64,000 nucleotides of DNA from the NCBI RefSeq assembly GCF_008831045.1, contig NZ_WAJS01000016.1, positions 1-64,000 on the forward strand, written 5' to 3'. The first letter of the stretch is position 1; every line of letters starts with the position of its first letter. Position numbers and translations under genes: made by a program. Origin of the DNA: Adlercreutzia muris (GTDB lineage: Bacteria; Actinomycetota; Coriobacteriia; Coriobacteriales; Eggerthellaceae). Shown piece by piece: positions 1 through 64,000 of the stretch. The notes below the pieces were generated by a model that was given only the letters and a program-made list of their open reading frames with translations, was not told the origin of the DNA and made no database searches.

Positions 1-50
1 CAGCGCCGAGGCCCTCTCGAAGGTGTGGTAGGATGCTCCCGTCGACGAAT

Positions 51-87
51 GCCCCGGCCGGCGCCCTCCAAGGGCAGGCTCCGGGGC
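51..87. terminator. Possible hairpin at the left edge
   Basis: The seven-base arms at 51-57 and 81-87 (GCCCCGG and CCGGGGC) are complementary, and a smaller nested pair lies at 63-67 and 71-75. No T tract follows. It could be the terminator of a gene lying left of the window or a leader structure of the gene at 148. Nothing else recognisable lies in bases 1-147. Confidence 0.3.
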
Positions 88-147
88 CCTCTGGGAGCAC
101 CGCTCCGGATTCATGTAACTCACACCCGCGCACGATGAGGATGGACG

Positions 148-1695
148 ATGGCAGCGTATAGTACGGGAGGCCCTGGGCCCCAGCAGCCCCACCGCGGTCA
201 GGGGAGGCCCGCGGCCGAACCTCAGCAACCGGGGCCCGACGCCATCTACGAGGTGCCCTGGGACGACCCTGCCCCCGCGGGGCAGCCGGGCGGCCAAGCC
301 GAGTCCCGGTCTGGCGCAGGTTCGGCATTCGCGCCCGGCACCAGCCCGGTGCCCGGCATGTCACCCAAGGATTTCGAGCGCCTGTGCCACTCGGTGGACA
401 AGGCGTTCTCCCAGTTCGCCAAGGCGGTGGAGAAGGGTGCCGGTGAGGTGGCCGAAGCCCTGGGATCGAAACCCGAGGACAATCTGAAAGCCTATGAGGA
501 GATGGCCCGCAAGCGCCAGGCGAAGGCCCGCAAGCGCCAGGCCAAGCGGGAGCGCAAGGCGGCCGAGGCCCAGTACCGCGCCGCCCAGGCCCAGGCAGCC
601 GCCCAGGCCCAAGCTGCCCAAGCCCAGGCTCGGCCTCCGGCCAACGGCGGCTGGGGCTTCCCCGCCGCTTCCGCTCCCGCGCCGGCCTACCCCGGCCCCA
701 CGGCCCTTGCCAAGGGGCGGTTCCGCTCGTCCGGCGGCCTGACGGCGTCCGGCGTCATCATGACGGCCATCGGCGGCGCGTGCACCTTCGCCTTCGGTAT
801 TTTTACAGCCGTGGGCATCGTTGCGGGGCTCGCCGCGGGTCCTGCCGGCGTGGTGACGGCGGTGTTGTTCGGCACGCTCACGGCGGCCGGGGCGGCGCTG
901 CTGGCCGGAGGCATCGGTCGCTTGCGCACGGCCTCGCAGCTCAAGTCGTTCCGGCGCATCTTCGGCGACCGTGAGGCCTGCACCTTCGACGACATTGCCG
1001 CCCGCGCCCTGATCAGCCGGCCCAAGGCCCTGGCCCGGGCTCGCAAGCTGATCAGACGCGGGCTCATTCCCCACGGGCGCATCGACCATGAGGCCACCAC
1101 CCTCATGGTGACCGAGAACGCATACCGCCAGTACTGCACGTTGCAGCAGCATCAGCACCAGATCGCCGAGAGCCAGCGGGCTGCCGAGGAGGCCCGGGTC
1201 GCTGAGGCGGCCGCGCGCCAGAGTCGCGAGCGCGACCTGAGCGACCGTCTCACGCCGGAGCAGCGCGCCTTCGTTGCGACAGGCCGGGACTACCTGGGCC
1301 AGCTGCGCCGCCTGGACGAGTCCATCGACGATGCGGCCGTGAGCGAGCGCATCGTGGCCATCGAAGAGGTGGTGGGCCGCATCCTCGCCCGAGCCGAAGG
1401 GGAGCCCTCTGTCATCGCCGGCCTCGATCGCTTGACCGCCTACTACCTTCCCACGACGGTGAAGCTGCTGGCCGCCTACGATAACCTGGAAGAGCAGCCG
1501 GTGCAGGGTGAGAACATCGCCGCCTCGCGCCGCGAGATCGAGCATACCCTGGGAGTGCTCCACAGCGCCTTCGAGAAGCTCTTGGACGACACCTACCAGG
1601 ATCTGTCCCTCGATGTGTCCGCCGACATCGCCGTGCTCCAGGCCATGCTGGCCCAGGAGGGGCTGGTAGACGGCCCCTTCGATGTGAAACCGTAA
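148..1695 (+). CDS. XpaC-like membrane protein (5-bromo-4-chloroindolyl phosphate hydrolysis family)
   Basis: This 515-residue protein begins with about 190 residues rich in Pro, Gln, Ala and Gly, including a charged Lys/Arg/Ala stretch likely to be coiled. Two hydrophobic Ala/Gly segments follow (about residues 195-255). After them comes the part that resembles the XpaC family: an FGDRE segment, then a small DNA-binding-like region with KLIRRGLIP, then an ENAYRQY motif. The C-terminal 150 residues look helical. XpaC proteins are commonly encoded next to TelA-type proteins, as here (telA starts 106 bases downstream). The biochemical role is unknown; the family name comes from an old phenotype in Bacillus. 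The N-terminal low-complexity part is much longer than in typical family members, so a later start is possible, though the ATG at 148 follows a weak GAGGAT site. Confidence 0.75.
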   Translation: MAAYSTGGPGPQQPHRGQGRPAAEPQQPGPDAIYEVPWDDPAPAGQPGGQAESRSGAGSAFAPGTSPVPGMSPKDFERLCHSVDKAFSQFAKAVEKGAGEVAEALGSKPEDNLKAYEEMARKRQAKARKRQAKRERKAAEAQYRAAQAQAAAQAQAAQAQARPPANGGWGFPAASAPAPAYPGPTALAKGRFRSSGGLTASGVIMTAIGGACTFAFGIFTAVGIVAGLAAGPAGVVTAVLFGTLTAAGAALLAGGIGRLRTASQLKSFRRIFGDREACTFDDIAARALISRPKALARARKLIRRGLIPHGRIDHEATTLMVTENAYRQYCTLQQHQHQIAESQRAAEEARVAEAAARQSRERDLSDRLTPEQRAFVATGRDYLGQLRRLDESIDDAAVSERIVAIEEVVGRILARAEGEPSVIAGLDRLTAYYLPTTVKLLAAYDNLEEQPVQGENIAASRREIEHTLGVLHSAFEKLLDDTYQDLSLDVSADIAVLQAMLAQEGLVDGPFDVKP

Positions 1696-1801
1696 GCCGA
1701 TGACGGGCTGTGCCCGGAAGCGAAACACCCCCGAAAGGCGGTCTTTCCCCATAAGACCGCCTCACGCTAACGACGTTGCCGAACCTTTGGAAGGAAGTTT
1801 T

Positions 1802-2950
1802 ATGAACGACGAGCTGACGAACCTCACGAACATTCCCGCCCCCACCCTCACGCTGGACCCGGTGGTCGAGGACACCGCCGTCAAGGCGTCCATCATCGAG
1901 GTGGAGGCCCCGCCCGCCCCCTCTCTCGCCGATTCGCTCTCAGCCGAGGAGCTGGCCCAGGTGGACGCCTTCGCCCAGCAGATCGATATCGCCAACTCCC
2001 AGCAGGTGCTCACCTTCGGCTCCGGTGCCCAGAAGAAGATGGCCGACTTCTCCGAGACGGCCCTCGAACGTGTGCGCACCCAGGATCTGGGCGAGGCCGG
2101 CGATCTTATCGCCGGGGTGGTGACCGAGCTGAAGAGCTTCGATGCCGATGAGGAGAGCAAGGGGCTGTTCGGCCTGTTCAAGCGCCAGGCAAACAAGATC
2201 GTGGCTCTGAAGGCCCGCTACGACAGCGCCGAGGCCAATGTGGACAAGATCGCCCGGGCCCTGGAGGCCCACCAGGTGACCCTCATGAAGGACGCCGCCA
2301 CCATGGACAAGCTCTACGAGCTGAATCTCACCTACTTCAAGGAGCTGACCATGTACCTCTTGGCCGGCCGCCAGCGCCTGGCCGAGGTGCGCGAGGGCGA
2401 GCTGGCCGCGCTGGCCGCCAAGGCCCAGGCCTCGGCCTCCACCGAGGATGCCGAGGCGGTGCAGAAGCTGTCGGCGGCCTGCAACCGCTTCGAGAAGAAG
2501 CTCTCCGACCTGGATCTGTCCCGCACCGTGGCCATGCAGATGGCCCCGCAGATCCGTCTCGTGCAGAACAACGAGATGCTCATGATCGAGAAGATCCAGA
2601 CGACGCTCGTGAACACCATCCCCCTGTGGAAGAGCCAGATGCTTCTGGCCTTAGGGCTGGCCAACAACGAGGCGGCGCTTAAGGCCCAGTCCGCCGTCAC
2701 CGACATGACCAACGAGCTTCTGCGCAAGAATGCCGAGAAATTGAAGCAGTCTACGGTGGAGGTGGCCCGCGAGTCCGAGCGGGGCATCGTGGATATCGAG
2801 ACCTTGAAGGCCACCAACGAGAACCTCATCCAGACCTTCGACGAGGTGATGAAGATTCAGGCCGAGGGCCGCGCCAAGCGCGCCGAGGCCGAGGTGGAGA
2901 TGCGCCGCATGGAAGCGGAGCTGCGCCAGAAGCTGCTGGAGGTGCGCTAA
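1802..2950 (+). CDS. telA: TelA-family toxic anion resistance protein
   Basis: The product is 382 residues. The start is the ATG at 1802, preceded by GGAAGG at the right spacing; an upstream in-frame ATG at 1700 lacks a site. After an acidic, Pro-rich N-terminus, residues from about 45 onward are long amphipathic helices typical of TelA/KlaA, including the segment FGLFKRQANKI, the pattern LTMYLLAGRQRL and the repeated helices near QMAPQIRLVQNN. TelA proteins are named for tellurite resistance, but most chromosomal members have an undefined envelope or stress role. Partnership with the upstream XpaC-like gene is a recurrent arrangement. The stop codon is only two bases before the ruvX start, so the three genes may be read from one transcript. 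Confidence 0.88.
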   Translation: MNDELTNLTNIPAPTLTLDPVVEDTAVKASIIEVEAPPAPSLADSLSAEELAQVDAFAQQIDIANSQQVLTFGSGAQKKMADFSETALERVRTQDLGEAGDLIAGVVTELKSFDADEESKGLFGLFKRQANKIVALKARYDSAEANVDKIARALEAHQVTLMKDAATMDKLYELNLTYFKELTMYLLAGRQRLAEVREGELAALAAKAQASASTEDAEAVQKLSAACNRFEKKLSDLDLSRTVAMQMAPQIRLVQNNEMLMIEKIQTTLVNTIPLWKSQMLLALGLANNEAALKAQSAVTDMTNELLRKNAEKLKQSTVEVARESERGIVDIETLKATNENLIQTFDEVMKIQAEGRAKRAEAEVEMRRMEAELRQKLLEVR

Positions 2951-2952
2951 CC

Positions 2953-3381
2953 GTGCGCGTCATGGCGCTCGATATCGGGGAAGTGCGCGTGGGGGTGGCC
3001 GTGAGCGATCCCGGCGAGCGGGTGGCGAGCCCCGTGTGCGTGCTGCCGGCCGCCGAGGTGACGGGCGCGGCCAAGCCCTTCCGGCGCCTGCTGGAAGATT
3101 GGGAGCCGGAGCTGCTCGTCTGCGGGCTGCCCCGCACCTTGGCCGGCGAGGAAGGCCCCCAGGCGGCCCGCATCCGCAAGGCCGCCGCCGCCATCAGCGA
3201 TGCCTGCGGCATTCCCCATGTTTTCGCAGATGAGCGTCTGAGCTCGGCCGAGGCCAAGCGGAGTTTGCGTGAAAAGGGCCTAAGCGAGCGCGCGATGCGC
3301 GGAAAAGTGGATATGATAGCCGCGAGTTTGTTTCTGCAATCGTGGCTCGACGAGCGTGCTCGCGCCGAGGGGAGGCGCTGA
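2953..3381 (+). CDS. ruvX: YqgF/RuvX putative Holliday junction resolvase / pre-16S rRNA nuclease
   Basis: This 142-residue protein starts with GTG and has the RNase H-like fold pattern of the YqgF family. The N-terminal MALDIGEVRVGVAVSD strand carries the first catalytic Asp, FADERLSSAEA supplies the Glu, and KVDMIAASLFLQSWLD supplies the last Asp. The length matches the family. Family members are implicated in maturation of 16S rRNA 5' ends and were first predicted to resolve Holliday junctions. It begins two bases after telA and is followed 45 bases later by mltG. The ruvX-mltG order is common in Gram-positive and actinobacterial genomes. Confidence 0.93.
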   Translation: MRVMALDIGEVRVGVAVSDPGERVASPVCVLPAAEVTGAAKPFRRLLEDWEPELLVCGLPRTLAGEEGPQAARIRKAAAAISDACGIPHVFADERLSSAEAKRSLREKGLSERAMRGKVDMIAASLFLQSWLDERARAEGRR

Positions 3382-3426
3382 GCCGCCAGGCGCTTCCGGT
3401 CGGGCTGAGGAGAGAAAGGCTGTTCT

Positions 3427-4620
3427 GTGGCCCTTCACAAGAAGACGGTAACCTATTCCTCCCGACCCACCCATGCGGCTCGCGCGGCCCATGCCAAGGG
3501 CGATCGGGAGTTCCGCACCTACGACACGAGCGCCATCATGCCCAAGCGCGATCCGAAGCCGGCCATCTTCCTCGGGGTGTTCGCGCTCATCGTGCTCGCC
3601 GCAGTATGCTTCTTCGCCTTCAAGGCCTGCTCGGGCACTGAGCTCTTGCAGCCCGGCGAGACCGTGGAGGTGACGATCACGGAAGGGGAGAGCGCCACTT
3701 CCATCGGCGATGCCCTGGCTGCGGCGCGCCTCATCGGCAGCGCCCAGGAGTTCACGAACGAGGTGACGCGTCTGGATGCCGCCGCCGCGCTCATTCCCGG
3801 CACCTACACCTTTGAGGGCGGCAGCACTCCCGAGGCGCTGGTGCGGGCCATTATGGCCGGGCCGGCCACCGTGGGCGATACGCTCGCCGTGCCCGAGGAC
3901 ATCACCCGCGCCGAGCTGTCCGATCTGGTGGCCAGTGCCACGGGCGGCCGCATTACGGCCGAGGCCTTCCTGGCCGCTTCCGAGAACGCGAGCGCCTATG
4001 CCGCCGACTATCCCTTCCTAGAGAGCGCTGGGGAGAACTCCCTCGAGGGCTTCCTGTTCCCCAAGACCTACGCCGTGACCGAGGACGCGGACGCCGAGGC
4101 CGTGGTGCGCATGATGCTCGACCAGTTCGGCACCGAGACCGCCGCCATCTTCGGCGACTTCGCCAACAGTTATCCGGCGAGCCAGGGGTTGTCCCTTTAC
4201 GAAGCGGTGAACCTGGCCTCCATCGTGGCCAAGGAGTCCACGGGCGATCAGGAGGTGCGCGATCACGTGGCCGGCGTGTTCTACAATCGCCTCGCCTCCG
4301 ACCGCCCCTATCTGGAATCCGATGCCACCACGGCCTACGAGGTGGGCCGCGAGCCCACGGCCGAGGAGGTGCACGCCGAGACACCCTACGGCACCTATGC
4401 GAACCCTGGGCTTCCGCCGACCCCCATCTGCTCCCCGGGCATCGAGAGCCTTGTGGCCGTGTGCGAGCCGACGGATACCGAGGATATGTTCTTCTACTTC
4501 TATGCCGATGCCGACGGCAACATGCAGGCCGTCTTCAGCCAGACCTACGAGCAGCACCAGCAGGCCATCGCCGACAACTCCGGTACCTCCGCCGGCGACG
4601 GCGACGCCGAGGCCGCCTAG
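3427..4620 (+). CDS. mltG: MltG endolytic murein transglycosylase
   Basis: The product is 397 residues and starts with GTG at 3427 after a GAGAAAGG site. Residues 1-38 are a basic cytoplasmic tail. One membrane segment follows (about 44-66, FLGVFALIVLAAVCFFAFKA), then a LysM-like region and the YceG catalytic domain. The domain contains LASIVAKEST, the usual location of the catalytic Glu, then GVFYNRL, and the closing TPYGTYANPGLPPTPI and YFYADADG motifs. MltG cleaves nascent glycan strands at the outer face of the membrane and is thought to set their length. It sits in the ruvX-mltG-yqeG-aroE run. Confidence 0.95.
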   Translation: MALHKKTVTYSSRPTHAARAAHAKGDREFRTYDTSAIMPKRDPKPAIFLGVFALIVLAAVCFFAFKACSGTELLQPGETVEVTITEGESATSIGDALAAARLIGSAQEFTNEVTRLDAAAALIPGTYTFEGGSTPEALVRAIMAGPATVGDTLAVPEDITRAELSDLVASATGGRITAEAFLAASENASAYAADYPFLESAGENSLEGFLFPKTYAVTEDADAEAVVRMMLDQFGTETAAIFGDFANSYPASQGLSLYEAVNLASIVAKESTGDQEVRDHVAGVFYNRLASDRPYLESDATTAYEVGREPTAEEVHAETPYGTYANPGLPPTPICSPGIESLVAVCEPTDTEDMFFYFYADADGNMQAVFSQTYEQHQQAIADNSGTSAGDGDAEAA

Positions 4621-4644
4621 GTCCTGGGCCCTGCCGGTGCGGAT

Positions 4645-5229
4645 GTGCCCATGGCACTGCTGACCCCCGACCGCTACTTCTCGCGCATCACCGCCATCGA
4701 TATCGAGGCCGACTTGCTCGGCCGCGGATATCGGGCGGTGCTGCTCGATATCGACAACACCATTCGGGCTCGCGACACGGGCCAGGTGCCCCGCGACGTA
4801 GGTCTGTGGCTCGGCCGCGCCCGCACGGCCGGGGTGGATTTCTGCCTCGTGTCCAACAACTGGCACAGCGACGTGTACCAATTCGCCGGTGAGCTTGAAC
4901 TGCCCATCGTGGCCAAGGCCATGAAGCCCGTGCCCGCTTCCTTCATGGTGGCCCTGCGGAAGCTGAAGGCGCCGCGGAGCGAGGCGGTGGTGGTGGGCGA
5001 TCAGCTGGCCACCGACGTGCTCGGTGCTCATTTGGCCGGCCTTCCCGCCTATATGCTGCAGCCCCTGGTGGAGCAGGATCTGCCCCATACGCTGCTGCTG
5101 CGCAATGCGGAGCGGGTCATTCTGGGAGACCGCAAGCCGGAGCCGGCCGTGCATATGCGCCAAGCCGGCGACGAGCTGGCCGCCTCCTGCGCTCCAGCTG
5201 CCGCGGGTTCTCCCTCATCGTCGGAATAG
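4645..5229 (+). CDS. yqeG: YqeG-family HAD-IIIA phosphatase
   Basis: The protein has 194 residues. The HAD motif I is visible as LLDIDNTIRARDT (nucleophile and acid Asp separated by one residue) and the late motif as VVVGDQLATDVLGA. The length fits the YqeG / mitochondrial GEP4-like group, which includes phosphatidylglycerophosphate phosphatases. The bacterial substrate is not established, so only a phosphatase assignment is made. Either the GTG at 4645 or the ATG at 4651 could be the start; neither has a strong ribosome binding site. It lies 24 bases after mltG and 19 before aroE. Confidence 0.85.
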   Translation: MPMALLTPDRYFSRITAIDIEADLLGRGYRAVLLDIDNTIRARDTGQVPRDVGLWLGRARTAGVDFCLVSNNWHSDVYQFAGELELPIVAKAMKPVPASFMVALRKLKAPRSEAVVVGDQLATDVLGAHLAGLPAYMLQPLVEQDLPHTLLLRNAERVILGDRKPEPAVHMRQAGDELAASCAPAAAGSPSSSE

Positions 5230-5248
5230 GAGTGAAAGGAGCGCGGCT

Positions 5249-6175
5249 GTGACCGAGCATCTCTATATTTTGGGGCATCCTATTGCCCATTCGAAGTCTC
5301 CCGTCATGTACAACGCCGTCTATGAGCGGGCAGGGCTGCCCTGGCACTACGGCACGGCTGATCTGGCGACCCGGACCGAGGCCGAGGCCTTCTTGGCGAC
5401 CCGCGACTTTCTGTCCATCAACATCACGACCCCCTATAAGCCCGAGGCCTTCGCCGCCGCCGATGTGAGGGCCGCCTCGGCGAGCCTCGCCCACGGGGCC
5501 AACGTGCTCGTGAACAAGGGCGGCGCGCTCATCGCCTACAACACCGACGGCCAGGGCTGCGTGGCCTATCTGGAGGGGGCCGGCGTCTCCTTCGCGGGGA
5601 AGTCCGTGGTCGTCTGCGGTACGGGCCCCACGGCGCTGTCCATCCTGCACGCCGTGGCCCAGGCCGGTCCGGCCGACGTGCTGCTGCTCGGCCGCGACAA
5701 GGAGCGGGCCCATCGGGTCATGCGCACCTACGCCGACGAGCTGGGGGCCATGATTGGCCGCACTGTGGACATGCCGGCTTTCAAAGAGGGGCATCTCAGC
5801 TTCGCCGAGGTGTACAGGCAGGTGGATTTCCGCTTCGGCAGCTACGACACCTCGCGCCAGGCCATCGCCGGTGCCGACATCATCATCGATGCCACGCCTC
5901 TGGGCATGAACGAGGGCGATGGCGCCCCCTTTGATGTGGCCCTGCTCCGCGCGGACCAGACGGTGTTCGACGTGGTGTACGGCCACGGTGAGACGGCCCT
6001 GGCCGCGGCGACTCGCGCTACGGGGTGCACCTTCTTCGACGGGGCCGGTATGCTGGTGGGCCAGGCGGTGGTCACGGTGGGCATCCTGCGCGACATCACC
6101 GAGACGGCCGCCCTCGATATTCCCGAGGACGAGTTGTTCGCCATCATGGCCGATGCCGCGGGGTTCGATCTGTAG
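5249..6175 (+). CDS. aroE: Shikimate dehydrogenase
   Basis: The product is 308 residues, starting with GTG at 5249 after AAAGGA. It reduces 3-dehydroshikimate to shikimate with a nicotinamide cofactor. The substrate-binding SKSPVMYN motif lies near residue 14, the catalytic Lys in NITTPYK near residue 60, and the second catalytic residue in AYNTDGQG. The nucleotide-binding turn reads CGTGPTALS and the family C-terminus DGAGMLVGQAV is intact. It is about 20-30 residues longer than the E. coli enzyme because of an insertion between the cofactor loop and the ADIIIDATPLGM segment. It lies 1.7 kb upstream of the aroCKBQ run and is separated from it by asnS. Confidence 0.92.
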   Translation: MTEHLYILGHPIAHSKSPVMYNAVYERAGLPWHYGTADLATRTEAEAFLATRDFLSINITTPYKPEAFAAADVRAASASLAHGANVLVNKGGALIAYNTDGQGCVAYLEGAGVSFAGKSVVVCGTGPTALSILHAVAQAGPADVLLLGRDKERAHRVMRTYADELGAMIGRTVDMPAFKEGHLSFAEVYRQVDFRFGSYDTSRQAIAGADIIIDATPLGMNEGDGAPFDVALLRADQTVFDVVYGHGETALAAATRATGCTFFDGAGMLVGQAVVTVGILRDITETAALDIPEDELFAIMADAAGFDL

Positions 6176-6255
6176 GGGCACCGACGCGCTCATGGGCCGC
6201 GGGGTTCGATTGGTAGCATTCCGAGCGCGGGGCCATAGGCGAGCGCGGCCCGTCC

Positions 6256-6264
6256 TGCTATCAT
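6256..6264 (+). promoter_or_regulatory. Extended -10 promoter element for asnS
   Basis: TGCTATCAT reads as a TGn plus -10 hexamer (TATCAT at 6259-6264), 43 bases before the asnS start. No good -35 hexamer is seen 17 bases upstream. The same TGC-plus-hexamer form recurs in front of rpsA, yeiH and uvrB in this window. Confidence 0.45.
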
Positions 6265-6306
6265 AGCCGCAACGGAAAATACGCTCTGTCGAAAGGTTGC
6301 GCCCCT

Positions 6307-7746
6307 ATGAACCGCATTAAGATCGCCCAGCTCTATGCCGATGCCGACGCCTTTGCGGGAAAGACCGTCACCGTGGCCGGATGGGTCAAATCGGTCCGCG
6401 ATATGAAGAACTTCGGCTTCGTCACCTTGAACGACGGCAGCTGCTTCAAGGACCTGCAGGTGGTCATGGACCGCTCCAGCCTGGAGAGCTACGACGAGAT
6501 CGCCCATCAGAACGTGGCGGCGGCGCTCGTGGCGGAGGGCACGCTGAAGCTCACGCCCGATGCCCCGCAGCCCTTCGAGCTGGCGGCCGCTTCCATTCGC
6601 GTGGAAGGGCCCTCGGCGCCGGACTACCCGCTGCAGAAGAAGCGGGCCACGGTGGAGTTTCTGCGCACTCAGCAGCACCTGCGCCCGCGCACGAATCTGT
6701 TCCGCGCGGTGTTCCGCATCCGCTCGGTGGCCGCCGGCTCCATCCACTGCTTCTTCCAGGACCGCGGCTTCATCTATGTGCACACGCCCATCATCACCGC
6801 GAGCGACTGCGAGGGCGCTGGCGAGATGTTCCGCGTGACCACCATCGATCCGGCCTGCCCGCCGCTCGTGAGCGTCGAGGCGGCCGCGGCCAGCGAGGGC
6901 GCCCTGACGGCCGGCGAAGTGGATTGGAGCGCCGACTTCTTCGGCAAGCCCGCGTCGCTGACCGTGTCCGGCCAGCTGAACGCCGAGAACTTCGCCATGG
7001 CCTTCGGCGACGTGTACACCTTCGGCCCCACCTTCCGGGCCGAGAACTCCAACACCGCCCGCCACGCCGCCGAGTTCTGGATGGTGGAGCCCGAGATCGC
7101 CTTCGCCGATCTGGAAGACAATATGGAGCTGGCTGAGGCCATGCTGAAGTACGTCATCACCGACGTGATGGAGCGCTGCCCCGATGAGCTGGCCATGCTG
7201 AACAAGTTCGTGGACAAGGGGCTCATCGAGCGCCTGACCCACGTGGCCGCCTCCGACTTCGCCCGCGTCACCTACACCGAGGCCGTGGACATCCTGCTGG
7301 CCGCCCAGGCCGCCGGCCGCATCTTCGAGTACCCCGTGGAGTGGGGCATCGACCTGCAGACCGAGCACGAGCGCTATCTCACCGAGGAGCACTTCGGCTG
7401 CCCTACCTTCGTGACTGACTACCCGGCCGCCATCAAGGCCTTCTACATGCGCCTGAACGACGACGGCCGCACCGTGGCCGCCATGGACTGCCTCGTGCCG
7501 GGCATCGGCGAGATCGTGGGCGGGTCCCAGCGCGAGGAGCGCCTGGAAGTGCTCGAGCGCCGCATCGCCGAGCTGGATATGGAGGCGGAGGAGTACCGTG
7601 CCTATCTGGACCTGCGCCGCTTCGGCACCTGCTCCCATGCGGGCTTCGGCCTGGGCTTCGAGCGCCTGGTGATGTATCTGACCGGCGTGAGCAACATCCG
7701 CGACGTCATTCCGCACCCCCGTACCGTGGGCAACGCCGAGTTCTAG
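6307..7746 (+). CDS. asnS: Asparaginyl-tRNA synthetase
   Basis: The enzyme has 479 residues and charges tRNA-Asn with asparagine. It has the N-terminal OB-fold anticodon-binding domain (about 1-110, [24 protein letters not shown]) and a class II catalytic domain. Motif 2 appears as [25 protein letters not shown] and motif 3 as [26 protein letters not shown] distinguishes the AsnRS/AspRS group. A GAAAGG site precedes the ATG. It sits between aroE and aroC as its own unit, with an extended -10 upstream. Confidence 0.96.
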
Positions 7747-7809
7747 GGTTCGCGCCGCTTCCTTTCCGCACTTTACCGTCCCGAAACGGCTCGGTGCCTG
7801 CCAGTGCGC

Positions 7810-7815
7810 TACAAT
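7810..7815 (+). promoter_or_regulatory. Possible -10 element for the aroC cluster
   Basis: TACAAT at 7810-7815 lies 57 bases before the aroC start in the 125-base gap after asnS. No convincing -35 hexamer is visible at 17-base spacing. Confidence 0.35.
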
Positions 7816-7871
7816 GGGTGCCGATCTGCCTTGGGCGCCCTATCCGTGTGCCCTGCGAGAAAGCTGCATCT

Positions 7872-9038
7872 ATGGAATACATCACAGCCGGGGAAAGCCA
7901 CGGGCCGAATCTCACGGCCATCGTGACGGGCGTGCCGGCGGGCCTGCCGGTGTCCGTCGACCATATCAACACCGATCTGGCCCGTCGCCAGGCCGGTTAC
8001 GGCCGGGGCGGCCGCATGGCCATCGAGAAGGACACGGTGACGGTGACGAGCGGCATCCGCTTCGGGCGCACCATCGGCAGCCCCATTGCGCTGACCGTGG
8101 CCAACCGCGATTGGGAGAACTGGACCGGCCGCATGGCCGCCTTCGGGAGCGCTCCGGGCGATTTGGTGCGGGAGGTGACCCCGCGGCCGGGCCATGCCGA
8201 TCTGGTGGGAGCCCTGCGCACCAACACCGACGACTGCCGCAACATCCTGGAGCGGGCCAGCGCCCGGGAGACGGCGGCCCGAGTGGCCGCGGCCGGCATT
8301 GCCCGGGAGTTTCTGGCCGAGCTCGGCGTGGACGTGATGAGCTACGTGGTCTCCGTGGGCGATGTGGCCATGGCCCCCGAGACCATGGCCGATGCCGCCG
8401 AGCACAAGCCCCTCGATATCGAGCTGTCGGAGATGCGCTGCCCCGACAAGAAGGCCACTGCCGCCATGAAGCGGGCCATCGACAAGGCGAAGGACGCCGG
8501 CGAGAGCCTGGGCGGCACGTTCCGCATCGTGGCCACGGGCCTCGTGCCGGGCCTGGGCACCTATGCCACGGGCGTCGACCGGCTGACCTCCCGCATTGGG
8601 GCGGCCCTGTTCTCCATTCCGGCCATCAAGGGCGTGGAATTCGGCCTCGGCTTCGAGGCGGCGCGCCGGCCCGGCAGCCAGGTGCACGATCCCATCCGGC
8701 TGGAGGGCTGCGACTTCATCCGCACCTCGAACAACGCCGGCGGCCTGGAGGGCGGCATGACGAGCGGCATGCCCCTCATCGTGACGGCGGCCATGAAGCC
8801 CATTCCCACCCTCATGCAGCCCCTGGAGACCGTGAACCTGGACACCCTGGACGTGGAGGAGGCCTCCAAGGAGCGCTCGGACGTGTGCGCGGTGCCCGCC
8901 GCGGCCGTCGTGGCCGAGGGGGAGGTGGCCTTCGCTCTGGCCAACGCCTACATCGAGGCCTTCGGCTGCACCTGCATGGCCGACATCAAGGCCTCTATCA
9001 AGGCCTACAAGCAGCGCCTGCGCACCATGGGGCGCTAA
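7872..9038 (+). CDS. aroC: Chorismate synthase
   Basis: The protein has 388 residues and catalyses the last step of the shikimate pathway, EPSP to chorismate, using reduced FMN. The start at 7872 gives the family N-terminus (EYITAGESHGPNLTAIVTG). RRQAGYGRGGRM, RPGHADLVGALR and the ERASARETAARVAAAGIARE signature are all present, and so is the closing segment SNNAGGLEGGMTSG. Length and motifs are typical. It is the first gene of a run in which aroK starts two bases after its stop and aroB overlaps aroK, which indicates one transcript and translational coupling. Confidence 0.97.
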   Translation: MEYITAGESHGPNLTAIVTGVPAGLPVSVDHINTDLARRQAGYGRGGRMAIEKDTVTVTSGIRFGRTIGSPIALTVANRDWENWTGRMAAFGSAPGDLVREVTPRPGHADLVGALRTNTDDCRNILERASARETAARVAAAGIAREFLAELGVDVMSYVVSVGDVAMAPETMADAAEHKPLDIELSEMRCPDKKATAAMKRAIDKAKDAGESLGGTFRIVATGLVPGLGTYATGVDRLTSRIGAALFSIPAIKGVEFGLGFEAARRPGSQVHDPIRLEGCDFIRTSNNAGGLEGGMTSGMPLIVTAAMKPIPTLMQPLETVNLDTLDVEEASKERSDVCAVPAAAVVAEGEVAFALANAYIEAFGCTCMADIKASIKAYKQRLRTMGR

Positions 9039-9039
9039 G

Positions 9040-9630
9040 GTGGGGAGGAAGGAAGCGCGTCCGGCTCCCTTGACGGCGAAGACCGAGCCTGCGCTCTCGT
9101 TGAGCCGGCCGGTGTTCTTCGTCGGCTTCATGGGCGCGGGCAAGACCTCGGTGGCGCGCCGTTTGGCCCGCACCTGCAAGGTGGCCTCGGTGGATATGGA
9201 CACCTATATCGAGCGGCGCGAGGGCAAGAAGGTGAAGGAGATCTTCGCCGCCGTGGGCGAGGAGGGCTTCCGCGCCGTGGAGACCGAGGTGCTCCGGGAA
9301 CTGGGCGCGGCAGCCGACCCTATGCTCGTGTCCTGCGGCGGCGGCGTGGTGGTGACCCCCGCCAACCACGAGGTGTTCCGCGAGTGCGGCTTCGTGGTGT
9401 ACTTGGAGGTGACCGCCGACGAGGCCGCGGGTCGTATCAGCGATACCTCCACCCGGCCCCTGTTCCAGAACTTGGAAGCGGCCCGGGCCCGCTGCGCGGA
9501 GCGGCTGCCCCTCTACGCTGCCGTGGCCGATGCCACGGTGAACACGGCGGGCAAGTCGGTGCCGGCTATTGCCCGAGAAGTCCAGCGCATACTCGAGAAG
9601 GAGGGTATCCTGTGCCCGCAACGAAGATAG
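9040..9630 (+). CDS. aroK: Shikimate kinase
   Basis: This 196-residue enzyme phosphorylates shikimate at the 3-hydroxyl. Its P-loop reads GFMGAGKTS (about residue 30), the shikimate-binding Asp lies in ASVDMDTYIERREG, and the second shikimate-binding motif is VSCGGGVVVTP. The lid Arg lies in STRPLF. The first 20 or so residues before LSRPVFFVG are not conserved. GTG at 9040 abuts aroC and has no clear binding site. The TTG at 9069 lies downstream of GGAGGAAGG and is an alternative start. The end of the gene overlaps aroB by 19 bases. Confidence 0.92.
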   Translation: MGRKEARPAPLTAKTEPALSLSRPVFFVGFMGAGKTSVARRLARTCKVASVDMDTYIERREGKKVKEIFAAVGEEGFRAVETEVLRELGAAADPMLVSCGGGVVVTPANHEVFRECGFVVYLEVTADEAAGRISDTSTRPLFQNLEAARARCAERLPLYAAVADATVNTAGKSVPAIAREVQRILEKEGILCPQRR

Positions 9631-10736
9631 TCGTCAACATTCCCGGCGAGGCTCCCTACGACGTGCGCATCGGCGCCGCCGTGCTGGAAGGGCTGGGGCC
9701 CTCGCTCAAGAAGCTGCCCGCCGTGGCCACAGCGCCCCGGCTGCTCGTCATCACCGATACGAACGTGGGGCCGCTGTACCTGGATGCGGCCAAGGCGTCG
9801 CTGAAGGCGGCCGGTTTCGCCGTGAGCGACATTACCGTGCCGGCCGGCGAGGAGGCTAAGTCGCTGGCCGTGGCCGGGGAAGTGTGGAACGCCATGGCGG
9901 CTTTGGGCCTCACGCGGGATTGCGCCGTGGTGGCCCTCGGCGGCGGCGTCGTGGGCGACCTGGCCGGTTTCGTCGCCTCCACCTACATGCGCGGCATCCC
10001 CTTCGTGCAGGTGCCCACCACCCTTCTGGCCATGGTGGATTCCTCGGTGGGGGGCAAGACCGGCGTGAACCTGGAGGCGGGCAAGAACCTCGTGGGCACC
10101 TTCAAGCAGCCGGCCTACGTGGGCGCCTGCACCGCGGTGCTGGCCACCTTGGACGAGCGCGAGTGGGCCTGCGGCTGCGCCGAGATCGCCAAGGCGGCCG
10201 TCATCGACTCCGACGAGTTCTTCTTCTGGATGACCGATCACGCCCCGGCCCTTGCTGAGCGCGATCCGATCGTGGTGACCGAAGCCATCGCGCGGTCGGT
10301 GGTGTTCAAGGCCAACGTGGTGGCCGAGGACAAGACTGAGAGCCGCGGGGTGCGGGAGTGCCTGAACTACGGCCACACCCTGGGTCATGCCGTGGAGGCC
10401 CTGGCCGGGTATGGCACCTTCTCCCACGGGGCCGCCGTGGCCGAGGGCATGCGCTTCGCGGCGCGTCTCGGCGCCGCGATCGTGGGCACCTCCGAGGAGC
10501 TTATCGCGGCCCAGGACGAGCTGCTGGATGCCCTGGGGCTGCCGGCCCTGGCCTGGTCGGCTCCGGCCGGGGAGATGCTGGCCGCCATGAAGCGCGATAA
10601 GAAGACCCGGGCCGGGGAAGTGCGCTTCGTGCTGCCCCGCGACATCGGCGACTGGGAGCTCGTGTCCGTGCCCGACGAGGTGCTGTTGGAGCAGCTGCGG
10701 GCATGGGAGGCGTCGAAGGACGGCGCGGCTTCCTAG
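9612..10736 (+). CDS. aroB: 3-dehydroquinate synthase
   Basis: The enzyme has 374 residues and converts DAHP to 3-dehydroquinate with NAD and a divalent metal. The GTG start at 9612 follows GAAGGAGGG inside the end of aroK. The NAD-binding loop ALGGGVVGDLAGFVASTYMRG and the substrate/metal region TTLLAMVDSSVGGKTGVN are typical. The metal-ligand Glu lies in CAEIAKAAVI, and the His ligands in LNYGHTLGHAVE and FSHGAAVAEGM. All expected catalytic residues appear intact. The start and overlap imply coupling to aroK. Confidence 0.97.
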   Translation: MPATKIVVNIPGEAPYDVRIGAAVLEGLGPSLKKLPAVATAPRLLVITDTNVGPLYLDAAKASLKAAGFAVSDITVPAGEEAKSLAVAGEVWNAMAALGLTRDCAVVALGGGVVGDLAGFVASTYMRGIPFVQVPTTLLAMVDSSVGGKTGVNLEAGKNLVGTFKQPAYVGACTAVLATLDEREWACGCAEIAKAAVIDSDEFFFWMTDHAPALAERDPIVVTEAIARSVVFKANVVAEDKTESRGVRECLNYGHTLGHAVEALAGYGTFSHGAAVAEGMRFAARLGAAIVGTSEELIAAQDELLDALGLPALAWSAPAGEMLAAMKRDKKTRAGEVRFVLPRDIGDWELVSVPDEVLLEQLRAWEASKDGAAS

Positions 10737-10775
10737 GCGTTTGGCGGCGGCAAATCTGCGAGAAAGGCTGGTTTC

Positions 10776-11219
10776 GTGAAGAAAATCCTGCTTGTGAACG
10801 GGCCGAACCTGAATATGCTCGGTGTGCGCGACCCGGCCATCTACGGATCGGACACCCTGGCTGCCATCGAGACCATGGTCGTGGCCTACGGTGCCGAGCA
10901 CGGCGCCCAGGTGGACTGCTTCCAGTCGAATCACGAGGGCGCGCTGGTCGACAAGCTGCACGAGGCCCACGGGCGCTACGACGGCATCGTATACAATCCC
11001 GGGGCCCACACCCACTATTCCTACGCGCTCCACGATGCCGTGGAGTGCATCGATGCGCCCGTGGTGGAGATCCACATCTCGGACATCAGCCAGCGCGAGG
11101 AGTTCCGCCGCACCTCGGTTATCGCCCCGGCCTGCGTGGCCCAGGTGAAGGGCCTGGGGAAAGAAGGCTATCTGCGCGCGCTCGATATACTGTTGGAAGA
11201 GACGCCTGCCGAAGGCTGA
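10776..11219 (+). CDS. aroQ: Type II 3-dehydroquinate dehydratase
   Basis: This 147-residue dodecameric-type enzyme removes water from 3-dehydroquinate to give 3-dehydroshikimate. Motifs are NGPNLNMLGVRDPAIYG with the catalytic Tyr, FQSNHEGALVDKLHEA, YNPGAHTHYSYALHDA and EIHISDISQREEFRRTS. Length is normal for type II. The GTG start follows GAGAAAGG with 39 bases between it and aroB. With aroB, aroE, aroK and aroC it gives steps two to five and the final step; DAHP synthase and aroA are not in the window. Confidence 0.96.
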   Translation: MKKILLVNGPNLNMLGVRDPAIYGSDTLAAIETMVVAYGAEHGAQVDCFQSNHEGALVDKLHEAHGRYDGIVYNPGAHTHYSYALHDAVECIDAPVVEIHISDISQREEFRRTSVIAPACVAQVKGLGKEGYLRALDILLEETPAEG

Positions 11220-11253
11220 GGATTCGAAAGGCCTCTCGTTCGGTCGGCGCCGA

Positions 11254-11347
11254 GACGGGGGCATTCGTGCTCAAACAGTCCTCGCTTGGTGGAAATGCCC
11301 ACTGGGCATTTCCAGTCGCTGCGGAACTCCGCGCGAACGCCCCCGTC
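11254..11347 (+). ncRNA. Structured intergenic element, copy 1 (conserved box plus hairpins)
   Basis: The outer arms 11254-11267 and 11334-11347 pair over 14 bases with one A-C mismatch. Inside, a box at 11269-11292 (GCTCAAACAGTCCTCGCTT then GGTGG) is followed by an 18-base palindromic core (11293-11310) and TCCAGTCGC (11311-11319). With its flanks the core forms 11-base arms, GGAAATGCCCA and its complement, around a single C. A small hairpin, GCGGA/TCCGC, lies at 11321-11332. The same box, spacing and right flank recur in opposite orientation at 22006-22140 with different but still complementary stem sequences. It lies 42 bases before pepP, so it may be a leader structure, a processed RNA or a REP-like DNA hairpin. 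Confidence 0.55.
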
Positions 11348-11389
11348 CCGCCCCCAACCTGCCCGCACTCGGTCGAGAAAGGAAGGCTC

Positions 11390-12538
11390 ATGACCGTCTT
11401 CGACGAACTGCACAACCCGGTAGCCTGCGAGTGGCACGTGGGCCAGCTGCTGCGCGCCATGAATCAGCTGCGCGACGGGCGTCCCTCTCCCATGGTGGTA
11501 CGCGATACCTCGAACATCCGCTGGCTCACCGCCTTCGACGGGGTCTTCGACGACGAGGACGCCCATGCCCTGTATGTGGCCCCCGACCGCGTGGTGCTGC
11601 ATACCGATTCCCGCTATGCCAAGGCCTGCGAGCAGGCGGCCCGGCGCACGCCCATCCGGGTGGACGACACGCGCGAGAGCCACGCGAGCTTCGTGGCGCG
11701 CCAGTGGAACGGCTCGTGGCTCCACGGCATGCCCGGGGCCGAGCTGCAGATCGAGGACACGGTGACCCTGGCCGAGTACCGCGCCCTGCAGAAGGCCTTC
11801 CCAGCCGATTTCCCCATCGGCGAGACCGACGGGGTGGTGCGCCGTCTGCGCTCGGTGAAGGAACGCTATGAGGTGGCCCGCATGCGCGGCGCCCAAACCA
11901 TCACCGATGCCGCCTTCTCCCATATCGTGGAGTTCATGCGGCCGGGTATGACGGAGCGCGAGGTGCAGCTGGAGCTGGACGAGTTCATGCTGCGCCACGG
12001 AGCCGAGGGCCTGGCCTTCGCCTCCATCGTGGCCACGGGTGCTAACGGGGCGAATCCCCATGCGGTGGCGGGCGCGACGATGCTTGAGGCCGGTCAGTGC
12101 GTGGTGCTCGACTTCGGGGCGAAGTCCTACGGCTATTGCTCGGATATGACGCGCACGGTGTTCCTCGGCGAGCCCGAGAGCCAGATGAGGTCGGCCTGGG
12201 AGGCGGTGCGGGCTGCCAACGAGGCCGTGGAGGCCATGCTCGCCCCAGGCGTGACGGGCAAGGAGGCCCACGAGCGGGCCGAGGCGATTCTGGCCGAGGG
12301 CGGATTCGCCGGTGCCATGGGCCATGGGCTCGGCCACGGCGTGGGCCTCGACATCCACGAGGAGCCGGTGCTCTCGCCGCGCAACCCCGAGCCGCTCATG
12401 GAGGGCAACGTGGTCACGGTGGAGCCGGGCATCTACCTGCCGGGCAAGTTCGGCATGCGCCTGGAGGACTTCGGCGTGGTGACCGACGACGGCTTCGAGG
12501 TGTTCACCAAGTCCACTCACGAGATGGTGGTCATCTAG
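11390..12538 (+). CDS. pepP: M24-family metallopeptidase, aminopeptidase P / Xaa-Pro dipeptidase type
   Basis: The protein has 382 residues, starting with ATG at 11390 after GAGAAAGGAAGG. An N-terminal creatinase-like domain (about 1-130) precedes the pita-bread catalytic domain. The five metal ligands are visible: the two Asp in LDFGAKSYGYCSDMTRT, the His in MGHGLGHGVGLDIHEE, and the Glu residues in VTVEPGIYLPG and MRLEDFG. The enzyme removes N-terminal residues ahead of proline. Genes of this type are commonly directly upstream of efp; here about 8.8 kb of accessory genes separate them. Confidence 0.93.
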   Translation: MTVFDELHNPVACEWHVGQLLRAMNQLRDGRPSPMVVRDTSNIRWLTAFDGVFDDEDAHALYVAPDRVVLHTDSRYAKACEQAARRTPIRVDDTRESHASFVARQWNGSWLHGMPGAELQIEDTVTLAEYRALQKAFPADFPIGETDGVVRRLRSVKERYEVARMRGAQTITDAAFSHIVEFMRPGMTEREVQLELDEFMLRHGAEGLAFASIVATGANGANPHAVAGATMLEAGQCVVLDFGAKSYGYCSDMTRTVFLGEPESQMRSAWEAVRAANEAVEAMLAPGVTGKEAHERAEAILAEGGFAGAMGHGLGHGVGLDIHEEPVLSPRNPEPLMEGNVVTVEPGIYLPGKFGMRLEDFGVVTDDGFEVFTKSTHEMVVI

Positions 12539-12541
12539 CCG

Positions 12542-13270
12542 GTGCTTGAGGGCGCGCGCATACTGGTTGTGGAGGACGATGCGGCCATCAACCGCGTCGT
12601 CTGCTCCTATTTGGGGAAGATGGGCGCGATGTGCACGGCGGCCTTCTCCGGCACCGAGGGCCTCATGCACCTCGCGGGCGGCGAAGACTTCCATCTGGTG
12701 ATTACCGACCTCATGCTGCCCGGGGCGAGCGGGGAAGAGGTGCTGGCCGCAGCGCGGGCGGCCGCGGTGCCGGTGGTAGTGCTGTCGGCTCGGGCCGCTG
12801 TGGCCGATCGGGTGGACCTGCTGCGCCTCGGTGCCGACGACTACCTGGTGAAGCCCTTCGACCTGGAAGAGCTGCTGGCCCGTTGCGAGGCCGTGTTGCG
12901 CCGCAGCGCGGGCTTTGGGAGGGCTGGCGACATTCGGGGCGCCGGTGCCGGGCGGGAGGCGGATGTCGCTCCGCTGCGCTTCGGGGCCTGGGAGCTGGAT
13001 GAGACCGCCCGCGCCTTCACAGCGGCCGGCATGCCGGTGCGCCTCACGCGCACGGAGTTCGAGATCGTGCGCACGCTGATGGCCGCGCCGCGCCGGGTGC
13101 ACACCAAACGCGCGCTGTCGATCGCCGCAGGCGGCGATGCGGCGGCCCTGGAGGACAAGACCGTGGCCACCCATATCGGCAACATTCGCGCCAAGCTACG
13201 CGCCACCGGCACCGATGACTACGTGGAGACCGTCTGGGGCGTCGGCTTCAAGCTGCGCGACGGGGTCTAG
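12542..13270 (+). CDS. OmpR-family response regulator
   Basis: The protein has 242 residues. The receiver domain (about 1-120) has the acidic pair in VVEDDAA, the phospho-acceptor Asp at residue 56 in VITDLMLPG, and the conserved Lys in ADDYLVKPFD. A short linker leads to the winged-helix DNA-binding domain (about 145-240, LTRTEFEIVRTL to ETVWGVGFKL). It starts with GTG three bases after the pepP stop and has no clear binding site, so translation may depend on pepP. Its likely partner is the histidine kinase at 15562, with the ABC transporter genes between them. This order resembles bacteriocin or antimicrobial-peptide sensing and export loci, which is inference from layout. Confidence 0.9.
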   Translation: MLEGARILVVEDDAAINRVVCSYLGKMGAMCTAAFSGTEGLMHLAGGEDFHLVITDLMLPGASGEEVLAAARAAAVPVVVLSARAAVADRVDLLRLGADDYLVKPFDLEELLARCEAVLRRSAGFGRAGDIRGAGAGREADVAPLRFGAWELDETARAFTAAGMPVRLTRTEFEIVRTLMAAPRRVHTKRALSIAAGGDAAALEDKTVATHIGNIRAKLRATGTDDYVETVWGVGFKLRDGV

Positions 13271-13369
13271 GCCCGATTTTGGCACTTTCTTGGAACTTCG
13301 CCGGAGGTTTCTGAAAACGCGGCCTCTAGGATGAATGGCACCATGACACCTAGGAGAAAGGACGCGACT

Positions 13370-14332
13370 ATGGATGCATTGCGCTGCACCGATCTGACGT
13401 GGGCCTTCCGCGGCAAGCGCGCCGTGGATGCCGTGTCGCTGGCCCTGCAGCCCGGCGACATCTACGGGCTCGTCGGTCGCAACGGCGCGGGTAAATCCAC
13501 GCTGCTGAAGATGATCGCCGGGTATCTGGCCCCCACGGCCGGCACGGTGGAGGTATTCGGCGAGGCGCTCGGTCCCTGCCAGACGAGCCCGCGCATCGGG
13601 TGCCTCATCGAGCGTCCGGCCATCAACCCGGCGCTCACGGGTGTGCAGAACGTGACGGTGCGGGCGATTGCCCAGGGACTGCCCGACCCCAAGGAGGCGG
13701 CAGCTGAGGCCGTGGCGGCCGTGGGACTGGGCGAGGCCAGCCGTGACCGGGCGAAAGGCTACTCTCTTGGTATGAAGCAGCGGCTCGGCCTGGCCCTGGC
13801 GCTGGTGGGCCGGCCCGATGTGCTGCTGCTGGACGAGCCCTTCAACGGCCTCGATCCCGAGGGCGTGCGGCTCGTGCGCTCGCTGTTGGTGCGCCTGGCC
13901 GAGCAGCGCGGGACGGCTATCGTGGTCAGCTCCCATGTGCTCGACCAGCTGGAGCGCATGGTCACTCGCTACGGCGTTATCCGAGCCGGCCGCCTGGTGG
14001 CCGAGATGACCGCGGAAGAGGTGGAAGAGGCCTGCACCGACTACCTATGCGTGGAGACGGCCGACGGGCCGCGGGCTTTGGCGGTGCTGGAACGCGCCTT
14101 TGCCGAGGCCTCCTTTACGGTGATGCCCGACGAAGCCATCCGCGTGACCGGGCCCGTGGACGGCGACGCGGTGGGCCAGGCCCTCCTGGCGGCCGCCGTG
14201 CCGGTGCGTGGCCTCTACACCCACACGCGCGATATCGAGGACTACTTCGTGGAACTCATGGGCGGCCTCGGTGCCGTGCGCCAGGTGCCGGCACCCACCG
14301 AGGCGGCGGAAGGGGGCGAGAACCGTGGCTAA
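13370..14332 (+). CDS. ABC transporter ATP-binding protein (BcrA/LanF-like)
   Basis: The product is 320 residues. The ATG at 13370 follows AGGAGAAAGG. Walker A reads GRNGAGKST, the signature motif YSLGMKQR replaces the usual LSGGQ, and Walker B with the catalytic Glu is VLLLDEPFNGLDP. The switch His lies in VVSSHVLDQ. The C-terminal 100 residues are a typical extension of ABC-2 exporters for antimicrobial peptides or for immunity to them. The substrate is unknown. Its last eight bases overlap the first permease gene, showing translational coupling. Confidence 0.92.
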   Translation: MDALRCTDLTWAFRGKRAVDAVSLALQPGDIYGLVGRNGAGKSTLLKMIAGYLAPTAGTVEVFGEALGPCQTSPRIGCLIERPAINPALTGVQNVTVRAIAQGLPDPKEAAAEAVAAVGLGEASRDRAKGYSLGMKQRLGLALALVGRPDVLLLDEPFNGLDPEGVRLVRSLLVRLAEQRGTAIVVSSHVLDQLERMVTRYGVIRAGRLVAEMTAEEVEEACTDYLCVETADGPRALAVLERAFAEASFTVMPDEAIRVTGPVDGDAVGQALLAAAVPVRGLYTHTRDIEDYFVELMGGLGAVRQVPAPTEAAEGGENRG

Positions 14333-15077
14333 CCTGTTCCGAGCCCAGTGGTATCGGCTGTTCTGCCGGCCCTCCACCGCCATCCTGCTTTTGGTGATGG
14401 CGGCCCTTGCCGGCCTGGTGGCCGTGCAGTTCACGGCGAGCTGGACCGATTGTCACACGTTTCGCGCCGTGCTCGGCCGCGCCTCGGTGGTGGAGGTGTG
14501 CGGCCCCTTCGTTGGGCTGTTCCTGGCGGCATTCTTCGCCGACGACTTCCAACAGGGCACTGTGCGCAGTCTCATGGTGGGGAAGGGATCACGGCGGGCG
14601 TGGGGAAGCGCGGCCCTGGTGCTCGCGGTACTGGTCGCGGCCGGTGCCCTGCTGATGGAGGCCGTGGTGACCGGGGTCGTCTATGGCGCCATGGGCGGTG
14701 CGCCCGTGGCGTTCGATGGGCGCGAGCTGGCGCTGTGGTGGCTGACGGCGACGTTGCTCATCACCGCCTTCACGATGCTGGCCACGTTGGCTGCGATCCT
14801 CGTGCCGGTGAATCCCCCGGCGGCGGCCATCATTGCGGCCACGCTGCTCACCTCGGGCCTGGGCTTCTGGTTCTGCCAATCGGCGGCGCTGTCGCTGCCC
14901 TCCCCGGTGGGTGCCTTCGTGGAACAGGAGGTGCTCCCGCTTTCGCTCACCCAGATTCGCCTCAACCTTCTCAACGGCCTTCCCATCGAGGTCTGGTGGC
15001 TTGCCGACGGGGCCTTGGTCACCGCCGCGGCTACGGTGGCCATCATGGTCGTCATGGCTCGGAGGGAGCTGAGGTGA
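14325..15077 (+). CDS. ABC-2 type permease subunit
   Basis: This 250-residue membrane protein starts with GTG at 14325 inside the end of the ATPase gene. It opens with MANLFRAQWYRLFCRPS, a cytoplasmic helix typical of ABC-2 permeases, followed by about six hydrophobic segments. These include AILLLVMAALAGLVAVQF, FVGLFLAAFFADDF, LVLAVLVAAGALL, TATLLITAFTMLATLAAI and AAIIAATLLTSGLGF. The conserved FFADDFQQGTVRSLM segment recurs in the next gene. It is the intact member of a permease pair; the second copy directly downstream is damaged. Confidence 0.88.
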   Translation: MANLFRAQWYRLFCRPSTAILLLVMAALAGLVAVQFTASWTDCHTFRAVLGRASVVEVCGPFVGLFLAAFFADDFQQGTVRSLMVGKGSRRAWGSAALVLAVLVAAGALLMEAVVTGVVYGAMGGAPVAFDGRELALWWLTATLLITAFTMLATLAAILVPVNPPAAAIIAATLLTSGLGFWFCQSAALSLPSPVGAFVEQEVLPLSLTQIRLNLLNGLPIEVWWLADGALVTAAATVAIMVVMARRELR

Positions 15078-15078
15078 T

Positions 15079-15565
15079 ATGGCTAACCTGTTCCAATCCC
15101 AGTGGTATCGGCTCGTGCGCAACCGGGCGTTCTGGGGGGCTGCTGGTGGTGTTCTTCGTCCTAGTGTTCTCGTTTGTCGCGCAGGTGGGCGAGGAGGCCG
15201 TGCGCCAAGGGGCCTATCGGAACCTGCCTTCGTGGAGCGGGGCTTCGGAGGGGGCAAGCATGAGCGTGGGTGCCGAGGTGGTGCTGGGGGAGTTCTGGGT
15301 GCCGCAGATGCTGCTGATGCTCACCGCACTGTTGGCCGCGGCGTTCTTCGCCGATGATTTCAAGTACGGTGGCGCCCGCTTGTTGGACGTGGGCCCTTCC
15401 TTCCGCAGGGCCTACGTGGGAAGCGCCGCGCTGCTCATGGCCGTCGTCTTGACGCTGTTTCTCATCGCTGCTGCCGTGGCTTGCGACTATGCTGGGGATG
15501 TGCTGGCTGGTGATGAGGAGGAAGCGGGTATGAGGGAGCGGAATGTCGAGGGGGATGCGCGATGA
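15079..15565 (+). pseudogene. Second ABC-2 permease, frameshifted and shortened
   Basis: The ATG at 15079 starts a paralogue of the upstream permease, MANLFQSQWYRLVRNRAFWG. The reading then shifts at a run of six G (15134-15139). Reading through one fewer G gives LLVVFFVLVFSFVAQVG and continues to the stop at 15563-15565, including FFADDFKYGGARLLD, the counterpart of the segment in the first permease. The reconstructed product is only about 160 residues against 250 and ends after roughly three membrane segments, so the C-terminal part is missing as well. The stop overlaps the kinase start as ATGA. A base-calling error in the G run could explain the shift but not the shortening. Confidence 0.75.
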
Positions 15566-16425
15566 TCTGGTTGGGTGTGCTGTGCGCGGCGCTGGCGGTG
15601 GCGCTCGTGGGTTGGGTTGTCGCGACGGAACGGCAGATGCGGGAGATGGCGCGGAACTTGGCGACACGCGGGCAGAGCGCGCGGCCCCTGGCCCTGCGCT
15701 TTCCCACGGCGGCAGCCTGGGAGCTGGCCCAGGAGGCGAACCATCTCATCGATGAGGCCGCCGAGGAGAAGCGGCAGCTTCAGAAGAACCTGGCCTCGTT
15801 CTCCCATGACGTGCGCACGCCGCTCGCGGGCGCCCAGGGTTACTTGCAGCTGTACGGGATGGCCGTCACCGACAGGGAGCGCGACGAATGCGTCGCGGCG
15901 GCGGCCGAGCGCCTGACGGCGATGCGCGGGCTCGTGGATGCCCTGTTCGAGTATGCCAAGGCCGACGACGGGGCCCGCGCGTTGGTCGTGGTGCCCGTGG
16001 ATGTGGGCGCGGTGGTGGCCGCTTGTGTGGCCGATCTGCATCCGGCCTTCGTCGAGCGGCAGTGGGAGCCGACCGTGCGACTGGACGAGGACGTGGTGGC
16101 TCCGGCCGATCCCGAGGCCCTCGCTCGCATCGTGGAGAACGCGCTCGTGAACTGCCTGCGCCACGGTGCAGCGGCGCCGGCGATCACATTGCGAAGGGCT
16201 GCGACGGCCGACGGTTTCACGCTCGCTATCGCCAACGAGGCCGAGGGTTTGGAAGCCCTGGATGCGAGCCGCCTCTTCGAGCGCTTCTACCGCGGCGATC
16301 CCTCGCGTCGGTCGGGCGGCAGCGGCCTGGGCCTGGCCATCGCCGACGCCCTCGCGCGGGCCCAGGGCATGACCCTCACGGCCTCCCTTACCGACAACCG
16401 CTTCACCATTACCCTGCGCGGCTAG
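15562..16425 (+). CDS. Sensor histidine kinase without a sensory domain
   Basis: This 287-residue protein has a single short N-terminal hydrophobic segment (about 3-22), no periplasmic or PAS domain, a dimerisation/phospho-acceptor helix with His82 in SFSHDVRTPLAG, and a HATPase domain. The N box reads ENALVNCLRHG and the G box GGSGLGLAIADALA. The membrane-anchored, sensor-less form matches intramembrane-sensing kinases that take their signal from an adjacent ABC transporter. Its position in the regulator-transporter locus supports that reading. The start overlaps the stop of the damaged permease, so its translation may have depended on that gene. Confidence 0.88.
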   Translation: MIWLGVLCAALAVALVGWVVATERQMREMARNLATRGQSARPLALRFPTAAAWELAQEANHLIDEAAEEKRQLQKNLASFSHDVRTPLAGAQGYLQLYGMAVTDRERDECVAAAAERLTAMRGLVDALFEYAKADDGARALVVVPVDVGAVVAACVADLHPAFVERQWEPTVRLDEDVVAPADPEALARIVENALVNCLRHGAAAPAITLRRAATADGFTLAIANEAEGLEALDASRLFERFYRGDPSRRSGGSGLGLAIADALARAQGMTLTASLTDNRFTITLRG

Positions 16426-16485
16426 CCGTTTGCCCTGAGCTCAATGGGAGGTTTGCCGCTGATGCCAGCTCCGTGAGTGTCGCGG

Positions 16486-16602
16486 GCGACAAAAATGACG
16501 TTCGAGCGAGAGCCGGAGGATGCGGGCGCGACAATTATGACGTTCGAGCGAGCTTTTCGGCCGTTGCGGGAGCCATAAGGCTCGCCCAAACGTCATTTTG
16601 TC
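16486..16602. repeat. Three-unit repeat set, locus C
   Basis: Two direct units at 16486-16510 and 16528-16552 share GCGACAA, then ATGACGTTCGAGCGAG with three or four variable bases between. A third, inverted unit lies at 16581-16602 and reads GACAAAATGACGTTTGGGCGAG on the minus strand. The order (+,+,-) and the core GCGACAAA, about seven bases, then TTCGAGCGA resemble the units of the 121-bp elements at 23264 and 28734. The set occupies the gap between the kinase gene and the terminator of the convergent flavin reductase gene. Confidence 0.7.
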
Positions 16603-16683
16603 ATTCGGAAGCGACCCTTGTGCGATGGGGTTGCTACGGGGCGGCGCGAAGCGGTCTCTGCGCTTCGTAACGGGCTATGTCGC

Positions 16684-16714
16684 GAAAGAAAAGGCGCCTT
16701 CCGAGGAAGGCGCC
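16684..16714 (-). terminator. Terminator of the flavin reductase gene
   Basis: A perfect ten-base inverted repeat, GGCGCCTTCC and its complement (16693-16702 and 16705-16714), lies 30 bases beyond the minus-strand stop. On the minus strand it is followed by TTTTCTTTC. This is a clear Rho-independent terminator. Confidence 0.85.
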
Positions 16715-16743
16715 CCCAGGGGAGGGTTCGATAGGGTTCCGGG

Positions 16744-18390
16744 CTAGTCTTCCAAGCCGGCGAGGCGGCGGCCGACGAGGTAGCCGAAGGTGAGGCAGCG
16801 GCCGTGGCTCACGGCGCTCATGTGGTGGGGATAGGTGCCGTTGAACATGCTGCCCGAGGTGTTGCCGAGGGCGTAGAGGCCCTCGATGGCCTTGCCGTTG
16901 TGGTCGAGCACGCGGGAATCGGCATCGGTGCGCAGGCCGTTCACGGTCACGAGGCAGCAACCGCTCTCCTCGATGGCGTAGTAGGGGCCGCTTTCCAGGG
17001 GAATGAGATCGCTCGGCTTCTTGCCGTAGTCGGCATCCTCCCCAGCGGCGCACAGCTCGTTGTAGCGGGCGACGGTCCGGGCAAGGTTCTCGGCGTTGAT
17101 GCCGCATTTCTCGGCCAGTTCTTCAAGGGTATCGGCCTCGACGAGCACATCCTTGATGGAATCGTACATATCCTCGGGCGTCCAGGGAGCGCCTCCCTTG
17201 GCCTTCTCGAGGGAGGTGAGGATATCGGTGCCGGACAGCAGGACGAAGTCGTGGGCGCCGGGCTGGTACATGATGGCGTTGCTCATGTACTCGAAGGACA
17301 GGTTCTCGTTGACGAAGCGCTCGCCGTTCTCGTTGACGCGCAGGAAGGCCAGCATGGCACCGTTGGCGCGGTTGCCCGTCTTGGCACCGGCGGGATCGTT
17401 CATGAGAATGTGGGGCCAGTCGTCTTCGGCAGCTCCTGCGGCCAGGCCCATGAGCAGACCGTCGCCCGTGTTAGTTATCGTGGGGTTGATCCATGCGTAC
17501 ACGGCCAGGTCGCGGGGGCGTATACGCTGGGTGAGCAGATCCCAGTTGAACTCGTAGCCGCCGGTGGCCAGCACAACGCCTTGGGCCGCCTCGATTTTGA
17601 TGATGCCCTCTTCGCCCTGGGCATACACGCCGGTGACCTTGCCGTCTTGTGTGATCAGCTGTACGGCAGGGGTGCTAAAGCGGACATCGGTGCCGTTGGC
17701 CTGGGCTGCCGCAAGGACATTTTCGACGAAGGAGGCGATGCCCTTCTCGACCCGCACGCCCGATCCCCAGGTGGTAACGCCGGCGAACAGGCTGTTGCCT
17801 GCCTTTGCCGTAAAAGTTCCGCAGGCGTCTCCGACGACGTCCAGGGCCCAGTTGAGCGCCTCACCCGAGCGATCGCACCAGCGCTTCCACACATTGCGGT
17901 CGCAGCGGAAGTGCGCGGTGGCCATGCCGTCCTCCATGAAGGCGACGGGGTCGAGCACGTTGCCGGCCTCTTGGTGGATGCGGTCGCCGAAAGCGCCGAT
18001 CTCGGTGCCACGCGCGGCGAACGTCTGTCCCTTCTCTAGCAGGATGGTGCGAAGGCCGTTCTCGCTCGCCGAGGCAGCTGCCGCCACGCCGGACATGCCC
18101 GCGCCGCAGACGACGACATCGCAGGTGAGGGTCTCGACGACCTCGTCTTCGGAGATGGGCTCCTCGATGTAGGCCACCTCGCTCCCCGTGGGCTGGTTGA
18201 ACTCGAGAGCGCCGGCGTTGGGGATAAGCGTCTCGCTTGCCGTCGCGGTCTCGCTGGTTTCCGCCAGGGCCTCCGAAGATCCGTCCTTCTTCGGTGTCTG
18301 GGACGCGCAGCCTGCCAGGCCTGCGGCCGCGGCTGTGGCACCGAGGCACCCGAGGCCGATGAAGCCGCGTCGCGATAGATTCTTCTCCAT
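16744..18390 (-). CDS. Tat-exported FAD-dependent reductase (fumarate reductase / flavocytochrome c flavin-subunit family)
   Basis: The product is 548 residues, with ATG at 18390 after GGAGGG. The signal region has twin Arg (SRRGFIGLG, residues 6-14), a hydrophobic stretch and a lipobox LAGC ending at Cys28, so it is predicted to be a Tat-exported lipoprotein. A Ser/Thr-rich linker precedes the FAD-binding turn CGAGMSG (about residue 95). The second half carries the family's capping and substrate region, with GGYEFNWDLL, NENGERFVNE and the closing LYALGNTSGSMF. No haem motif is present, so electrons must come from another protein. The substrate cannot be read from the sequence. It is divergent from a membrane LuxR gene, a recurrent pairing in Eggerthellaceae that suggests substrate-induced expression. 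Confidence 0.88.
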   Translation of the reverse strand: MEKNLSRRGFIGLGCLGATAAAAGLAGCASQTPKKDGSSEALAETSETATASETLIPNAGALEFNQPTGSEVAYIEEPISEDEVVETLTCDVVVCGAGMSGVAAAASASENGLRTILLEKGQTFAARGTEIGAFGDRIHQEAGNVLDPVAFMEDGMATAHFRCDRNVWKRWCDRSGEALNWALDVVGDACGTFTAKAGNSLFAGVTTWGSGVRVEKGIASFVENVLAAAQANGTDVRFSTPAVQLITQDGKVTGVYAQGEEGIIKIEAAQGVVLATGGYEFNWDLLTQRIRPRDLAVYAWINPTITNTGDGLLMGLAAGAAEDDWPHILMNDPAGAKTGNRANGAMLAFLRVNENGERFVNENLSFEYMSNAIMYQPGAHDFVLLSGTDILTSLEKAKGGAPWTPEDMYDSIKDVLVEADTLEELAEKCGINAENLARTVARYNELCAAGEDADYGKKPSDLIPLESGPYYAIEESGCCLVTVNGLRTDADSRVLDHNGKAIEGLYALGNTSGSMFNGTYPHHMSAVSHGRCLTFGYLVGRRLAGLED

Positions 18391-18538
18391 AGTTGCCCTC
18401 CTTTTGAGCGGTTTTCCCTTGGGGCGGTCGGGGAGGCATGCGCTATACTGGCGAATTGCATCTCCGGCAGGAGGCATCTTCCCGCGACCGCCGGCCCGTT
18501 GCACCGGGCAAGGAGGACACTACCGAAATGGAGGGGCC
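18391..18538. promoter_or_regulatory. Divergent promoter region of the reductase and luxR genes
   Basis: This 148-base gap must hold promoters for both genes. On the plus strand a TATACT hexamer at 18444-18449 is the best -10 candidate. GGCGGTC near 18424 and GACCGCC near 18486 form an inverted pair flanking it, and GAGGCAT occurs twice. These are candidate regulator sites only. Confidence 0.4.
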
Positions 18539-20020
18539 ATGCCATCTGACCAAACGGCTAAATTTCGACTGCGCCGTGTCTGCCAAAAAGTAGGACACGG
18601 TTTATCAGGGGTTTTCCTCGATAAAACCTCGCTGTTCTATGTCCTGGGTCTTGCGACTTTCTACACGTGGAATCTGACCGACATCTTCACCCCCTCTCTC
18701 ATCGTCGGAGCGGAAGGGGCCGCGGAACTTTCGACGATGGTCTCCTCGTTGTGCAACGTGGCCGGCTATGTCGCCATCGCCCTGGTTCTCTCGCGGCTCC
18801 GCTGCTTCGGCCGCCTGGCCGCAGCCGCCGCGGTTGCCGGCGCCCTTGCGATCGTCGGCTCTTGGGCGCTGTGGACGCTCGGTGCCGTGGGATCGGTGGA
18901 GGCGCTGCTCGTCTACAAGGGTGCGACGAGGATCTGCGCCGCCTTCGTTATCGTGGCCTGGGGCATCCGCTTCAGCGATCTGGAAAGCGCGCTGCTCACC
19001 CGTCGCGCCCTGGCGGCCTTTCTCGTGGCCACCGTGGCGTTTCTCGCCCTGGGGGTCCTCCGAGGCCTGTCCCAATGCCTATTGCTTGCCGCTCTGCTTC
19101 CCGCGTCGATGGTGCTGTGGCATCGGATCGGCCCGGGCGGGGCGAGTGGGGCCGCGGTGGGCGGCGCGGCCTCGGTGGGGGCCGTGAGGCAGTTCGCGTC
19201 GTCGGTGTGGCGCGTGCTGCTTGTTTTCTCCCTGTTCGGCGTTGTGACGTGGGTGGTGATCCTTGATGCCCAGGCAACCTCTCCCGGGGGCGTGGCGGGT
19301 TCGTTTGTCGCCGGTGCCTGCTTTGTGGTCATGGCCTGCCTGCTCGTTGCGTCGTGTCTCTTTGAGAGCGCGATATCCTACCGCTATGTATTCAAGCTGG
19401 TGTTGCCCCTGGTTATGGTGGGACTGCTGCTTGTGGTGGCCCTTGAGGGGTTTCGGGGGATGGGGGCGGCCCTGGTTTCGGTCGGATATACCTGCTTCGA
19501 TTTGTTCTGCTTCGTGATGGTGGCGAGCGCGTGCCGCCAGAGCGGCGTGAGGGCCGGGGCCGCGTTCGGCTGGTATAGGGCGCTCGAGAGCTTTCTGCCC
19601 GTTCCGGCCCTGGGGCTGACGCTGCTGGCGAATATCGTGGGAATGCGCGACGGCAACGGGGCGCTCTACGTGCTCGTCGCCGCCTGTGTGCTCGTGCTCG
19701 CGGTGGTGCTCGTGTTCGACCGGGGCAACATCATGGAGCGCAGCTACCTGAACCCGGCGGTGAACTATCCGCGGGCCGAAGCGCTCTACTTCGCGCGGCA
19801 ATGCGAGGCGGCCATCGAGCGCTACGAGCTTTCGCCGCGTGAGGCCGAGGTGCTCAGCCTCGTGGTGCGCGGCCGAAGCGTGCCCCACATCGCCGAGCGG
19901 CTTTACCTGTCCCGGGGCACGGTGAAGACCCATATCGCGCGCATTTATCAGAAGTTCGGTGCCCGCGACCGGCAGGCGATGATCGACATCATTGAGTCCA
20001 TTGCCCTCGATGACGCCTAA
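18539..20020 (+). CDS. Membrane-anchored LuxR-family transcriptional regulator
   Basis: The protein has 493 residues. The ATG at 18539 is preceded by GGAGGGG. About twelve hydrophobic segments fill residues 30-410, a layout like a small transporter, and a LuxR-type helix-turn-helix occupies the last 65 residues (LSPREAEVLSLVVRGRS, then YLSRGTVKTHIARIYQKF). Proteins of this form are abundant in Eggerthellaceae and usually adjoin flavin reductase genes, as here. The membrane part is thought to sense a small molecule, but that is not shown for this one. There is no receiver domain. Confidence 0.88.
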   Translation: MPSDQTAKFRLRRVCQKVGHGLSGVFLDKTSLFYVLGLATFYTWNLTDIFTPSLIVGAEGAAELSTMVSSLCNVAGYVAIALVLSRLRCFGRLAAAAAVAGALAIVGSWALWTLGAVGSVEALLVYKGATRICAAFVIVAWGIRFSDLESALLTRRALAAFLVATVAFLALGVLRGLSQCLLLAALLPASMVLWHRIGPGGASGAAVGGAASVGAVRQFASSVWRVLLVFSLFGVVTWVVILDAQATSPGGVAGSFVAGACFVVMACLLVASCLFESAISYRYVFKLVLPLVMVGLLLVVALEGFRGMGAALVSVGYTCFDLFCFVMVASACRQSGVRAGAAFGWYRALESFLPVPALGLTLLANIVGMRDGNGALYVLVAACVLVLAVVLVFDRGNIMERSYLNPAVNYPRAEALYFARQCEAAIERYELSPREAEVLSLVVRGRSVPHIAERLYLSRGTVKTHIARIYQKFGARDRQAMIDIIESIALDDA

Positions 20021-20263
20021 TCTCGCCGGGGATGGGCTTTCCCGGCGGGTGGCGCGGGCTCTCTTCCAGAGGCCTGCGGCGTTGCCCGTCTCGAGCCGTT
20101 TGGGGCTGGGCGGCGGTTCTGGCGACCTCGGCGGTTGCCGCTTTTCGGAGTCGGTGACGGTACCTCCCGCTCCCGGAATTCACGGGTGTCAACGGGGGCG
20201 TCGTGCTATAACTGAAAGGGTCAGCGTAGTGAAAGCGATGCCGGAGAGGACGGTGAGGACACG

Positions 20264-21244
20264 ATGACGGAACGGAAGATCAATCGGGGGAGCGAGATTC
20301 GGACCAAGGGGAAATCCATGGGACGCGAGCGCTCCGGTTGCGCGACCGATCCGTCTGACAGACCCTCGCCCCGGGCTGCCCTCACGGCGTCCGGGCGCCC
20401 CGATGCCCCGTCGGCCCCATCGGGCTCCGGGGAGCCGATCGGCTCGCAAAGCCCTCGGCCGGCCGGTCCGGCCCCGAAGCATTCGACTCCGGGCTGTGCC
20501 AGTGCGCACGGCGGCGGTTCTCGGCGCTCCAATCTGCGCCCGGCGCTGTTCATGACCGGCCGCATCGCCCTCATGCTGGCGGGCATCGCGGTCATGGCCC
20601 TTGGCATCGATGTGGTCGTGAAGGCCGATCTGGGCAACTCGCCCATCTCCGCCACGCCCAACGTGCTCGCTCTCGGCTTTCCCGCTGTGAGCTTCGGCAC
20701 GTTCATGCTGGGCTGGCAGTGCTTCCTCGTGCTCGCGCAGGTGGCCCTTCTGCGCCGGGAATTTCGGCTGGTGGACCTGTGGCAGATTCCCATCTCGGTG
20801 TTCTTTGGGCTGTGCATCGACTGGTTCATGGCGCTGCTGGGTGCAGCCGCACCGACCACCTACCTCGCCTCGTGGCTGTGGCTGGTCGTCGGCATGGCCG
20901 TGCTCGCCGCGGGCATCGTGATGACGGTGGTCTCGGGCACGGTCATGAACTGCGGCGAGGCTGTGGTGCAGGCCGTGGTGCGCAAGACCGGCGCCCGCTT
21001 CGGCACGGTGAAGGTGGGCTTCGACCTGGCCTGCGCGGCCTTGGCGGTGCTGTGCGCCCTGGTCTTCGTGGGACACCTCGCCGGCGTGCGGGAGGGCACC
21101 GTGGTCTGCGCGGCGCTGACCGGGGTGGTGGTGAACGGCTACATGGCCCTCTACGGCCGTGTGCGCCAGGGAGCGCGCCGGTGGCGAGCCGGAGCTGGTT
21201 CGCGCGCCGACGAGGCGGCGACGTCCCTGGTGGAGCAGAGCTAA
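20264..21244 (+). CDS. YczE/YitT-like integral membrane protein
   Basis: The protein has 326 residues. The first 90 are hydrophilic and rich in Ser, Pro, Arg and Gly. The rest has about five membrane segments, starting GRIALMLAGIAVMALGIDVV, with the family-like KADLGNSPISATPNVL loop and VVSGTVMNCGEAVVQAV. This matches the YczE/YyaS group, whose function is poorly defined. The ATG at 20264 has GGTGAGGA upstream; a later start at 20319, or near the first membrane segment at 20551, would remove the unusual N-terminal tail. The 243 bases upstream hold a possible TATAAC at 20207-20212 and nothing else clear. Confidence 0.75.
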   Translation: MTERKINRGSEIRTKGKSMGRERSGCATDPSDRPSPRAALTASGRPDAPSAPSGSGEPIGSQSPRPAGPAPKHSTPGCASAHGGGSRRSNLRPALFMTGRIALMLAGIAVMALGIDVVVKADLGNSPISATPNVLALGFPAVSFGTFMLGWQCFLVLAQVALLRREFRLVDLWQIPISVFFGLCIDWFMALLGAAAPTTYLASWLWLVVGMAVLAAGIVMTVVSGTVMNCGEAVVQAVVRKTGARFGTVKVGFDLACAALAVLCALVFVGHLAGVREGTVVCAALTGVVVNGYMALYGRVRQGARRWRAGAGSRADEAATSLVEQS

Positions 21245-21257
21245 GACCATATTTTCT

Positions 21258-21286
21258 TTGCGGAATGCCCGCAAGATGGCTATAAT
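21258..21286 (+). promoter_or_regulatory. Promoter of efp
   Basis: TTGCGG (21258-21263) and TATAAT (21281-21286) are separated by 17 bases, a near-consensus housekeeping promoter 74 bases before the efp start. Confidence 0.75.
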
Positions 21287-21359
21287 GTAACGGTTTGAAT
21301 CAGGCGCGACGTGCGAGCGTAAGGGTTTCCGCGGCGCGTGAGCATGAAAGGAAACATCC

Positions 21360-21923
21360 GTGGCAAGCATTTCTACCGCCGATTTCAAGAACGGCATGTG
21401 CATCATCAACAACGGCAAGATGTGCACCATCGTCGAGTTCCAGCACGTGAAGCCGGGCAAGGGCGGCGCGTTTGTGCGCACCAAGCTCAAGGACATCAAG
21501 ACCGGCCGCGTGGTGGACTACACCTTCAACGCCGGCACCAAGTTCGATTCCGTGCGCCTGGAATCCAAGAAGATGCAGTACCTGTACAACGACGGCGCCG
21601 ACTACTGGTTCATGGACAACGACACCTTCGAGCAGATGCCCATCGCCGCCGATATGGTGGGCGCCGCCTCCGATTGGCTGAAGGAGAACGACGAGGCCAC
21701 GCTGCTGTACGCCGGCGACGAGCTCATCAGCCTGGAGCCCCAGATGTTCGTGGAGTTGGAAGTGACCCACACCGAGCCGGGCTTCAAGGGCGATACCGCC
21801 ACCAACACGCTGAAGCCGGCTACCCTGGAGACGGGCAAAGAGGTGCAGGTGCCCACCTTCATCGAGATCGGCGACGTGTTGCAGATCGACACCCGCGACG
21901 GCCGCGTCATCAAGCGCGTCTAA
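21360..21923 (+). CDS. efp: Elongation factor P
   Basis: The protein has 187 residues, the normal length, with GTG start after GAAAGGA. EF-P binds next to the P-site tRNA and relieves stalling at proline runs. The three beta-barrel domains are present; the tip loop reads HVKPGKGGAFVRTKLK, with Lys at the modifiable position. The C-terminal domain ends with the usual VPTFIEIGDVLQIDTRDG segment. It has its own promoter and terminator here. In many genomes efp follows pepP and precedes accB; both links are interrupted here by accessory genes. Confidence 0.97.
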   Translation: MASISTADFKNGMCIINNGKMCTIVEFQHVKPGKGGAFVRTKLKDIKTGRVVDYTFNAGTKFDSVRLESKKMQYLYNDGADYWFMDNDTFEQMPIAADMVGAASDWLKENDEATLLYAGDELISLEPQMFVELEVTHTEPGFKGDTATNTLKPATLETGKEVQVPTFIEIGDVLQIDTRDGRVIKRV

Positions 21924-21948
21924 TCAAGCGGGAAAACCTCACAGGTCG

Positions 21949-21979
21949 AGAAGCCTCCTCCGGGAGGCTTCTTCTGTTT
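21949..21979 (+). terminator. Terminator of efp
   Basis: A nine-base stem, GAAGCCTCC (21950-21958) with its complement (21963-21971), and a four-base loop are followed by TTCTGTTTC. Confidence 0.8.
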
Positions 21980-22005
21980 CGGCGATGGTAGAGCGCAGAG
22001 GAGAT

Positions 22006-22140
22006 AGCGGGTGTTTCCGCCGAGCGCAGTTCACCCTCCGGGTACTTCCTTGCTTCGCTCGGTCGCCGACACGCGACTGGAACAGTCCGGCGGACTGCGC
22101 CACAAAGCGAGGACTGTCTGAGCGGATGGGAATACCCGCT
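22006..22140 (-). ncRNA. Structured intergenic element, copy 2 (minus strand)
   Basis: Read on the minus strand, this repeats the box of the element at 11254: GCTCAGACAGTCCTCGCTT then TGTGG, an 18-base palindromic core, then TCCAGTCGC (22073-22123). The core stem (CAGTCCG with CGGACTG) differs from copy 1 but is still self-complementary and the spacing is identical. The outer arms 22128-22140 and 22006-22018 pair over 11 of 13 bases with an A-C mismatch in the position seen in copy 1. A third stem, CCGAGCG with CGCTCGG, replaces the small hairpin of copy 1. It lies 40 bases beyond degV in the same direction. Confidence 0.55.
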
Positions 22141-22179
22141 AGCTCCGACTGAGGGGAGTCGCTGGGAGAACGCGCCCCG

Positions 22180-23052
22180 CTAGCCTCGGGCGAAGAAGGC
22201 GAAGGCGACGCCGTCGGGGCCCACGTGGGTGCCGATGACGGCGCCGACGAGGGTGAGGGGCAGCTCCAGGGCGTCCGGGCTCTCGATCAGGCCTTGCTCG
22301 GCGGCGATGGCGAGCGAGTCGGCGATGTACTTGCGGCCGATCTTGTCGGACAGGCCCGAGTAGGCCACCCACACCGGGCGCGTGAAGTCGATGCCGCCGG
22401 CCTTCTCGATTTCCTCGAATACCATGGAACGCGATGCCTTCGAGCCGCGGGCCTTCCCCAGAACGATCACTTTGCCGTCCACGACGCCCACCACGGGCTT
22501 GATGGACAAAAGGCCGCCGATGGCCGCCGCCGCGCCGGAGATGCGCCCGCCCCGGCGCAGGTACTCCAGGCCGTCTAAGGCCGCCACGAGGCGGATGTCC
22601 TTCTTCTCCTGGTCGAGACAGTAGGCGATGTCGGCGGCGGAAAGCCCCTCGTCGCGCAGGGCCCAGGCGCGCTCGGCTAAGATGCGCTCGCCGACGGTGG
22701 CGTTCTCGGAATCCACCACGAAGACGGACTCCTTGAAGGGGGCTGCGGCGATGCAGGCGCTCTGGTAGGTGCCCGAGATGTGGCTCGACAGCGTGATGCA
22801 CACCACGGTGTCGCCGGCGGCCACGGCCTCTTGGAACAGATCCTGGAACACCATGGGGGGAATCTGGCTCGTGCGGGGCAGCTCGTCGCTCTCGATGAGG
22901 CGCTCGAAGAACTCGGTGCGGCTGATGTCGACCCCCTCGGCGAACTCCTCGTCGCCGAAAGTGATGGTCATGGGGATGATGGTGATGCCGTGGGCGCAGG
23001 CGTAGTCCTCTTCCATGTCCGCCGACGAGTCCACGATGATGCGAATGGCCAT
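22180..23052 (-). CDS. DegV-family fatty acid-binding protein
   Basis: The product is 290 residues, with ATG at 23052 after GGAGGCACC. It has the DegV fold markers: IIVDSSADM at the N-terminus, ITFGDEEFAEGVDI, LPRTSQIPP, and the ligand-proximal VVCITLSSHISGTYQSA. The second domain has GGRISGAAAAIGGLLSIKPV. Homologues bind fatty acids, and FakB-type members present them to FakA kinase. No fakA is adjacent, so the exact role is open. Confidence 0.9.
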   Translation of the reverse strand: MAIRIIVDSSADMEEDYACAHGITIIPMTITFGDEEFAEGVDISRTEFFERLIESDELPRTSQIPPMVFQDLFQEAVAAGDTVVCITLSSHISGTYQSACIAAAPFKESVFVVDSENATVGERILAERAWALRDEGLSAADIAYCLDQEKKDIRLVAALDGLEYLRRGGRISGAAAAIGGLLSIKPVVGVVDGKVIVLGKARGSKASRSMVFEEIEKAGGIDFTRPVWVAYSGLSDKIGRKYIADSLAIAAEQGLIESPDALELPLTLVGAVIGTHVGPDGVAFAFFARG

Positions 23053-23587
23053 GGTGCCTCCAAAGTTGTGTTTGCTTCCCTGTATTCTATCGGGCGGCGG
23101 CGCTCGGAGGGCGCAATGGCCCAAAGGCAAGTAAATTGTTCATAATTCGGGCGGCGGTCCGCTGTGGCGGTTCGGCGCTTTGGCCGAAGAGTCGCCGCCG
23201 CGGATGCTTGGACGGGCCAATTGCGGCTACAGTAGGACCCTCTTCGCGCCAATCGGACATTTCTGCGACAAATGATGCGATCGGGCGACATTTCCTGCGG
23301 GGAAAGACCCTGGAATGCGACAAATCTGTCGATCGGGCGACATATTGCGGCAATGGATGTCGCCCGATCATGCGATTTGTCGCATTTCAGGGCAAAAGCT
23401 TGGGAAGCGGGGAAGCGCGCAAAGCGCGGAGAGTCCGCGGGGCGCGTGGAGGGAGGAAAGCGCTGGATCAACCGAGCCTGCCGAGCCCACTGAACCTGCT
23501 GAACCTGCGGCATGCGTCGAGCTCGTGGAGGGGCCTCGTTGTCTGCGCGAACGCGTTTCCTCAGCGAGGCCCGCCCCTCCACAAGGC
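23053..23587. other. 535-base intergenic region between degV and the luxR pseudogene
   Basis: It holds the 121-bp element at 23264-23384. The parts on each side show no supported gene. TAGAAT on the minus strand near 23083 could be a degV -10. The stretch 23400-23587 has no open frame with a credible start. Confidence 0.5.
23264..23384. repeat. 121-bp three-unit element, copy A
   Basis: Three 30-base units lie at 23264-23293 (+), 23316-23345 (+) and 23355-23384 (-). Each reads TGCGACAAAT, five variable bases, then GATCGGGCGACAT and two more bases. The variable pentamers are GATGC, CTGTC and CGCAT. GCGACA occurs twice per unit, 20 bases apart. The outer units are inverted relative to each other, so the element can fold into a long hairpin. 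The element at 28734-28854 has the same length and unit offsets in reverse orientation. Confidence 0.85.
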
Positions 23588-24360
23588 TCATCCCTCCACG
23601 AGGTCGATCAACTCCTGGTGGGAGTGGATGCCGAGCTTGGCGTAGACATGTTTCACGTGGGCCTTCACGGTGTTGCGCGATACGACGAGCGCCTCCTCGA
23701 TGTAGGATCGGTCGCGGCCGCGGGCGAGCATGGCGAACACCTCGGCTTCGCGCGGCGTGAGGAAGAACTCGCCGGCGATGGTCTCGCAACGGGCGGTGAA
23801 GGCCTCCTCGGGCGCGAGGGTGGCCCCCGACGCCGCCGAGGCGCCGGCATCGGGCACATTCACCGGTTCGATGCCGTCGATGGCCCCGGCGAAGGTGAAG
23901 CGCTTCAGTCCCACAAGCACATAGGCGGCGAACACCAAGAGCAGCACCGCCGGAATCGCCACGCGCAGCGAGGGGTTGGCCGCCGCAGCGCCGGCAGGGC
24001 CCAGGCGAGGCCGGCCGCGAGCAGGGCACCGCCGAGGACGATGCACGCGGCCGCCCCTCCGACAATCGCGTCGCGGCGCAGCGCGGATGGCGCACGGTAG
24101 GCCATAAGGCCCAGGGCCGGCAGCGTGATCGCCGAGCAGGTGACGGAGATATCGCGGGCGAACATGAAGACGACATCGAACTGCGGGAAGATGGACCCGT
24201 TCATAAGCGCGGTGGCTCCGAGCACCAGCAGCAGCGCTGCGAACCCGCGCGCCGGACTCGCAGATGGGGAGGCGTCGGCTCCCGATGGCGCCGTGCCTGC
24301 GCGTGCCCCGCGTTCGAGCGCCGCCCCGCGGGGCGCGTTCTCCACCTCTCGTTTCTCCAT
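23588..24360 (-). pseudogene. LuxR-family regulator with a frameshift
   Basis: The ATG at 24360 (after GAGAGAAACG) opens a frame encoding a short polar tail and about four membrane segments (GFAALLLVLGATALMNGS to AACIVLGGALLAAGLAWAL). That frame goes out of register near 23980-24005, within a GC-rich GGCGCTGCGGCGGCC context. The adjacent frame continues with NPSLRVAIPAVLLLVFAAYVLV and ends in a complete LuxR helix-turn-helix, LTPREAEVFAMLARGRD then VVSRNTVKAHVKHVYAKLG. One missing base restores a product of about 257 residues. It lies downstream of the damaged flavin reductase and could have been its regulator. A sequencing error is possible. Confidence 0.75.
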
Positions 24361-24401
24361 CGTTTCTCTCTTTCGCCGATCTCTCCCATTGCACACGCGA
24401 A

Positions 24402-24430
24402 GACCCCCGGCCCGCGCAGGGCTGGGGGTC
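24402..24430 (-). terminator. Hairpin between the reductase and luxR pseudogenes
   Basis: GACCCCCGGCCC (24402-24413) and GGGCTGGGGGTC (24419-24430) pair over 12 bases with one mismatch and a five-base loop. The T tract on either strand is weak, so it is a possible terminator or attenuator. Confidence 0.5.
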
Positions 24431-24615
24431 TGAAAGCAAAACCGCTGGTCGCTGAGAGGGAGGCGCGACGGGCGGTATCCCCAAGGAAGGACAAAGAGGG
24501 GAGAGGGCGGATCGCCGCGGACGGCCTTGTGAGGGCTTTCTCGCCTGGTAAGGCCGATGCCGGGCTTCCCAGCCACGCGTCGCCGCTTGCGAGCACGGCC
24601 GGGAAGCTGCCAGCT

Positions 24616-24669
24616 GCGGGCCCGCAAGCCTCCGGGTGCGGGGTCGTAAGCCTCCAGGTGCGGGGCTTC
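24616..24669. repeat. 22-base tandem repeat, about 2.4 copies
   Basis: Units at 24616-24637 and 24638-24659 share GCGGG, then AAGCCTCC and GGGT/AGGT endings, with four differences. A partial third unit starts at 24660. The tract is immediately downstream of the flavin reductase stop. Confidence 0.6.
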
Positions 24670-24695
24670 TCGGCCCCGCCGGGCAGGAGTCGTCC

Positions 24696-26421
24696 TTAGG
24701 CCTGGCCTGTGGCGGCCAGCATGCCGGCGCGTCGCCCGAAGGTCATGGTGCGCCCGCAGGCGAGGCCCGTCATCAGGTTCAGATAGCTCACGCTGAAGAA
24801 GCCGCCTGAGTCGTTGCCCGTCAGGTAAAGGCCCAAAATGGGATCGCCGTTCTCATCGCAGGGGTGCATGTTCGTGTCGATGGTCACGCCGTCCAAGGTG
24901 GTCAGGAACCACGCGCCCGTGCGCACGCCGTAGAAGGGCGGCGTGTCGATGGCTATGAGGTGGCGCTTCTCCTTGTTGTAGTCCTCGTCGCGCCCGGCCG
25001 CAGCCGTCTCGTTGTAGCGCTTCCACGAGGCCACGGTGGTCTCCACGGGCAGGTTCAGCTTCTCGGCCAGCTCCTCCATGGTGTCGGCCTGCTGCACGTA
25101 GCCGTCCTCGATGAGCTTCTCGATCATGCCGTCCACCACGACCATGGGGATGTTGTTCTTGGCCCCGTTGTCGAAGGTGAACAGCCGGCAGCAGCCCACC
25201 TCGTCCATGGCCTCGGCCTGGGGCGGCGTGGTTCGCATCCCAGATGTCCACGTAGGTCTGGTGCGGCTGCATGATGGTGGAGTGCAGCATGTAGTCGTAG
25301 GGGCCGCTCTCGTTGCAGAAGCGCTCGCCCTTGAGGTTCAGTTTCAGGAAGGGCTGCTCGCCGAACCAGAACCAGCGGCCGAGCACGCCGTCGCCGGCGT
25401 ACTGGTCGGGCTTCACGCAGGCGCGGTTGAAGGTGCAGGCCGCGCCGAGCGGGTCCATGGTGGCGCCGAGCCACAGGGCCGCCTTGATGCCGCTGCCGGT
25501 GGGATTGCCGCCGCTTCCGGGGGCCGCGATGCGGATCTTCTGGTTCCAGGCCTGGCGGTCCTCCATCATCTCCAGGTTGTTGCCGTAGCCGCCCGTGGAC
25601 AGGATGACGCCCTTGCTGGCGTTGATGCGCAGGTAGCGGCGCTCGCCTTCCACCTCGCGGGCGATGACGCCGGTCACGCGCCCGCCCTCGTCGGTCTCGC
25701 ACTTGACGAACTCGGTGTACCAGCGCACCTCGGCGCCCTGCTCGGCGGCGTAGGCCAGGATGGACTCCGCGAAGCCCCACTCCTCGTCCTCGGCCACGGC
25801 GTCGGTCTTCTGGGGGCTGTGGCCGGTGGCGAAGGCCTTGTCGCGGCCCGGGTCGTCGATGTTGCCCACACCGCCCTCGAACTCCATGACCATCTTGCCG
25901 TCGCGCTCTACGATGTCGGTGAGCCAGTCCACCATGGCGCCCGACTCGTTGGCCCACAGCTTCACCAGATCGTAGTCCACGAATCCGTTGGCGTAGCGGA
26001 CGATCTCCTCCATGGCCTCCATCTTGTCGATGCGGAACTGGGGGAACTCGTCGAAGGACGCCTGCTGCAGGCGAGAGTCGATGGCACCGATGTCCTCGCG
26101 GACGTTATGCGGGCTGCCCTGGCGGTCGATGCCGAGCACCCGCGCTCCGTTCTCGGCAGCCGAGATCATGGCCGGGATGCCGCCGGTGCCGACGCCCACG
26201 ACGAGCACCTCGGTGTCGATCGTCTCGGCGATGGCCGACTCCTCGATGACGGGCGGCGCGCCGAGCCAGGAGGGGCCGCCGAAATCGCCCGTGCTCAGGT
26301 TCGCGGGCTCCTCGGCTGCGTACCCGTGGCCGCATCCGGACAGTGCGGCGGCGGAAAGCCCACTGAGGGCGGCAAGGCCCGCGCCCTTGAAGAAGCTGCG
26401 ACGTGAGACGTTACTCTGCAT
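24696..26421 (-). pseudogene. Tat-exported FAD-dependent reductase with a frameshift
   Basis: The ATG at 26421 starts a Tat lipoprotein-like signal (SRRSFFKGAGLAAL then LSGC), followed by the FAD turn VGVGTGGIPA (about residue 75) and the fumarate-reductase-type core, including STGGYGNNLEMM and LKGERFCNE. Near 25225-25232 the frame shifts at a run of four C on the coding strand: removing one C gives ANHAAQAEAMDEVGCC, and the second frame continues to a normal C-terminus (GLYLTGNDSGGFFSVSYLNLMTG) at 24696. The restored protein is about 574 residues, a normal length. It overlaps the upstream cytochrome gene by 11 bases, so the two were one transcript and presumably one electron-transfer pair. 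Reading error versus true inactivation cannot be decided from sequence alone. Confidence 0.82.
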
Positions 26422-27097
26422 GGGGGGCCTCCCATCCTTCGGGCAGGGTCAGATCGTGGCACTCGTTGCACACGAGCACCTGGTTCTCGTGGATCTTGTG
26501 GCAGTCGCCGCACTCCAGCGCCATGTCCTGGTGGCTCGCGTGGGGGTTGTACTTCTCGTCGTTGCCGGCAAAGCCCCACAGGTTCGCGGTGATCTCGTCG
26601 AAGGAGGCGCCCGCGGCGTGGTGGCACTCGGGCCGCGCGCAGAACTCCTCGCTCGCGAACTGCTTGCCGGTGGCGAGCATGGTGCCGTCCTCGGTCATGG
26701 GGTAGGTGTCCGACACCCAGGCGCACACCTCGGCCACCTGGGTGGTCAGCTCGGCGGTGTGGCAGTCCAGGCACGCCTCGCCGGCCTTCGCGTGGGCCGT
26801 CACGCCGAGCTGCGGGTTATCGTCGTCGTAGGTCTCCACGTAGTAGTCCATGGGGCTGTGGCAGATGGCGTTGCAGAAGCTCGGCTGCTCGTGCCAGACC
26901 CAGAAGCCCGCGCCGGCCACCACGATGACGGCCGCCACCACGCCGGCGACGATCCATCCGCGCCGCCGCGGCTTCTTGGGGGCGGCGCCGAGTGCGCCGT
27001 TGGGCGATGCGGCGCCGGATGCAGGGGAGCCGGGCGCGCCGGGCGCCCCCTCCTGCGGTCCGGCCGCGGTTGCGGCCTTTTCCTCGTCGATGCTCAT
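26411..27097 (-). CDS. Membrane-anchored multihaem c-type cytochrome
   Basis: The protein has 228 residues, with ATG at 27097 after GGGAGG. A disordered Ala/Pro/Gly-rich cytoplasmic tail (1-43) leads to one membrane anchor (about 47-68, GWIVAGVVAAVIVVAGAGFWVW), then an exported domain with five haem-binding-like motifs. Three are canonical (CLDCH, CGDCH, CNECH) and two have wider spacing (CNAICH and CARPECH). The layout matches NapC/NrfH-like or Cgr1-like electron carriers that pass quinol electrons to a flavin reductase. The next gene is such a reductase, now apparently frameshifted. Whether all five motifs bind haem is unknown. Confidence 0.85.
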   Translation of the reverse strand: MSIDEEKAATAAGPQEGAPGAPGSPASGAASPNGALGAAPKKPRRRGWIVAGVVAAVIVVAGAGFWVWHEQPSFCNAICHSPMDYYVETYDDDNPQLGVTAHAKAGEACLDCHTAELTTQVAEVCAWVSDTYPMTEDGTMLATGKQFASEEFCARPECHHAAGASFDEITANLWGFAGNDEKYNPHASHQDMALECGDCHKIHENQVLVCNECHDLTLPEGWEAPHAE

Positions 27098-27170
27098 GAT
27101 CGTTTCCTCCCTTCCTCGTCTTATGCAGAAACGATGGGGCCAGTGTGCGCCCCAAAGGGGTGGAAAGCTA

Positions 27171-27187
27171 TTACCCCAGCGGGGTAA
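27171..27187. promoter_or_regulatory. Palindromic operator-like site upstream of the cytochrome gene
   Basis: TTACCCC and GGGGTAA flank AGC, a perfect inverted repeat 74 bases upstream of the cytochrome start. Its position suits an operator for that operon. No matching regulator can be assigned. Confidence 0.45.
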
Positions 27188-27362
27188 ACTTTGCGTTTAG
27201 CCTGATGAGTTCAGGGTAAAAGGCAGCTCGGGAGGGGAGGGAAAGGAGGGACGGGCCGGCCGCGGGCGCCCGATACCCGACCTGCCCCATCATCGATGTT
27301 GGTTGCGTCGAGGCGCATCTTTCCAGTTGCCGGGGGCCAGTTGGCGGGTAAGGTGTCGCGTT

Positions 27363-28670
27363 ATGAATTTGTACCTCTCCCATAGCACCGCGCTTCGCTT
27401 TTGGCGCGCCTGGTCGGCCGCGGCTGCCGTGCCCTTGCATGCCTTCCACGACCTGGGCGCCGCCGAAGCTGCGCTGTTCCCCGATCGCTTCTTCGCCGCA
27501 TCGGAGGTGCTTTTCCGAGCCGTCCGCACCGATCGAGAGATTCGGGAGGCGTTGCGGCGCGCGGCAGCCCCGGGGGATCCCTCTGCGGCGTCCGCCGCCG
27601 AGAAGGCCGCTGATCCGGCGGCCTCCGTCGCGCCGGGCGCCGCTGCCCCGCGGGTGCCACCGGCCTCCGCCGTGCTAGGGGCTGCAACGTCGTGCGCGGA
27701 CTCGCTGGAGATAGCGGCCGCCACTGCGCCGGGCGTGGTTGCGCCGGGGGCGCCGGCTGCCGATGCGGCGTCAGCGAGCGACGCGGTGCTGGCGACTGGT
27801 GCCGTGGCGGTGGCGCTTCGCACGGCATGCTGTTCCGATAACGGCTCGGTGCATGTTGTGACGACCAGCTGCGGAGGTTTGCGCAACTCGACCGCCGCGA
27901 CCCGCCATCGGATCGGGGGCGCCCTGCCGCGGGGATCATTTCTCAAAGTGGCCCCGGGCGTGTTCGTGTGCTCTCCCGAGCTCGTCTTCGTCCAGATGGC
28001 CGCAAGCGTTCCCCGTGGCGCCCTTCTCGCGCTCGGCTACGAGTTGTGTGGCTGCTATCCGGTCGGGGGCGATCGGGCGGGCGCCCTCGTGCGTCGGCTC
28101 CTGACCGCCCCGCGTCGCCTGTCGGCATTCGCCGCCCGCGCGACGGGGCTCGCGGGCGTGACGGCGGCCCGCGCGGCCGCAAAGCAGGTGCTTGCCAAAT
28201 CGGGCTCGATCATGGAGACAGAGGTGTCCATCGTGGCCTTCTCCTCCGTGGCCCAGGGCGGGTTGGGGCTTGTGCCGCCGAAGCTGAACGAGCCGGTGAT
28301 GCTGTCCGCCCGGGCGAAAGAGGCGACGGGCCTGAGCCGCGTTGTGTGCGATTGGCTGTGGCCCGAGGCGCGGGTGGCTGTCGAATACGACGGACGCGAC
28401 TCCCACGCCAGCCCGCAGCAGCAGGCCCGCGATGCCCGCAAGCGCGATGCGTTGCGCATCGACGGTTTCGACCTGACCGTCATCACGAGCTCTCAGTTCC
28501 ACCACGTGACCCAGTGCACGGCGCTGCTGCTGGGCGTGGGCCGTCGCGTCGGGCCGAGGAAGCGCAAGCTGAGCGCCGAGCACGTGCCCCGGCATTTGAC
28601 GCTGCGCAAGCAGGTGCGCGCGCACCATCGCGAGCATTTCCCCTTTCTCTTCAAGAAGAGCCGCTCGTAG
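27363..28670 (+). CDS. Protein with a DUF559/Vsr-like nuclease-fold domain and a long Ala-rich insert
   Basis: The product is about 435 residues. The N-terminal part begins MNLYLSHSTALRFWRAW, which resembles a small helical domain. Residues of about 65-150 are an Ala/Pro-rich, low-complexity insert. A middle region reads VAPGVFVCSPELVFVQMA. The C-terminal half has VAVEYDGRDSHASPQQ, DARKRDALRIDGFDLTVIT, the acidic-E-x-D, His and Arg pattern of DUF559 and very-short-patch-repair-like PD-(D/E)XK folds. Related proteins in Eggerthellaceae are hypothetical, some annotated as AbiEi-like antitoxins. Nuclease activity and any partner are unproven. The start is uncertain. It is a lone gene beside the 121-bp element at 28734. 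Confidence 0.6.
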   Translation: MNLYLSHSTALRFWRAWSAAAAVPLHAFHDLGAAEAALFPDRFFAASEVLFRAVRTDREIREALRRAAAPGDPSAASAAEKAADPAASVAPGAAAPRVPPASAVLGAATSCADSLEIAAATAPGVVAPGAPAADAASASDAVLATGAVAVALRTACCSDNGSVHVVTTSCGGLRNSTAATRHRIGGALPRGSFLKVAPGVFVCSPELVFVQMAASVPRGALLALGYELCGCYPVGGDRAGALVRRLLTAPRRLSAFAARATGLAGVTAARAAAKQVLAKSGSIMETEVSIVAFSSVAQGGLGLVPPKLNEPVMLSARAKEATGLSRVVCDWLWPEARVAVEYDGRDSHASPQQQARDARKRDALRIDGFDLTVITSSQFHHVTQCTALLLGVGRRVGPRKRKLSAEHVPRHLTLRKQVRAHHREHFPFLFKKSRS

Positions 28671-28733
28671 AGCCCGTTCTTCTCACGGGGTCCCATCCAG
28701 TAATCTCGCTGTTTTTCGTCGAACTCGGGGAAA

Positions 28734-28854
28734 TGCGACAAATCGGCTAATTGGGCGACATCGCAGAGCGTCATATGTCGCTCGATCGACACATTTGTCG
28801 CAGATCGGGTCTCTTTTCGAGAAGAAATGTCGCCCAATCGCGGTATTTGTCGCA
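28734..28854. repeat. 121-bp three-unit element, copy B (reverse orientation)
   Basis: Units lie at 28734-28763 (+), 28773-28802 (-) and 28825-28854 (-). On their own strands all begin TGCGACAAAT, then CGGCT, GTGTC or ACCGC, then RATYGRGCGACAT. The offsets 0, 39 and 91 equal those of copy A read on its minus strand, and the two 121-base sequences align without gaps. Outside the outer units the palindrome extends with GGGGAAA and TTTCCCC. Confidence 0.85.
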
Positions 28855-29231
28855 TTTCCCCGGTTTGGGCTGGAAAGGCCCCGCGCCCTTGCGCGGCGGC
28901 CCGCGCCCCTGCCGCCTGTGCCCCCGGCCGCGCCTACGCCTCTCGGCAAGCCCTCCGCCTGTGCCCCTTCGCGGCTTCCCTCGCTTCTCCCTCTCATTCT
29001 TTCCCTCTATATTACATCCCTTCTACCGCTGCACTGTGCTCTCTTGTCGCCTTCCCCTCTGTCCTCGTCTCCCTGCCGCTTCCGTACGCTCGTTTCCCCT
29101 CGTTCTCCCACAGCTTCCCCCCGGCGCCCCGTCCTCGGCTCCTCCTCGCCGTTTGCGTCCTCCTGCCGCTTCGTTGATGTTTCTTGTCGGCAAATCACGT
29201 GCTCGCGCTGTGGGCTATGCGGGTTGTCCCC

Positions 29232-29237
29232 TATAAT
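29232..29237 (+). promoter_or_regulatory. -10 element of the carboxylase operon
   Basis: A perfect TATAAT lies 43 bases before the start at 29280. The -35 region (near 29209-29214) does not match consensus well. Confidence 0.5.
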
Positions 29238-29279
29238 GCAACACTTGATCTTTGACTAACTATAAGGAGGTGTGAGTTC

Positions 29280-31148
<1,869 letters not shown>

Positions 31149-31159
31149 GAGACCCTGCT

Positions 31160-32512
31160 ATGTTCGAGAAAATTCTCGTCGCGAACCGCGGCGAAGTGGC
31201 CCTGCGCATCATGCGCGCCGCCCGCGAGCTGGGCGTGAAGACCGTGGCCGTGTACTCCACCGAGGACGCGAGCACCTACCCGGTGCAGTACGCCGACGAG
31301 GCCGTGTGCATCGGTCCCGCCCAGTCGGCCAAGAGCTACCTGGTCATGTCCTCCATCATCGCGGCGGCGAAGAACACCGGTGCCCAGGCCATTCACCCGG
31401 GCTACGGCTTCCTGGCCGAGAACGCCGAGTTCGCCCGTGCCTGCGCCGACAACGACCTGGTGTTCATCGGCCCAGCGGCCGAGTGCATCGAGCGTATGGG
31501 CGACAAGTCCAGCGCGCGGGAGACCATGAAGGGCTGCGGCGTGCCTACCGTGCCCGGTTCCGACGGTTGCTTGGATACGGTGGAAGAGGCCGCTGCCTTC
31601 GCCGAGCAGGTGGGATACCCCGTACTCATCAAGGCCACGGCCGGCGGCGGCGGCAAGGGCATGCGCGAGGTGCACGACCCGGCCGATCTGGCCGCCCAGT
31701 ACAAAGCGGCCCGCACCGAGGCAGGCGCCGCCTTCGGCAACGACGGCGTGTACCTGGAGAAGCTCGTGCTGCGTCCCCGCCACGTGGAAGTGCAGGTGCT
31801 CGCCGACGACCACGGCAACGCCGTGGCCCTGTGCGAGCGCGACTGCTCCATCCAGCGCCGTCATCAGAAGCTTTTGGAAGAGGCTCCCTCTCCGGCGCTC
31901 ACCGACGAGCTGCGCCGGGCCATGGGCGTGGCGGCCCTGAAGGCCGTCCGCGCCGTGGACTACAAGAATGCCGGCACCATCGAGTTCCTGCTCGACGAGC
32001 GCGGCGAGTTCTACTTCATGGAGATGAACACCCGCGTGCAGGTGGAGCACCCCGTGACCGAGGAGATCACCGGCACCGACATCATCAAGGAGCAGCTGCG
32101 CATCGCCGCCGGCGAGCCCATGAGCTGCGCCCCCCGGGCGCCGTTCGCCCCGGCCGGCCACGCCATCGAGTTGCGCATCAACGCCGAGGACCCGGCCCAC
32201 GGCTTCCGCCCCTGCCCGGGTACCGTCACGCGCTTCGAGCCCCCGGCGGGTCCCGGTGTGCGCGTGGAAACCTATTTACGAACTGGTTCTAAAATCTCTC
32301 CGCACTACGATTCCCTCGTTGCAAAGGTTATCGTACATGGGCAGGACCGCGAAGAGGCCGTGGCCCGTGCCCGCCGCGCCCTGGACGAGTTCGTCATCGA
32401 GGGCATCGCCACCACCATCCCGTTCCATCAGCGTGTGCTGGACAACGAGGTGTTTCTGGCCGGCGACGCTACCACGGACTTCATCGAAACCCAGATGGGA
32501 GATGTGCTATGA
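31160..32512 (+). CDS. accC: Biotin carboxylase subunit
   Basis: The protein has 450 residues, the family norm, with ATG at 31160. It carboxylates the biotin of the upstream carrier using ATP and bicarbonate. Visible are KILVANRGEVALRI, IHPGYGFLAENAEFA, the Gly-rich ATP lid ATAGGGGKGMREV, the catalytic EMNTRVQVEHPVTEEITG, and the C-terminal RTGSKISPHYDSLVAKVIVHG. The bases coding that last motif (about 32266-32340) are much richer in A and T than the rest of the gene. The stop overlaps the next start as ATGA, so this gene and the Asp23 gene are coupled. Confidence 0.95.
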   Translation: MFEKILVANRGEVALRIMRAARELGVKTVAVYSTEDASTYPVQYADEAVCIGPAQSAKSYLVMSSIIAAAKNTGAQAIHPGYGFLAENAEFARACADNDLVFIGPAAECIERMGDKSSARETMKGCGVPTVPGSDGCLDTVEEAAAFAEQVGYPVLIKATAGGGGKGMREVHDPADLAAQYKAARTEAGAAFGNDGVYLEKLVLRPRHVEVQVLADDHGNAVALCERDCSIQRRHQKLLEEAPSPALTDELRRAMGVAALKAVRAVDYKNAGTIEFLLDERGEFYFMEMNTRVQVEHPVTEEITGTDIIKEQLRIAAGEPMSCAPRAPFAPAGHAIELRINAEDPAHGFRPCPGTVTRFEPPAGPGVRVETYLRTGSKISPHYDSLVAKVIVHGQDREEAVARARRALDEFVIEGIATTIPFHQRVLDNEVFLAGDATTDFIETQMGDVL

Positions 32513-32859
32513 CCAATGAAATGAACGTTGAGGGACTGTCGATCGCCCCGGGCGTCATGGAGACTATTATCTCTGTGGCCGCCAGCGAGGTGGACGGTGT
32601 GGCCTCGCTCGGCAACTTCGCCACGAGCGGCATTCGCTCCATGTTGGCGAGCAAGCCCTCCACCTCCGGCATCGAAACGAAGATGACCGAGGACGGCAAG
32701 CTCTACGTGGCCGTGCACGTGGAGGTGTACTACGGACACGTGCTGCCCGAGCTGGCAGCCGCCCTGCGCTCCGCTGTCGCTGAATCGCTGGCCACCCAGG
32801 CCGGCGTGGAGGTGTCGGCGGTGGACGTGTACATCGACGGCATTCAGTTCCAGTCCTAG
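32509..32859 (+). CDS. Asp23/Gls24 family protein
   Basis: This 116-residue protein has the Asp23 pattern: ISIAPGVMETIISVAASEVDGVASL at the N-terminal half, LYVAVHVEVYYGHVLPELAAALRSAV in the middle and VDVYIDGIQF at the end. Family members in Firmicutes are envelope-stress proteins; the short form between accC and nusB (YqhY-like) is linked to acetyl-CoA carboxylase control in Bacillus. The ATG overlaps the accC stop. The position between accC and nusB is the conserved one. Confidence 0.9.
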   Translation: MTNEMNVEGLSIAPGVMETIISVAASEVDGVASLGNFATSGIRSMLASKPSTSGIETKMTEDGKLYVAVHVEVYYGHVLPELAAALRSAVAESLATQAGVEVSAVDVYIDGIQFQS

Positions 32860-32872
32860 GCGGCGCGCTCCT

Positions 32873-33478
32873 ATGGCTTCGAGAAAACACGAGAGAACCC
32901 TCGACCGCGCCTGTGCGGTGCAGGTTCTCTATACGAGCGAGCTGAAGGGGGAGTCCCCCTCCAAGCTGCTGGACGAGGGGCTCTGCCTGGTGGCCACCGA
33001 GCAGGCCCCGGCCACCGAGGAGGAGGCGGCCACGGAATTCGGCCGTATCTGCGAGGGCTCCCTGAGCGATTACGCCCTGGCCCTCATCCGCGGCGTCGAA
33101 GGCTGCCAGGCCGAGATCGACGAGCGGCTCGAGGGGGCGTCCGAGAACTGGACGCTGTCCCGCATGCCCATCGTGGACCGCTCCATCCTGCGCCTGGCCA
33201 CTTACGAGATGTACCACTGCGATGACGTACCGGTTTCCGTGTCCATCAACGAGGCCGTTGAGCTGGCTAAGGACTTTGGCGGGGAGGAGGACTCCCCGCG
33301 CTTCGTCAACGGCGTGCTCGGCCGCATCGCCCGCTCCATGGACGAGGGCCCCGAGGCCGGCGGCGAGGTGGCGGCTGCGCCCGCGCCGCCGATCGCCGAC
33401 GAGATCGAGACCGTCGCGGCAGTCGACGTCGTGCGGGGCGCTTCGGGTGCTGCGGCCTGCGTGCAGGGGGAGGTGTAG
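32873..33478 (+). CDS. nusB: Transcription antitermination factor NusB
   Basis: The protein has 201 residues. The N-terminal RKHERTLDRACAVQVLYTSEL and the core VDRSILRLATYEMYHCDDVPVSVSINEAVELAKDFGGEEDS region with FVNGVLGRIAR are diagnostic. NusB binds boxA RNA with S10 (NusE) in rRNA antitermination. Most NusB proteins are 130-160 residues; here a tail of about 45 residues after IARSMDEG is Ala/Glu/Pro-rich and probably disordered. It lies in a tight run, 13 bases after the Asp23 gene and four bases before xseB. Confidence 0.94.
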   Translation: MASRKHERTLDRACAVQVLYTSELKGESPSKLLDEGLCLVATEQAPATEEEAATEFGRICEGSLSDYALALIRGVEGCQAEIDERLEGASENWTLSRMPIVDRSILRLATYEMYHCDDVPVSVSINEAVELAKDFGGEEDSPRFVNGVLGRIARSMDEGPEAGGEVAAAPAPPIADEIETVAAVDVVRGASGAAACVQGEV

Positions 33479-33482
33479 CTCC

Positions 33483-33833
33483 GTGGATGCTGCGCAGCCG
33501 TCGGACTTCGGTCGAGTGCACGAGCGCCTGACCCAGATTGTGGACGAGGTGTCCGCCGACGACATCTCCCTCGATGACGCCCTCAAGCTCTACGAGGAGG
33601 CCGTGAAGCTGGGTCTGTCTGCCTGCGATTTGTCTGAGCAGGACATCGAGGCGCACCTGGCCGCCGAGGGCGTCGAAGACGCCTCCGCTCGCGCCGCCGT
33701 CGTCGTGGCCTCTTCTGCCGATGCGCCGACCGATGCTGCGGACGCCTCTTTGGGCGAGGCAGCTGAAGGGGTGCCGGACGAGGTTTCCGAGCCTGCTTCC
33801 GAAACCGCCGCGGGCGAGCGTGCCGCCGTATAA
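33483..33833 (+). CDS. xseB: Exodeoxyribonuclease VII small subunit
   Basis: The product is 116 residues, with GTG at 33483 after GGGGAGG. Residues 8-55 match XseB: FGRVHERLTQIVDEVSADD, then SLDDALKLYEEAVKLGLSACDLS. The remaining 60 residues are Ala/Glu/Ser/Pro-rich, longer than in usual XseB (about 70-80 residues). XseA, the large subunit, is not in the window. It lies between nusB and dxs. Confidence 0.87.
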   Translation: MDAAQPSDFGRVHERLTQIVDEVSADDISLDDALKLYEEAVKLGLSACDLSEQDIEAHLAAEGVEDASARAAVVVASSADAPTDAADASLGEAAEGVPDEVSEPASETAAGERAAV

Positions 33834-33843
33834 AGGGGGTTTC

Positions 33844-35721
33844 ATGGACATGCCGCGCATACTCGATGCTATCAGCTCTCCTGCCGACCTGAAGGTGCTC
33901 GACAACGACGAGCTGGCCATCCTCGCCCGCGAGATTCGCCAGGAGATCGTCGCCACCACCTCGGTGACCGGGGGGCACGTGGCCTCCTCGCTCGGCGCGG
34001 TGGACATCATCGTGGCCCTGGAGAGCCTGCTCGACATGCCGCGCGATCGCGTGGTGTTCGACGTGGGGCACCAGGCCTACGCCCACAAGCTGCTCACCGG
34101 GCGCCGGGAGGCGTTCAAGACCCTGCGCACCTACGGGGGCATCTCCGGCTTCACCAAGCCCCACGAGAGCCCCTACGACGTGCACTACTCCGGCCACGCC
34201 TCCGACTCGCTGTCCATTGCGACGGGTCTGGCGAAGGCGCGCCAGCTGAAGGGCACCGACGAGAAGGTGGTGGCCCTCATCGGGGATGCGTCGCTGGCAG
34301 GCGGCATGGCCTTCGAGGCGCTGAACTACATGGGCAACGAGCAGCTGCCCCTGGTCATCATCCTGAACGACAACGAGATGTCCATCTCGCGCAACGTGGG
34401 CGCGCTCATGAAGCACCTGGGCAACCTGCGGGCGAACAGCCACTACCGCGAGGCCCGCGAGGGCCTGCAGGCGGCCATGGAGCAGGGCGGCCCCGCTGCT
34501 CGCGGCCTGCTCGGCTTCGGGAAGAACATGAAGGAATCGCTCAAGCAGATGGTGATTCCCCACACCATGATCTACGAGTCGCTCGGCATCGTGTGCACCC
34601 ATCCCGTGGACGGTCACAACATCGCCGAGCTGCGCGACATTTTGTCCCTCGTGCTGGAAATGGACGGCCCGGCCCTCGTGCACGTGGTCACCCGCAAGGG
34701 CGAGGGCTACGAGCCGGCGCGGCAGGATCCGGAGCGCTTCCACGGCACGGGCCCTTACGACATCGCCACGGGCAAGGCGGTGAAGAAGCCCGCGAAGGCC
34801 CCCAGCTATACCGAGGTGTTCGGCGCTGCCTTGGCCGATGAGGCCGCTCGCGACAAGGACGTGGTGGCCATTACGGCGGCCATGACCGGGGGCACGGGGC
34901 TGAAGGATTTCGCCGCCGAGTTCCCCGAGCGCTTCGTGGACGTGGGCATTGCCGAGGAGCAGGCCATCGGCATGGCGGCCGGGCTTGCTTCGGGAGGCAA
35001 GAAGCCCGTGGTGGCCCTGTACTCCACCTTTATGCAGCGGGCGGTGGACCAGCTTATCATCGACTGCGCCCTGCCGGATGCGAACGTGGTGCTCGCCTTC
35101 GACCGTGCGGGCTTGGTGGGCGATGACGGCCCCACGCACCACGGTGTGTTCGACATGGTGTACTCCCGCATGGTGCCCAACGTGCGCGTGCTCGCCCCCT
35201 CCGACGAGGCGGAGCTCGTGCACGCCCTGCACACGGCGCTCTCGCTGCCCGGCCCGGTGACGCTGCGCTACCCGCGCGGCGAGGCCGAGGGGGCGTGCCT
35301 GCCCGATGCGCCCGAGCTTCTGGAAGTGGGGAAGGCCCGCGTGGTGCGCGAGGGGGGCGATGCGGCCCTGCTCGCCTTCGGGCGCATGGTGGGATGTGCC
35401 CGCGCTGCCGCCGACCTTTTGGCCGCTGAGGGCATCGAGTGCCGCGTGGTGGACATGCGCTGGGTGAAGCCGCTCGACGAGGAGGCCATCGCTGCCGCGG
35501 CTGCCACGGGGCTTGTGGTCACCGTGGAGGAGGGCGTCATCGCCGGTGGCGCCGGCCAGGGCGTGCTCGAGGTGCTCGCCCGCCTGGGCGCGCAGGTGCC
35601 GGCTATCACCCTGGGCATTCCCGACCAGTTCGTCGGCCAGGGCCCAGTGGGCCGCCTCTTCGCCGATCTGGGCCTGGACGCCGAGGGTATCGCCGCCGCG
35701 GTGCGCGCGAAGCTGAAGTAG
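33844..35721 (+). CDS. dxs: 1-deoxy-D-xylulose-5-phosphate synthase
   Basis: The product is 625 residues, with ATG at 33844 after AAGGGGG. It condenses pyruvate and glyceraldehyde 3-phosphate in a thiamine-diphosphate-dependent reaction, the first step of the MEP isoprenoid pathway. Motifs include TGGHVASSLGAVDIIVALE, DVGHQAYAHKLLTGR, the ThDP/Mg site ALIGDASLAGGMAFEALN, then LNDNEMSISRNVG, and the transketolase-like IAEEQAIGMAAGLA with DRAGLVGDDGPTHHG. Length and motifs are complete. A terminator follows at 35746. Confidence 0.97.
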   Translation: MDMPRILDAISSPADLKVLDNDELAILAREIRQEIVATTSVTGGHVASSLGAVDIIVALESLLDMPRDRVVFDVGHQAYAHKLLTGRREAFKTLRTYGGISGFTKPHESPYDVHYSGHASDSLSIATGLAKARQLKGTDEKVVALIGDASLAGGMAFEALNYMGNEQLPLVIILNDNEMSISRNVGALMKHLGNLRANSHYREAREGLQAAMEQGGPAARGLLGFGKNMKESLKQMVIPHTMIYESLGIVCTHPVDGHNIAELRDILSLVLEMDGPALVHVVTRKGEGYEPARQDPERFHGTGPYDIATGKAVKKPAKAPSYTEVFGAALADEAARDKDVVAITAAMTGGTGLKDFAAEFPERFVDVGIAEEQAIGMAAGLASGGKKPVVALYSTFMQRAVDQLIIDCALPDANVVLAFDRAGLVGDDGPTHHGVFDMVYSRMVPNVRVLAPSDEAELVHALHTALSLPGPVTLRYPRGEAEGACLPDAPELLEVGKARVVREGGDAALLAFGRMVGCARAAADLLAAEGIECRVVDMRWVKPLDEEAIAAAAATGLVVTVEEGVIAGGAGQGVLEVLARLGAQVPAITLGIPDQFVGQGPVGRLFADLGLDAEGIAAAVRAKLK

Positions 35722-35745
35722 CGGCTGCGGATCGGATTCCTGTCA

Positions 35746-35774
35746 CGAAAAAGGCCCGCGTCGTCGCGGGCCTT
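35746..35774. terminator. Bidirectional terminator between dxs and the GNAT gene
   Basis: AAGGCCCGCG (35751-35760) and its perfect complement (35765-35774) form a ten-base stem with a four-base loop. A run of five A (35748-35752) on the plus strand gives a T tract for minus-strand transcription; the plus side has a short TTCG. Confidence 0.8.
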
Positions 35775-35799
35775 CGAATGTTCCGGGGGTCGGTGGGTG

Positions 35800-36465
35800 C
35801 TACTTCAGCTTCTTCTCCATGATGTAGTCGTTCATGACGAAGCCCTCGCCGATATCGGTTTCCACGGCGTCGATAATCTCGAAGCCGTGCTTCTTGTAGG
35901 CGCGGATGGCCATCTCGTTTCCCTTGTTCACGGTCAGGTACATCGCATCCAGCCCGCGCTCGCGGCACAGGCGCTCGTAGAAGCGCACGACGCTGGCGAT
36001 AAGCCCGCGGCCGCGATGCTCCTTCAAGAGGTATACCTTCGAGACGAAGAAACGGTTCGTGTCCGCCTCCACGCGTCCGCCCGTGTAGCCGATGATGCGC
36101 GGCTTGGCGGCCTCGTGTGCGAAGTCCTCGGCGTCGTGGGCCAGCTCTCCATCGCGGTCAGATTCCACGGCATCATCGGCGCCGGCCGGCGCGGGCCTGC
36201 CCTCGTCGTGGATGTCGGCACCGTGGACGGCCTGGTCGAGCTCGCGCGGGGTGGCGTTCTCGCGGTCCATGATGAAGAAGTACTCGTAGCCGTTATCGGC
36301 AATGTCGGCGCGGAAGGCGTTCAGGCTCTGGAACTTCTCGACCATGTAGTCGGTCTGCTCTTGGCCGATGAGCGCCGGCCAGTACTCGTTCCAAATGTGA
36401 TGGGCCATATGTGCGAGGGCCTCTACTTCCTCGTCGCGCTCGACCTGGCGGAATGACACGCTCAT
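35800..36465 (-). CDS. GNAT-family N-acetyltransferase
   Basis: The product is 221 residues, with ATG at 36465 after GGAAAGGAAA. The acetyl-CoA-binding motif A reads VYLLKEHRGRGLIASVVRF, and the C-terminal segment is NEMAIRAYKKHGFEI. The N-terminal half is QVERDEEVEALAHMAHHIWNEYW. An acidic, low-complexity insert of about 45 residues sits after the FIMDREN strand, absent from typical members. The acceptor substrate is unknown. Confidence 0.85.
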   Translation of the reverse strand: MSVSFRQVERDEEVEALAHMAHHIWNEYWPALIGQEQTDYMVEKFQSLNAFRADIADNGYEYFFIMDRENATPRELDQAVHGADIHDEGRPAPAGADDAVESDRDGELAHDAEDFAHEAAKPRIIGYTGGRVEADTNRFFVSKVYLLKEHRGRGLIASVVRFYERLCRERGLDAMYLTVNKGNEMAIRAYKKHGFEIIDAVETDIGEGFVMNDYIMEKKLK

Positions 36466-36496
36466 GGGGTTTCCTTTCCGATTGGCGCCAATGGTG

Positions 36497-36684
36497 CGAG
36501 CACTTCTCGCTTTTTTGGACAAAAAGGCTTCGAGTGCGCTGTCTCGAAGGTTCCGCTGGCCGCCCGGGGTCGAAATAAGCGGTTTTCGAGCCCTTCCCGG
36601 GGTCATTTGAGCCCGAATGGGATCATTTTCTCCTTGCGGGAGCTCACTCGACGCACTTTTGTCCAGGATTGCGCAATGTGCTCG
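36497..36684. repeat. Intergenic element with 54-base imperfect inverted ends
   Basis: The left end 36497-36550 and the reverse complement of 36632-36684 align along their length, sharing CGAGCAC, TGGACAAAA, TCGAGTG, GCT and AAGG blocks. The left end contains GCGAG-CACTT-CTCGC followed by six T (36496-36516), a terminator-like hairpin. The ends recall the GACAAA...TCGAG pattern of the three-unit repeats, so it may be a relative. No coding capacity. Confidence 0.6.
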
Positions 36685-36770
36685 TCGATCGATCCCATTG
36701 TAGACATTTCCTGGGCCCTCGATGCCGGTGTCGCGAATTGTTTCCGCTCCGTGGCAAGGAAAGGTCGCTT

Positions 36771-36800
36771 GCGTTAACGCTTCTTTGAGAGAGGGTTAAC
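36771..36800. promoter_or_regulatory. Paired GTTAAC sites upstream of amt-glnK
   Basis: GCGTTAACGC (36771-36780) is a perfect ten-base palindrome, and a second GTTAAC lies at 36795-36800. The two hexamers start 22 bases apart, about two helix turns, on one face of the DNA. The position, 105 bases before amt, suits a nitrogen-control operator; the cognate regulator is not identified. Confidence 0.45.
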
Positions 36801-36904
36801 AATCATCGATGACCTTGGGGGTGCGCCTTTGCCGTGGAAGAATCGAAGGCGTTCCCGATGCGCGCGGGCGGCCGGCCCGCGCCGATGCAAGGAGGTCGAT
36901 TGCC

Positions 36905-38230
36905 ATGCTCGATACTGGCTCGACCGGCTTCATGCTCGTGTGCACCATGCTGGTGCTGCTCATGACGCCCGGTCTCGCATTCTTCTACGGAGGGCTCTCG
37001 CGGCGCAAGAACGTGGTGAATACCATGGTCATGATCTTCGCGGTGCTCGGCATCGTGGGGGTGGCATGGGTTGCGTGCGGCTGGTCGTTCGCCTACGGCG
37101 GCGACGGCGCCATCCCCGTTTTCGGTGGTTTGGACCAGCTGGGGTGCTTGAGCGCGGTGAACGACATGATGGCCGAGGCCGCGGGCACGCCCGATGCCTT
37201 CGCGATACTTTCAGGCCAGGGGGCGCTGGCCGCTGACCCGGAGCTGGCGGCAAGCTACCCGGCTATTATCGATATCGTCTTCCAGATGGCCTTCGCGATG
37301 ATCACCTGCGCCATCATCACCGGCGCGGTGGCCGGGCGCATGAAGTTCGGCGCGGTGTGCGCTTTCGTGGCAGTGTGGGTGCTTGCGGTGTACGCGCCGC
37401 TCGCCCATATGGTGTGGGGCGGAGAAGGATCGCTCATCGGCGAGATGATCGGCGCGCTCGACTTCGCCGGGGGTGACGTGGTGCACATCTCCTCGGGACT
37501 TACGGGCCTCGTGCTCTGCATCATGCTCGGTCGGCGCAAGGGCTTCGCTGTGCTGTCCTACCGGCCCCACAACGTGCCCTTCGTGGCGCTCGGCGCGGCG
37601 CTTCTGTGGTTCGGGTGGTTCGGCTTTAACGCGGGCAGCGAGTTCGCCGCCGACGGGGTGGCGGCCTTAGCGCTGCTGAACACGGTGGCGGCCAGCGCGG
37701 CCGGCGTGCTGTCGTGGCTTATTGCCGAGCGGCTGCACGTGGGGAAGTGCACGCTGGTGGGCGCGGCCACAGGGCTCGTGGCGGGGCTGGTGGCCATAAC
37801 GCCGGCGGCGGGATTCGTGGAGCCGTGGGCGGCGCTTGTCATGGGCGCGGTGACAAGCCCGGTGGTGTACGCGGCCATCGCCTGGGCCAAGCGCCGCATC
37901 GGCTACGACGACGCCCTCGATGCGTTCGGCTGCCACTGCGTCGGCGGCATTGTCGGCGGTGTTCTGACGGGGCTGTTCTGCGTGCCGGAGCTGTCCTGGA
38001 CCGACCAGGGCGGTCTTCTGTACACGGGAGACTGGTCGCTGCTGGGCGCCCAGGTGCTCGGCATCGTGGTGACGGTGGTGTTCGTGGTGGCAGCCGACGT
38101 GGTGCTCGGGTTCATCGTGCGGGCCTGCTTCGGCGGCAGCCTGCGCGTCTCGGCCGCCGACGAGGCGGCCGGCCTGGACGTGGCCGTCCACGGCGAGTCG
38201 GCCTACCCGGCCTATCTGGGCCTGGACTAG
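36905..38230 (+). CDS. amt: Ammonium transporter
   Basis: The product is 441 residues, with ATG at 36905 after AAGGAGG. Eleven membrane segments are expected. Family signatures are FFYGGLSRRKNVVNTMVM and, around the pore, the twin His: His194 in GDVVHISSG and His344 in DAFGCHCVGG. GWFGFNAGSEFA is also present. It conducts ammonium across the membrane and is gated by the PII protein encoded 42 bases downstream. The C-terminal tail is short and acidic. Confidence 0.95.
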   Translation: MLDTGSTGFMLVCTMLVLLMTPGLAFFYGGLSRRKNVVNTMVMIFAVLGIVGVAWVACGWSFAYGGDGAIPVFGGLDQLGCLSAVNDMMAEAAGTPDAFAILSGQGALAADPELAASYPAIIDIVFQMAFAMITCAIITGAVAGRMKFGAVCAFVAVWVLAVYAPLAHMVWGGEGSLIGEMIGALDFAGGDVVHISSGLTGLVLCIMLGRRKGFAVLSYRPHNVPFVALGAALLWFGWFGFNAGSEFAADGVAALALLNTVAASAAGVLSWLIAERLHVGKCTLVGAATGLVAGLVAITPAAGFVEPWAALVMGAVTSPVVYAAIAWAKRRIGYDDALDAFGCHCVGGIVGGVLTGLFCVPELSWTDQGGLLYTGDWSLLGAQVLGIVVTVVFVVAADVVLGFIVRACFGGSLRVSAADEAAGLDVAVHGESAYPAYLGLD

Positions 38231-38272
38231 CGGCGCAGAGCACGGCAAGCAACAAGTAAGGAGCTGAGACCT

Positions 38273-38611
38273 ATGAAGCGAGTGACGGCCATCGTGCGGC
38301 CCGAGAAGATGGAAGCCCTGAAGGACGCGCTGTTCGCGGCAGACGTGAGCGGCATGACCATATCCCAGGTGCACGGCTGCGGCGCCCAGCACGGCTGGAG
38401 CGAGTACGTGCGCGGCACCGAGGTGCTGCTGAACATGGTGCCGAAGGTGAAGTTCGAGATCGTCGTGGACGATGGGGAGGTGGACGGCCTCGTGGACACT
38501 ATCGTGGCGGCCGCGCGCACCGGGGAGGTGGGCGACGGCAAGATATTCGTGGCGCCCATCGAGGAGGTCGTGCGCATCCGCACCGGCGAGCGGGGCGCAG
38601 CCGCTGTGTAG
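38273..38611 (+). CDS. glnK: PII nitrogen regulatory protein (GlnK-like)
   Basis: This 112-residue protein has the PII fold: MKRVTAIVRPEKMEALKDAL at the N-terminus, the B-loop RTGEVGDGKIFVAP and a T-loop from about 36 to 54 (HGCGAQHGWSEYVRGTEV). Residue 51, the Tyr that is uridylylated or adenylylated in many PII proteins, is Val here, and residue 46 is also Val; the only nearby Tyr is 45. It should block Amt when nitrogen is ample, controlled by ATP/ADP and 2-oxoglutarate, perhaps without covalent modification. amt-glnK coupling is typical. Confidence 0.93.
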   Translation: MKRVTAIVRPEKMEALKDALFAADVSGMTISQVHGCGAQHGWSEYVRGTEVLLNMVPKVKFEIVVDDGEVDGLVDTIVAAARTGEVGDGKIFVAPIEEVVRIRTGERGAAAV

Positions 38612-38661
38612 GGGGCGTGCGTGCTACAATCTCTCGCGAGAAAACGAGAGAAAGGAACCCC

Positions 38662-38916
38662 ATGCACAGCTATACCCCCCGCGGCGTGTGCTCCCGCCAG
38701 ATCGATGTGGAAGTGAACGGCGACACGGTGGAGAGCGTCCAGTTCACCGGTGGCTGCGACGGCAACCTGAAGGCCATCTCCAAGCTGGTGGCCGGCATGA
38801 AGGTAGACGACGTGGCCGCGCTTTTGGAGGGCAACACCTGCGGGCGGCGCTCCACCTCCTGCGCCGACCAGATGGTGCGCGCTCTGCGCGAGGCCCAGGC
38901 TGAAGGGCAAGCCTAG
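38662..38916 (+). CDS. TSCPD-domain protein (TIGR03905 type)
   Basis: This 84-residue protein contains the small TSCPD domain related to the C-terminal zinc-binding part of vitamin B12-dependent ribonucleotide reductase. Cys residues occur in RGVCSRQIDVEV, GGCDGNLKAISKLV and EGNTCGRRSTSCADQM. Start at 38662 follows GAGAAAGG. A TACAAT at 38625-38630 is a candidate -10. Stand-alone copies are common in anaerobes and their role is unknown. Confidence 0.85.
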   Translation: MHSYTPRGVCSRQIDVEVNGDTVESVQFTGGCDGNLKAISKLVAGMKVDDVAALLEGNTCGRRSTSCADQMVRALREAQAEGQA

Positions 38917-38929
38917 AAAAAGCAAGCGG

Positions 38930-38960
38930 TAAGGGCCCAGGCGGCGTTGCCCGGGCCCTT
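38930..38960 (+). terminator. Possible terminator after the TSCPD gene
   Basis: AAGGGCCC (38931-38938) and GGGCCCTT (38953-38960) pair perfectly, with further inner pairs. The downstream T tract is poor. Confidence 0.5.
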
Positions 38961-38980
38961 CGTCATGGAAGGGGATTTCG

Positions 38981-40099
38981 ATGATCTGCGTCGGTGATCT
39001 GTGCGCCCTGGCGTCCATCTCGGGCATCGAGGTGCTGTCCGGCGCCGGGGCCACCTCCCGCCGGCCGGTGCGCGAAGTGGCCATCATGGATGACGAGCCC
39101 CTCACCGGCTCCTACGATGTGTTTCATCCCGGTGATGCCGTTTTCGCGTCGCTGAGCTTCTGCGGCGGCGATAACGCGGTCATGGACGAGGCTGTGGCAG
39201 CCCTCGCCTCCCGCGACGTCGCCTGCGTGCTCGTGAAGGGCTCGCTTCCCTACGCACCTTCCGAGGCGGTGCTGGCCGAGTGCCGCCGGCGTGCCGTTCC
39301 CCTGATCCGCTACGGCGCGGGCCTGCTCGAGCAGATTATCTCGGAGGCTCGCGCGCTCATCGCCGAGGATGCGCGCGCCGATCGTGTGGAAGAAGCCCTG
39401 CGCGCGCTCATGGAGCGCCGCAGGGGAGACGATGTGCGCCAGCGTTTCGGAGAGGTCACGGGCCTTGGGGGCTCGTGGGTGCAGGTGGCGGCGTTCTCAG
39501 CGGCTGAGGGCGACCCGCTTGTGCTGGCGGCGTTGAAGAATCAAGTGGCGTGCGAGCTCTCGCGGATTGCCCCCTGCTTCACGGCCCGCTTCGGCGACGG
39601 TGTCGTCGCCTGCGTCTCGTGGGAGGGCCCCGAGGAGGGGCTGAGCCGCGCGTCGCTGGAGGCGCTCGTGGCGGGGTTCGGCTCGCACACGGCAACAGGC
39701 GCCTCCGAGGTGCTTCCGGCAGATGAGGCCGATGTCGCTCTGCACGAGGCGCTCGGCTGTCTGGAAGCTGCTCGGGAGGGCATCGGCGCTCCCGTGCTCT
39801 GGCAGACCGCCGGATTCGATGCGTTTCATGCGGCCCGACGGCGCGATCCATTGCTCGCGCGGGCCTGCGAAGCGGGTTTGGGCCTCCTTCGGGCCTCTGA
39901 CGAGGAAACGGGCGGAAACCTCGTCGAGAGCATGGGGGTCTATGTAACGTGCGGGGGAGACGTGACCGCAGCGGCGGTGCTCCTTGCCCAGCACCCCAAC
40001 TCCATGCGCAACCGCATCAACCGCGCTCGCAAGGTCCTTTCCCTGGAAAACGCTACCGACAAGGAGCTGTTCGCCTATCTGGCCATGATCTATCTCTAG
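38981..40099 (+). CDS. PucR-family transcriptional regulator
   Basis: The product is 372 residues, with ATG at 38981 after GGAAGGGG. The N-terminal PucR-like domain spans about 1-125 (MICVGDLCALASISGIEVL, VFHPGDAVFASLSFC, DVACVLVKGSLPY). A variable middle region follows. The C-terminal helix-turn-helix of the CdaR/PucR type reads LVESMGVYVTCGGDVTAAAVLLAQHPNSMRNRI. Family members often control purine or amino acid catabolism next to them. Here the aminotransferase and cyclodeaminase-like genes downstream are plausible targets. Confidence 0.87.
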   Translation: MICVGDLCALASISGIEVLSGAGATSRRPVREVAIMDDEPLTGSYDVFHPGDAVFASLSFCGGDNAVMDEAVAALASRDVACVLVKGSLPYAPSEAVLAECRRRAVPLIRYGAGLLEQIISEARALIAEDARADRVEEALRALMERRRGDDVRQRFGEVTGLGGSWVQVAAFSAAEGDPLVLAALKNQVACELSRIAPCFTARFGDGVVACVSWEGPEEGLSRASLEALVAGFGSHTATGASEVLPADEADVALHEALGCLEAAREGIGAPVLWQTAGFDAFHAARRRDPLLARACEAGLGLLRASDEETGGNLVESMGVYVTCGGDVTAAAVLLAQHPNSMRNRINRARKVLSLENATDKELFAYLAMIYL

Positions 40100-40288
40100 G
40101 TTGTCGCGCTTCGGGCTTTCCTGGTCGGGCGGGCGCCAATCAAGAGGGCCCGCTGCCCTTGCGTTGCCGTTGTGGGCACTCACAACCATTGCCGCCGGGC
40201 TCTGGTGCTGGCTCCATGAGGGGCGCCGGCTCCTCCCCTTATGCTGGAATCACCGTGAAGGGAATCGCGTTCAGCAAAAGGAGAGCCC

Positions 40289-41419
40289 ATGGAGATCAAA
40301 GATTTCGAAGTCGAGCAGTGGATGAACCTCTGGGAGACGAAGTGCACCTACAACGTGGCCGAGACCTGCGTCTACTCGCTGTCCCTCGATCAGCTTTTCG
40401 AGCTCACCGGGGGCGACAAGGCCGCCTTTCTCGACGCCTTCGCGACGCGCCGTCTCACCTACGGCGACATCGAGGGCCGCCCCGACCTGCTTTCCGGCAT
40501 TGCCAAGCTCTACCGCACGGTTAAGCCCGAGCACATTATTCCCACCCACGGCGCCGCGGGGGCCAATTCGCTCGTGCTCTCGACGCTGGTGAACCCCGGC
40601 GACCACGTGGTGTCGGTCATGCCGACTTACCAGCAGCTCTATTCCATTCCCGAGATGTGCGGCGCCAAGGTGGACGTGCTGCATCTCGAGAAGGAGAACG
40701 GCTATCATGTGGATGTAGAGGCGCTCGATGCCCTGTGCACGCCCGATACGAAGCTCATCTGCATCAACAACCCCGACAACCCCACCGGTGCGCTGCTCGA
40801 CGGCGAGACGCTGCGGGCTATCGTGGAGGTGGCGCGCAAGAACGACGCGTGGCTGCACTGCGACGAGGTGTATCGCCATCTGAACCAGACCGACGCGTAT
40901 GCCGAGTCCGTCGCCGACCTCTACGAGAAGGGCGTCACCACCAGCTCTATGAGCAAGGTGTGGTCGCTGGCGGGCATCCGCTTGGGTTGGTGCATTACCA
41001 AGGACGAGCAGCTGCGACGCGATCTGCTGTCCCACCGCGATTACAACCTCATCTCCTGCGGCATGTTCGATGAGGCGGTGGCCGCCTATGCCCTTGCCCA
41101 TGCCGATGCGATTCTTCATCGCAGCCGCCGCATTGTGCGCGAGAACCTCGCCACCCTCATGGAATGGGTCGATTCCGAGCCGCATCTGTCCATCGTGAAG
41201 CCCGAGGCCGGTACCACGGCGCTTGTCTACTACGACTACGACATCCCCTCCTACGACTTCTGCACCGATATGGTGAAGTTCAACGGCGCTTTCGTCACCC
41301 CGGGCGATTGCTTCGAGGAGCCGAAGAGCTTCCGCGTGGGTTACGGCTACTCCGACGATCCCGATGCCCTGCGCAGCGGCCTGCTCGCCATCAGCGAGTA
41401 CCTGCGTACCCTGGAATAA
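40289..41419 (+). CDS. PLP-dependent aminotransferase, class I/II
   Basis: The product is 376 residues, with ATG at 40289 after AAAGGAG. Fold type I markers: YGDIEGRPDLLSGIAKLY, THGAAGANSLVLSTLVNPGD (cofactor phosphate region), INNPDNPTGALL, the Asp/Tyr pair in HCDEVYRHLN, and the Schiff-base Lys223 in SSMSKVWSLAGIRLGW. An Arg for the substrate carboxylate is present near FRVGYGY. Substrate specificity is not readable. It is 43 bases upstream of the cyclodeaminase-like gene, suggesting a shared amino acid pathway. Confidence 0.88.
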   Translation: MEIKDFEVEQWMNLWETKCTYNVAETCVYSLSLDQLFELTGGDKAAFLDAFATRRLTYGDIEGRPDLLSGIAKLYRTVKPEHIIPTHGAAGANSLVLSTLVNPGDHVVSVMPTYQQLYSIPEMCGAKVDVLHLEKENGYHVDVEALDALCTPDTKLICINNPDNPTGALLDGETLRAIVEVARKNDAWLHCDEVYRHLNQTDAYAESVADLYEKGVTTSSMSKVWSLAGIRLGWCITKDEQLRRDLLSHRDYNLISCGMFDEAVAAYALAHADAILHRSRRIVRENLATLMEWVDSEPHLSIVKPEAGTTALVYYDYDIPSYDFCTDMVKFNGAFVTPGDCFEEPKSFRVGYGYSDDPDALRSGLLAISEYLRTLE

Positions 41420-41462
41420 CCGATCCCCCTAGCATTGGCGACGATTGAGAAGGAGAAAACTG

Positions 41463-42479
41463 ATGAGCGAGATTCGCATTTTGTCCGCTAAGGACGTGGC
41501 GGCCTGCCTCACTATGGACGAGGTGATCGACGCCGTGCGCGAGACCTATCGGCAAAAGGCCGAGGGTGCCGCCGAGGCGTGGCCCATGGTTTACCATGCC
41601 TTCGAGCCGGGCGTGGCCGATATGGACATCAAGTCCGGCGTGCTGGGCGCCCCCGGCGTGTTCGGGCACAAGACCGTCGCTTGGTTCTCGGATAACCCCA
41701 AGCGCGGCCTGCCCGACCTCTACGGCATTATCGTCGTGCTCTCCTCCGAGACGGGCGAGCCGGTGGGCGTGGTGGACGGCTCGGCAATCACCGGCTTGCG
41801 CACCGGGGCCGCCGGCGGCTTGGGCGCGAAGGTGCTCGCGAATCCCACGTCCGAGAGTCTGCTCATGGTGGGCGCAGGCCATCAGGCGCCCTATCAGATT
41901 GCAGCGACGCTCTCGCTGCTCGATGGCATCAAGGTGGTGCGCGTGGCCAATCCGCACAATCCCGACCGCGCTCGCGACCTGGCCAGTCATTTGCCCCGGA
42001 AATTGGCCGACCAGTTCCATCGGGAGTTTTCCGGGGTGCGCTTCGAGGCGGCAGACGACCTGGCGAAGGCGGTGGACGCAAGCGACATCGTCATTACAGC
42101 CACCATGGCCACCTCTCCGCTCATCGATGCCTCCTGGGTACGCCGCGGCACGCATTTCTCCTGTATGGGCGCAGACATGCCGGGCAAGCAGGAGATCGCC
42201 CCGGCCATCATCGCCGGGGCGCGCTTGTTCACCGACGATACGGCGAACTGCGTCGGCAACGGCGAGATCGAGCTCGGGCTGGCTCAGGGCGTCTTCGGTC
42301 CCGGTCAGGTAGCCGGCGAGCTCGGCGAGGTGCTCGCGGGCAAGGTTGAGGGCCGCATCGATCCCGACGATATCACCGTGTTCGATTCGGCCGGTACGGC
42401 CCTGCTCGACATCGCCTGCGCCAAGATCGCCCTCGACCGCGCCGCCGAACTCGGCTTGGGTACGGTGGCGGCGCTGTAG
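41463..42479 (+). CDS. Ornithine cyclodeaminase / mu-crystallin family protein
   Basis: The product is 338 residues, with ATG at 41463 after GAGAAGGAG. It has the substrate region of the family (DIKSGVLGAPGVFGHKTVAWF), ITGLRTGAAGGLGAKVL, the NAD-binding turn VGAGHQAPYQ, and the GADMPGKQEI segment. The family includes ornithine cyclodeaminase, alanine dehydrogenase and ketimine reductases. The usual Lys in the GHKTV motif is retained. The upstream aminotransferase could supply or use its ketimine or keto-acid substrate. The exact reaction is uncertain. Confidence 0.87.
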   Translation: MSEIRILSAKDVAACLTMDEVIDAVRETYRQKAEGAAEAWPMVYHAFEPGVADMDIKSGVLGAPGVFGHKTVAWFSDNPKRGLPDLYGIIVVLSSETGEPVGVVDGSAITGLRTGAAGGLGAKVLANPTSESLLMVGAGHQAPYQIAATLSLLDGIKVVRVANPHNPDRARDLASHLPRKLADQFHREFSGVRFEAADDLAKAVDASDIVITATMATSPLIDASWVRRGTHFSCMGADMPGKQEIAPAIIAGARLFTDDTANCVGNGEIELGLAQGVFGPGQVAGELGEVLAGKVEGRIDPDDITVFDSAGTALLDIACAKIALDRAAELGLGTVAAL

Positions 42480-42516
42480 GTGTTGCGTCGGAGGGGGTAA
42501 AGCCAGAGGGCGGCCT

Positions 42517-42657
42517 CTACAGGAGCATCTCCACGGCGCAGAAGGCCAGCGATGCGGCGAAGAGGAGGTTGGCGGCGCGGAAGTGGTGCAGATAGACGCC
42601 TTGCAGGGCGACGCCGAATGCGACCCAGGTGAGGTAATAGCTCTCGGCGATACGTGG
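42517..42657 (-). pseudogene. C-terminal remnant of a membrane protein
   Basis: On the minus strand an open stretch of 46 codons without a start reads YYLTWVAFGVALQGVYLHHF then RAANLLFAASLAFCAVEMLL and ends at a stop at 42517-42519. The two hydrophobic segments, sensible codon use and normal stop suggest the tail of a deleted gene. Its upstream end falls inside a perfect 16-base inverted repeat. The parent family is not recognised. Confidence 0.4.
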
Positions 42658-42674
42658 CTATCGCCGAGAGCTAT
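42637..42674. terminator. Perfect 16-base hairpin downstream of pit
   Basis: ATAGCTCTCGGCGATA (42637-42652) and its exact complement (42659-42674) enclose a six-base loop. It lies 30 bases beyond the pit stop and could end minus-strand pit transcription, although no T tract follows on either strand. It also forms the edge of the gene remnant. Confidence 0.5.
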
Positions 42675-42704
42675 GAAGCGGCGTTCCGCTCAGAAGGCGG
42701 TTGC

Positions 42705-43751
42705 CTACAGCATCATGAACAGCTTGGCGAGGCTCCAGCCGATAAAGCCACAGCAGGGGAAGGTGAGCACCCAGGCCCATACCATGCGCCGGGCCACGCC
42801 CCAGTTCACACGGCGGAAGCTGCGGGAAGCGCCCACGCCCATGATGGAAGCGGTGGAGCAGTGCGAGGTGGACACGGGCATGCCGGTCATAGAGGCTACG
42901 AACAGGGTGATGACCGTGGAGGCGGAGGCCGCCACGCCCTGGTACTTCTCGAGCGAGACCATGTCCATGGCCACCGACTTGATGATGCGCTTGCCGCCGA
43001 GCAGGGTGCCGAGCGACATGGCCAGCGAGCAGATGACCATGAGCCACAGGGGGAAGTCGGTGGCGCCGCTCGTCTCCATGCCGAAGGCGAGCGCTATGCC
43101 CAACAGGCCGATGGACATGAACTTCTGGCCGTCTTGGGCGCCATGGAGAAACGACAGCGCGCAGGCGCAGATATCCTGCAGCACCACGCACACCCTATTG
43201 CCGCGCTTGCGGTCGGCGCAGGAGAAGAAGAACTCGATGATCTTGGTAGTTGCCATGCCGAGGATGAAGCCTCCCACGAGCGAGAACGCCATGCCGTAGA
43301 TGACGAGCATCCACTCGGAGAGCACGACGCCGGCCAGACCGTTCAAGGCGATGGCACCGCCCGTGACGCCGGCGATGAGCGAATGGGACTTGCTGGCGGG
43401 GATGCCCCAGAACCAGCAGAACACGCCCCAGCCGATGGAGCCTATCATGGCGGCGATGAGCGCGAGGAGCGCCTGGTGGGTGTTGCCCGAGAAGTCCACC
43501 ATGTTGAACATGGTGTGGGCCACGGCCGTGGAGATGTAGGTCATGCCCACGAGTCCCGCGAAGTTGAATACGGCCGCCAAGATGAGCGCGGCGGTGGGGG
43601 AAAGGCAGCGGGTGGACACCGCCGAGGCGATGGCGTTGGGGGCATCGGTCGCCCCCGAGATGATCGTCACGCCGATGACGAGCGCCAGAATGCCTAGCAA
43701 GACGGGATGATCGCCTACCTGCGCAAGAAACATCGAAAGCGTCAATTCCAT
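42705..43751 (-). CDS. pit: Inorganic phosphate transporter, PiT family
   Basis: The product is 348 residues, with ATG at 43751. Two PiT signature repeats are visible: SGATDAPNAIASAVSTRCLSP in the N-terminal half and ASASTVITLFVASMTGMPVSTSHCSTASIMGVG in the C-terminal half, inverted halves of the transporter. About ten membrane segments are predicted. It imports phosphate with protons or sodium. No PhoU-like gene is adjacent. The ribosome binding site is weak (AAGG), so a start a little upstream cannot be excluded. Confidence 0.92.
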   Translation of the reverse strand: MELTLSMFLAQVGDHPVLLGILALVIGVTIISGATDAPNAIASAVSTRCLSPTAALILAAVFNFAGLVGMTYISTAVAHTMFNMVDFSGNTHQALLALIAAMIGSIGWGVFCWFWGIPASKSHSLIAGVTGGAIALNGLAGVVLSEWMLVIYGMAFSLVGGFILGMATTKIIEFFFSCADRKRGNRVCVVLQDICACALSFLHGAQDGQKFMSIGLLGIALAFGMETSGATDFPLWLMVICSLAMSLGTLLGGKRIIKSVAMDMVSLEKYQGVAASASTVITLFVASMTGMPVSTSHCSTASIMGVGASRSFRRVNWGVARRMVWAWVLTFPCCGFIGWSLAKLFMML

Positions 43752-44178
43752 GCAGAGCCTTATCTCGATGAAACCGATCTGAAGAAACGCACAGCTCCTT
43801 ATTCTAACGCACTGGCCGTCGGTGGGGATCAGGTGATGCGCCAAAAAGCGGCTCGGCGCGCCGCCGGCAGAAGGCGGGGAGTCGTCCGCCGATCGCGTTC
43901 TGCCGCCCCTGTGCGTCCCCTCCCCGCGTCGAGGCAGCGTCGGTTTTGGGGCGTTTGGCGGCGGTACGGAAAATGTCCGCACTCGGGGAAAATCCACAAT
44001 GTTTCGCTCGCGCCCAGTGCTATACTGGGCAAGCTTGCCCAAACGGACAAGTGGAAGTAACTGTTGGCCCCCGAGACATGTTTGTTGCACCGCGATCCCT
44101 TGCTTGCGCAAGCGAACATGGTAAGTATCAACCATCATGACGAAGGGTCCCCGATTTAGTTTTTGAAAGGGGTCCGTT
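43752..44178. other. 427-base divergent gap between pit and rpsA
   Basis: It contains the rpsA promoter with a palindrome (44012-44030), a leader of about 150 bases with a small GCTTGCGCAAGC palindrome at 44102-44113, and the pit promoter side. No gene is supported. Confidence 0.5.
44012..44030 (+). promoter_or_regulatory. rpsA extended -10 inside an inverted repeat
   Basis: GCCCAGT (44012-44018) and ACTGGGC (44024-44030) are exact complements that straddle the TGC-TATACT extended -10 (TATACT at 44021-44026). A protein bound here would block the promoter, or the first transcribed bases could form a hairpin. It lies about 150 bases before rpsA. Confidence 0.5.
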
Positions 44179-45399
44179 TTGACCGAAATCAAGAACACCT
44201 CCGTGATCGACTTCTCCGACATCTCCGACGAGCAGATGAACGAGATGATCGACGGCACGCTGACCGAGTTCGACGAGGGCGATCTCGTCGACGGCACCGT
44301 CGTCAAGCTGGAGCATGACGAGGTGCTCGTGGACATCGGCTTCAAGAGCGAGGGCGTCATCCCCTCCCGCGAGCTGTCCATCCGCAAGGACGCCGATCCG
44401 TCCGACATCGTGAGCCTGGGCGACAAGATCGAGGCTCTGGTTCTCCAGAAGGAGGACAAGGACGGCCGTCTCATCCTCTCCAAGAAGCGCGCCGAGTACG
44501 AGCGTGCCTGGATTTCCGTCGAAGAGAAGTTCAAGGCCGGCGAAGTGGTCACCGGCGAGGTCATCGAGGTGGTCAAGGGCGGTCTTATCCTGGACATCGG
44601 CCTGCGCGGCTTCCTTCCGGCCTCTCTCGTGGACCTGCGCCGCGTGAAGGACCTGGACATGTATCTGGGCACCGAGATCGAGGCCCGCGTCATCGAGATG
44701 GACCGCAACCGCAACAACGTCGTGCTGTCCCGCCGCGTTCTCTTGGAGGAGGGTCGCAAGAACGAGCGCGCCGAGATCCTCTCGAAGCTCTCCAAGGGCA
44801 TGCGCCTCAAGGGCAACGTGTCCTCCATCGTGGACTTCGGTGCCTTCGTGGATCTGGGCGGCATCGACGGCCTGGTGCACATCTCCGAGCTGTCCTGGAA
44901 CCACGTCAACCATCCCTCCGAGGTCGTCAAGGTGGGCGACGAGGTGGAGGTCGAGGTGCTCGACGTCGATCTGCAGCGTGAGCGCATCTCCCTCGGTCTC
45001 AAGCAGACCACGCCCGATCCGTGGATCCAGCTCGTGGAGAACTACCCCGTGGGCACCATCGTCGACGGCAAGGTCACCAAGATCGTTCCCTTCGGCGCCT
45101 TCGTCGAGCTGGGCGATTCCATCGAGGGCCTGGTGCACATCTCCGAGATGGCCGGCCGCCACATCGACACCCCGGCGCAGGTCGTGCACGCGGGCGACGA
45201 TGTGAAGGTGAAGGTCATGGAGATCAACCCGGATCGCCGCCGTATCTCCCTGTCCATGAAGGCCGCCGCCGAGGAGCTCGGCTTCGAGATCGACGTGGAC
45301 GAGTCCGTGCAGGCCGAGGAGAAGCCGGCCCGCCGCAAGAAGGCCGACGAGGCTCCTGCCGAGGCCGAGGTTGAGGCTGTGGAGACCGTCGAAGAGTAA
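44179..45399 (+). CDS. rpsA: 30S ribosomal protein S1
   Basis: The product is 406 residues with a TTG start at 44179, after GAAAGGGG. Four S1 RNA-binding repeats are present, beginning near residues 32 ([21 protein letters not shown]), 116, 202 ([17 protein letters not shown]) and 287 ([17 protein letters not shown]). Repeats three and four have the strong GLVHISEL / GLVHISEM ends. Four-repeat S1 is typical of Gram-positive and actinobacterial lineages, against six in E. coli. A charged Lys/Ala/Glu tail ends the protein. Confidence 0.95.
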
Positions 45400-45444
45400 G
45401 CAACCTCGGATGCCCATAGCCGCTGTATTCGATCGGTGACTTTC

Positions 45445-45476
45445 AGAAGGCCGCTCTTCGGAGCGGCCTTCTCGTG
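45445..45476 (+). terminator. Terminator of rpsA
   Basis: AGAAGGCCGCTC (45445-45456) pairs perfectly with its complement (45461-45472) around a TTCG tetraloop. The T tract is short. Confidence 0.75.
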
Positions 45477-45544
45477 TATCATGGAGCCGTTGAAATGTCT
45501 GCGCAGGATCGCGCGAAGGGGCGCGGTTTCGGAGGAGGTACTGC

Positions 45545-46144
45545 ATGAAGAAGCTGTTTCTCATCGGCGGCATGGGCGCCGGCAAGTCCACGGCCCGCAA
45601 GGCGCTGACCGATGAGGGTCTGGCCTGGATCGATCTCGATCAGGTGGGCCACGAGGTGCTTACGTGGGGCACGGTAAAGGACGATCTGCGCGGTGCCTTC
45701 GGCGACGGCATCTTCGACGAGGGCGGGGAAGTGGTGCGCGCGGAGCTGGCCGCGGTGGCCTTCGCGAGCCCGGCGGCCACGCGCAAGCTGAACTGCATCA
45801 CCATGCCGCGCATCGAGGAGCGCTACACCGACCTCATCGACGAGTTCGAGCACGAGGGGAAGCCGGCCGTGGTGGTGGAGTACTCGGTGTTCCGCAACCG
45901 CCAGCAGTCGCTGGCCTACGGGGCCGATGTGGTCATCGCCGTGCTCGCGCCGCTGGAGGTGCGCATCGAGCGCGCCGTGGCCTCGGGCTTTTCCGAGGAG
46001 GACGTGCGGGCCCGCATCGCCCGCCAGATTACCGACGCCGACCGCATCGAGGCGGCCGACGTGGTATTCAACAACGACGGCACCCCCGAAGAGCTCCGCA
46101 ACGAGGTGCTCGCCTGGTGGAACGAGTATAAGAAGGAAATCTAG
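45545..46144 (+). CDS. coaE: Dephospho-CoA kinase
   Basis: This 199-residue enzyme phosphorylates dephospho-CoA in the last step of CoA synthesis. The P-loop reads IGGMGAGKST, followed by the acceptor-binding WIDLDQVGHEVL and the lid/base segment ARIARQITDADRIEAADVVFNNDGT. Length matches CoaE. The ATG at 45545 follows GGAGG. It lies between two terminators and is probably monocistronic. Confidence 0.93.
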   Translation: MKKLFLIGGMGAGKSTARKALTDEGLAWIDLDQVGHEVLTWGTVKDDLRGAFGDGIFDEGGEVVRAELAAVAFASPAATRKLNCITMPRIEERYTDLIDEFEHEGKPAVVVEYSVFRNRQQSLAYGADVVIAVLAPLEVRIERAVASGFSEEDVRARIARQITDADRIEAADVVFNNDGTPEELRNEVLAWWNEYKKEI

Positions 46145-46177
46145 CTCGGATAGAGCCGATTGCAGATCGACGTCTCG

Positions 46178-46206
46178 GAGGCCGTCTCGTGGAGACGGCC
46201 TCTTTT
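46178..46206 (+). terminator. Terminator of coaE
   Basis: An 11-base perfect stem, GAGGCCGTCTC (46178-46188) with its complement (46192-46202), is followed by TTTT. Confidence 0.88.
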
Positions 46207-46207
46207 G

Positions 46208-47335
46208 CTACCACAGTCCGAGCGTGTGCTGCATGGCGAGGCTGGCGGCGGCGATGCAGATCCAGCAGATGAGACCCATGAGGATGGGCTTGGCACCGGA
46301 TTTCACGAGCTTCACGAGGTCGGTGTTCAGCCCGATGGCAGCCATGGCCATGACGATGAAGAACCGACTCAAGGTCTTCAAGGGTGCGAAGACCGCCACG
46401 TCGGCGCCAGCGGCCACGGCAACCGTGGTGATGACCGAGGCTGCCAAAAAGAGCAGGATGAAGGTGGGGAGGGCGCGCTTCAGCGAGAAGCCGCTGAGGG
46501 GCTTCGTGGTGGCGGGAGCCGCCGTGGCGATCTCGGCGTTGGCAGCAGGGTCGCTCGCTGCCGTGCCGTCGGTGCCGCCGACGCCTGCAGCCGCGCCGAC
46601 GCCTGCCGCGTTCTCCTTGCGCGCCACTGTGATGGCCAGCACGAGCGTGATGGGGATGATGGCGAGCGTGCGCGTGAGCTTCACGATGGTGGCGTCGTCG
46701 AGCGCGTTGGCGCCGGGGTGCATGCCGTCCCAGGCGGCCGCGGCGGCGGTGACCGACGAGGTGTCGTTCACGGCGGTGCCGGCGAACAGGCCGAAGCCCT
46801 CGTTGGACATGCCGAGCGCGCTTCCCAAGGTGGGGAAGATGAGCGCCGCGATGACATTGAACAGGAAGATGACCGAGATGGCCTGGGCCACCTGCTCGTC
46901 TTTCGCCTTGATGACCGGAGCCGTGGCCGCGATGGCGCTTCCGCCGCAGATGGAGGAGCCCACGGCGATGAGCGTGGCGATGGCGCTATCGAGGTGCAGC
47001 ACGCGGTACAGGAGGTAGCCCGCGATGAGGGCCGTGGCGATGGTGGAGCAGATGATGGGCAGGCTCTCGGCGCCCACGGCGGCGATCTGGGCCAGGTTCA
47101 GCCCGAAACCGAGCAGGATGACGGCGTACTGCAGCACCTTCTTGGCCGTGAACGCGATGCCGTCCTGAACGGTGCCCCGCGCCGGCTGCTTCCAAACAAG
47201 GGCGATGGCCATGCCTGCCAGGATGGCGAATACCGGGCCGCCGACGACCGGCAGCGCCTCGCCGAGAAACCAGCAGGGCACAGCGATGGCCGCGCAGACG
47301 CCGATGCCGGAAACCACGTTCTTCAGATTCGCCAC
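46208..47335 (-). CDS. yeiH: YeiH-family putative sulfate exporter
   Basis: The product is 375 residues, with GTG at 47335 after AAGGAG. About ten to eleven membrane segments are predicted. Family features include [52 protein letters not shown] and [16 protein letters not shown]. An Ala/Gly-rich hydrophilic insert of about 45 residues sits between the two halves. YeiH/YfeH proteins are annotated as sulfate exporters by weak evidence, so the substrate should be treated as unknown. An extended -10 (TGC then TATACT) lies at 47373-47378 on the minus strand. Confidence 0.88.
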
Positions 47336-47372
47336 AGCCTTCTCCTTCACGCTCCGCCGATGACGATTGCGA

Positions 47373-47378
47373 AGTATA
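47373..47378 (-). promoter_or_regulatory. Extended -10 of yeiH
   Basis: On the minus strand TGC precedes TATACT, 38 bases before the GTG start. No clear -35 is present. Confidence 0.45.
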
Positions 47379-47443
47379 GCACTCATGAATGGAGAGACGC
47401 AGGTAATATATGCGAACATCTGTTCAATTATATCGGGCCGTGC

Positions 47444-47449
47444 TAAACT
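47444..47449 (+). promoter_or_regulatory. Extended -10 of uvrB
   Basis: TGC followed by TAAACT lies 38 bases before the uvrB start, in the same TGC-plus-hexamer form as rpsA and yeiH. No LexA-type SOS box is recognised nearby. Confidence 0.4.
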
Positions 47450-47486
47450 GGGCTTCTTCTAACGACATTTTGAGAAGGAGACGCGC

Positions 47487-49640
47487 GTGTCCACTCATCT
47501 TTCCAATATCGAGGGCATCGAGATGGCCGGCAAGCTTCCCGAGGTGCGCCTGGCGGGCACGCCGTTCAAGGTGGTTTCGCCCTTCGAACCGTCGGGCGAT
47601 CAGCCCGAGGCCATTTCAGCGCTCGCAAAGGGCATCGAGGAGGGGCTGCGCTACCAGACGCTTCTGGGCGTGACCGGCTCCGGCAAGACCTTCACCATGG
47701 CCAAGACCATCGAGGCGGTGCAGAAGCCCACGCTCGTCATGGCTCCGAACAAGACCCTCGCGGCCCAGCTGGCCGCCGAGCTGAAGGAATTCTTCCCTGA
47801 CAACGCCGTGGTGTACTTCGTCAGCTACTACGACTACTACCAGCCCGAGGCCTATGTGCCCGCCTCGGACACCTTCATCGAGAAAGACGCCTCCATCAAC
47901 GAGGAGGTGGAGAAGCTGCGCCATGCGGCCACCTCGGCCCTGCTGTCGCGCCGCGACGTCATCGTGGTGGCGTCGGTGTCGTGCATCTACGGTATCGGCA
48001 GCCCCATGGACTACGCCGGCATGGCCGTGTTCGTCGACAAAGAGAAGGAGATGGACCGCGACCAGGTCATCCACGAGCTCATCGATATCCAGTACGATCG
48101 CAACGACTACGAGCAGAAGCGCGGCACCTTCCGTGTGCGGGGCGATGCGCTCGACGTGTTCCCGCCCTACGCCGACCACCCCATCCGCATCGAGTTCTGG
48201 GGCGATGAGATCGAGTCCATCGACGAGATCGACCAGGTCACCGGCGAGGTGCTGAGCAGCTACGAGGCGCTGCCCATCTGGCCGGCGTCCCATTACGTGA
48301 CGGCGCGGCCGAAGATGGACAAGGCCCTGGTCACTATCCAAGACGAGCTGCGCGAGCGCCTCATGCAGTTCAAGGAGGAGGGCAAGCTCTTGGAGGCCCA
48401 GCGCCTGGAGATGCGCGTGAACTACGATCTGGAGATGCTGGAGACCATGGGCTTCTGCTCGGGCATCGAGAACTACTCGCGCCATCTGGACGGACGGGCG
48501 CCGGGCGAGCCCCCCTACACGCTCATCGACTACTTCCCGAAGGACTTCCTCTGCATCATCGACGAGTCCCACGTCACAGTGCCGCAGATCCGCGGCATGC
48601 ACGAGGGCGACCGCTCCCGCAAGATCACCCTGGCCGAGCACGGCTTCCGCCTGCCCAGCTGCCTGGACAACCGCCCCTTGCGCTTCGATGAGTTCGAAGA
48701 GCGCATACCCCAGTTCGTCTACGTGTCGGCCACGCCGGGCGACTACGAGGAGAAGGTGAGCCTGGCCCAGGTGGAGCAGGTCATCCGCCCCACGGGCCTG
48801 CTGGATCCCGAGATCGTCGTGCGCACGAGCGCGAGCCAGATCGACGACATTATCGACGAGGCCAAGGACCGGGCCGCCCGGGGCGAGCGCGTGCTCATCA
48901 CCACGCTCACGAAGAAGATGGCCGAGGACCTCACCGACCACCTGCTCGACCAGGGGGTGAAGTCCCGCTACATGCACTCGGACATCGCCACCCTGGAGCG
49001 CACTGAGATTTTGCGCGATCTGCGCCGGGGCGAGTTCGACGTGCTTGTGGGCATCAACCTGCTGCGCGAGGGCCTGGATCTTCCCGAGGTATCGCTCGTG
49101 GCCATCCTGGATGCCGATAAAGAGGGCTTCCTGCGCAACCACCGCTCGCTCATTCAGACCATCGGGCGCGCGGCCCGCAACGTGTCGGGCCAGGTCATCA
49201 TGTACGCCGACCGCATCACCGACTCCATGCGCCGCGCCATCGACGAGACGCGCCGGCGCCGCGAGATCCAGATGGCCTACAACAGCGAGCACGGCATTGA
49301 GCCCCAGACTATCCGCAAGGCCATCAACGACATCATGGGATTCATCACCGAGGACGTGGAGGGCAGTACGGCCGAGCAGGTGAACAAAGAGCTGGCCGAG
49401 CTGTCCCGCGAAGAGGTGCTGCGCATCATCTCCTCCATGGAGGACGACATGGCGGCGGCCTCCCGCGATATGGACTTCGAGGAGGCGGCCCGCTTGCGCG
49501 ACCAGGTGGTGAAGCTGAAAAGCTCGGTGGAGGACAAGTCCGAAGACGACGTGCTGAAGGACCTGAAGAAGTCGGCCCGCAAGGGGAGCGCCTACGGCAA
49601 CCGCAAGCACGCCGCCTACGGCAGCAGCCGTGGGGCCTGA
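47487..49640 (+). CDS. uvrB: UvrABC system protein B
   Basis: The product is 717 residues, with GTG at 47487 after GAGAAGGAG. UvrB is the damage-verifying helicase of nucleotide excision repair. Walker A is GVTGSGKT (61-68); the beta-hairpin region reads [12 protein letters not shown], and helicase motifs [41 protein letters not shown] and [10 protein letters not shown] follow. The C-terminal UVR domain that contacts UvrC is present ([20 protein letters not shown]). A charged, Ser/Gly/Lys-rich tail follows it. No uvrA or uvrC lies in the window. Confidence 0.97.
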
Positions 49641-49838
49641 GCGCTGCCGCATGGGGGGCGGGGCGCGAGCCGTGGCGAACGGGTCGGCGGCGTTGCCTGG
49701 GCTGCGATGGCTTCGGCGGCCCCTCGCGGGCCCCAGAATGCTCTCGGTTCGGCCCATGCTCACTCGTGGAGATGCTGCGGATTGCGATCTTTACGGAAAT
49801 GTAAGCCGGAGAGCGCGGGGAAACGAGGTTGCAGGACG

Positions 49839-49844
49839 TATAAT
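49839..49844 (+). promoter_or_regulatory. -10 element of the polysaccharide deacetylase gene
   Basis: A perfect TATAAT lies 48 bases before the start. The -35 region does not match well. The rest of the 250-base gap after uvrB shows no supported feature. Confidence 0.45.
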
Positions 49845-49892
49845 GCCCCTAGACAACCTGTGCCACCCTTGAGCTTGCTTGAAGGAAGTTAG

Positions 49893-51509
49893 ATGCCCAA
49901 TCAGCCGACGACTCCTGCGGGAGGAAGCCATAATCCGCGGAACAACCCGCGGCCGCATCCCAAGCCCACGCGCCGGCACCCGTCCCAGGAGACGGGGAGC
50001 TTTTCCGCGGCCCCGTATCTGACGGGCCCGGCGGCCGTCCTTCCGCCCGACGATGATCCGGCTGTGGCGGGGTGCTCTTACCCGAGCGGCCATGATGCCG
50101 CCTCCCAAGAGGCGGCGGCCCGGGCTGCCTACGAGCAGTACGCCGCGGCCGTAAGCCAGCCCCATCCCCAGGCGGCGAATCACCCGCAGTACGGCTCGCG
50201 CTATCAGCAGCAGGGCGGCTATGCCGGTTACGCTCCCGCGGGGGCGAACCCGCGGGTCATGCCCGCTCAGAAGACCGAGGGGCAGATGACCCCCTACGAC
50301 GACATGGGCCGCTATAAGAAAAAGGGAAAGAAGAAGAGCGGCATCGTCTCGGCCATCGTCGCCGTGGTCATCTTGGCGGTCATCGGGGTCGGCGTGTACC
50401 TCTATTTGAACCCGCCCACCTACAACGTGACGGTCAACGGCATGACACGCACGGTGCACGATGGCGCTACGGTAGGCGATATCATAAACGAGGGCATCGT
50501 GTCCCCTAAGCCCGGCAACCTCCTCGCCGTCGATGGGGAGGTACTCGAGGAGGGCGGTGGTACGCCGTTCACGGGTACCATCAACGGCAGCGAGTTCACC
50601 GATGCCGCCACGGCCCTTCACAAGGGCGATACGCTCCAGATCGAGGACGGCGCCGATGCCACCGAGGATTACGAGACCGAGACCGTGGAGAGCGAGCCGG
50701 GCCATCAGGAATTGGGCGACGGCGCCATCCATGTGTACGTGCCCGGAGAGACGGGCCAGGTGGAGAAGCGCACCGGTAAGGTGTCGGGCAAGACCGTCGA
50801 GGAGACGGTGCGCGAGGGCCGCGATAACATCTATCTGAAGTACAACGCCGATACCAAGGGGGAGAAGGTCGTCGCGCTCACCTTCGACGACGGCCCCATC
50901 GGCACCACGCCCGAACTGCTCGATGTGCTGAAGCAGTACGGGGTGAAGGCCACGTTCTTCACCATCGGAGACCAGATCTTCGATAAGACCGATTTCTCAG
51001 AAGTGGTGAAGCGGGCTGCCGACGAGGGACACCAGATCTGCACTCACAGTTACGATCACGCCTCCGGGTCGGGCCGCGGTGTCGATATGACCCGCATGTC
51101 GGCCGACGAGCAGATCGCCGAGGTGCAGAAGGGCCAGGACGCCATCACCCAGGCTACGGGCAAGGAAGCGTCGAAGATATTCCGTTCTCCGGGTGGCAAT
51201 TATCACGACGAGATCATCTGGACGCTGCAGCCCTATGTGACCGGAGAGATCGGCTGGAACGTCGACACCGAGGATTGGCGCCGTCCCGGCGCCGAGGCCA
51301 TCGCCCAGCGCCTGCTGAGCGTGAAGCCCGGCGATGTGGTGCTCATGCACGACGGGGGCGGCGACCGCAGTCAGACCATCGAGGCGCTGAAGATCGCCCT
51401 GCCCCAGCTGGTGGAAGAGGGGTACAAGTTCGTGACCATCGACCAGCTCATTGCCTATGACGACGTGGAGGCTCTGGCCAAGGACCTGCAGGACGCCGCA
51501 GCCGCCTAA
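49893..51509 (+). CDS. Membrane-anchored polysaccharide deacetylase
   Basis: The product is 538 residues, with ATG at 49893 after GAAGGAAG. A long cytoplasmic tail rich in Pro, Gln, Tyr and Ala (1-145) ends in KKKGKKKSG, followed by one membrane segment (about 150-172). An extracellular region with a DUF348-like ubiquitin-fold repeat (YNVTVNGMTRTVHDGATVGD) follows, then a NodB domain from about 325. The metal site is complete: TFDDGP and the HSYDH motif, with RSPGGNY and VVLMHDGGGDRSQT. NodB enzymes remove acetyl groups from peptidoglycan sugars or other polysaccharides; peptidoglycan N-deacetylation is the likeliest role. Confidence 0.9.
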   Translation: MPNQPTTPAGGSHNPRNNPRPHPKPTRRHPSQETGSFSAAPYLTGPAAVLPPDDDPAVAGCSYPSGHDAASQEAAARAAYEQYAAAVSQPHPQAANHPQYGSRYQQQGGYAGYAPAGANPRVMPAQKTEGQMTPYDDMGRYKKKGKKKSGIVSAIVAVVILAVIGVGVYLYLNPPTYNVTVNGMTRTVHDGATVGDIINEGIVSPKPGNLLAVDGEVLEEGGGTPFTGTINGSEFTDAATALHKGDTLQIEDGADATEDYETETVESEPGHQELGDGAIHVYVPGETGQVEKRTGKVSGKTVEETVREGRDNIYLKYNADTKGEKVVALTFDDGPIGTTPELLDVLKQYGVKATFFTIGDQIFDKTDFSEVVKRAADEGHQICTHSYDHASGSGRGVDMTRMSADEQIAEVQKGQDAITQATGKEASKIFRSPGGNYHDEIIWTLQPYVTGEIGWNVDTEDWRRPGAEAIAQRLLSVKPGDVVLMHDGGGDRSQTIEALKIALPQLVEEGYKFVTIDQLIAYDDVEALAKDLQDAAAA

Positions 51510-51578
51510 GGCGCCTGCGGTTCCCCGTGGGAATCATCATTGGGAAGCGCGCCGGCGCGCCGATCGCCTTTCCGGTCA

Positions 51579-51612
51579 GGGGATGGGGGCTTTGCCCTCA
51601 TCCCCTTCTTCT
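51579..51612 (+). terminator. Terminator of the polysaccharide deacetylase gene
   Basis: GGGGATGGGGGC (51579-51590) pairs with GCCCTCATCCCC (51594-51605), including one G-T pair, around a TTT loop and is followed by TTCTTCT. Confidence 0.8.
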
Positions 51613-51707
51613 AGCGGGGCTCAGCTTATGGGGGGGCGCCCTCCTCCGGGTAACGAGGCCGCGTGCCGACGAGCAAGCATCGCGGCCTGCACCGACAGAC
51701 GGCGCGA

Positions 51708-53330
51708 TCAGTCTCGGGCGCGGTCGAGCATTTCCCGGGCATGGGCCAGGGAGGTCTCGGTGGTACTGCCCGACAGCAAGCGGGCGATTTCCGCGATGCG
51801 GGCATCCCCCTCGACCGGGGCGAGCTCGGTGCGGGGCTCGTCGCCGGCTGTCTTGGTGACGGTGTAATGGGCATCGGCCAGCACGGCCACCTGGGCCAGG
51901 TGGGTGATGACGATGACCTGATGGCTGGCGGCCAGCTCGGCGAGGACGGCGGCCAGGGCGTTGGCGGCGTTGCCGCCCACGCCGGCATCCACCTCGTCGA
52001 AGATGAGGGTCTCGGTGCCGTCGCGCTCGCCGAGCACCACCTTCACGGCCAACATGACGCGACTGATCTCGCCGCCGGAGGCGATGCGGGTGAGGGGGCG
52101 CGGCTGCATGGATTTGCTGGCCCGGAACTCGAAAGCGACAACGTCGGGGCCGCTGCGGCTCCACTGCTCGCGCGGCAGCTCGCCCACGGTGCAGAGCAGC
52201 TCGGCCCCGCCCATCTCCAGGCGCGCGAGCACGGCGTTCACGGCCTCTGCGAAGCGGGGGGCCGCGCCGCGCCGCGCCCCGTCGTAGGTCGCGGCCCGCT
52301 CGGCGAGGACCGCCTCCGCCGCGTCCCGCGCCCGCTGGGCCTCCTCGATGAGCCCATCGGCATCGTCGACGGCGGCCACGAGGGCGGCTGCCTCGTCCCA
52401 GCGGGCGAAGACCTCCTCCATGGTAGGACCGAAGCTGCGCATGAGGCCGGTGAGCTGGCCCATGCGCTCCTGGGCCTCGGCGAGGGAAGCGCCGTCGAAG
52501 TCGATGCCGTCGCAGTAGGCGGCCATGTCGCGGGCCACATCCTCGATGACGAAGGAGGCCTCGCGCAGGGACTGGGCGTAGGGGGCGAGGCTCTCGTCGG
52601 CCCGCGCAGCCTCGTCGATGAGCCCGATGGCGGCGTTCAGGGCATCGAGGGCCCCTTCGTCGCCGGACAGGGCCGCCGCCGCGCCGTGGGAGTTGCGGGC
52701 CAGCGTCTCGGCGTGCTCGGCCCGGGCGAGCCAGTCGCGCACCTCCTCGTACTCACCGCCCTGGGGGTTGGCGGATTCAATCTGCTGAAGGGTGAAGCGG
52801 GCCTCGTCGAGCTGGTTCGAGGAGGCGCTCGCCTGGGCCCGAACCTCTCGCAGGTGCGCCTCGGCCGCCTCGGCCGCCTCGAGGGCCGCCCGGTAGGCTC
52901 CGGCCGCCTCTGCAGTCTCGTCGGCCCAGGCGTCTAGGATGCGGCCGTGCTCGGCGGTCTTGAGGAGGGCCTGGTACTCGTGCTGCCCGCAGAGCTCGAT
53001 GAGGGGGCCGACGGTGGCCGCCAACTCGGAGACGCTGGCCATGGCCCCGTTGATGGAGGCGCGGGAGCGGCCGTCGGCCCCGACGCGGCGGGAGATGACG
53101 AGGTCGTCGGCTTCTCCCGGAGCGAAGAGCCGTCCGTCCACCTGGGCCCGCTCGGCCCCCTCGCGCACCACGGCGCTGTCGGCCCGCGCCCCCATGAGCA
53201 GCTTGCAGGCCGAGATGAGAGCGGTCTTGCCGGCGCCGGTCTCGCCGGTGAGCACGGTGAGGCGCGGGGAGGGGGCAAGGGCGGCCCTGCGGATGAGGGC
53301 GATGTCGCGCACGTGGATTTCGTCGATCAT
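51708..53330 (-). CDS. recN: DNA repair protein RecN
   Basis: The product is 540 residues, with ATG at 53330. RecN is an SMC-like ATPase in double-strand-break repair. Walker A GETGAGKT lies at 29-36, a long coiled-coil middle with the QHEYQALL segment follows, then the signature ASGGEISRVMLAVK and Walker B TLIFDEVDAGVGGNAA. The C-terminus has the VIVITHLAQVAVLADAH strand. It starts 12 bases after a PIN-domain gene and its antitoxin, so the three minus-strand genes appear to share one promoter at 54122-54150. Confidence 0.94.
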   Translation of the reverse strand: MIDEIHVRDIALIRRAALAPSPRLTVLTGETGAGKTALISACKLLMGARADSAVVREGAERAQVDGRLFAPGEADDLVISRRVGADGRSRASINGAMASVSELAATVGPLIELCGQHEYQALLKTAEHGRILDAWADETAEAAGAYRAALEAAEAAEAHLREVRAQASASSNQLDEARFTLQQIESANPQGGEYEEVRDWLARAEHAETLARNSHGAAAALSGDEGALDALNAAIGLIDEAARADESLAPYAQSLREASFVIEDVARDMAAYCDGIDFDGASLAEAQERMGQLTGLMRSFGPTMEEVFARWDEAAALVAAVDDADGLIEEAQRARDAAEAVLAERAATYDGARRGAAPRFAEAVNAVLARLEMGGAELLCTVGELPREQWSRSGPDVVAFEFRASKSMQPRPLTRIASGGEISRVMLAVKVVLGERDGTETLIFDEVDAGVGGNAANALAAVLAELAASHQVIVITHLAQVAVLADAHYTVTKTAGDEPRTELAPVEGDARIAEIARLLSGSTTETSLAHAREMLDRARD

Positions 53331-53342
53331 GGGGCGCCCTTT

Positions 53343-53789
53343 CTAGAAGTCGATGAGGTCGAAGACGATGCCCTGCTCCCGCTCGAGTACCTCGAAGAAC
53401 TCCTCGGGCTCCACCCGGCGGATGGGCCGTGAGATGTCGACGGGGCCGGTGCCCGTGATGATGAAGTCGGCCTGGATCTTGCGGGCGCAGGCCTCGGTCA
53501 GGGCCGTCTCGTAGGGAACGCCCCCGTGGTCGAGGGCGAAGCGCACGTCGCCGCCGTCTACGGAGCAGACCGACAGAAAGCCCATGGTAGAGCGCAGGGC
53601 CGATCGGGCCTCCCCGTCGGCCACGGCCGTGGCCAGGGCGCTGCGCACCCGCTCGAAGCTCGCCGCTCCCACCCACAACTCCGCTGTGCCCGTCAGTTCC
53701 AGGGCGTTGAGCTTGTTCCAGGCCTCGCGGGTCTGGGGTCTCTCGGCTACGAAATCGAGCAGCATGTCGCTATCAATGAACAATCGCAT
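53343..53789 (-). CDS. PIN-domain protein, probable toxin
   Basis: This 148-residue protein starts with ATG at 53789 after GAGGAGATG. It has a PIN-fold N-terminus, MRLFIDSDMLLDFVAERP, with the first acidic residue in FIDSDM. Further acidic positions are FERVRSALATAVADGE and the closing KIQADFIITGTGPVDISR. PIN proteins of VapC type are RNases and toxins. The gene begins two bases after the antitoxin stop, as expected for a toxin-antitoxin pair. Activity is inferred. Confidence 0.75.
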   Translation of the reverse strand: MRLFIDSDMLLDFVAERPQTREAWNKLNALELTGTAELWVGAASFERVRSALATAVADGEARSALRSTMGFLSVCSVDGGDVRFALDHGGVPYETALTEACARKIQADFIITGTGPVDISRPIRRVEPEEFFEVLEREQGIVFDLIDF

Positions 53790-53791
53790 GG

Positions 53792-54097
53792 CTACATCTC
53801 CTCGGGACAATCGGGCTCAAAGGCCGCAAGGGCCGGCCCCTCGGGGCCCCAGAATGTGGCGGGAACGCTGCGAGTGGCGTGGCGCAGGCGAAAGCGCAAC
53901 TCGTTGACTTGCGCGTCGGTGAGCGTGATGCGCAGGGGCTGTTCGCTCGGCTGCGGGTCGGGCAGCTGCCCGGTGCGCAGCACGTAATCATAGGCGGCGT
54001 TCACCAGCTCAGTGGGGGATGAACCGATGGAGCGCAGCTGCGCATTGACTTGATCCCGAATCTCCACGGGGACTCGGGCGGTGACCATGGCATGCAT
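53792..54097 (-). CDS. RelB/DinJ-like antitoxin
   Basis: This 101-residue protein starts with ATG at 54097 after GGAGGCACC. The N-terminus MHAMVTARVPVEIRDQVNAQ then GSSPTELVNAAYDYV has the ribbon-helix-helix pattern of RelB/DinJ antitoxins. The C-terminal part would wrap the toxin. Such proteins usually repress their own promoter. The partner is a PIN protein, a less usual combination than RelE/YafQ. The promoter is at 54122-54150. Confidence 0.75.
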   Translation of the reverse strand: MHAMVTARVPVEIRDQVNAQLRSIGSSPTELVNAAYDYVLRTGQLPDPQPSEQPLRITLTDAQVNELRFRLRHATRSVPATFWGPEGPALAAFEPDCPEEM

Positions 54098-54121
54098 GGT
54101 GCCTCCTTTCCGTATGGACGC

Positions 54122-54150
54122 AGTGTAGGGGAAGGGAGTAAAAAAATCAA
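54122..54150 (-). promoter_or_regulatory. Promoter of the antitoxin-toxin-recN unit
   Basis: On the minus strand TTGATT (54145-54150) and TACACT (54122-54127) are 17 bases apart, 25 bases before the antitoxin start. The surrounding A+T-rich stretch contrasts with the rest of the window and may include the antitoxin operator. Confidence 0.7.
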
Positions 54151-54169
54151 TAGTAATACGAACAAACAT

Positions 54170-54198
54170 TTGCATTACATGGAAGATTCTGGTATCGT
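54170..54198 (+). promoter_or_regulatory. Promoter of the coiled-coil secreted protein gene
   Basis: TTGCAT (54170-54175) and TATCGT (54193-54198) are separated by 17 bases and face away from the antitoxin promoter, so the two are divergent. Confidence 0.5.
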
Positions 54199-54281
54199 GC
54201 AGCGAGGGGCGGGACGCTCGGTCGTGTCTTTTTCGGCAAGACGCTTGTCAGCAACCGTATTATTCGGGAAGATAAAGCGAT

Positions 54282-55523
54282 ATGTCACGGGCCGCCTCCT
54301 CGGAAACGGGGAACCGGTCCGGAGAATGTCAGCGCAACGAAAGGGATGCCTTGGTATACCTGCAACGACAAGGACGGCGCTTGATCGCGGGCTTCATGGC
54401 GATCCTGCTCGCCTGCTCCCTGGCGGCGCTCGCGCCCGTATCCGCTTTGGCGAACCCGGCCGACGATGCCCAGGCTGCCGTTGACGATGCCCAAGCCACG
54501 CTTGATGCGGCCGAGTCGCGCATGGCCGAGATAAACGAGGAGTATGAGCAGCTCACGGCCGAGGTGGAGCGTCTGCAGCAGCAGATCGACGACACCGCGG
54601 CCTCCGCTCTCGAGGCCCAGCAGGCGATGCTGGAGGGACGCTCCGTCTTGGAATCAGTGGCCGTGGGGGAGTACCGGGATGGCAGTTCTCTGGGACTGCT
54701 CGGCCTGGTGCTCGACTCGAAGAACTTCGATGATCTGCTGCGCAATATGGAGTACGTCAACCAGATCATGGCCTATCAGGCCGAGGAGATCGCCGAGCAG
54801 AAGGAGCGCAAGCGCGCCTTCGATGAGGTCTCCGACGAGCTGAACGCCCAGAAGAACGAGCAGGAGCAGGCCCTGGCCGCCCAGGAAGAGAAGCGGGCCC
54901 AGGCCGAGGCCGTCGTCCAGGGCGCCACCGAGCGCCTGGCCGGCGCCAAGGAGGACCAGGCGGCCCGGCTGGCCGAGCTGGCCGCCCAGGCCGAGGCCCT
55001 GCGTCAGCAGCAGGCTCAGGCCGAGGCTGCTGCGGCTGATAATGTGGAAGAGAGCCCCGATGCCAACACCGGCGATCGCGAGCCGGTCGTCTCCGACGAC
55101 GAGCCAGTGACGTCCGACCCCGACGAGGGTTCCGGGGGCTCCGGTTCCGGCTCGGGCTCCGATTCCGAGTCCTCGGGCTCGGGGTCGTCCAACGAGGGGT
55201 GGCTTTCGGGCACCGCATCGGCCTACGGCGGCAGCACCGATCCGTCCACGCCCAACCCGGGCACCACGGCCACGGGCGCCATCTGCGACGATAACTCCAT
55301 GGGCGTGGCCGTTCCCAAGTCGATGCCCAACTACCGCAGCTACTTCGGCCGCACCGTGGAGATCCGCTACGGCGGCATGACCGTGTACGCTACGGTGAAC
55401 GACTGCGGCTCCATGGGCGGCGGCAGCCGCGTGCTCGATCTGCAGCCCGGCGTATGGAAGGCCTTCGGCTTCTCCAGCTGCCGCGACTGGGGCCTGCGCA
55501 CGGTGAAGTACCGCTTCCTGTAG
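54282..55523 (+). CDS. Secreted coiled-coil protein with a C-terminal 3D/RlpA-like domain
   Basis: The product is 413 residues. A signal peptide-like hydrophobic stretch (about 35-57, LIAGFMAILLACSLAALAP, cleavage near ALA-NP) is preceded by an unusually long polar start, so a later start is possible. A PcsB/CwlO-like coiled coil fills about 60-255 with a LGLLGLVLDSKNFDDLLRNM segment. A Ser/Gly/Asp-rich linker follows. The C-terminal 95 residues are a double-psi barrel of the 3D/RlpA kind: GTASAYGG, TATGAICDDNSMGVAVP, VNDCGSMGGGSRVLDLQPG. Similar proteins act in cell-wall turnover; the exact enzyme activity is not established. Confidence 0.8.
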   Translation: MSRAASSETGNRSGECQRNERDALVYLQRQGRRLIAGFMAILLACSLAALAPVSALANPADDAQAAVDDAQATLDAAESRMAEINEEYEQLTAEVERLQQQIDDTAASALEAQQAMLEGRSVLESVAVGEYRDGSSLGLLGLVLDSKNFDDLLRNMEYVNQIMAYQAEEIAEQKERKRAFDEVSDELNAQKNEQEQALAAQEEKRAQAEAVVQGATERLAGAKEDQAARLAELAAQAEALRQQQAQAEAAAADNVEESPDANTGDREPVVSDDEPVTSDPDEGSGGSGSGSGSDSESSGSGSSNEGWLSGTASAYGGSTDPSTPNPGTTATGAICDDNSMGVAVPKSMPNYRSYFGRTVEIRYGGMTVYATVNDCGSMGGGSRVLDLQPGVWKAFGFSSCRDWGLRTVKYRFL

Positions 55524-55585
55524 CGTCGCGGCCGCCTCCCGCGGTCTCTGCGGGGATTGCGGTGGTCGCACCGCAAGAAGTGCGC

Positions 55586-55591
55586 TATACT
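55586..55591 (+). promoter_or_regulatory. -10 element of pheST
   Basis: TATACT lies just upstream of the T-box leader. A clear -35 is not seen. Confidence 0.45.
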
Positions 55592-55925
55592 GCACTGCTA
55601 CATGCGATGACGAAGATAAGGCTCGCAGGCTGAGATCACCAGAGAAGGGCCCCCTGGCTGAAAGGGCCCGATCGGAGGCGCGAGACCAGTTCCCTTCCGA
55701 GCAGCGCCCTTGAACCCGGCAATCCGCGTTGCGGCGCCGGCCAGTAGGGGGCGACGGCTCGCTCCCGTGACCGAGCGCAACGAGCGGGCGATGGCGCCCC
55801 CGGCCGAGGGCCGGACGGAGCCATGGCCAACCGAGGTGGTACCGCGAGAGCCCTCTCTCGTCCTTGGGTTTCGGAGACGTGTCTCCGGCCAAGGCGGGAG
55901 AGGGCTCTTTTCTATAGGTTCGATG
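55592..55925 (+). promoter_or_regulatory. T-box leader of pheS-pheT
   Basis: The conserved T-box sequence GGTGGTACCGCG lies at 55835-55846. It is followed by a composite terminator whose outer stem is GAGCCCTCTC (55848-55857) and GAGAGGGCTC (55898-55907), with inner stems CCTTGG/CCAAGG (55862-55867, 55889-55894) and GGAGAC/GTCTCC (55873-55878, 55881-55886), ending in TTTTCT. The upstream 240 bases hold several stems expected for stem I and II/IIA/B. Uncharged tRNA-Phe should favour the antiterminator and let transcription continue. I cannot place the UUC specifier with certainty; a TTC lies near 55687 in the stem I region. Confidence 0.85.
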
Positions 55926-55946
55926 TACGAGAAAGGGAAGGCAGAT

Positions 55947-57008
55947 ATGGCAATCGCAGAGGAGCTCGCGGCGCTGCGCGAGAGCACCCTGGCCGCCATC
56001 GAGGCGGCGGCCGACTCGACGGCCCTCGACGGGGTGCGCGTGGCGGTGCTGGGCAAGTCCGGCAGCCTGACCGGCTATCTCCGCTCCATGGGATCGGTCC
56101 CCCCCGAGGAGCGGGCGAGCGTGGGTAAGGCCGTGAACGAGGCCCGCGTGGAAGTGGAGGAGGCCCTGGCAGCCCGCAAGGCCGTGCTCGATGCCGCGGA
56201 GCTCTCCGCCGCCATCGACGAGGCGGCCGTGGACGTGACGCTGCCCGGCCGTGCCCAGCAGATGGGCACGCGCCACCTCATCAACGGCATCATCGACGAG
56301 ATCTCCGATATCTTCTTGGGCCTGGGCTACAAGGTGGTCGAGGGCACCGAGGTCGAGACCGACTACTACAACTTCACGGCCCTGAACGCCCCGGCCGATC
56401 ATCCGAGCCGCTCCATGCAGGACACCTTCTACGTGCGCGACCTGTCCGGCGACGCGGCTCGGGTGCGCGGCGAGTCCGACGTGCTCCTGCGCACCCAGAC
56501 CTCCGGCGTGCAGGTGCACACCATGGAGGACTGGGACCTGCCCATCTACATGGTCGCCCCGGGCAAGGTGTACCGCCGCGACGTGGCCGACCCGTCGCAT
56601 TTGCCCCAGTTCCACCAGATCGAGGGCCTCGTGGTCGATCGGGGCATCACCTTCGGCGACTTGAAGGGCACCCTCGACTACCTGTGCAAGCAGATCTTCG
56701 GCCCCGAGCGCAAGACCCGTTTCCGCGCCCATTACTTCCCCTTCACCGAGCCCTCGGCCGAGGCGGACGTGAGCTGCGGCATCTGCCACGGCGAGGGCTG
56801 TCGCATGTGCAAGGGCACCGGCTGGATCGAGATCCTCGGCTGCGGCATGGTGGATCCCAACGTGCTGTCCATGAGCGGCATCGATCCGGAGGAGTACTCC
56901 GGCTTCGCCTTCGGCATGGGAGTGGAGCGCATCGCCTGCCTGAAGTACGACGTGCCCGACCTGCGCATGCTGCTCGAGGGCGACATGCGTTTCCTGCGTC
57001 AGTTCTAG
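55947..57008 (+). CDS. pheS: Phenylalanyl-tRNA synthetase alpha subunit
   Basis: The product is 353 residues; the ATG at 55947 follows GAAAGGGAAGG. An N-terminal coiled-coil tRNA-binding arm (about 1-90) precedes the class II core. Motif 2 reads PGKVYRRDVADPSHLPQFHQIEGLVVD, and motif 3 GFAFGMGVERIACLKY. A Cys-rich insert (SCGICHGEGCRMCKGTGWIE) sits between them. It forms an alpha2beta2 enzyme with PheT, encoded 15 bases downstream. Expression is under T-box control. Confidence 0.96.
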   Translation: MAIAEELAALRESTLAAIEAAADSTALDGVRVAVLGKSGSLTGYLRSMGSVPPEERASVGKAVNEARVEVEEALAARKAVLDAAELSAAIDEAAVDVTLPGRAQQMGTRHLINGIIDEISDIFLGLGYKVVEGTEVETDYYNFTALNAPADHPSRSMQDTFYVRDLSGDAARVRGESDVLLRTQTSGVQVHTMEDWDLPIYMVAPGKVYRRDVADPSHLPQFHQIEGLVVDRGITFGDLKGTLDYLCKQIFGPERKTRFRAHYFPFTEPSAEADVSCGICHGEGCRMCKGTGWIEILGCGMVDPNVLSMSGIDPEEYSGFAFGMGVERIACLKYDVPDLRMLLEGDMRFLRQF

Positions 57009-57023
57009 GAGAGGAATGAAGCT

Positions 57024-59474
57024 ATGAAAGTATCTTTGAAGTGGCTTTCGGAATATACGCAGGTGCCGGGCGATTTGAAGGCGTTCTGCGACCGGCTCGA
57101 TCTGACGGGCACGGGCGTGGAAGGCGTCGAGCAGACCGGCGAGGCCTTTGAGGGCGTTGTCGTGGGGCACGTGCTCACTTGCGAGCCCCATCCCGATTCC
57201 GACCACATGCACGTGGTGACCGCGGACGTGGGGGCCGGCGAGCCGGTGCAGATCGTCTGCGGCGCCCCGAACATCGCCGCGGGCATCAAGGTGCCCGTGG
57301 CCTGCGTCGGCGCGGTGCTGCCCGGCGATTTCAAGATCAAGAAGTCGAAGCTACGCGGTGTCGTCAGCTGCGGCATGTGCTGCTCCCAGCGGGAGCTGGG
57401 CCTCGGCTCCGACCATTCGGGCATCTGGATCCTGCCCGAGGAGACCCCCGTGGGCACCCCTGTGGCCGAGGTGATCGGCTCGGGCGACACGGTGCTCGAT
57501 CTGGAGATCACCCCCAACCGCCCCGACTGCCTGTCGGTGGTGGGCATGGCCCGGGAAGTGGGGGCCATGTACCAGCAGCCGGTGACCTACCCCCTGGCCG
57601 ACGACGTGGCGAAGCTCGCCGCCGTCGCAGCCGGCGAGGATGTGGCCGCCGCCGTCACCGTGGAGGTGCCCGACAGCGAGCGCTGCTGTCGGTACACGGC
57701 CCGGGTCATCGACAACGTGAAGGTGGGCCCCTCGCCCGATTGGCTCGCCGAGCGCGTGAGCGCCGCCGGCGGCCGCCCCATCAACAACGTGGTGGATGTG
57801 ACCAACTACATCCTCTACCTCTACGGCCAGCCCCTGCACGCCTTCGACTTCGACACCCTGCGCGACGGCGACGGGCGCGTGCGCATCATCGTGCGCGGCG
57901 CTGCCGAGGGGGAGCGGCTTGTCACCCTCGATGGGGTGGAGCGCGTTCTTTCCGAGGACATGACCGTCATCGCCACCCCCGAGCGGGCCATGGCCCTGGC
58001 CGGTGTCATGGGCGGCCTGGACACCGAGGTGACCGAGGCCACCACGACGGTGCTGCTGGAGTCGGCGGACTTCTGCAACGGTCGCACTTCCCGCACGAGC
58101 CGCAACCTCGGCCTTATCTCCGAGTCCTCCATGCGCTACGAGCGCGGGGTGGACGAGAACCTGACCGAGCTTGTCTCCCAGGCCGCGGCGGCCCTGCTCG
58201 CCGAGGTGTCCGGGGGCACCGTGCGCCCGGGTGTGGTGGACGTGTACGGCCGGCCGGCCGAGGCGCGCCCGCTCACTTTCCGCATCGACCGCTTCAACGC
58301 CATGATGGGCGCCGATATTCCCGCCGATTTCATTGAGGACATCCTCGTGCGCCTCGGCTGTGCCGTGGAGGCCACGGGCGAGGCCGCGGTGCTCTCGGTG
58401 CTGGCCCCCACCTTCCGTCCCGACCTGGAGCGCGAGATCGACTTGTACGAGGAAGTGCTGCGCCTGTGGGGCATGGACCGCATCGAGCCGACGTTGCCCG
58501 GCGGCCGCGAGCGCGTGGGCGCCCGCACCCCCGAGCAGGAGACGCTGCGGCTGGTGAACGCCGTGCTGCGGGCCTCGGGCCTCAACGAGACCATGACCTA
58601 CTCCTTCGCCGAGCCCGGCGACGTAGAGCGGCTGCGCCTACCCGCCGACGGCCTCGGCCTGGCGGTGGAGCTGCTGAACCCGCTCAATGCCGACCAGTCG
58701 GTCATGCGCCAGTCCATCGTGCCGAACCTGCTGCGGTCGGTGGCCTACAACCAGGCCCGCGGCGTGAAGAACATCCAGCTCTACGAGATCGGCACGGTGT
58801 TCTCGGCCGCCGAGGGGCGCAAGAAGGCCAAGGAGCGCAAGAAGCTCGCCGCCGTCATGGCCGGCTCCATGGGGGATGCGGCCTGGAACGCGCCGGCGGT
58901 GCCCTTCGACTTCTTCGACGGCAAGGGTGTGCTGGAGAACCTGGCCCGCGAGCTGGCGTGCCCCAAGGTGCGCTTCCGGGCCCTGGCCGCCGATGAGGCG
59001 CCCCAGCTGCAGCCCGGCCGGGCCGCCGAGATGCTCTCCGGCGGCGCCGTCATCGGCTGGGTCGGCGAGGTGCACCCGCTTGTGTGCGACGCCTTCGACG
59101 CGATGGCGCCGGTGGTGGCCTTCGAGCTGGACGTGGCGGCCCTCGTGAAGGCGGCCCGTCCCGCCCGCGACTACGTGGCCGTGCCCACCTTCCCGGCCGT
59201 GGTGGTGGACCAGGCCTTCGTGGTGGGGGAGGACGTGACCCACGAGAAGCTCGTGCAGGTGATGACCTCGGCCGGCGGCAAGCTGCTGGAATCGGTGGCC
59301 CTGTTCGACGTGTACCGCGACGAGGAGCGCGTGGGGGCGGGCAAGAAGTCCATGGCCTACACCCTCACCTACCGCGCCGCCGATCGCACCCTCACGGGCG
59401 AGGAAGTGGAGCGGGCCCACGGCAAGCTGGTGGCCAAGGTGGAGAAGGCCTGCGGCGCCGAGGTGCGCGGCTAG
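57024..59474 (+). CDS. pheT: Phenylalanyl-tRNA synthetase beta subunit
   Basis: The product is 816 residues. Domains in order: OB-fold/EMAP-like tRNA-binding (about 40-155, VVGHVLTCEPHPDSDHMHV), the B3/B4 editing domain (LDLEITPNRPDCLSVVGMAREVG, PINNVVDVTNYILYLYGQPLHAFD), B5 (RIDRFNAMMGADIPADFI), a degenerate class II core and the C-terminal ferredoxin-like anticodon domain (FPAVVVDQAFVV to YRAADRTLTGEEVE). Length and order are normal. It clears misacylated Tyr-tRNA-Phe and completes the synthetase. It ends at a convergent terminator. Confidence 0.96.
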   Translation: MKVSLKWLSEYTQVPGDLKAFCDRLDLTGTGVEGVEQTGEAFEGVVVGHVLTCEPHPDSDHMHVVTADVGAGEPVQIVCGAPNIAAGIKVPVACVGAVLPGDFKIKKSKLRGVVSCGMCCSQRELGLGSDHSGIWILPEETPVGTPVAEVIGSGDTVLDLEITPNRPDCLSVVGMAREVGAMYQQPVTYPLADDVAKLAAVAAGEDVAAAVTVEVPDSERCCRYTARVIDNVKVGPSPDWLAERVSAAGGRPINNVVDVTNYILYLYGQPLHAFDFDTLRDGDGRVRIIVRGAAEGERLVTLDGVERVLSEDMTVIATPERAMALAGVMGGLDTEVTEATTTVLLESADFCNGRTSRTSRNLGLISESSMRYERGVDENLTELVSQAAAALLAEVSGGTVRPGVVDVYGRPAEARPLTFRIDRFNAMMGADIPADFIEDILVRLGCAVEATGEAAVLSVLAPTFRPDLEREIDLYEEVLRLWGMDRIEPTLPGGRERVGARTPEQETLRLVNAVLRASGLNETMTYSFAEPGDVERLRLPADGLGLAVELLNPLNADQSVMRQSIVPNLLRSVAYNQARGVKNIQLYEIGTVFSAAEGRKKAKERKKLAAVMAGSMGDAAWNAPAVPFDFFDGKGVLENLARELACPKVRFRALAADEAPQLQPGRAAEMLSGGAVIGWVGEVHPLVCDAFDAMAPVVAFELDVAALVKAARPARDYVAVPTFPAVVVDQAFVVGEDVTHEKLVQVMTSAGGKLLESVALFDVYRDEERVGAGKKSMAYTLTYRAADRTLTGEEVERAHGKLVAKVEKACGAEVRG

Positions 59475-59483
59475 CGGTTAGGA

Positions 59484-59509
59484 GGCGGCCGGGGCTACTC
59501 CCGGCCGCC
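59484..59509. terminator. Shared terminator between pheT and acpS
   Basis: GGCGGCCGGG (59484-59493) and its perfect complement (59500-59509) enclose a six-base loop. The hairpin overlaps the acpS stop codon and sits between convergent genes. T tracts are weak on both sides. Confidence 0.6.
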
Positions 59510-60049
59510 CTCGTTTGCGGGGAGCTCGTCAAGAAACGAGCGGGCCTCCTTGAACTGACGGGTCAGCTCCTCCATGGGGTCGCGCCGGCGCTTTTGGGCG
59601 GCCACGGACTCGTCGGTGATGGCCATGGCGCAGGCCACGGCGTCGGTGTGCGTGTAGGACAGCGAGATGGGGATCTCGCGTACCCCCATCTCCCGGGCCA
59701 CCTCCCGGGCCCGGCCCGTGAGCACCACGTAGGGGCGCCCCTTGCTCGTGCGGCGCACCTCCACGTCGAGCCAGCCGATGCCCTCGGAGAACCCCGTTCC
59801 CAGGGCCTTGAGCACCGCCTCCTTGGCGGCGAAGCGGGTGGCGTAGTGCACCTCCGGGTGGGCGTGGCCGTCGCAGTAGGCCCGCTCGGCGGCGGAGTAG
59901 ACCTTCTCGGTGAAGGCGGGAGAGCGCTTGATGATGCGGGCCATGCGCTCGATCTCCACGATATCGACGCCGAGGCCCACCGAATCGCTCGCCACGGCCA
60001 TGGACAGGGCACCGTCGACGATAGCCTGGGATTTCTTGGATCGGGCCAC
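59495..60049 (-). CDS. acpS: Holo-[acyl-carrier-protein] synthase
   Basis: This 184-residue enzyme transfers 4'-phosphopantetheine from CoA to ACP. The GTG start at 60049 follows AAAGG. AcpS motifs: VGLGVDIVEIERMARII with the metal-binding Asp, FAAKEAVLKALGTGF with the catalytic Glu and Lys, and ISLSYTHTDAVACAMAI. It is longer than the usual 120-140 residues because of a polar N-terminal stretch and a charged C-terminal tail (KRRRDPMEELTRQFKEA). Confidence 0.93.
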   Translation of the reverse strand: MARSKKSQAIVDGALSMAVASDSVGLGVDIVEIERMARIIKRSPAFTEKVYSAAERAYCDGHAHPEVHYATRFAAKEAVLKALGTGFSEGIGWLDVEVRRTSKGRPYVVLTGRAREVAREMGVREIPISLSYTHTDAVACAMAITDESVAAQKRRRDPMEELTRQFKEARSFLDELPANEGGRE

Positions 60050-60189
60050 AATGCCGCCTTTCCTTGGGAGTGCCGGGGAGGAGGGAGCCGGCTCGCCGGT
60101 CGCGCCGTCTCCGTGTCGCCCGCCATTCTACCAGATGCGCCCCGTGCGCACGTTTCGTGAAACGGGGCGCGGCATTCTGCCCGCGACGG

Positions 60190-60195
60190 TACAAT
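60190..60195 (+). promoter_or_regulatory. -10 element of glmS
   Basis: TACAAT lies 63 bases before the glmS start. The leader is too short for a glmS ribozyme, and none of its core is seen. Confidence 0.35.
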
Positions 60196-60258
60196 GATGC
60201 GAATCACCGACAAGAACGAGGGGCGCTCCGGTGCGTCCCGTTTCCAAAGGAGCAACCT

Positions 60259-62106
<1,848 letters not shown>

Positions 62107-62127
62107 CTCCTCGGGCGGCCGGCGACC

Positions 62128-63978
62128 ATGAGGCAGAGACTCGATTCCCGGACCATCTTCGTGGCCGTCGCGGCCGTGGTCATTGCCTTGGCCGCGGTCA
62201 TTGCCGCCGCCGGCCTGCACTACTACGCCACTATCCACGAGCTGGTGGTGCAGGCCGACGCCATCATGCCCACGGATAAGGCCGAGGGCACCGCCATCGT
62301 GACCGTGACGGCGCGGCTCGTGGCTGTGCTCGTGGGCTCGGTGCTTCTGGCCGTGGCCGCCATCGCCGCCCTGCTCGTGTACCGTAACCGCCGCGAGCGG
62401 CGGGGCGAGCGCTACGTTCAGAGCATCTATCAGGCCATCGGCGCCAACATCGACACGGCCATCTTCATTGTGGACATCAAGGACCGGGTCGTGGAGGCGG
62501 TATTCGAGAACATCCAGGACATTTTGGGAGTGCCGGCCGCTGCGTTCTTCGCCGTGGACGGCCTGTCGGCCAACGAGGCCTACGCGAAGGTGGCGGCCAT
62601 CGTGCACTCCGGCGTTCCGGGCGAGCGTCGCACCTGGGAGTTCCAGTGCTTCAACGGGGCCCTCGGCCGGAATATGTGGCTGCGCATCACGAGCCGCCCG
62701 GTCGTGCTCGGCGGCAGCGAGAAGATCATCTACTCGCTCACCGATGTGACCCACGAGCATGATATTCGCCAGAAGCTCATGGACACGGTGGCCGCCGCCG
62801 AGGAGGCCAACCGGGCCAAGAGCAACTTCCTCTCGGCCATGAGCCACGACATCCGCACCCCCATGAACGCCATCCTGGGCTTCTCGGCCCTCATCGACCG
62901 CGATGCCGACGACCCCGAGACCGTGCGCGAGTACAACCGCAAGATCGCCACGTCCGGCCAGCATCTGCTCGGGCTCATCAACGACGTGCTCGACATGTCG
63001 AAGATCGAGTCGGGCAAGACCACCTTGGCGGCCTCGGAGTTTCGCCTGAGCGAGACCGTGGCGGCGGTGGAGGCCATGATGCGGCCCCAGACCAGCGCCC
63101 GGGACCAGGTCTTCACCGTGGAAGTGACCGGCGTGACCTATGAGGCCCTCGTGGGCGACGAGGGGCGCCTGCGGCAGATTCTCATGAACGTGCTGTCGAA
63201 TGCCATGAAGTACACTCCCGAGGGCGGTTCCATCCGCTTCGCCATCGACGGATCCCTCAAACGCCACGGCGCGTTGCAGCATCTGCGCATCGTGGTGGCC
63301 GACGACGGCATCGGCATGGCACCGGAGTACCTGGCCACCATCTTCGACTCGTTCTCCCGGGAGGAGTCGAGCCTGACCAACAAGATCCAGGGCACCGGTC
63401 TCGGCATGGCCATCACCAAGAACCTCGTAGACCTCATGGGCGGCACCATCGCCGTGGAGAGCGCCCTCGGCCGTGGCTCCACCTTCACCATCGATCTGGA
63501 CTTCCCGCCGGCGGTCGGGGATGCGGCCGATGTGGACGTTCCGGCCCCCGAGGCCCCGGTGGACATCGACGAGGCCCTCGGCGGCCGCCACTTCCTCGTA
63601 GCGGAGGACAACGATCTGAACGCCGAGGTCATCGCCGCGGTGCTGGGTATCCACCATGGAACCTGCGATGTGGCCGAGAACGGCCGGGAGGCCGTGGAGA
63701 TGTTCTCTGCCGCGCCCGCGGGCACCTACGCCATGATCTTCATGGATGTGCAGATGCCGGTCATGAACGGCCACGAGGCCGCCCGGGCCATCCGGGCCCT
63801 CGATCGGCCGGACGGGCGCACCATCCCCATCATCGCCATGACGGCCAACGCCTTCGCCGAGGATAAGCGGGAGGCCCTTGCGGCGGGTATGGACGCCCAT
63901 GTGTCCAAGCCCATCGACGTGGCCGTCCTTGCCAAGACCGTAGCGGCACTGTCCCGCCCCGAGTCCTCTGGGGCTTAA
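62128..63978 (+). CDS. Hybrid sensor histidine kinase with C-terminal receiver
   Basis: The product is 616 residues. Two membrane segments (about 9-28 and 57-80) enclose a short 28-residue extracellular loop. A PAS-like region follows (about 90-205), then HisKA with His240 in SAMSHDIRTPMNAILGFS. The HATPase has the N box NVLSNAMKYTPEGG and the G boxes DDGIGMAPEYLA and GTGLGMAITKNLVDLMGG. The receiver domain (about 490-610) has Asp540 in MIFMDVQMPVMNG. There is no histidine phosphotransfer domain or output domain, so a separate partner must complete the relay. It is 21 bases after glmS, possibly co-transcribed. Confidence 0.9.
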   Translation: MRQRLDSRTIFVAVAAVVIALAAVIAAAGLHYYATIHELVVQADAIMPTDKAEGTAIVTVTARLVAVLVGSVLLAVAAIAALLVYRNRRERRGERYVQSIYQAIGANIDTAIFIVDIKDRVVEAVFENIQDILGVPAAAFFAVDGLSANEAYAKVAAIVHSGVPGERRTWEFQCFNGALGRNMWLRITSRPVVLGGSEKIIYSLTDVTHEHDIRQKLMDTVAAAEEANRAKSNFLSAMSHDIRTPMNAILGFSALIDRDADDPETVREYNRKIATSGQHLLGLINDVLDMSKIESGKTTLAASEFRLSETVAAVEAMMRPQTSARDQVFTVEVTGVTYEALVGDEGRLRQILMNVLSNAMKYTPEGGSIRFAIDGSLKRHGALQHLRIVVADDGIGMAPEYLATIFDSFSREESSLTNKIQGTGLGMAITKNLVDLMGGTIAVESALGRGSTFTIDLDFPPAVGDAADVDVPAPEAPVDIDEALGGRHFLVAEDNDLNAEVIAAVLGIHHGTCDVAENGREAVEMFSAAPAGTYAMIFMDVQMPVMNGHEAARAIRALDRPDGRTIPIIAMTANAFAEDKREALAAGMDAHVSKPIDVAVLAKTVAALSRPESSGA

Positions 63979-64000
63979 GCGGCTCGCTTACCGGCCCGCG

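Follow-up and report, generated by a model that had tools for sequence, protein, structure and literature searches.

In the Eggerthellaceae, genes of a nuclease-like protein family are usually bordered by short elements built of inverted units. At the level of sequence, the elements carry units peculiar to the gene that they border, their outer units point inward and stand apart in steps of 10.5 bp, their centre is in phase with these units, and the units are better conserved than the spacers; subfamilies A, B and C, in which dispersal was searched for, also have further copies scattered in the same genomes. We propose, with a little more confidence than doubt, that every element serves one member of this Vsr/EDxHD-fold nuclease-like family as a composite binding site, and infer that the element is bound, cut and copied.

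The window, i.e., the whole 64,000-nucleotide stretch of Adlercreutzia muris DNA (genome G000) analysed here, holds three such elements of types A and B. The initial annotation had described a three-unit repeat at 16.5 kb, and the repeat is real, its units lying where they had been placed. A first type B unit, GCGACAAAAATGACGTTCGAGCGAGA, lies at 16486..16511 (+), a second at 16528..16553 (+), 42 bp from the first, and a third at about 16581..16604 (-), at +96. In the window the gapped core is matched nine times with at most two mismatches, compared to 0.82 expected, and none of 100 shuffles reaches nine. The inner half TGACGTTYGRGCGAG occurs three times versus 0.04 expected. The third unit is present and inverted as described, yet it is degenerate (ATGACAAAATGACGTTTGGGCGAG), with two bases deleted and its first bases altered. 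The two other triplets are of type A. At 23.3 kb the units occupy 23265..23290 (+, conserved in A. caecimuris B7, genome G001), 23317..23342 (+, at +52) and 23358..23383 (-); at 28.8 kb an outer unit at 28735..28760 (+), which starts 65 bp 3' of the nuclease-like gene, is followed by a middle unit at 28776..28801 (-) and an outer one at 28828..28853 (-). The order +,-,- of the latter is +,+,- on the opposite strand, so that the orientation order is common to all three loci as had been noted, but the geometry at 16.5 kb differs. There the spacing is 42 and then 54 bp, the close pair being the direct pair and the inverted partner standing at +96, whereas at the two other loci the units of the direct pair are separated by 52 bp, 43 bp follow and the inverted partner stands at +95. 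The 28.8 kb triplet stands out from intergenic DNA that is badly diverged between G000 and G001, and Rfam gave no match within the window. Between the two type A loci, the FAD-binding reductase gene at 24853-26421 matches its Pfam profile over positions 2-298 of 414, and the rest of its frame seems shifted.

The 16.5 kb element sits between two convergent genes. At the corresponding site, 3' of a histidine-kinase gene, G003 carries a type B triplet and G001, G005 and G008 carry none. G000 retains two type B triplets, and its listed matches include no close homologue of the type B nuclease that is intact. Since such a nuclease is missing from these matches and the third unit is decaying, the 16.5 kb triplet is best read as a decaying, orphan type B copy.

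Seven type A/B triplets are found in the G000 genome; the window has three of them, and contigs C2, C3, C9 and C14 have one apiece. In nine Adlercreutzia genomes, the type A/B sites listed comprise 24 triplets, 6 pairs and 1 single unit cut by a contig end, a tally of listed sites that leaves G004, with its excess over control, outside; the genome-wide counts rest on pattern searches. Nearly all listed triplets read (+,+,-) or its reverse complement and lone units are almost absent, which agrees with the earlier suggestion that the triplet rather than the single unit is the object; among these genus sites, singles or random orders are not as common as (+,+,-) triplets. The third unit is peculiar to types A and B, however, and what the other subfamilies generally have is an inverted pair around a common central motif. 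The sequences between the units of A/B triplets are unrelated from locus to locus, whereas the distances are not: outer units start 85, 95/96, 106 or 116/117 bp apart, in steps of 10.5 bp (R=0.97, n=24). Type A elements number five in G000 and three in G001, and type B elements about 14 in G003. One type B pair stands in outward (-,+) order with a spacing of about 81 (L071 2471-2575; also L252 from 1471). On G000 contig C14 (L025 708-3634) a type A triplet lies between the citrate synthase gene and a fragment repeating that gene's 3' end; in G001 such an adjacent copy is absent.

Type C, whose unit GCAGCAAACTCCGCGARRTAGA was taken from the paralogue G000:C3:98640, is a second dispersed subfamily. 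Its unit is matched 27 to 31 times in G000, G001 and G003, 23 times in G008, 12 times in G007, and three times in G004, all beside the type C nuclease gene of that genome; G002, G005 and G006 have no match and the reversed-pattern control gave none. About 12-14 dispersed inverted pairs per genome result, and the inward pairs are mostly spaced 94, 103/104, 114/115, 125-127, 134-137 or 146 bp, with one at 169, again phased at 10.5 bp (R=0.90, n=50). Between the outer units lies a central motif close to TTTTCCCAGGTCA (score 207 versus 145-156 in shuffles). Learnt on type C and scored on 41 independent elements of other subfamilies, the motif exceeds 95% of shuffles in 34 of the 41 and 99% in 22; types A and B are without it and have the third unit in its place. 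The distances to the left and to the right of the centre tend to differ by 0, 10-11 or 21 bp (R=0.93). Comparing G000 with G001, identity is 92.8% in the outer units and 91.7% in the centre, versus 81.8% in the spacers and 82.6% in the flanks.

The elements are tied to the nuclease genes by position and by sequence. An inverted unit pair at 20/24 or better occurs in 53 of 108 paralogue flanks, compared to none of 211 control stretches of 700 bp, and 38 of 54 paralogue loci have such a pair within 700 bp (at least one flank at 19 or better), the other 16 showing no clear pair. At 23 of 55 loci both flanks carry the same unit (at least 14/20), versus 8% across loci, and in G008 and G003 type B triplets flank both sides of one gene, a homologue of the window gene. 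A search by geometry only at other paralogues returned triplets of quite different sequences; the unit sequence varies between paralogues and the geometry persists. The orthologous nuclease upstream of the pyruvate-carboxylase gene has a 3' unit of type A in G000 and G001, GTGTGCAAAATC in G007 and GGAAGTTGTTGGGAGTTTTGCG in G004. That each subfamily may be matched to its own recogniser, as the initial annotation had supposed, is strongly supported by nuclease paralogues being bordered by their own unit subfamily. Dispersal was searched for subfamilies A, B and C, and the others are represented by bordering elements, except for one pair of a further subfamily in the window: its outer unit GGACAAAANNGCNTCGAGTGNGCT at 36517..36540 (+) lies between two genes, its inverted partner is at 36641..36664 (-), at a spacing of 124, and the pair recurs on contig C18 of G008 with a spacing of 125 (L176 949 and 1074). 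In G004, 3' of a nuclease gene, there is an array in the order (+,+,+,-,-) that departs from the phased arrangement of the other elements, three of its units following each other at only 30 bp (L246 1181-1373). Two candidates were discarded: in E. lenta the inversion repeat of 16 bp, GATAAGCGCGGTTATG (PMC13174815), is unit-like and has no inverted partner nearby, and abutting (-,+) palindromes, GCGAAAACCGTACGTTTCGGGCGACA, in other genera differ in layout. A single genome may hold as many as a dozen of these palindromes (L053, L060, L063, around position 1500).

The window gene at 27363..28670 (+) encodes 435 aa, with an AbiEi-like N-terminal part and a C-terminal Vsr/EDxHD-type domain, and its product is the proposed type A recogniser. 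Of 138 Eggerthellaceae genomes, 110 encode between 1 and 14 homologues, and the family is unnamed, with only weak Pfam matches to MTES_1575 and DUF559. Residues E210, D255, E266, H273 and D282 are invariant in 48 sequences and the window protein keeps E285, D330, E341, H348 and D357. In a confident structure model of the G008 homologue (pLDDT 93.3, pTM 0.92), residues 205-323 match I-Bth0305I (3r3p; Z 10.7, rmsd 2.3, 96 aligned) and Vsr (Z 8.4). Residues 1-202 resemble, at a middling score, the second (C-terminal) domain of AbiEi (6y8q; Z 6.8, rmsd 3.8, 118 aligned); they align to AbiEi 67-195, and the AbiEi helix-turn-helix is without a counterpart. The neighbours of the window gene are a cytochrome c3-like gene and the pyruvate-carboxylase gene. 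Phage records gave no match to the family, and phage and plasmid records together gave one, a 900-kb Collinsella replicon. Outside the Eggerthellaceae, the Collinsella aerofaciens homologue (hypothetical protein WP_320678086.1) has an inverted pair just 3' of its gene (20/24, span 213; L253 3731-3943), which has no clear central motif.

Units of the elements do not behave as hairpins. Six units of five subfamilies folded no better than -4.1 kcal/mol, with z between -1.35 and 0.80. Since a hairpin is independent of helical turns and single units do not fold, a hairpin reading does not fit, whereas spacing by whole turns over 85-170 bp agrees with two proteins that meet on the same side of a loop of double-stranded DNA. 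As to mobility, a clean empty site was sought at 16.5 kb, at the C14 locus and at several type C loci and none was found, and the presence/absence differences compared gave no clean junction of a precise insertion with target-site duplication. One absence of an element, between G000 and G001, is a 330-bp indel and others lie at larger rearrangements, a context that fits break repair better than clean transposition and proves neither. Of 12 type C regions of G000, 11 align with G001 and at least ten hold the element at the same place; any movement of elements would therefore be slow.

Based on these observations we suggest that cognate protomers would bind both outer units from the same side of the helix, and that a common factor, or a third protomer in types A and B, would occupy the middle and bend or loop roughly 100-200 bp into a closed complex. 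The nuclease domain may then nick or cut the element, and repair of the break may copy or maintain elements at intergenic sites, whereby nuclease and elements would be retained jointly, much like REPINs and their RAYTs. Cutting and copying of the element are suggested by the fold of the nuclease, by the position of elements next to its gene and by a copy number that varies. We would give even chances to the full proposal, in which phased three-site elements are kept up and propagated by their own AbiEi-like/EDxHD nuclease, paralogues and elements co-diverge, and a common central factor serves most of them. Several observations speak against the binding-site model. The DNA-reading part is putative and lacks a counterpart of the AbiEi helix-turn-helix, the type C nuclease of G004 has only its neighbouring elements, 16 of the 54 paralogue loci are without a clear pair, G000 holds two type B triplets while its listed matches include no type B nuclease that is intact, and the loci compared offer no clean empty site, any movement being slow.

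A regulatory role is possible, though we consider it rather unlikely. Here the proteins would be AbiEi-type repressors whose nuclease fold is dead or accessory, the upstream element would be the gene's own operator, and dispersed elements would be operators of a regulon, insulators or terminators. Helical phasing, as found here, is typical of repressor loops, corresponding loci of different species keep their units and residues 1-202 are AbiEi-like (Z 6.8); yet elements are as common 3' as 5' (30 versus 27 flanks at 19 or better), the 16.5 kb element lies between convergent genes, all five catalytic residues are invariant and the family has no counterpart of the AbiEi helix-turn-helix. Also in favour of this reading, the AbiEi site consists of two inverted repeats of 23 bp, at which the protein bends DNA, and the Rv2827c site has four, the gaps being longer by one helical turn (PMC7319586). 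These operators resemble the present elements in their inverted units of about 23 bp and in a spacing that changes by one helical turn; they are bent, as is proposed here, and the protein that reads them has a domain that residues 1-202 resemble at a middling score. By contrast, the units described here are 85-200 bp apart, on both sides of the gene and dispersed, and the family here, unlike AbiEi, has a nuclease domain fused to it in addition to its missing helix-turn-helix. Also unlike type IV toxin-antitoxin systems, the window gene has no AbiEii-like toxin (nucleotidyltransferase) gene adjoining it.

It is improbable, in our estimate, that the protein is a defence or toxin-like nuclease that the elements keep inactive as tethers or decoys and that is freed on disturbance. 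Vsr/EDxHD-type folds and AbiEi relatives do occur in defence systems and PADLOC returned weak matches to a methyl-directed REase, DpdF and a homing endonuclease, but the window locus has no linked defence genes, phage records are without a match, and the number of element copies varies, with about 14 at the upper end and nothing beyond the bordering ones at the lower. Least of all do we expect ordinary REP or MITE repeats that are unrelated to the nuclease and happen to be adjacent. The elements are short, mostly intergenic, inverted and multi-copy as such repeats are, and yet their unit sequence tracks the paralogue, no unit among the six tested is more stable in folding than its shuffles by as much as two standard deviations, none of 211 control stretches has such pairs, and phasing at 10.5 bp is combined with a common centre; to our knowledge neither phasing nor a common centre is a feature of REPs or MITEs.

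The system nearest in logic to the proposed nuclease-element association is REPIN-RAYT, in which short intergenic inverted doublets come in several 'flavours' within a genome, and every flavour has a gene of its own that the repeat borders (PMC3116915). Here too the repeats are dispersed inverted doublets that also border the gene. Unlike the Y1/HUH enzymes of that system, the present family matches MTES_1575/DUF559, I-Bth0305I and Vsr by Pfam, PDB profile and fold; its units do not form hairpins, its elements show 10.5-bp phasing and a common central motif, and the copies number tens, not hundreds. The C-terminal fold and catalytic residues are those of I-Bth0305I and Vsr, whereas the family here is free-standing, has many paralogues and is bordered by its own repeats.

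In the open-access literature on MTES_1575, DUF559, EDxHD and repeats in these bacteria, we found nothing describing an association of nuclease and element. The nuclease genes and their matching dispersed elements apparently form a large undescribed system in gut bacteria, with a function that is predicted from sequence. If true, a second, unrelated kind of enzyme would join the very short list of those with genome-wide repeat populations. The paralogues, about 50 loci of which were read, would offer a natural experiment on the joint change of a DNA-acting nuclease and its sites, and an unnamed protein family of most Eggerthellaceae gains a context, with testable sites named.
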